A stretch of 18,048 bases of DNA from Clostridia bacterium (GTDB lineage Bacteria; Bacillota_A; Clostridia; Christensenellales; Aristaeellaceae), in contig JAFUPT010000092.1 in NCBI GenBank assembly GCA_017481065.1, forward strand, positions 1-18,048. The letters are read 5' to 3'. The notes under the pieces were generated by a model. That model was not told the DNA's origin. It saw nothing but the letters and a program-made list of their open reading frames with translations, and made no database searches. The position numbers and the translations under genes are program-made. Of this stretch, positions 1 through 18,048 are shown piece by piece. Numbering within the stretch: position 1 is the first letter of the stretch; each line of letters begins with the position of its first letter.

Positions 1-116
1 AGCAGATGATGGGTCTGGCCACGTTCTCCGACGCCTTCACGTTCGCTCTGCTGATTATCATCCTGATCGTCAAGCCCACCGGTCTGTTCGGTGAGAAGAC
101 GACGGATAAGGTGTGA
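1..116 (+). CDS. livH: Branched-chain amino acid ABC transporter permease LivH (C-terminal fragment)
   Basis: Only the last 37 codons are in the window, read in the frame starting at base 3 and ending with TGA at 114-116. The fragment has a hydrophobic final membrane segment (FALLIIILIV) followed by KPTGLFGEKTTDKV. This PTGLFG tail is typical of the C-terminus of LivH-type permeases. The gene lies 10 bases upstream of livM in the usual livH-M-G-F order. LivH pairs with LivM to form the membrane channel for leucine, isoleucine and valine. The identification rests on the tail and on gene order. Confidence 0.85.
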   Translation, partial: QMMGLATFSDAFTFALLIIILIVKPTGLFGEKTTDKV

Positions 117-126
117 GGTGAGAAGC

Positions 127-1251
127 ATGACAAATATCAAAAAACCTCAGCTGAAAAAAGCCGATCCCGCCGTTCTCATCTCGGCTGCGATCATCCTTGC
201 GGTCTATGTGGGCGTTTTTGTGCTGGAGCAGATCATGCCTCCCACGTCCATGCTCTTTACGGTGCTTAAGAAGGGCGCCACCTATGCGCTGGTGGCCGTT
301 TCCATGAACCTGCTCAATGGCTTCACCGGCCTGTTCTCGCTGGGTCAGGCGGGCTTCATGCTGATCGGTGCCTACACCTATGGCATCCTGACCATCCCGG
401 TCGCCCAGCGCGCCGCCGTGTACCAGTATTATGGCGGCGGCCTGGTGCAGTTCGCCATGCCTGTGCTGCCTGCGCTGATCCTGGCGGGTCTGGCCGCGGC
501 GGCGTTCGCCTTCCTGATCGGCTTGCCCGTTCTGCGCCTCAAGAGCGACTATCTGGCCATCGCCACCCTGGGCTTTGCCGAGATCATCCGTTCCATCTTC
601 CAGTGGGACAAGCTGGGTGTGATCACCAACGGCTCCAACATGTTGCGCCTGTTCCCCACGTTTAACGATTTCAACATCAAGAACGCCGAGGGCGAAGTGG
701 TGGTGTACCTGTCCACCCTGATGCCCTTCCTCATTGCAGGTGTGTGCATTGCGCTGGTTGTGATGCTGATCCATTCCAGCTACGGCCGTGCTTTCCAGTC
801 CATCCGCGACGACGAGATCTCCGCTGAAGCCATGGGCATCAACTTGGCCAAGCACAAGCAGCAGGCCTTCTGCATCAGCTCCTTCTTCGCCGGTGTGGGC
901 GGCGCGATGCTGGCCATGTATTCCAACTCCGTGCAGGCCAAGAGCTTCACCTCTGCCATGACGTATGAAATTCTCCTGATCGTGGTTATCGGCGGCATCG
1001 GCTCGGTAACGGGCAGCTGCATTTCCTCCTTCTTGTTCGTTGCATGCAGCGAATGGTGGCTGCGCTTCCTGGATCAGAAGCAGTATATCGGTGATTTGGA
1101 AATTCCGCTGCTGGGCTCCGGCTTCCGCATGGTGGTATTCAGCGTGATCATCATGGTGGTTGTGCTGTTCTTCCGCCGCGGCATCATGGGCGATAAGGAG
1201 CTATGGGACCTGTTTAAACCGAAGAAAAAAGCAAAGGAGGGGGCAAAGTAA
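127..1251 (+). CDS. livM: Branched-chain amino acid ABC transporter permease LivM
   Basis: This 374-residue integral membrane protein is one half of the channel of a branched-chain amino acid importer. It is hydrophobic throughout, with many membrane segments. Family marks visible are NLLNGFTGLFSLGQAGF near residues 61-77, RLKSDYLAIATLGFAEIIR near 137-155, and the cytoplasmic coupling loop GRAFQSIRDDEISAEAMGI near 220-238, which contacts the ATPases. I chose ATG 127 over an upstream in-frame GTG at 91 because GTGAGGTGAGAAGC sits just before it and the upstream stretch is livH coding sequence. The basic tail (KPKKKAKEGAK) ends at TAA 1249-1251, sharing one base with the livG start, so translation is probably coupled. 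Confidence 0.93.
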   Translation: MTNIKKPQLKKADPAVLISAAIILAVYVGVFVLEQIMPPTSMLFTVLKKGATYALVAVSMNLLNGFTGLFSLGQAGFMLIGAYTYGILTIPVAQRAAVYQYYGGGLVQFAMPVLPALILAGLAAAAFAFLIGLPVLRLKSDYLAIATLGFAEIIRSIFQWDKLGVITNGSNMLRLFPTFNDFNIKNAEGEVVVYLSTLMPFLIAGVCIALVVMLIHSSYGRAFQSIRDDEISAEAMGINLAKHKQQAFCISSFFAGVGGAMLAMYSNSVQAKSFTSAMTYEILLIVVIGGIGSVTGSCISSFLFVACSEWWLRFLDQKQYIGDLEIPLLGSGFRMVVFSVIIMVVVLFFRRGIMGDKELWDLFKPKKKAKEGAK

Positions 1252-2090
1252 TGAGCCGTAATGTATTGCATGTGGAAAACGTGACGATGCAGTTTGGCGG
1301 CGTCGTCGCTGTGAATAACCTCTCCATGGATATAAACGAGGGCGAAATCGTGGCCCTGATCGGCCCCAACGGCGCCGGCAAGACCACCGCCTTCAACTGC
1401 ATCACCGGCGTTTATGAGCCCACCAACGGCCGCGTGGATTTCGAGGGAAAGACCATCGTTGAAAACTATCCCACCGGCAAGATGAAGCGCCTCTACGCCG
1501 GCAAAAATGCGGGCATGTATACCAACCGCATCGTAAAGACCCCGGATAAGATCACCGCTTCCGGCATCGCCCGCACCTTCCAGAATATCCGCCTCTTCGG
1601 CAGCCAGACGGTGTTTACCAACGTGCTGATCGCCATGCATATGCGCAAGACCAGCAATATCCTCACCGCCACCTTCCGCCTGAATTTGAAGGAAGAGAGG
1701 GCCATGCGCAAGGAGGCCATGGAGCTTTTGAAGATCGTGGGCCTGGAGGATGTGGCAAATGAAAAGGCCACCTCCCTGCCCTATGGCCAGCAGAGAAGGC
1801 TGGAAATCGTGCGCGCGCTGGCGACCCATCCCAAGCTCCTGCTGCTGGATGAGCCCGCCGCCGGCATGAACCCGCAGGAGACCGAGGAGCTGGGCGCCTT
1901 CATCAAGGATATCCAGAAGAAATTCGGCCTCACCATCTTCATGATCGAGCATCATATGAACCTGGTTATGGGCATCTCCGATCGCATCTATGTAATTGAT
2001 TTCGGCAGCCAGATTGCCGAGGGCACGCCCGCAGAGGTGCGCGATAATCCCGCCGTAATCGCGGCGTATCTGGGGGAGGAAGAAGAATGA
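1251..2090 (+). CDS. livG: Branched-chain amino acid ABC transporter ATP-binding protein LivG
   Basis: This 279-residue cytoplasmic ATPase powers the Liv importer. Walker A is GPNGAGKT at residues 38-45. The signature is SLPYGQQRRLEI near 175-186, the LPYGQ variant common in LivG. Walker B is LLLLDEPAAG near 196-205, followed by the switch histidine in MIEHHM near 231-236. The protein is somewhat longer than the usual ~255 residues because of extra sequence around residues 68-100, between Walker A and the Q-loop (ARTFQNIRLF), a place where LivG proteins vary. Its start overlaps livM (TAATG) and a strong AAAGGAGGGG lies at 1234-1243. Its end overlaps the livF start by four bases. Confidence 0.94.
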   Translation: MSRNVLHVENVTMQFGGVVAVNNLSMDINEGEIVALIGPNGAGKTTAFNCITGVYEPTNGRVDFEGKTIVENYPTGKMKRLYAGKNAGMYTNRIVKTPDKITASGIARTFQNIRLFGSQTVFTNVLIAMHMRKTSNILTATFRLNLKEERAMRKEAMELLKIVGLEDVANEKATSLPYGQQRRLEIVRALATHPKLLLLDEPAAGMNPQETEELGAFIKDIQKKFGLTIFMIEHHMNLVMGISDRIYVIDFGSQIAEGTPAEVRDNPAVIAAYLGEEEE

Positions 2091-2800
2091 TAATGCTCAA
2101 AGTTACTGACCTGAAGGTCAGCTATGGCGGCATCGAAGCCCTCAAGGGCATCTCCTTCGATGTGCAGCAGGGCCAGATCGTTACCCTGATCGGCGCAAAC
2201 GGCGCGGGCAAATCCACCACCCTGCGCTCCATCTCCGGCCTCGTGCGCGCTGCCTCCGGCGGCATCAACTTCATGGGCCGGGATATCACCACCATGAATT
2301 CCCAGCGCATCGTTACCGAGGGCGTCACCCTCGTTCCCGAGGGACGCCGGGTGTTCGCCAACCTCACCGTAAAGGAAAACCTCAAGATCGGCGCCTACCT
2401 GCGCAGCGACAGGGATGAAATTGAGGAAGGCATCAAGGATATCTACCGCCGCTTCCCCCGCCTCAAGGAGCGCGAATGGCAGCTGGCCGGCACCCTGTCC
2501 GGCGGCGAACAGCAGATGCTGGCCGTTGGCCGCGCCATGATGGCCAAACCCATGCTGATGATGATGGATGAGCCCTCCCTGGGCCTGGCTCCGCTGGTAG
2601 TAAAGGATATCTTCTCCATCATCCGCGATCTCAAGAGCGAGGGCATGACCATCCTGCTCATCGAACAGAACGCCAACGCCGCCCTGCGCTGCGCCGATTA
2701 CGGCTTCGTGCTGGAAACCGGCCGCATCACCCTGCGCGGCACCGGCGAAGAACTGCTGAACAATAAGCAGGTGAAGGAAGCATATTTGGGCTCCAACTGA
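2087..2800 (+). CDS. livF: Branched-chain amino acid ABC transporter ATP-binding protein LivF
   Basis: This is the second ATPase of the Liv importer, 237 residues, the normal LivF length. Walker A is GANGAGKS at 36-43, the signature is LSGGEQQMLAVGRAMM at 137-152, and Walker B is MLMMMDEPSLGLAPL at 156-170. TLVPEGRRVFANLTVKENL near 81-99 is highly typical of LivF. The ATG at 2087 overlaps the livG stop (ATGA); a second ATG two codons later (2093) is a possible alternative start. GGGGAGGAAGA just upstream is the ribosome site. It is the last gene of the liv operon; the terminator is at 2998-3030. No substrate-binding LivJ/K protein is in view; it may lie upstream. Confidence 0.94.
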   Translation: MIMLKVTDLKVSYGGIEALKGISFDVQQGQIVTLIGANGAGKSTTLRSISGLVRAASGGINFMGRDITTMNSQRIVTEGVTLVPEGRRVFANLTVKENLKIGAYLRSDRDEIEEGIKDIYRRFPRLKEREWQLAGTLSGGEQQMLAVGRAMMAKPMLMMMDEPSLGLAPLVVKDIFSIIRDLKSEGMTILLIEQNANAALRCADYGFVLETGRITLRGTGEELLNNKQVKEAYLGSN

Positions 2801-2812
2801 CCAGACCGTCGA

Positions 2813-2913
2813 TAAATCCCGCATTGCTTTGTCAGCTTCATTGGCCAAATGCGGTCACTTACGTCCTGGTAAGCTCCCTTTTTGGCCAACTTGCTTCCGC
2901 GTACTGCGGGTTT
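2813..2913. repeat. Nested imperfect inverted repeat downstream of livF
   Basis: AAATCCCGCA (2814-2823) pairs with TGCGGGTTT (2905-2913). Inside it GGCCAAA (2843-2849) pairs with TTTGGCC (2881-2887), and inside that CTTAC (2858-2862) pairs with GTAAG (2869-2873) around a six-base loop. TTGGCCAA occurs whole at 2841-2848 and 2882-2889. The sequence has no convincing reading frame and differs from the G/C-tract palindromes nearby. It could be a folded RNA in the 3' end of the liv transcript or a mobile repeat. The function is unknown. Confidence 0.5.
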
Positions 2914-2937
2914 CTCGCCGCTCTGGGCGACCGCCGA

Positions 2938-2988
2938 CCAGAGGACGCTGTCCTCTGGACTCCTGGCAGGGGAAATGATTTCCCCTGC
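2938..2988. repeat. Two palindromic G/C-tract units before the liv terminator
   Basis: The first unit (2938-2958) has arms CCAGAGGAC and GTCCTCTGG around a three-base centre. The second (2966-2988) has arms GCAGGGGAAAT and ATTTCCCCTGC around a single central base. Linkers ACTCCTG and CACCCCTCAGCAA flank them. They belong to the composite intergenic family described in the findings. Confidence 0.8.
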
Positions 2989-2997
2989 ACCCCTCAG

Positions 2998-3030
2998 CAA
3001 AAAAACGAGCCCGTTTCGGGCTCGTTTTTC
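2998..3030 (+). terminator. Rho-independent terminator of the liv operon
   Basis: The stem AAAAACGAGCCCG (3001-3013) pairs perfectly with CGGGCTCGTTTTT (3017-3029) around a TTT loop. The right arm ends in a T run on the plus strand. The A run on the left would make it work on the other strand too. Confidence 0.9.
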
Positions 3031-3052
3031 AATAAATATTAGAATAGAACAA

Positions 3053-3182
3053 TGCAAGCCTGCTCCATTCTTGCCGGGGCAGGCTTGCAATATTTATTCT
3101 TGCGACGCAAAGCGTCGCTTACTGAGGGTTCCAAGGGGGATCATCCCCCTTGGCAGGGGTTCTAGGGGACGGAGTCCCCTAG
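3053..3182. repeat. Second half of composite element: hairpins and palindromes before the nucleoside transporter promoter
   Basis: A hairpin has 11-base arms TGCAAGCCTGC (3053-3063) and GCAGGCTTGCA (3079-3089). After AT-rich sequence comes a short hairpin GCGACGC-AAA-GCGTCGC (3102-3118). Then come two palindromes: 3131-3153 (arms CCAAGGGGGAT and ATCCCCCTTGG) and 3162-3182 (arms CTAGGGGAC and GTCCCCTAG). Read on the minus strand, the order and linkers match the elements at 9770-9853 and 17809-17883. Together with 2801-2988 this fills the 497-base gap; no gene was seen in it. Confidence 0.8.
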
Positions 3183-3214
3183 CGTTCCCTCCCCGCCTCC
3201 CCCGCAATTTCCCC

Positions 3215-3243
3215 TTGCAATTCACACAAAGATTCAATATAAT
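3215..3243 (+). promoter_or_regulatory. Sigma-A-type promoter for the nucleoside transporter operon
   Basis: TTGCAA (3215-3220) and a consensus TATAAT (3238-3243) are separated by exactly 17 bases in an AT-rich patch. Transcription would start near 3250, leaving a leader of about 48 bases. That is too short for a purine riboswitch. The ribosome site AAAGGGAGGTGAGG precedes ATG 3298. Confidence 0.75.
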
Positions 3244-3297
3244 TAAAATATGTAAACAGGCGTATTTCCACGATTCGATAGAAAGGGAGGTGAGGGC

Positions 3298-4842
3298 ATG
3301 GATAACGCGCCGCAGTACGTTATTGAAATGCTTCACATCACCAAGGAATTCCCCGGAATCAAGGCCAACGACGATATCACGCTCCAGCTGCGTAAGGGCG
3401 AAATCCATGCGCTGCTGGGTGAAAACGGCGCGGGCAAATCCACGTTGATGAGCGTGCTCTTCGGCCTGTACCAGCCGGAGAAGGGCGTGATCAAGAAGGA
3501 TGGCAAGGAAGTAAAAATCAACAATCCCAACGACGCCACCGCCCTGCATATCGGCATGGTGCACCAGCACTTCAAGCTGATCGATGTATTCACCGTGCTG
3601 GATAACATCATCCTCGGCGCGGAGGACACGAAGATGGGCTTCATCCAGAAGCGGGAGGCCCGCAAGAAGGTGCAGGCCCTCTCCGAGCGCTATGGCCTGA
3701 TGGTGGATCTGGATGCAAAGATTGAAAATATCACCGTGGGTATGCAGCAGCGTGTGGAGATTTTGAAGATGCTTTACCGCGATAACGAGGTATTGATCTT
3801 CGATGAGCCCACCGCCGTGCTCACCCCCCAGGAAATCCGGGAATTGATGCAGATCATGAAGGGCCTTGCCGCCGAGGGCAAGAGCATACTCTTCATTTCC
3901 CACAAGCTCAAGGAAATCATGGAAGTTTCCGACCGGGTTACCGTGCTGCGCAAGGGCAAGTATGTGGGTACCGTAAACACCGCCGAAACCACCCAGGAGG
4001 AGCTGAGCCGCATGATGGTCGGCAGGCCCGTGCAGCTGGTGGTGGAAAAGAAGCCGGCGGAGCCCGGCGAAGTGGTGCTGAAGGTGGAAAACCTGTGCGT
4101 CACCTCCAAGCTCTACAAGCGCGAAGCCGTGAAAAACGTATCCTTCGAGGTGCGCAGGGGCGAAATCATCTGCATCGCCGGCATCGATGGCAACGGCCAG
4201 ACCGAGCTCGTGCATGCGCTCACCGGCCTTGAAAAGCCCTCCTCCGGCAAGATCACGCTCTGCGGCAGGGACATCACCAACGCATCCATCCGCCAGCGGA
4301 GCGAAACCGGCATGAGCCACATCCCGGAGGACCGCCACAAGCATGGCCTCGTGCTCGACTACACGCTGGAGCAGAACATGGTGCTGCAGAAGTACAAGGA
4401 GCCCCGCTTCCAGAACCATGGCTTCATCCGCTTCGATGCGGTGCGCGAATATGCCGAGGAACTGATCGGGCAGTACGATGTGCGAAGCGGCCAGGGCCCC
4501 GTGACCCGCGCCCGCAGCATGTCCGGCGGCAACCAGCAGAAGGCCATCGTGGCCCGCGAGATCGACCGCGATCTGCCGCTGATCATCGCCGTGCAGCCCA
4601 CCCGCGGCCTGGATGTGGGCGCTATTGAATACATTCACAAGCAGCTGGTTGCCCAGAGGGACGCGGGCAAGGCCGTGCTGCTGGTATCTTTGGAGCTGGA
4701 CGAGGTAATGAGCCTCTCCGACCATATGCTGATCATCTACAAGGGCGAAATCGTGGGCGATATGGACCGCTCCACCGCCGAAGAACTGGGCCTGTACATG
4801 GCGGGCGCAAAGAAGAAGGGAGGGGCCGCGAATGCGCAATAA
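3298..4842 (+). CDS. nupO: BMP-family nucleoside/simple-sugar ABC transporter, double ATP-binding subunit (NupO/YufO-like)
   Basis: This 514-residue cytoplasmic ATPase holds two ABC domains in one chain, as in YufO-type subunits of nucleoside importers and in sugar importers such as RbsA. Domain 1 has Walker A GENGAGKST (41-49), signature ITVGMQQRVEI (about 145-155) and Walker B EVLIFDEPTAVLTP (about 164-177). Domain 2 (from about 260) has a degenerate Walker A IAGIDGNGQTE (293-303), signature SMSGGNQQKAIVAREI (407-422) and IIAVQPTRGLD (429-439) in place of a normal Walker B. This asymmetry is usual in the family. GMVHQHFKL near 86-94 favours the nucleoside branch over the sugar branch. A strong ribosome site lies before ATG 3298. 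It overlaps the next gene by 11 bases. The substrate (guanosine, other nucleosides) is inferred from the family. Confidence 0.88.
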   Translation: MDNAPQYVIEMLHITKEFPGIKANDDITLQLRKGEIHALLGENGAGKSTLMSVLFGLYQPEKGVIKKDGKEVKINNPNDATALHIGMVHQHFKLIDVFTVLDNIILGAEDTKMGFIQKREARKKVQALSERYGLMVDLDAKIENITVGMQQRVEILKMLYRDNEVLIFDEPTAVLTPQEIRELMQIMKGLAAEGKSILFISHKLKEIMEVSDRVTVLRKGKYVGTVNTAETTQEELSRMMVGRPVQLVVEKKPAEPGEVVLKVENLCVTSKLYKREAVKNVSFEVRRGEIICIAGIDGNGQTELVHALTGLEKPSSGKITLCGRDITNASIRQRSETGMSHIPEDRHKHGLVLDYTLEQNMVLQKYKEPRFQNHGFIRFDAVREYAEELIGQYDVRSGQGPVTRARSMSGGNQQKAIVAREIDRDLPLIIAVQPTRGLDVGAIEYIHKQLVAQRDAGKAVLLVSLELDEVMSLSDHMLIIYKGEIVGDMDRSTAEELGLYMAGAKKKGGAANAQ

Positions 4843-6013
4843 GAACCAGACGCCGCTGATGCAGAGGGAAGGCACGAAATCCGTGCTGGCTTCGCTGCTC
4901 TCCATTTTGATCGGCCTCGCCGCAGGCAGCCTCGTTATCCTCGCGGTGGGTCTTGCAAATCCCGGCATGGGCATCAAGAGCGCATGGGAGGGCATCCGCC
5001 TGGTTGTGCTCGGCCTGTTCTCCACGGGCCGCGATGCAGCCGGCGCGCTCACCTTCGGCTTCAACCCGGCCAGCATCGGCAATATGCTCTTCCGCGCCAC
5101 CCCGGTAATTTTAACCGGCCTTTCCGTGGCGGTCGCCTTCAAAACCGGCCTTTTCAACATCGGCGCGCCCGGCCAGTACCTGGCGGGCACCACCGCAACC
5201 CTGTTCATCGCGCTGAGCATTCCCAGCACAGCCGTTCCGGCATGGATCATCTGGATTCTCGCCTTCGCGGGCGGCATGGCGGCAGGCGCGCTCTGGGGCA
5301 TGATTCCGGGACTTTTGAAGGCCATACTGAACATCAACGAAGTAATCGCCTGCATCATGACCAACTGGATCGCGGCGAACATCGTTACATGGATGTTTGA
5401 GGTTTCCAACCTGAAAAACACCGTGGAAAACACCAAGACCAGCTATATCTACAAGACTTCCTTCAACGGCGTGGCCACCCCGAAGCTGGGGCTGGATAAG
5501 CTCTTCCCCGGCAGCCAGGTAAACGGCGGCATCATCATCGCGGCAATCCTCGCCGTGCTGGTTTACATCCTGCTCACCAAGACCACGCTGGGCTACGAGC
5601 TCAAGGCCTGCGGTTCCAACCGCTTCGCCGCCCGCTATGCCGGCATCAGGGATAAGCGCAACATCGTGCTTTCCATGGCCATCGCCGGCGCGCTGGCCGG
5701 CGCGGCAGGCAGCCTCTATTACCTCTCCGGCAATACCGAATTCTTCTGGTCCACCTACCAGCAGCTGCCCGCAGCGGGCTTCAACGGCATTCCTGTGGCA
5801 TTGCTGGCGGTGAACAACCCCATCGCCGTGATCTTCACCGGCATATTCATGTCCATGCTGGATATCGCCGGATTGCAGCTCACCAACCTTACGGCTTACA
5901 ACGAGTATATTACCGACGTAATCATCGCGGTCATCGTGTATCTGGCGGCATTCTCGCTGGTGATCAAGATGTGGCTGGGCGGCCGCCGCAAGAAGAAGGA
6001 GGGTGAGAAGTAA
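4832..6013 (+). CDS. nupP: Nucleoside ABC transporter permease (NupP/YufP-like)
   Basis: This 393-residue membrane protein has a short charged N-terminus followed by many hydrophobic segments. Family marks are FNIGAPGQYLAGT near 108-120, ILNINEVIACIMTNWIA near 165-181, and the ATPase-coupling loop ELKACGSNRFAARYAGI. These fit the YufP half of a BMP-type permease pair. Its start lies inside the 3' end of the ATPase gene, with AAGGGAGGGG just before ATG 4832. It overlaps the next gene by one base (TAATG). The three genes are evidently one operon and translated together. Confidence 0.88.
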   Translation: MRNKNQTPLMQREGTKSVLASLLSILIGLAAGSLVILAVGLANPGMGIKSAWEGIRLVVLGLFSTGRDAAGALTFGFNPASIGNMLFRATPVILTGLSVAVAFKTGLFNIGAPGQYLAGTTATLFIALSIPSTAVPAWIIWILAFAGGMAAGALWGMIPGLLKAILNINEVIACIMTNWIAANIVTWMFEVSNLKNTVENTKTSYIYKTSFNGVATPKLGLDKLFPGSQVNGGIIIAAILAVLVYILLTKTTLGYELKACGSNRFAARYAGIRDKRNIVLSMAIAGALAGAAGSLYYLSGNTEFFWSTYQQLPAAGFNGIPVALLAVNNPIAVIFTGIFMSMLDIAGLQLTNLTAYNEYITDVIIAVIVYLAAFSLVIKMWLGGRRKKKEGEK

Positions 6014-7044
6014 TGTCGTTCCTCATTCGTCAAACCCTGATCTATGCCGTGCCGCTGATGGTGGTGGCGCTGGCGGGCATTTATGCGGAGCGCAGCGGCA
6101 TCATCAACCTGGCGCTGGAGGGCCTTATGATCTTCGGCGCGTTCATCGGCGTGCTCTTTGTGCGCGTGGTGCAGCAGCTGGGCTGGTTTGAAGCCGCCAA
6201 GGCTGCCGGGGATATCTGGAGCCTGCAGGGCTTTATGTTCCTCGCCATGATGGCCGCGGCATTGCTGAGCGCCATATTCTCGCTGCTGCTGGCCTTCGCG
6301 GCCATTAACCTCAAGGCCGACCAGACCATCGGCGGCACCGCCATGAACCTGATGGCCCCCGCGCTGGTGCTCTTCCTGGTGCGCATCATTGCCAACCAGA
6401 ATACCCTGCAGATGTATACCGGCGATTCCGCCAGCTGGTTCATGATCAAGAAATCCCATTTCGGCTACGGCAGAACCGAGGAAATGGGCTTCCTGGGCGA
6501 TACCTTCTTAAACAAGGTGTACCTCGCCACTTACATCTGCCTGCTGGTGTATGTGGTGCTCTCCATCATCCTGTATAAAACCAAGTTCGGCCTGCGCCTG
6601 CGCGCCTGCGGCGAAAATCCCCAGGCGGCGGATTCTCTGGGCATCAATGTGTACAAGATGCGCTATTCCGGCGTGATCATCTCCGGCGCGCTGGCGGGCA
6701 TGGGCGGCTTCGTGTACGCCATGACCACCGCCAACTGCTCCTCCAACGGCGATGTGGCCGGCTTCGGCTTCCTCGCCCTGGCGGTTATGATCTTCGGCAA
6801 CTGGAAGCCCCTGAATACCGCGGGAGCCGCGCTGCTCTTCGGCCTGTTCAAGTGCATCGCCGCTTCCTATTCCAGCCTCGATATCAATGGCGATGGCGTC
6901 TACCTGCTCAAGGATTTGAACATCAATGCCAATTTCTACCGCCTGCTGCCCTACCTGATCACCCTCGTGGTGCTGGCGTTCACCTCCAAGAATTCCCGCG
7001 CGCCCAAGGCCGAGGGCGTACCTTACGACAAGGGAAGCCGGTAG
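6013..7044 (+). CDS. nupQ: Nucleoside ABC transporter permease (NupQ/YufQ-like)
   Basis: This 343-residue membrane protein is the second permease of the pair. It has AERSGIINLALEGLMIFGAF at 25-44, the hallmark of YufQ-type subunits, and the coupling loop LRLRACGENPQAADSLGINV. Many hydrophobic segments run between and after these. It is the last gene of the operon, ending at TAG 7042-7044, with a hairpin terminator about 45 bases downstream. A BMP-type lipoprotein (NupN/BmpA), needed to capture substrate, is not in the window, so it must be encoded elsewhere. Confidence 0.88.
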   Translation: MSFLIRQTLIYAVPLMVVALAGIYAERSGIINLALEGLMIFGAFIGVLFVRVVQQLGWFEAAKAAGDIWSLQGFMFLAMMAAALLSAIFSLLLAFAAINLKADQTIGGTAMNLMAPALVLFLVRIIANQNTLQMYTGDSASWFMIKKSHFGYGRTEEMGFLGDTFLNKVYLATYICLLVYVVLSIILYKTKFGLRLRACGENPQAADSLGINVYKMRYSGVIISGALAGMGGFVYAMTTANCSSNGDVAGFGFLALAVMIFGNWKPLNTAGAALLFGLFKCIAASYSSLDINGDGVYLLKDLNINANFYRLLPYLITLVVLAFTSKNSRAPKAEGVPYDKGSR

Positions 7045-7054
7045 AGGGGAGGCG

Positions 7055-7077
7055 CCAAAGGGACTCCGTCCCTTTGG
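7055..7077. repeat. Palindromic G/C-tract unit after nupQ
   Basis: Arms CCAAAGGGAC and GTCCCTTTGG flank a three-base centre. The linker AAACCCCAGCAA follows and leads into the terminator. It is a unit of the composite intergenic family. Confidence 0.8.
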
Positions 7078-7086
7078 AAACCCCAG

Positions 7087-7122
7087 CAAAAATGCCTGTC
7101 CCACCATGGGACAGGCATTTTT
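7087..7122. terminator. Bidirectional terminator between nupQ and rsmG
   Basis: ATGCCTGTCCC (7092-7102) pairs with GGGACAGGCAT (7108-7118) around ACCAT. A run of A precedes and a run of T follows, so it can stop transcription from both converging genes. Confidence 0.9.
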
Positions 7123-7134
7123 ATGCGGAGGGGT

Positions 7135-7186
7135 GCAGGGGAAATCATTTCCCCTGCCAGGGGTTTTAGGGGACGGAGTCCCCTAA
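7135..7186. repeat. Two palindromic G/C-tract units downstream of rsmG
   Basis: The unit at 7135-7157 has arms GCAGGGGAAAT and ATTTCCCCTGC; the unit at 7166-7186 has arms TTAGGGGAC and GTCCCCTAA. They are preceded by the recurring linker ATGCGGAGGGGTGCAGGG and joined by CAGGGGTTT. Confidence 0.8.
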
Positions 7187-7211
7187 TCGCCCCCCCCTAA
7201 TCGCCTCCCCA

Positions 7212-7922
7212 TCACAGCGGCTTCTTCTCGGGCTTGCCTGCGCGGCGGGGATACTTTTCCGGGGTGGATTCCATCTTTTCGATCCAGGCGATGCGGTGGT
7301 CCCAATCGCGGCCGGGGATGGAAACGGTGTCGGCGTGGTGAAAGCGGCCGCCGAGGATGGAGAATGCGTTCTCCGCCTGGGCGATCTCATCATCGAGGCC
7401 GGGGCCTTTGAGCACCATCATCTGCCCGCCAACCTTCACGAAGGGCAGCAGGTATTCCGAGAGCAGGTTCAGCGCGGCGACGGCCCGGGCGGTGGCGATA
7501 TCAAAGCACTCCCGCAGTTCCGGTTTTCGCGCGCCGTCCTCTGCGCGCAGGTGAATGGCCTCGGCGTTCAAATCGAGGGCGGAAATTACGGATTTCAAAA
7601 AATCCACGCGCTTGCCCAGCGCATCCATCAGGGTAAAATGCACATCCGGCAGGCAGATGGAGAGGGGAATGCCGGGGAAGCCCGCGCCGGAGCCCACATC
7701 GATGATGGTTTTGGTTCCCTCCGGCAGTCCCTTCGCCAGCGGGGAGATGCAATCGAGATAATTGCGGTCGATGGCCTCGTCCAAATCCTCGGGAACGCGG
7801 GTGAGGTTGAACTGGGCGTTGGCCTCGGTGAGCATGCGGTGGTAGGTCTGGAATTTCTCCGCCTGTTCGCGGGTGAGGCAAATGCCCATTTTCGCCGCCC
7901 GGGAGATCAGTTTATCAATCAT
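7212..7922 (-). CDS. rsmG: 16S rRNA (guanine-N7)-methyltransferase RsmG (GidB)
   Basis: This 236-residue cytoplasmic enzyme methylates N7 of the guanosine equivalent to G527 in the 530 loop of 16S rRNA, using S-adenosylmethionine. Family sequence is visible throughout: FNLTRV near 38-43, the SAM-binding loop IIDVGSGAGFPGIPLSI near 73-89, TLMDALGKRVDFLK near 97-110, TARAVAALN near 144-152, and the C-terminal KYPRRAGKPEKKPL. Its ATG overlaps the last codon of the mnmG frame (ATGA), the classic mnmG-rsmG arrangement. Because mnmG carries an earlier stop, ribosomes would leave the message about 246 bases upstream, so translational coupling to rsmG should be weakened. Loss of RsmG gives low-level streptomycin resistance in other bacteria. 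Confidence 0.95.
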   Translation of the reverse strand: MIDKLISRAAKMGICLTREQAEKFQTYHRMLTEANAQFNLTRVPEDLDEAIDRNYLDCISPLAKGLPEGTKTIIDVGSGAGFPGIPLSICLPDVHFTLMDALGKRVDFLKSVISALDLNAEAIHLRAEDGARKPELRECFDIATARAVAALNLLSEYLLPFVKVGGQMMVLKGPGLDDEIAQAENAFSILGGRFHHADTVSIPGRDWDHRIAWIEKMESTPEKYPRRAGKPEKKPL

Positions 7923-8167
7923 GCTTCGCCCTCCGTCTTGTAGCCGAGGCTCTTGAGCCAGATCATCAGCACGGTGGTATCGCCCGGGGAAACGCCGGGG
8001 ATGCGGCTGGCCTGTCCGAGGGATTTCGGCCGCTGCTTGTCCAGTTTCTGCCGGGCCTCGATGCGCAGGCCGCTCATGTTCAGGTAATCCGCGTCATCGG
8101 GCAGGGGCACATTTTCCATGCGGCGGAACTTCTTTTCCTCGGCCTGCTGGCGGGAGATATAGCCCTC
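7919..8167 (-). pseudogene. mnmG: Severed C-terminal part of MnmG, in frame after an internal TAA
   Basis: Reading on from the TAA at 8170-8168 in the same frame gives 82 residues: EGYISRQQAEEKKFRR, then MENVPLPDDADYLNMSGLR and the conserved end including SLGQASRIPGVSPGDTT. This is unmistakably the MnmG C-terminal helical domain, which contacts MnmE and tRNA. The whole stretch 7919-9736 is 606 codons with no frame change. The family has KYEGYI here, so the stop replaces a tyrosine codon (TAT or TAC to TAA, one base). A restart at the ATG at 8119-8117 would give a 66-residue fragment, but no well-spaced ribosome site precedes it. It is either a real nonsense mutation or a base-calling error. 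Confidence 0.85.
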
Positions 8168-9736
8168 TTATTTCACTTCAATTTCGGCCTGTTCCTTGAT
8201 TTCCCGGGGGAAATCGGGGAGCTCCGGCTTCTTTTCGCGCAGGGAATCGAAGCTCTCCTCCGTGCGGCGCAGCTTTTCGATCAGATGGAGCTTGCCGAGC
8301 TCGCGGATGGCGGCGTCGGTATCGCTTCTTCGCTGCTCCATGCGGCGCAGGCGCTCCTCAGATGCGAGGCCCGCCTCGTAGCCCATGCGGGTGAGGCGCA
8401 TATCGGCATTATCCTGCCGCAGCAGCAGGCGATATTCGGCGCGGCTGGTCATCATGCGGTAGGGCTCGTCGGTTCCTTTGGTCACGAGATCATCCACCAT
8501 CACGCCGATGTAGGCGTCCGCGCGGGTGAGGATCATGGGATCGCGGCCCTTGAGCCACAGGCTTGCGTTGATGCCGGCGTAGAGGCCCTGGGCGGCTGCC
8601 TCCTCGTAGCCGCTGGTTCCGTTGATCTGGCCCGCGAAATACAGGCCCTCGATTCCCTTTGCCCGGAAGCTGTTGTCCAGCTGGGTGGGATCGATGCAAT
8701 CGTATTCGATGGCGTAGGCCAATCTCAGGATTTTCGCATGCTCAAGGCCGGGCACGGTGGCGTAAATCATGCGCTGCACATCCTCTGGCATGGATGTGGA
8801 CATGCCCTGCACATACCATTCGTTGGTATCCAGCCCCTCCGGCTCCATAAAGATGGGGTGGCGCTCCTTATCCTTGAAGCGGACAACCTTATCCTCGATG
8901 CTGGGGCAGTAGCGCGCGCCGGTGCCGTGGATGGTGCCGGAATACATGGGCGCGCGGTGCAGGTTATCCAGAATCACCTTGTGGGTTTCTGGGGTGGTGT
9001 AGGTAAGGTAGCAGCGGGCTTTGTTGGTGAGGGGCGCGGGATCGGTCATGAAGGAGAAGGGCACGATGGGATCATCGCCATCCTGCGGCTCCATCCTGGA
9101 AAAATCGATGGTGCGGCCATCAATGCGCGCCGGGGTGCCGGTTTTGAAGCGGCGGATTTCAAAGCCCAGATCCATCAGGTTCTGGGTGAGGGCGTTGGCC
9201 GCCAGCAGGCCCTGGGGACCGCCGTTCCAGCTGCATTCGCCGATGATGATGCGGCTCTTCAAATATACGCCCGTGCACACGATGGCGGCCTTGCAGGCGA
9301 CGCTCGATCCGGTGGTGGTTTCCACGCCGGTCACCCTGCCGTTTTCCACGAAGATGCGGCTCACCTCCGCCTGGCGCAGGTCGAGGCGTTCGCAATTATC
9401 GATGGCCTGGCGCATGCGCTTCTGGTAGGCCTTTTTATCGGCCTGCGCCCGCAGCGAATGCACTGCCGGGCCCTTGCCGGTATTCAGCATCCGGCTCTGG
9501 ATGAATACATCATCGATTGCCCGGCCCATCTCGCCGCCAAGGGCGTCCAGCTCGCGCACCAAATGGCCCTTCGCCGTGCCGCCAATCGAAGGATTGCAGG
9601 GCATCATGGCGAGGGAATCCAAATTCAGGGTGGTCAGCAGCGTGCTGAAACCCATGCGCGCGCAGGCGAGGGCGGCTTCGCAGCCCGCGTGGCCCGCGCC
9701 GATGACGATGATATCGTAAGAATCCGTGAAATGCAT
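8168..9736 (-). CDS. mnmG: tRNA uridine-5-carboxymethylaminomethyl modification enzyme MnmG (GidA), truncated by an in-frame stop
   Basis: MnmG with MnmE builds the cmnm5 group on U34 of certain tRNAs, using FAD. The 522 residues before the stop contain the FAD-binding [11 protein letters not shown] at 12-22, [19 protein letters not shown] at 45-62 with the conserved Cys47, [13 protein letters not shown] with Cys277, and [20 protein letters not shown] at 369-388. ATG 9736 is preceded by AAAGGAAGT. The frame stops at TAA (8170-8168) right after EIEVK, while the C-terminal domain continues in frame for 82 more codons (7919-8167). Restored length would be 605 residues, near the family norm. Without that domain MnmG is expected to be inactive. 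The usual neighbour mnmE is not upstream; a divergent peptide operon is there instead. Confidence 0.93.
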
Positions 9737-9769
9737 GGTGGGTACTTCCTTTATTTGAGTAGAGGCGGG

Positions 9770-9853
9770 CTTAAGGGACTCCGTCCCTTAAGAATCCCTG
9801 CCAAGGGGGATGATCCCCCTTGGAACCCTCAGCAAGGCACGCATACGCGTGCC
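9770..9853. repeat. Composite palindromic element in the mnmG leader, first half
   Basis: Units are 9770-9792 (arms CTTAAGGGAC and GTCCCTTAAG) and 9801-9823 (arms CCAAGGGGGAT and ATCCCCCTTGG). Then come the linker AACCCTCAGCAA and the short hairpin GGCACGCATACGCGTGCC (9836-9853). The identical 18-base hairpin recurs at 14617-14634. Confidence 0.8.
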
Positions 9854-9865
9854 GGAATTATTTTT

Positions 9866-9896
9866 GAAAATCGCGCCGCCGAATGGCGCGATTTTC
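9866..9896. terminator. Terminator-like hairpin between the divergent mnmG and peptide operons
   Basis: GAAAATCGCGCC (9866-9877) pairs perfectly with GGCGCGATTTTC (9885-9896) around a seven-base loop. The A and T runs lie inside the stem, so termination is possible on either strand. Yet the flanking genes diverge, so no upstream gene needs stopping here. On the minus strand it would sit in the mnmG leader, where it could act as an attenuator. Its role is uncertain. Confidence 0.5.
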
Positions 9897-9909
9897 AATG
9901 CTGGGGGTT

Positions 9910-9960
9910 CTTAGGGAAATGATTCCCCTAAGCCGGGGGTTTGGGGGCGGGAAGCCCCCG
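9910..9960. repeat. Composite palindromic element in the mnmG leader, second half
   Basis: A slightly decayed unit lies at 9910-9932 (CTTAGGGAAAT and ATTCCCCTAAG). After the linker CCGGGGGTTT comes a looser G-tract/C-tract pair at 9943-9959. The 391-base gap 9737-10127 holds these repeats plus promoters and no gene. Confidence 0.7.
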
Positions 9961-9976
9961 AAAGCGTTCTCCCTCT

Positions 9977-9982
9977 ATTATA
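9977..9982 (-). promoter_or_regulatory. Possible -10 box for mnmG-rsmG
   Basis: The minus strand reads TATAAT here, in a short AT-rich patch. A TTGATG lies upstream, but the 21-base spacing is too long to be a normal -35. If used, the mnmG leader would be about 235 bases and would contain the whole palindrome/hairpin block. It is the only good -10 seen between mnmG and the peptide operon. Confidence 0.35.
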
Positions 9983-10065
9983 CAACACTCCCCGCCGCCC
10001 CGCCATCAAGATATGATGATTTTTTGGCCTGACAGAAAAAAATCAAAAAATTTCTGAGAAAAAAG

Positions 10066-10095
10066 TGGCCATAGGGGTTATTTATATCGTATAAT
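10066..10095 (+). promoter_or_regulatory. Promoter for the double-glycine peptide operon
   Basis: A consensus TATAAT lies at 10090-10095, with a partial -35 TGGCCA (10066-10071) 18 bases upstream. The surrounding sequence is the most AT-rich in the window. Transcription would start near 10102, about 26 bases before the first peptide start, which has AGGAGG at 10115-10120. Confidence 0.6.
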
Positions 10096-10127
10096 AAGAC
10101 AAAGAGAAAATACAGGAGGAAAACCTC

Positions 10128-10358
10128 ATGAACGAAGATATCAAGAAGAACGCATTCATCCCCTGCGGCGATTCCATGGAAAAGATGGGCGGAGAAATTC
10201 TGGATGACGAGCTGGACATGGTATCCGGCGGCGTGAACGTGAATGAAAACGCAATGAGCAAGTTCAAGAGATGCCCGAAGTGCATGCGCTCGGTTCCGGT
10301 GCTGGCGGTTAACGGCGAAGAGATTTATTATTGCAAGATGTGCGGGGAGTATATTTAA
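10128..10358 (+). CDS. Double-glycine leader peptide with CxxC-x16-CxxC core (peptide 1)
   Basis: This 76-residue peptide is not a family I can name. The N-terminal part is acidic and ends in DDELDMVSGG (residues 26-35). That matches the double-glycine leaders cleaved by peptidase-containing ABC transporters during export of bacteriocins and modified peptides. A second GG lies at 21-22. The predicted core of 41 residues has KRCPKCM and YYCKMCGEYI: cysteines 49, 52, 69 and 72, a zinc-ribbon-like pattern; Cys13 lies in the leader. AGGAGG sits eight bases before ATG 10128. It shares MNE-IKKN and the VSGG leader end with peptide 3. No transporter, protease or modifying enzyme is in the window. 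It could be a RiPP precursor, an exported metal-binding peptide, or a small intracellular zinc ribbon with a chance GG. Confidence 0.75.
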   Translation: MNEDIKKNAFIPCGDSMEKMGGEILDDELDMVSGGVNVNENAMSKFKRCPKCMRSVPVLAVNGEEIYYCKMCGEYI

Positions 10359-10389
10359 TCCGGCGCAGGCTTTCAGAGTAGGGCCAACC

Positions 10390-10524
10390 ATGAGCGAAGA
10401 AAAGAAGAATGAAATCCGTGATGAACGGCTGGAAGATGTGTCCGGCGGCAGTTTGCCGTCCCATGCCGCCAATGATTCGGATTACATCGAAGATGAAGCT
10501 ATGCTGATTATTCCGATTGTTTAA
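10390..10524 (+). CDS. Double-glycine leader peptide without cysteine (peptide 2)
   Basis: This frame encodes 44 residues: MSEEKKNEIRDERLEDVSGG, then a 24-residue core that is acidic (NDSDYIEDEA) and ends in the hydrophobic MLIIPIV. The leader clearly resembles those of its two neighbours (KKNEI...LE-VSGG), but the core has no cysteine and no resemblance to theirs. The ribosome site is weak (GAGTAGGG, about seven bases before the ATG). It starts 31 bases after peptide 1 and ends 12 bases before peptide 3, on the same strand. It may be a second peptide type matured by the same machinery, or a decayed copy. The shared leader is the main evidence that it is a gene. Confidence 0.6.
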   Translation: MSEEKKNEIRDERLEDVSGGSLPSHAANDSDYIEDEAMLIIPIV

Positions 10525-10536
10525 GGAGGTAAACCC

Positions 10537-10725
10537 ATGAACGAAGAAATCAAAAAGAATGAAATTGCCGAAGAAGAGCTGGAAGAGGTATCCGGCGGCG
10601 TCGGCCGCCTTGCGGCCCCGAGAACCTGCTCCAAGTGCGGCGGAGTTGTGTTTGCGGGGGCCGAGCCGATCTACAGCGCACACAGATATTTCTGCCCCAG
10701 GTGCAATCGTGAGGAACGCGCGTAA
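10537..10725 (+). CDS. Double-glycine leader peptide with CxxC-x18-CxxC core (peptide 3)
   Basis: This frame encodes 62 residues with the leader ending EEELEEVSGG (12-21), then a 41-residue core with RTCSKCGG and YFCPRCNREERA. Cysteines 31, 34, 53 and 56 give CxxC-x18-CxxC, close to the x16 spacing of peptide 1. The predicted core length is the same as in peptide 1. AAGGAGG lies just before ATG 10537, directly after the peptide 2 stop. This core is basic and glycine-rich, unlike peptide 2. It is the last gene before the strong terminator at 10792-10835. The product family is not recognised; export and cleavage after GG are inferred from the leader alone. Confidence 0.75.
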   Translation: MNEEIKKNEIAEEELEEVSGGVGRLAAPRTCSKCGGVVFAGAEPIYSAHRYFCPRCNREERA

Positions 10726-10791
10726 GGTAAATGGACGAAGGCGCTTGGCTGAAGGCAGCTGAAATGGATTCGCGCATGTGATGGGCGCATT

Positions 10792-10835
10792 GCAAAACCT
10801 GGAAGTTGGCGATGAACTTCCGGGTTTTGCTTTTT
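10792..10835 (+). terminator. Strong terminator of the peptide operon
   Basis: GCAAAACCTGGAAGTT (10792-10807) pairs with AACTTCCGGGTTTTGC (10815-10830), 16 pairs including one G-T wobble, around a seven-base loop. TTTTTATTT follows. It separates the peptide operon from alaS. Confidence 0.92.
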
Positions 10836-10860
10836 ATTTGCCCTTTTCACGCCGCCTACG

Positions 10861-10889
10861 TTGACTTTTCCCCCCGTCAATGCTATAAT
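10861..10889 (+). promoter_or_regulatory. Sigma-A-type promoter for alaS
   Basis: TTGACT (10861-10866) and TATAAT (10884-10889) are exactly 17 bases apart, with TGC directly before the -10 (extended -10). Transcription would begin near 10896, giving a leader of about 70 bases. That is too short for a T-box, so alaS seems not to be T-box controlled here. Confidence 0.85.
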
Positions 10890-10964
10890 TTTCGATGATT
10901 TATATGGTTCAATAGGCCCATAATTGCAAGTGAATTTATTGGCGACCATGGAGGAATTATTACA

Positions 10965-12926
10965 ATGAATGCAAACATCAAGACCTACAACGACCTGAGA
11001 GCCCTGTTTCTCAAGTTTTTTGAATCCAAGGGACATGCTGTAATTCCCAGCGCCTCCGTCATCCCGGAGAACGATCCCACCGTGCTCTTCACCACCGCCG
11101 GCATGCATCCGCTGGTTCCCTACCTGATGGGCGAAAAGCATCCCATGGGCACCCGCCTCACCGATGTGCAGAAGTGCATCCGCACCGGCGATATTGATGA
11201 TGTTGGCGATCCCAGCCACCTCACCTTCTTTGAAATGCTGGGCAACTGGTCCCTGGGCGATTATTTCAAAGAGGAAATGATTCCCTGGAGCTGGGAATTC
11301 CTCACCGGCGAAGAATGGCTGGGCCTGCCCAAGGATCGCCTCGCATTCACCGTGTTCGAGGGCGATGAGGACTGCCCCCGCGATGAAGAGGCCGCCAATA
11401 TCTGGCGCAAGCAGGGCGTGGCCGATGACCACATCTTCTACCTGCCCAAGAAGTGCAACTGGTGGGGCCCCGCCGGCGTGACCGGCCCCTGCGGCCCGGA
11501 TACCGAAATGTTCTGGATCACCGATAAGCCCGCCTGCGGCCCGGACTGCGGCCCGGATTGCAGCTGCGGACGCTACCTCGAAATCTGGAACGATGTATTC
11601 ATGCAGTATGAAAAGCAGGCCGACGGCAGCTTCATTCCGCTCAAGCAGAAGAACGTTGATACCGGCATGGGCATCGAGCGCACCTACTGCGTATTGAAGG
11701 GCGTAAAGACCGTATACGAAACCGAAATCTTTGCCTCCATCATCGGCAAGATTGAGGAGCTTTCCGGCAAGAAGTACGGCGAGAGCGACGAGGTCACCAA
11801 GGCCATCCGCATCATCTCCGACCACATGCGCACCGCTTCCTTCATCATCGGCGATGACCGCGGCGTTACCCCCTCCAACGTGGACCAGGGCTATGTGCTG
11901 CGCCGCCTGATCCGCCGCGCCGTGCGCCACGGCATGAAGCTGGGCATGCCCGAAGGCTTCACCTGCCAGATTGCACAGGTAATCATCAACCAGTACAAGG
12001 AAAATTATCCCGAGCTCGAGCGCAACGGCGCGCACATCCTTGAGCAGCTGAAGCTCGAGGAAGAACGCTTCCAGCGCACCCTCAAGAAGGGCCAGGCGGA
12101 GTTTGAAAAGGTTTACGGCAACATGGCCCGCCGCAAGGCAGCCTTCGAAGCCCTCAAGGCCGATAAGACCAATGCCGACGCCATCGCCGCCGCACTCAAG
12201 CAGCTGCCCCCGGCTCCCGAAAACCTGCCGCTGATCGAAAAGGTGAAGGCCGGCACGGTTGAGGATGCCGAGCTGGACGAGAAGATCGCCGCATGCAGCG
12301 TGATTGATGGCCGCAGCGCCTTCAAGCTCTACGATACCTTCGGCTTCCCGATTGAGATCACCAAGGAAATGGCCGAGGAAAAGGGCGTAACCGTGGATGA
12401 AGCGGGCTTCCAGGAGCGCTTCAAGAAGCACCAGGAAACCAGCCATGCCGGCGCTGAGCAGCGCTTCAAGGGCGGCCTGGCCGATTCCTCCGAGGAAACC
12501 GCCAAGCTGCACACCGCTACCCACCTGCTGCAGGCTGCCCTGCGCAAGGTTCTGGGTCCGGAGGTCAACCAGAAGGGCTCCAACATCACCGCCGAGCGCC
12601 TGCGCTTTGACTTCTCCTTCGGCCGCAAGATGACCGAGGAGGAAAAGGCCGAGGTTGAAAAGCTGGTGAATGAATATATCCAGGCCAAGGCTCCCGTCGT
12701 CTGCGAGGAGATGACCGTTGCAGAAGCCAAGGAACAGGGCGCAACCGGCCTGTTCGAATCCAAGTATGGCGAGCGTGTAAAGGTTTACACCATGGGCGAG
12801 TTCTCCAAGGAAATCTGCGGCGGCCCCCATGCCAGCAACACCGGCGACCTCGTTTCCTTCAAGATCAAGAAGGAAGAGGCTTCCTCCGCAGGCGTGCGCC
12901 GCATCAAGGCCGTTATCGGTAAGTAA
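10965..12926 (+). CDS. alaS: Alanyl-tRNA synthetase, short form without the C-Ala domain
   Basis: AlaRS joins alanine to tRNA-Ala in the cytoplasm and hydrolyses mischarged Ser- and Gly-tRNA. The catalytic class II domain spans residues 1 to about 250 (LFTTAGMHPLVPYL near 41-54, FFEMLGNWSLGDYF at 88-101, NVDTGMGIERT at 230-240). A tRNA-recognition domain follows, then the editing domain with HTATH (516-520) and CGGPH (618-622), both intact. It stops at residue 653, just after AGVRRIKAVIGK. Family members are usually about 870 residues and continue into a C-terminal domain used for dimerisation and tRNA contact. No remnant follows the TAA; a repeat begins 16 bases later. Two other oddities are a cysteine cluster at C191/C195/C199/C201 and an Ala/Lys-rich insertion at about 385-445. 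GGAGGAATT precedes ATG 10965. Confidence 0.95.
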   Translation: MNANIKTYNDLRALFLKFFESKGHAVIPSASVIPENDPTVLFTTAGMHPLVPYLMGEKHPMGTRLTDVQKCIRTGDIDDVGDPSHLTFFEMLGNWSLGDYFKEEMIPWSWEFLTGEEWLGLPKDRLAFTVFEGDEDCPRDEEAANIWRKQGVADDHIFYLPKKCNWWGPAGVTGPCGPDTEMFWITDKPACGPDCGPDCSCGRYLEIWNDVFMQYEKQADGSFIPLKQKNVDTGMGIERTYCVLKGVKTVYETEIFASIIGKIEELSGKKYGESDEVTKAIRIISDHMRTASFIIGDDRGVTPSNVDQGYVLRRLIRRAVRHGMKLGMPEGFTCQIAQVIINQYKENYPELERNGAHILEQLKLEEERFQRTLKKGQAEFEKVYGNMARRKAAFEALKADKTNADAIAAALKQLPPAPENLPLIEKVKAGTVEDAELDEKIAACSVIDGRSAFKLYDTFGFPIEITKEMAEEKGVTVDEAGFQERFKKHQETSHAGAEQRFKGGLADSSEETAKLHTATHLLQAALRKVLGPEVNQKGSNITAERLRFDFSFGRKMTEEEKAEVEKLVNEYIQAKAPVVCEEMTVAEAKEQGATGLFESKYGERVKVYTMGEFSKEICGGPHASNTGDLVSFKIKKEEASSAGVRRIKAVIGK

Positions 12927-12942
12927 GAACGGGAGGGAGACG

Positions 12943-13022
12943 CTGGGGGCTTTCAGCCCCCAGACCCCCGACCAAAGGGCGAGCCGCCCTTTGGAAACCG
13001 CACAAGCAACGCTGCGCGTTGC
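12943..13022. repeat. Composite palindromic element after alaS, first half
   Basis: Units are 12943-12963 (arms CTGGGGGCT and AGCCCCCAG) and 12972-12994 (arms CCAAAGGGC and GCCCTTTGG). Then come the linker AAACCGCACAA and the short hairpin GCAACGC-TGC-GCGTTGC (13006-13022), followed by AT-rich AAAAGAATAATTATT. Confidence 0.8.
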
Positions 13023-13037
13023 AAAAGAATAATTATT

Positions 13038-13085
13038 GCAAATCGCGCCGGTCGGCAGTGCCGACATCCAGTAGGCGCGATTTGC
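13038..13085. repeat. Compound hairpin core between alaS and the glycerol-phosphate dehydrogenase gene
   Basis: GCAAATCGCGCC (13038-13049) pairs with GGCGCGATTTGC (13074-13085). The loop holds a second hairpin, GTCGGC-AGT-GCCGAC (13051-13065). The stem shares ATCGCGCC/GGCGCGAT with the hairpin at 9866-9896. It lacks a T run, so it is a poor terminator by sequence, although it sits where one would end alaS. Confidence 0.7.
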
Positions 13086-13097
13086 TTAGATGGGATT

Positions 13098-13145
13098 CTT
13101 AAGGGACAATGTCCCTTAAGCGGGGTTTCAGGGGCAGCGCCCCTG
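13098..13145. repeat. Composite palindromic element, second half, in the leader of the next gene
   Basis: Units are 13098-13120 (arms CTTAAGGGACA and TGTCCCTTAAG, one central base) and 13129-13145 (arms CAGGGGC and GCCCCTG), joined by CGGGGTTT. No convincing promoter was seen between here and ATG 13185, so the gene may depend on transcription from alaS. Confidence 0.8.
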
Positions 13146-13184
13146 ACGTTCCCCTCTCCCCCTACGACATAAGGAGGAAATGCC

Positions 13185-14549
13185 ATGCTGAATCTTTCCA
13201 CCAAATCCATTGCCGAGCTGATCGATCCCAAGGGCTACGACTGCGAGTGCGGCAAGAAGCACGTTGTAAACATCCGCTATGTGAAGACCGGCAAGGGCGT
13301 AGTGAGCTGCGTGCCGGAGATGATCGAGGCGCTGGGCGCGAAGAAGCCCTTCGTCCTCTGCGACCAGAGCACCTGGAAGGCTGCGGGCGAGAAGGTATGC
13401 CAGATTCTGGCCGATGCGGGCATTCCCTATGTGCTGCATATTCTGCCCGTGGACAAGCCGGCTCCGGACGAGTGGGCGCTGGGCAACGCCATCATGCGCT
13501 TCGACCTGAGCTGCGATCTGGTGCTGGGCGTGGGCAGCGGCGTGATCAACGATCTGTGCAAGGAGCTGGCATTTAAGACCGGCCGCATCAACGCCATCGT
13601 GGGCACCGCGCCTTCGATGGACGGCTATGCTTCCGCCACCGCTTCCTGCGAGCGCGACCATGTGAAGGTAAGCCTGAACAACCAGTGCCCCCAGGGTATC
13701 CTGCTGGACGCTGAGATCATGGCCCAGGCCCCCATGCGCATGCTGTGGGCGGGCTTCGGCGATATGGTTGCCAAGTATGTGGCCATCTGCGAGTGGCGCA
13801 TCACCAACCTGATCACCGGCGAATACTACTGCGAAGCCGTTGCCGAGCTGATGCGCGCCGCGCTGAAAAAGATCGTGGCCAATGCGGACAAGCTGGTTCA
13901 GCGCGATCCCGACGCAGTGCTGGCCGTGGCGGACGGCCTGGTTCTGGCCGGCCTCGGCATGGCTTTTGCCGGCTGCAGCCGCCCCGCCAGCGGACTCGAG
14001 CATTATTTCTCCCACATGTGGGAAATGATGGCCCTCGACCGCAACCAGCCCTACGATCTGCACGGCATCCTGGTGGGCGTGGGCACCGTGCTCACCATGC
14101 GCCTGTACAAGTGGATTCGCACCCTCACCCCCGATATGGAAAAGATGCAGGCCCATGCCGCCGCTTACAGCTATGAAGCATGGGAGCAGCAGGTGCGCCG
14201 CATCTTCGGCAAGGCTGCTGATGAGATCATCCGCGTGGAAAACAAGGAAAAGAAGAATGATCCCGCCCGCCTGCAGCAGCGCATCGCCAGAATCGCTGAA
14301 AACTGGGATGAGATCATCAAGATCATCGATGAGGAGCTGCCGGATTATGATTGGCTCTATGAAACCATGAAGGCCACCGGCATGCCCATTGAGCCCAATG
14401 ATCTGGACAACATCTCCGAGGACGATGTGATCACCGCCTACCTCGGCGCCCGCGATATCCGCGATAAGTATCTCTCCTGCTCCTTCCTCTGGGATATGGG
14501 CCTCGAGATGGAAGCCGCCGAGAAGGTTCGCGCAGAGCTGAAGTACTGA
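13185..14549 (+). CDS. egsA: sn-glycerol-1-phosphate dehydrogenase, AraM/EgsA family
   Basis: This 454-residue cytoplasmic enzyme of the iron-type dehydrogenase fold is predicted to reduce dihydroxyacetone phosphate to sn-glycerol-1-phosphate with NAD(P)H. In archaea this makes lipid backbones; in Bacillus AraM it feeds heptaprenylglyceryl phosphate. Visible are an N-terminal YDCECGKKH (18-26), the nucleotide loop LGVGSGVIND (114-123), TAPSMDGYASATAS (141-154) with metal-binding Asp146, EHYFSHMWEM (272-281) and the final metal ligand in DLHGILVGVGTV (291-302). It is longer than the ~390-residue Bacillus protein, mostly through the charged, helical C-terminal third. AAGGAGGAAATGCC precedes ATG 13185. 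It stands alone between repeat blocks, converging on the minus-strand operon. No arabinose or lipid genes lie beside it, so its pathway is open. Confidence 0.88.
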   Translation: MLNLSTKSIAELIDPKGYDCECGKKHVVNIRYVKTGKGVVSCVPEMIEALGAKKPFVLCDQSTWKAAGEKVCQILADAGIPYVLHILPVDKPAPDEWALGNAIMRFDLSCDLVLGVGSGVINDLCKELAFKTGRINAIVGTAPSMDGYASATASCERDHVKVSLNNQCPQGILLDAEIMAQAPMRMLWAGFGDMVAKYVAICEWRITNLITGEYYCEAVAELMRAALKKIVANADKLVQRDPDAVLAVADGLVLAGLGMAFAGCSRPASGLEHYFSHMWEMMALDRNQPYDLHGILVGVGTVLTMRLYKWIRTLTPDMEKMQAHAAAYSYEAWEQQVRRIFGKAADEIIRVENKEKKNDPARLQQRIARIAENWDEIIKIIDEELPDYDWLYETMKATGMPIEPNDLDNISEDDVITAYLGARDIRDKYLSCSFLWDMGLEMEAAEKVRAELKY

Positions 14550-14550
14550 G

Positions 14551-14634
14551 GGGGACGCTGCCCCTTTGGAAACCCCGCAAGGGGGGAGAGCCTCCCCCCT
14601 TGCCCCCGGCACAAAAGGCACGCATACGCGTGCC
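14551..14634. repeat. Composite palindromic element after the glycerol-phosphate dehydrogenase gene
   Basis: A decayed unit (GGGGACGCTGCCCCTTTGG, 14552-14570) keeps its right arm, but its left arm is replaced by the end of the gene. Next is 14578-14602 (arms CAAGGGGGGA and TCCCCCCTTG). The hairpin GGCACGCATACGCGTGCC (14617-14634) is identical to 9836-9853. AT-rich TTAAATAATTTA follows. Confidence 0.75.
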
Positions 14635-14648
14635 TTAAATAATTTATC

Positions 14649-14680
14649 AAAAAATCGACCTTGCAAGAGGTCGATTTTTT
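14649..14680. terminator. Bidirectional terminator between convergent operons
   Basis: AAAAAATCGACC (14649-14660) pairs perfectly with GGTCGATTTTTT (14669-14680) around TTGCAAGA. A and T runs at the two ends make it suitable for stopping both the plus-strand dehydrogenase gene and the minus-strand operon. Confidence 0.92.
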
Positions 14681-14715
14681 ATGCAGAGGGGTGCAGGGAC
14701 AGCCTCCCCTAAGCG

Positions 14716-16005
14716 TTACTCCGCCCACTCCAAGGTTTTCAGCTTCAGCGCTTCCCCGAAGCCGATGCGCTGGATGGAGGAGAGATCATAAGCGATGCGC
14801 ATTTCCAGACCGTCGATCTCCCGCAGGTCGCAGCCCCAGATGCTCCGGTCGGCCAGCGCGGCATAGGCGAGGGTTTCGGCAGGCATATCGTGGGAGAAGC
14901 GGGCGAAGGTATCCAGGATTTCGGGATCATCGGTGATCAGCTGTTTTTCATCGCCGCGGGCCACGAAGAAGCCGCCGTTTTCCCTGCGCGCCCCGGCATA
15001 GAGGAAGATGGCGGAGGCAAGGGCGAAGGAAAGGCCGATGGGCGCTTCGAAGGTCTTATCCGCATAGGCGCGGATGGAGGGCAGGATCGTGCGGCAGAAA
15101 TTGCCCAGCAGGTTCCTGCCGGTTTCGAGCAGCGGCATATCATTCATGGGGTTTTCCAGCCGTTCGAAGGCGGAGATCACATCCGGGGCGATCTCATCCT
15201 TTTCATAGGGCAGGGTGGGCAGGATTTCATCGAAGAAGCTGTGGCCGATCCACGCGCGCATGGCCTCATCCCTGAGAACCTCCGCGAAGTTCTTCTTGCC
15301 TGCCAGGAAGCCCGCGGCGGCGCAGAGGAACACGGCGGAATCGAATATGCGCTTCTTTTTATCGCAGGTTTTGGCGTAATCCAGCCCGCTGCAGATGGGC
15401 GCGATGGCCTCCGGGGCCTCGCCATTGGTAGTGAGGCGGGCGAAGGGCTCGGCCCATGCGATGAAATCATCCTTGTAGTTCATTTCATGCTGGGCGGCGG
15501 CCGCTTCGGCGGGACCCAGGCTGCCGCACAGGGCTTCGGCGAGGGCCAGCTGGCCCACGGTGGCGGAGGCGGCGGGATCATCCGTCACTTCTATGATCCG
15601 GGGCGCGGTAAGGCCCATATCAATCCGTGCCTTGCGCACCAGCGCGGCGGTGGCAAGTTCTGCGGTGTTTCCGGCATGGCAGAAGATCACTTCGGCTTCG
15701 GCGGCGTGCTGCGGGGCCTCCTCCGGGGCGCAGACGGACAGGATGCTCTGCACCACCCTCTCCTCCTTGATGCGCTTGCCATCCAGGTTTTCGCCGCGCA
15801 CCAGCATGGTGAACATGCCGTCCTGCGGGGCGAGGTATTCGGCCTTGGCGGTGGCGCACACCGCGCCGATGCCCTTGCCGTCCAGCAGGCGGGCGACGCA
15901 GCCCAGCATCACCGCATCTGCGCCGAGGATCATGCAACGTGCCTGCTCCGGCCTTCTATCCGCAATTTCGTAGCGCTCCATCATGGAGCGGTTCAGCTGT
16001 ACCAT
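14716..16005 (-). CDS. Mannitol/altronate dehydrogenase (UxaB-like) family protein with degenerate catalytic motif
   Basis: This 429-residue protein is related to polyol and uronate dehydrogenases of the mannitol dehydrogenase family. Family sequence is seen in QDGMFTMLVRGENLDG (61-76) and in the C-terminal helical domain: ERLENPMNDMPLLETGRNLL (281-300), ILPSIRAY (307-314) and GLSFALASAIFLYAG (324-338). Two hallmarks are altered. The nucleotide loop, normally like GxGNFxRGF, reads LGADAVMLGCV (27-37). The active-site motif KxRxLNGxH reads KKRIFDSAV (217-225), keeping the lysine but with Asp for Asn and Val for His. It may be inactive or do something else. ATG 16005 lies two bases after the stop of the preceding gene, with GAGGG before it. 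It is the last gene of a three-gene operon. Confidence 0.72.
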   Translation of the reverse strand: MVQLNRSMMERYEIADRRPEQARCMILGADAVMLGCVARLLDGKGIGAVCATAKAEYLAPQDGMFTMLVRGENLDGKRIKEERVVQSILSVCAPEEAPQHAAEAEVIFCHAGNTAELATAALVRKARIDMGLTAPRIIEVTDDPAASATVGQLALAEALCGSLGPAEAAAAQHEMNYKDDFIAWAEPFARLTTNGEAPEAIAPICSGLDYAKTCDKKKRIFDSAVFLCAAAGFLAGKKNFAEVLRDEAMRAWIGHSFFDEILPTLPYEKDEIAPDVISAFERLENPMNDMPLLETGRNLLGNFCRTILPSIRAYADKTFEAPIGLSFALASAIFLYAGARRENGGFFVARGDEKQLITDDPEILDTFARFSHDMPAETLAYAALADRSIWGCDLREIDGLEMRIAYDLSSIQRIGFGEALKLKTLEWAE

Positions 16006-16007
16006 AT

Positions 16008-16508
16008 TTATCCCTCAATGGCGGGGGCGTCCACCCGCAGGTATTCGCAGAGCGCATCCATCATCAGCTGGTGGTCCATCCAGTGGGGCATGCCGCTGCA
16101 GAGGGTGTAGCCCAGCAGCTTGCCCGCCCGATTGCGGATGGGGAAGCAGCCGCCGCAGAGGGCGAAATCATCCTCAATTTCAAATTCCGGCTCCATGGCG
16201 CGCGCGCCCTCGGCCACTTCCACCAGGGAGAGTATGGAGCTCACGCCGGTGATGCGGCAGGTGTTCAGCTTTTTATCCATCCACCAATCATTGTTGCTGG
16301 TGGTGCCGTCCATCAGGTAAGAAAAGGCGATGTGCCCGCCCACAATGATGCGGAACGCGGCGCTCTTTTTATATTTCTCCTTCGCCAGCCGGGCCATGAT
16401 CAGGCCGAGGGCGAGGGCGTCCTCCGCAGTGAAGGATTCAAAGCGCAGCATTTCCTCCTGCCTGCGCAGGATATCCAGCCATTCCGGCTTATAATCCACA
16501 AATTTCAT
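16008..16508 (-). CDS. HbpS/GlcG-like heme-binding-domain protein, UPF0303 family
   Basis: This 166-residue protein matches the UPF0303 branch of the HbpS/GlcG fold. Marks are LRFESFTAEDALALG (21-35), the family phrase for DALxLG, then DGTTSNNDWWMDKKLNT (67-83), GGCFPIRNRAGKLLGY (119-134) and the final SGMPHWMDHQLMMDALCEYL (138-157). The biochemical role of UPF0303 proteins is not settled; relatives bind heme or small cofactors, and many sit beside sugar or polyol dehydrogenase genes, as here. It begins 12 bases after the thiamine kinase gene with an ideal AAGGAGG, and the dehydrogenase-like gene starts two bases after its stop. No signal peptide is seen, so it should be cytoplasmic. The heme function is unproven for this protein. 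Confidence 0.82.
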   Translation of the reverse strand: MKFVDYKPEWLDILRRQEEMLRFESFTAEDALALGLIMARLAKEKYKKSAAFRIIVGGHIAFSYLMDGTTSNNDWWMDKKLNTCRITGVSSILSLVEVAEGARAMEPEFEIEDDFALCGGCFPIRNRAGKLLGYTLCSGMPHWMDHQLMMDALCEYLRVDAPAIEG

Positions 16509-16520
16509 GCGATAACCTCC

Positions 16521-17786
16521 TTAAAGTTCGCGTATTGCCAGCAAAACGCCGCTCTTTACGCCGATCTCGGCGAAATCCGCAGCAAAATCATTGCCCATGC
16601 CCAGGGGGAAGTGGGGCTCGATCGTGCCATTTTCCAATTCATATTTCGCGCCCCGGATGCTTACGCCCTCGCATTTCCCGCACAGGGCGAATACCGAGAG
16701 CTTGCCCTTCGACCTCGGCATCTTCACGCTGCCATCCTTCACGGCCGCGATATGCACCCTGCCATCGCAGAGCTCGGCATGATCGCCGCGCAGGGCGAGG
16801 CAATTCAGGGTTTGCAAATTCGCCAGCGTGTGGTCCAGCCTGCCGCCGATGCCGCCGATGATCAAAAAATCCCGGATTCCGAATTCCCAGGCATATTTCA
16901 CGCAGAGCATGGTATCGGTATCATCCTTGATCACCGGATGGCGGATGATGTTTTCGCCCTGCGGCGCATCCATGGAATCAAAATCCCCGATCACCGCGTC
17001 GGGCTTCGCGCCCGCGCGCCGGGCAGTTTCAAGCCCCGCATCGGCGCAGAGGATCATATCATTTTCCCGGGGTATGTAGGCGGCCTGGGGATCGCCCTCG
17101 CAATAAGCTGTGAAGATTACGCAGCGGCGCTGGGGCAGCAGGTCCTCGAAGGAATCGATCATGCCGTCGGCGATGGTTTCGATTTGCGCATGGGCGAAGG
17201 CGGCGTGGATGTCCTTCTTGCAGTAGGCGGCCATGCCCGCGCATTTCGCGCCCTGTATGCCTTCCAGCACATCCTCAAATACCGCGCATTTCTCCGGAGC
17301 AACGCCGAGCCGGTTCGCCGCCAGCAGGAAAACCTCGCCCCGGGCCTTGCCCCGGCCGCCGGTTTCATCCGTGGAGCACAGGGCGTCGAACCAGTGAAGG
17401 ATTCCAAGATTGGTGAGGCACGGTCTGTACAGATATTCCGGCAGCGCAGTGGCCACCGCCAGCTTCACGCCCGTCGCTTTCAGCGTTTTCAGGTAGCTCC
17501 GCGCGCCGGGGTTCAGCTGCACATGGTGGGAATATTCCTCCACCACCTGCTCCGTCCATTCGCGCACGATTTCCTCCCAGTTTTCGCTGAGCCCGAAGCG
17601 TTCGATGGTGTATTCCGCGCTCTCGCGGTAGCTCTTTCCCGAAAGCGCGCGCCCGTAATCCTCCGGGCATTCCATGCCGCGCTTCTCGAAGAATATCCTG
17701 TCCACATCCTGCCACACGCGCATGCTGTCCAGCAGGGTGCCGTCAAGATCAAAGATCGCGGCCTCGAAGGGGAATTTTATGTTCAT
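16521..17786 (-). CDS. HAD-superfamily phosphatase fused to thiamine pyrophosphokinase
   Basis: This 421-residue cytoplasmic protein has two enzyme domains. Residues 1 to about 215 are a HAD hydrolase of the phosphoglucomutase-like subfamily: FDLDGTLLDS at 12-21 with the nucleophile Asp13 and Asp15, AVATALP near 110-116, Lys147, and VFEDVLEGIQGAKCAGM at 169-185. Residues about 222-421 are thiamine pyrophosphokinase, which makes thiamine diphosphate from thiamine and ATP: CADAGLETARRAGAKPDAVI (247-266), GDFDS (267-271), KDDTDTML (287-294) and GGIGGRLDHTLANLQTL (311-327). I chose ATG 17786, preceded by AAGGAGT, because the open frame upstream runs only through a repeat. It leads the operon. The HAD substrate cannot be read from sequence; a thiamine phosphate would suit the partner domain. 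Confidence 0.9.
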   Translation of the reverse strand: MNIKFPFEAAIFDLDGTLLDSMRVWQDVDRIFFEKRGMECPEDYGRALSGKSYRESAEYTIERFGLSENWEEIVREWTEQVVEEYSHHVQLNPGARSYLKTLKATGVKLAVATALPEYLYRPCLTNLGILHWFDALCSTDETGGRGKARGEVFLLAANRLGVAPEKCAVFEDVLEGIQGAKCAGMAAYCKKDIHAAFAHAQIETIADGMIDSFEDLLPQRRCVIFTAYCEGDPQAAYIPRENDMILCADAGLETARRAGAKPDAVIGDFDSMDAPQGENIIRHPVIKDDTDTMLCVKYAWEFGIRDFLIIGGIGGRLDHTLANLQTLNCLALRGDHAELCDGRVHIAAVKDGSVKMPRSKGKLSVFALCGKCEGVSIRGAKYELENGTIEPHFPLGMGNDFAADFAEIGVKSGVLLAIREL

Positions 17787-17808
17787 GAAGTACTCCTTGG
17801 GGGTTATG

Positions 17809-18005
17809 CTGGGGCGCTGCCCCAGACCCCGCCAAAGGGGATGATCCCCTTTGGAAACCTCAGTAAGCGCTGCTTCGCAGCGCAGAAATAATAATATCAC
17901 GACGCGCAGCGTCGTTTCAGAGGGGTCCAGGGTAAATCATTTCCCCTGGCAGGGTTCTTAGGGGCAGCGCCCCTAAGCAGGGTTCTTAGGGACGGAGTCC
18001 TTAAG
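17809..18005. repeat. Composite palindromic element upstream of the HAD-thiamine kinase operon
   Basis: Seven parts can be read in order: a unit at 17809-17825 (CTGGGGC and GCCCCAG), a unit at 17832-17854 (CCAAAGGGGAT and ATCCCCTTTGG), the linker AAACCTCAGTAA, a hairpin GCGCTGC-TTC-GCAGCGC (17867-17883), AT-rich AATAATAATAT, a hairpin ACGACGC-GCA-GCGTCGT (17899-17915), then units near 17927-17949, 17958-17976 (TTAGGGGC and GCCCCTAA) and a decayed 17985-18005. No gene and no clear promoter were found from 17787 to the window end. Confidence 0.8.
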
Positions 18006-18048
18006 CCGGGGGTGCAGGGAATCGAAGCCAAGCGCGCCCTGCGGGCGA

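What the first reader, a model, noticed from the sequence alone, without database searches (positions are those of the whole stretch)
10128..10725. Orphan operon of three double-glycine leader peptides, two with zinc-ribbon-like cores
Three tiny genes share a leader (M-E--KKN...LE-VSGG) but differ in the core: CxxC-x16-CxxC, a cysteine-free acidic core, and CxxC-x18-CxxC. They have their own promoter and a strong terminator. Known double-glycine peptides are normally next to a peptidase-ABC transporter and often a modifying enzyme; neither is here. This could be a peptide signal or antimicrobial family matured in trans, possibly metal-bound or disulfide-linked. The paired CxxC cores after a secretion-type leader are unusual.
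Basis: partly seen in the sequence, partly recalled or inferred. Interest (0 to 1): 0.85.

Follow-up and report, generated by a model that had tools for sequence, protein, structure and literature searches.

The report
Exported mini zinc-ribbon peptides, gut Clostridia
Three tiny genes in a gut bacterium carry a secretion tag joined to very small domains that probably hold a metal ion; relatives keep rows of such genes with fast-changing domains, and a matching secretion machine elsewhere in the genome.

Summary
In detail: three adjacent small ORFs share a double-glycine (GG) leader with I(-12), L(-7), V(-4), GG; two have 41-aa cores with paired CxxC (x16, x18), one an acidic Cys-free core. 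Such leader ORFs number 0.02 per shuffled window and none in 1.1 Mb of 80 other alaS loci. They belong to a family. Relative genome G012 has at least 21 homologues on one 6.5-kb contig, 21 of 21 with GG, 17 with two CxxC; 74 database proteins match at E<=1e-3 (13 of them seeds or near-seeds). The exporter lies elsewhere: 7 of 7 AlaRS-close genomes tested carry an NHLM C39 exporter above cut-off; in G177, G113 and G055 it lies 2-9 kb from family peptides. The profile's leader half matches a PCAT1 substrate, its core half zinc ribbons and desulforedoxin (weak E-values). Cys-to-His swaps and odd Cys counts favour metal over disulfides. In the G012 array leaders are 91% identical in DNA, spacers 77%, cores 61%; core dN/dS about 1. 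Best reading: secreted metal-ribbon cargo, cleaved and exported in trans, with cores diversifying as in antagonistic or target-binding peptides. Export, metal and function are inferred. New variant of a known kind.

The parts
10066..10095 (+). possible sigma-70-type promoter, TGGCCA-18-TATAAT
   Evidence: 10 of 12 matches; 4 sites found in 9900-11000 vs 1.7 expected; weak
10114..10119 (+). AGGAGG ribosome-binding site of peptide 1
   Evidence: sequence
10128..10358 (+). peptide 1, 76 aa: 35-aa GG leader + 41-aa core with CPKC-x16-CKMC
   Evidence: AF2 pLDDT blocks 70-82 over residues 41-76, four short beta strands
10128..10232 (+). leader of peptide 1 (I-12, E-8, L-7, V-4, GG)
10233..10355 (+). 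core of peptide 1, zinc-ribbon-like
   Evidence: Pfam zinc-ribbon matches below gathering; Foldseek first hit a small zinc-finger protein, E 0.52
10390..10524 (+). peptide 2, 44 aa: 20-aa GG leader + 24-aa acidic, Cys-free core
   Evidence: I-12, L-7, V-4, GG, but R at -8
10523..10529 (+). AAGGAGG ribosome-binding site of peptide 3, overlapping the stop codon of peptide 2
   Evidence: sequence
10537..10725 (+). peptide 3, 62 aa: 21-aa GG leader + 41-aa core with CSKC-x18-CPRC
   Evidence: AF2 low confidence, mean pLDDT 59.6
10600..10722 (+). core of peptide 3
10792..10830 (+). intrinsic terminator: 16-bp stem followed by T5
   Evidence: z -6.2

Best explanation
The operon encodes three cargo peptides of a double-glycine export system. 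An NHLM-type exporter (C39 peptidase-permease-ATPase ABC1, partner ABC2, short HlyD-like protein) encoded elsewhere in the chromosome recognises the leaders (I-12, L-7, V-4), cuts after GG and exports the cores. Outside, the two 41-aa tetracysteine cores fold as a zinc-ribbon/rubredoxin-like mini-domain around one metal ion (Zn or Fe); peptide 2 delivers an acidic tail. In relatives leaders of the same type carry ribbons, CxxC...CC desulforedoxin-like cores, C...H...CxxC cores and SH3 domains, so the leader is a general address and the core the variable payload. Leaders are constrained and cores diversify, so the payload most likely acts outside the cell on varied targets, as antagonistic or target-binding mini-proteins. 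Shown by sequence: leader, modularity, array expansion, leader/core contrast, exporter in kin. Inferred: cleavage, export, metal, fold, target.
For: Leader pattern 3 in the window vs 0.02 by chance. Leaders fit the consensus L(-12)xxxE(-8)L(-7)xxxxGG of PCAT substrates (PMC6959990 section 7), with I for L at -12. Profile A2 finds the PCAT1 substrate CtA (6v9z, E 0.0018, leader half) and Rpo12 zinc ribbons (4qiw, 6.8e-4) and desulforedoxin (1cfw, 0.018) with the core half. TIGR03796 over cut-off in 7 of 7 AlaRS-close genomes and 61 of 250 relatives, 0 of 14 controls; 9 of 12 strong family carriers vs 52 of 238 others, Fisher p 2e-4. Exporter about 2 kb from the array in G177, 7 kb from a ribbon peptide in G113, 9 kb in G055. 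G012 array: 21 of 21 with GG, 17 of 21 with two CxxC, two with CxNGH instead. Leader 84% aa, 91% nt; spacer 77% nt; core 40% aa, 61% nt; dN/dS (ratio of medians) 0.33 leader, 1.0 core. AF2 core of peptide 1 beta-rich, pLDDT 70-82.
Confidence: 0.7

Rival explanations
1. Peptide signals: the exported cores, or the acidic Cys-free one alone, are sensed by a receptor for cell-cell communication, with the ribbons as stable ligands.
For: GG peptides exported by PCATs include signals (PMC7018657, start of abstract in the listing). 12 of 22 exporter loci of kin also hold SpoIIE/PP2C phosphatase, STAS-like or ECF sigma genes (families named).
Against: Long arrays with strongly diverging cores are unusual for a signal; no receptor gene among the 14 larger window genes scanned.
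Confidence: 0.2
2. Extracellular metal carriers or redox mini-proteins: the cores serve to hold Zn or Fe (metal scavenging, rubredoxin-like electron transfer).
For: Tetracysteine cores; one member passes the Pfam Rubredoxin threshold (P0015, 25.7 bits, cut-off 23); desulforedoxin-like CxxC...CC members.
Against: Leaders of the same type also carry SH3 and Cys-free cores; core diversification is not expected of a plain metal carrier.
Confidence: 0.15
3. Precursors of modified RiPPs (sactipeptide or ranthipeptide type) whose Cys are cross-linked by an enzyme encoded elsewhere.
For: GG leaders are common in RiPPs; G113 has a radical-SAM/SPASM gene among GG peptides with CxC cores.
Against: No such gene in the window or among the few neighbours scanned at G012, G055, G137 and G177 (not every neighbour was scanned). 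Cys-to-His swaps fit metal sites better.
Confidence: 0.1
4. Ordinary intracellular zinc-ribbon proteins with a chance GG motif.
For: Core matches are to intracellular zinc ribbons.
Against: Three tandem leaders at 0.02 expected; leader more conserved than core and shared with unrelated cores such as SH3.
Confidence: 0.04

Closest known systems
PCAT1 substrate CtA of Clostridium thermocellum (PDB 6v9z; PMC6959990, passages and section 7)
   Same: Short GG leader with hydrophobic -12 and -7 positions, followed by a cargo; the family profile matches its leader
   Different: CtA has a 66-aa cargo described as unstructured inside the transporter; here cores are ribbon-like, hypervariable and arrayed
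NHLP/Nif11 precursor families with NHLM exporter (Haft 2010, PMC2887384, passages)
   Same: Same exporter families TIGR03796/TIGR03797; hypervariable cores after GG; precursors may lie away from export genes
   Different: Their GG motifs end on average at positions 83 and 70 of nitrile-hydratase- or Nif11-like leaders; here 20-35 aa, no match to those models
Class II bacteriocins with GG leader (PF10439, TIGR03949, TIGR01847)
   Same: Leader type and size; small mature peptides
   Different: Peptide 3 scores below each curated cut-off, peptide 1 has only weaker leader-type matches (plantaricin C family 15 vs 29), peptide 2 none; ribbon cores; no immunity gene recognised
Desulforedoxin, rubredoxin and RNA polymerase Rpo12 zinc ribbons
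   Same: Paired knuckles CxxC...CxxC or CxxC...CC
   Different: Intracellular and without an export leader (recalled); similarity is weak
LahA/LahT lanthipeptide system of Lachnospiraceae (PMC6363468, abstract and passages)
   Same: Nine precursors with conserved GG leaders and diverse cores; substrate-tolerant C39 protease
   Different: LahA leaders are of Nif11 type and lie in a lanthipeptide operon; no modifying enzyme seen here

Membership tests
Double-glycine (PCAT/C39) cargo peptide | Leader consensus L(-12)xxxE(-8)L(-7)xxxxGG | tested here: met
   I-12 (not L), L-7, V-4, GG in 3 of 3; E-8 in 2 of 3, R in peptide 2; consensus read in PMC6959990 section 7
Double-glycine (PCAT/C39) cargo peptide | C39-bearing ABC exporter in the same genome | tested here: inconclusive
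   Own genome not held; 7 of 7 AlaRS-close genomes have it
Double-glycine (PCAT/C39) cargo peptide | Leader cleaved and core exported | not testable with these tools
   needs biochemistry
NHLP or Nif11 precursor | Nitrile-hydratase- or Nif11-like long leader matching the NCBIfam models | tested here: not met
   Not among the NCBIfam hits up to E 1 of the three window peptides
Class II bacteriocin | Match above a curated bacteriocin model | tested here: not met
   Peptide 3: PF10439 18.1 vs 27.1; TIGR03949 20.1 vs 21.5; TIGR01847 12.7 vs 15.7
Class II bacteriocin | Antimicrobial activity and immunity gene | not testable with these tools
   No immunity gene recognised by eye in the operon; activity needs an assay
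Zinc ribbon domain | Two Cys (or Cys/His) knuckles | tested here: met
   Peptides 1 and 3; in the G012 array 17 of 21 with two CxxC, two with CxNGH in place of one, two with neither
Zinc ribbon domain | Recognised fold or profile above cut-off | tested here: inconclusive
Radical-SAM RiPP (sactipeptide, ranthipeptide) | Radical-SAM maturase beside the precursor | tested here: not met
   None among the 14 larger window genes scanned with Pfam

The most novel reading that the evidence does not exclude
An uncharted class of exported metal-ribbon effectors: gut Clostridia use GG leaders and an NHLM exporter as a general secretion route for tiny folded domains (zinc ribbons, desulforedoxin-like cores, SH3 domains), with the ribbon as a hypervariable scaffold that is multiplied in arrays of 20 or more and diversified to bind changing extracellular targets, a bacterial counterpart of knottin or conotoxin repertoires.
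Probability: 0.35. Interest if true: 0.85.

Novelty: new variant of a known kind. Interest (0 to 1): 0.66.

Why it matters
If right, double-glycine export is not only for bacteriocins, signals and modified peptides: it also ships compact metal-binding and SH3 domains, in diversified arrays, in uncultured gut Clostridia. That offers a testable source of stable mini-proteins and a new question for PCAT biology: how a metal-ribbon cargo passes the exporter (unfolded and apo, or folded).

Tried and rejected
Single-peptide protein searches returned only the peptide itself or a near-identical copy; a profile of G012, G055 and window peptides was needed. The 80 alaS loci carry no such peptides. In one search, 20 of 100 genomes matched peptide 3 at E <= 0.1; I fetched G012, G055, G060, G088 and G042, of which G088 and G042 showed no such peptide; the rest were not inspected at that stage. 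Profile hits that start after the leader (from about model position 28) were set aside as generic zinc ribbons without looking at each. Searches scored only the top candidates per genome (24, 4 and 15 at most), so their counts are lower bounds. A class-wide draw of 391 genomes gave 3 matches at E <= 1e-5: L297 has a GG leader and several CxxC, the other two have a stop inside the match. PADLOC gave nothing useful. The co-occurrence threshold (best E <= 1e-6) was chosen after seeing the list; at E <= 1e-5 the count read from the same tables is 12 of 15 carriers with the exporter. One more close genome (L042, AlaRS 82% over a part) was not tested for the exporter. The set of 145 leader-bearing peptides comes from a loose pattern and contains a few chance ORFs (for example L126, L223:7695, L209:12051). 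Literature: the listings showed no paper that by title or abstract start describes GG-leader zinc-ribbon cargo; only open-licence papers are held. Of the gut class II bacteriocin atlas only a commentary is held (PMC12648078, outline and main text read). A rumen bacteriocin survey (PMC13289728, word search and passages) has no 'zinc', 'NHLP', 'NHLM', 'CXXC' or 'SH3' in its main text.

Full report
What is there. Three ORFs at 10128-10358, 10390-10524 and 10537-10725 lie head to tail between mnmG (- strand) and alaS (+ strand), with clear ribosome-binding sites for the first and third. Leaders of 35, 20 and 21 aa end in VSGG; 3 of 3 have I(-12), L(-7), V(-4), and 2 of 3 have E(-8). Cores are 41 aa with CxxC-x16-CxxC, 24 aa acidic without Cys, and 41 aa with CxxC-x18-CxxC. 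A 16-bp terminator stem with T5 follows at 10792-10830 (z -6.2). The promoter match is weak. GC of the operon is 52%, of the window 59%. A leader pattern modelled on these peptides occurs 3 times in the window, 0.02 times on average in 100 shuffles and not at all in 1.1 Mb of 80 alaS loci. Pfam scans of the 14 larger window genes show neither a C39 peptidase nor a radical-SAM enzyme.

Relatives. No genome is held for the window, and single-peptide searches found only the peptide or a near copy. AlaRS led to MAGs, many from ruminant and rabbit guts (the highest identity is L018, 88% over residues 150-653, genome G007). Among 100 relatives of G007, peptide 3 found a run of homologues in G012 (degrees of kinship are not told). 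Its contig C171 (6468 bp) holds 21 profile matches, all on one strand; 21 of 21 have a GG leader, 17 of 21 at least two CxxC, two have CxNGH in place of one, two have neither (24 of 78 candidates were scored, so 21 is a minimum). A 19-sequence profile (A2) then matched 93 proteins at E <= 10 among 576 candidates, 74 of them at E <= 1e-3; 13 of the 74 are seeds, near-copies or come from the seed contigs. Two of the 74 have a Pfam domain (Zn_ribbon_8, Rubredoxin) and two a source name, 'hypothetical protein' (59 of the 93 sequences were printed, all were used). P0090 has an almost identical leader to peptide 3 on a different, Cys-free core.

Modularity. Among 145 leader-bearing peptides collected with a loose pattern, 61 have CxxC-xN-CxxC, 61 have an odd number of Cys, and 12 have none. 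Leaders of the same type carry: tetracysteine ribbons; C-x5-H...CPVCG cores; CxxC...CC cores like desulforedoxin; CxC triple repeats beside a radical-SAM gene (G113); and SH3 domains (one confirmed as SH3_3, E 1.6e-14; others by eye). In the AlaRS-close genomes SH3 cores are the commonest that I saw, in G005 and G001 beside the exporter, while clear ribbons are scarce and profile matches mostly leader-only.

Exporter. TIGR03796 (NHLM C39 ABC1) is over its cut-off in 7 of 7 AlaRS-close genomes tested (an eighth, L042, was not tested) and in 61 of 250 relatives, 0 of 14 control genomes. PF03412 alone matched in 34 of 100 relatives. Of 12 genomes whose best family match is E <= 1e-6, 9 have the exporter, against 52 of the other 238 (Fisher p 2e-4); G016, G061 and G137 do not. 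In G177 an array starts about 2 kb downstream of ABC1-ABC2; in G113 a ribbon peptide lies about 7 kb from ABC1 with other GG peptides between; in G055 three peptides lie about 9 kb from the ABC1-ABC2 pair. In G060 they share a contig at more than 25 kb; in G012, G066, G076, G155 and G192 they are on different contigs of the MAG. The G007 exporter has a short HlyD-like neighbour that matches TIGR03794 only weakly (41 bits, cut-off 156). Published work says that in these systems precursors may lie away from export genes (PMC2887384, passages) and suggests that PCAT specificity rests on the leader (PMC6959990, passages and section 7).

Evolution. In the G012 array, 13 paralogues with the EQELEQ leader have leaders 84% identical in protein and 91% in DNA, cores 40% and 61%. 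In 15 paralogues the 50 nt before the start codons are 77% identical; the ratio of median dN to median dS is about 0.33 for leaders and 1.0 for cores, and pN exceeds pS in 45% of core pairs. Cores thus differ more than the spacers between the genes. This fits diversification of the payload; relaxed constraint, older core divergence or gene conversion of leaders could contribute, since leader dS is also low.

Mechanism and likelihood (my estimates). Leader-directed processing and export in trans: about 0.8. Metal-bound ribbon core: about 0.75. Payload acting outside the cell on varied targets, as antagonist or binder: about 0.45; signal 0.2; metal or redox role 0.15. No immunity gene was recognised, which counts against a classical bacteriocin.

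Novelty. GG leaders, NHLM exporters and hypervariable cores are known. Ribbon and SH3 mini-domains as cargo, in arrays and apparently unmodified, did not appear in the listings, nor by word search in a rumen bacteriocin survey. I rate it a new variant of a known kind.

Noticed in passing
window 8168-8170 (- strand): mnmG has an in-frame TAA stop before its last part; in six of the seven AlaRS-close genomes the frame is open (604-701 aa, no stop inside; G005 gave no full match). The downstream piece still matches the MnmG C-terminal domain. Real mutation or assembly error, not resolved.
   Followed up: partly
window 2943-3181, 7118-7185, 9769-9960, 13085-13144, 17915-17977: A dispersed palindromic repeat lies in several intergenic spaces, in both orientations.
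   Followed up: no
window 16521-17900 (- strand): One 459-aa ORF joins a HAD hydrolase and a thiamin pyrophosphokinase.
   Followed up: no
window 10965-12926: AlaRS is only 653 aa and its Pfam matches end at the tRNA_SAD domain; many relatives match over nearly the whole length.
   Followed up: no
L158, L159, L162, L163, L165, L168, L170, L171, L172, L173, L177, L213: 12 of 22 NHLM exporter loci also hold SpoIIE/PP2C phosphatase, STAS-like (named by eye) and/or ECF sigma genes or pieces, suggesting regulated export (families).
   Followed up: partly
L208:9261-11107, L210:9948-12299: In two genomes a GG peptide with a CVRC...CPCC core sits next to an alkyl-sulfatase gene; in L208 and L209 GG peptides lie near a protein with an LprI domain.
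   Followed up: partly
L160, L224, L225, L226, L258, L262, L264-L267, L269, L270, L273, L274, L279, L287: GG-leader peptides with SH3-like cores recur in these relatives (by eye); one (L160:8980) was confirmed as SH3_3 by Pfam.
   Followed up: partly
L221:7775-10774 (G007): Cluster of six GG peptides with very different cores, including two short hydrophobic ones (IDKLCEFFGGFF) and one with a second leader-like motif inside.
   Followed up: no
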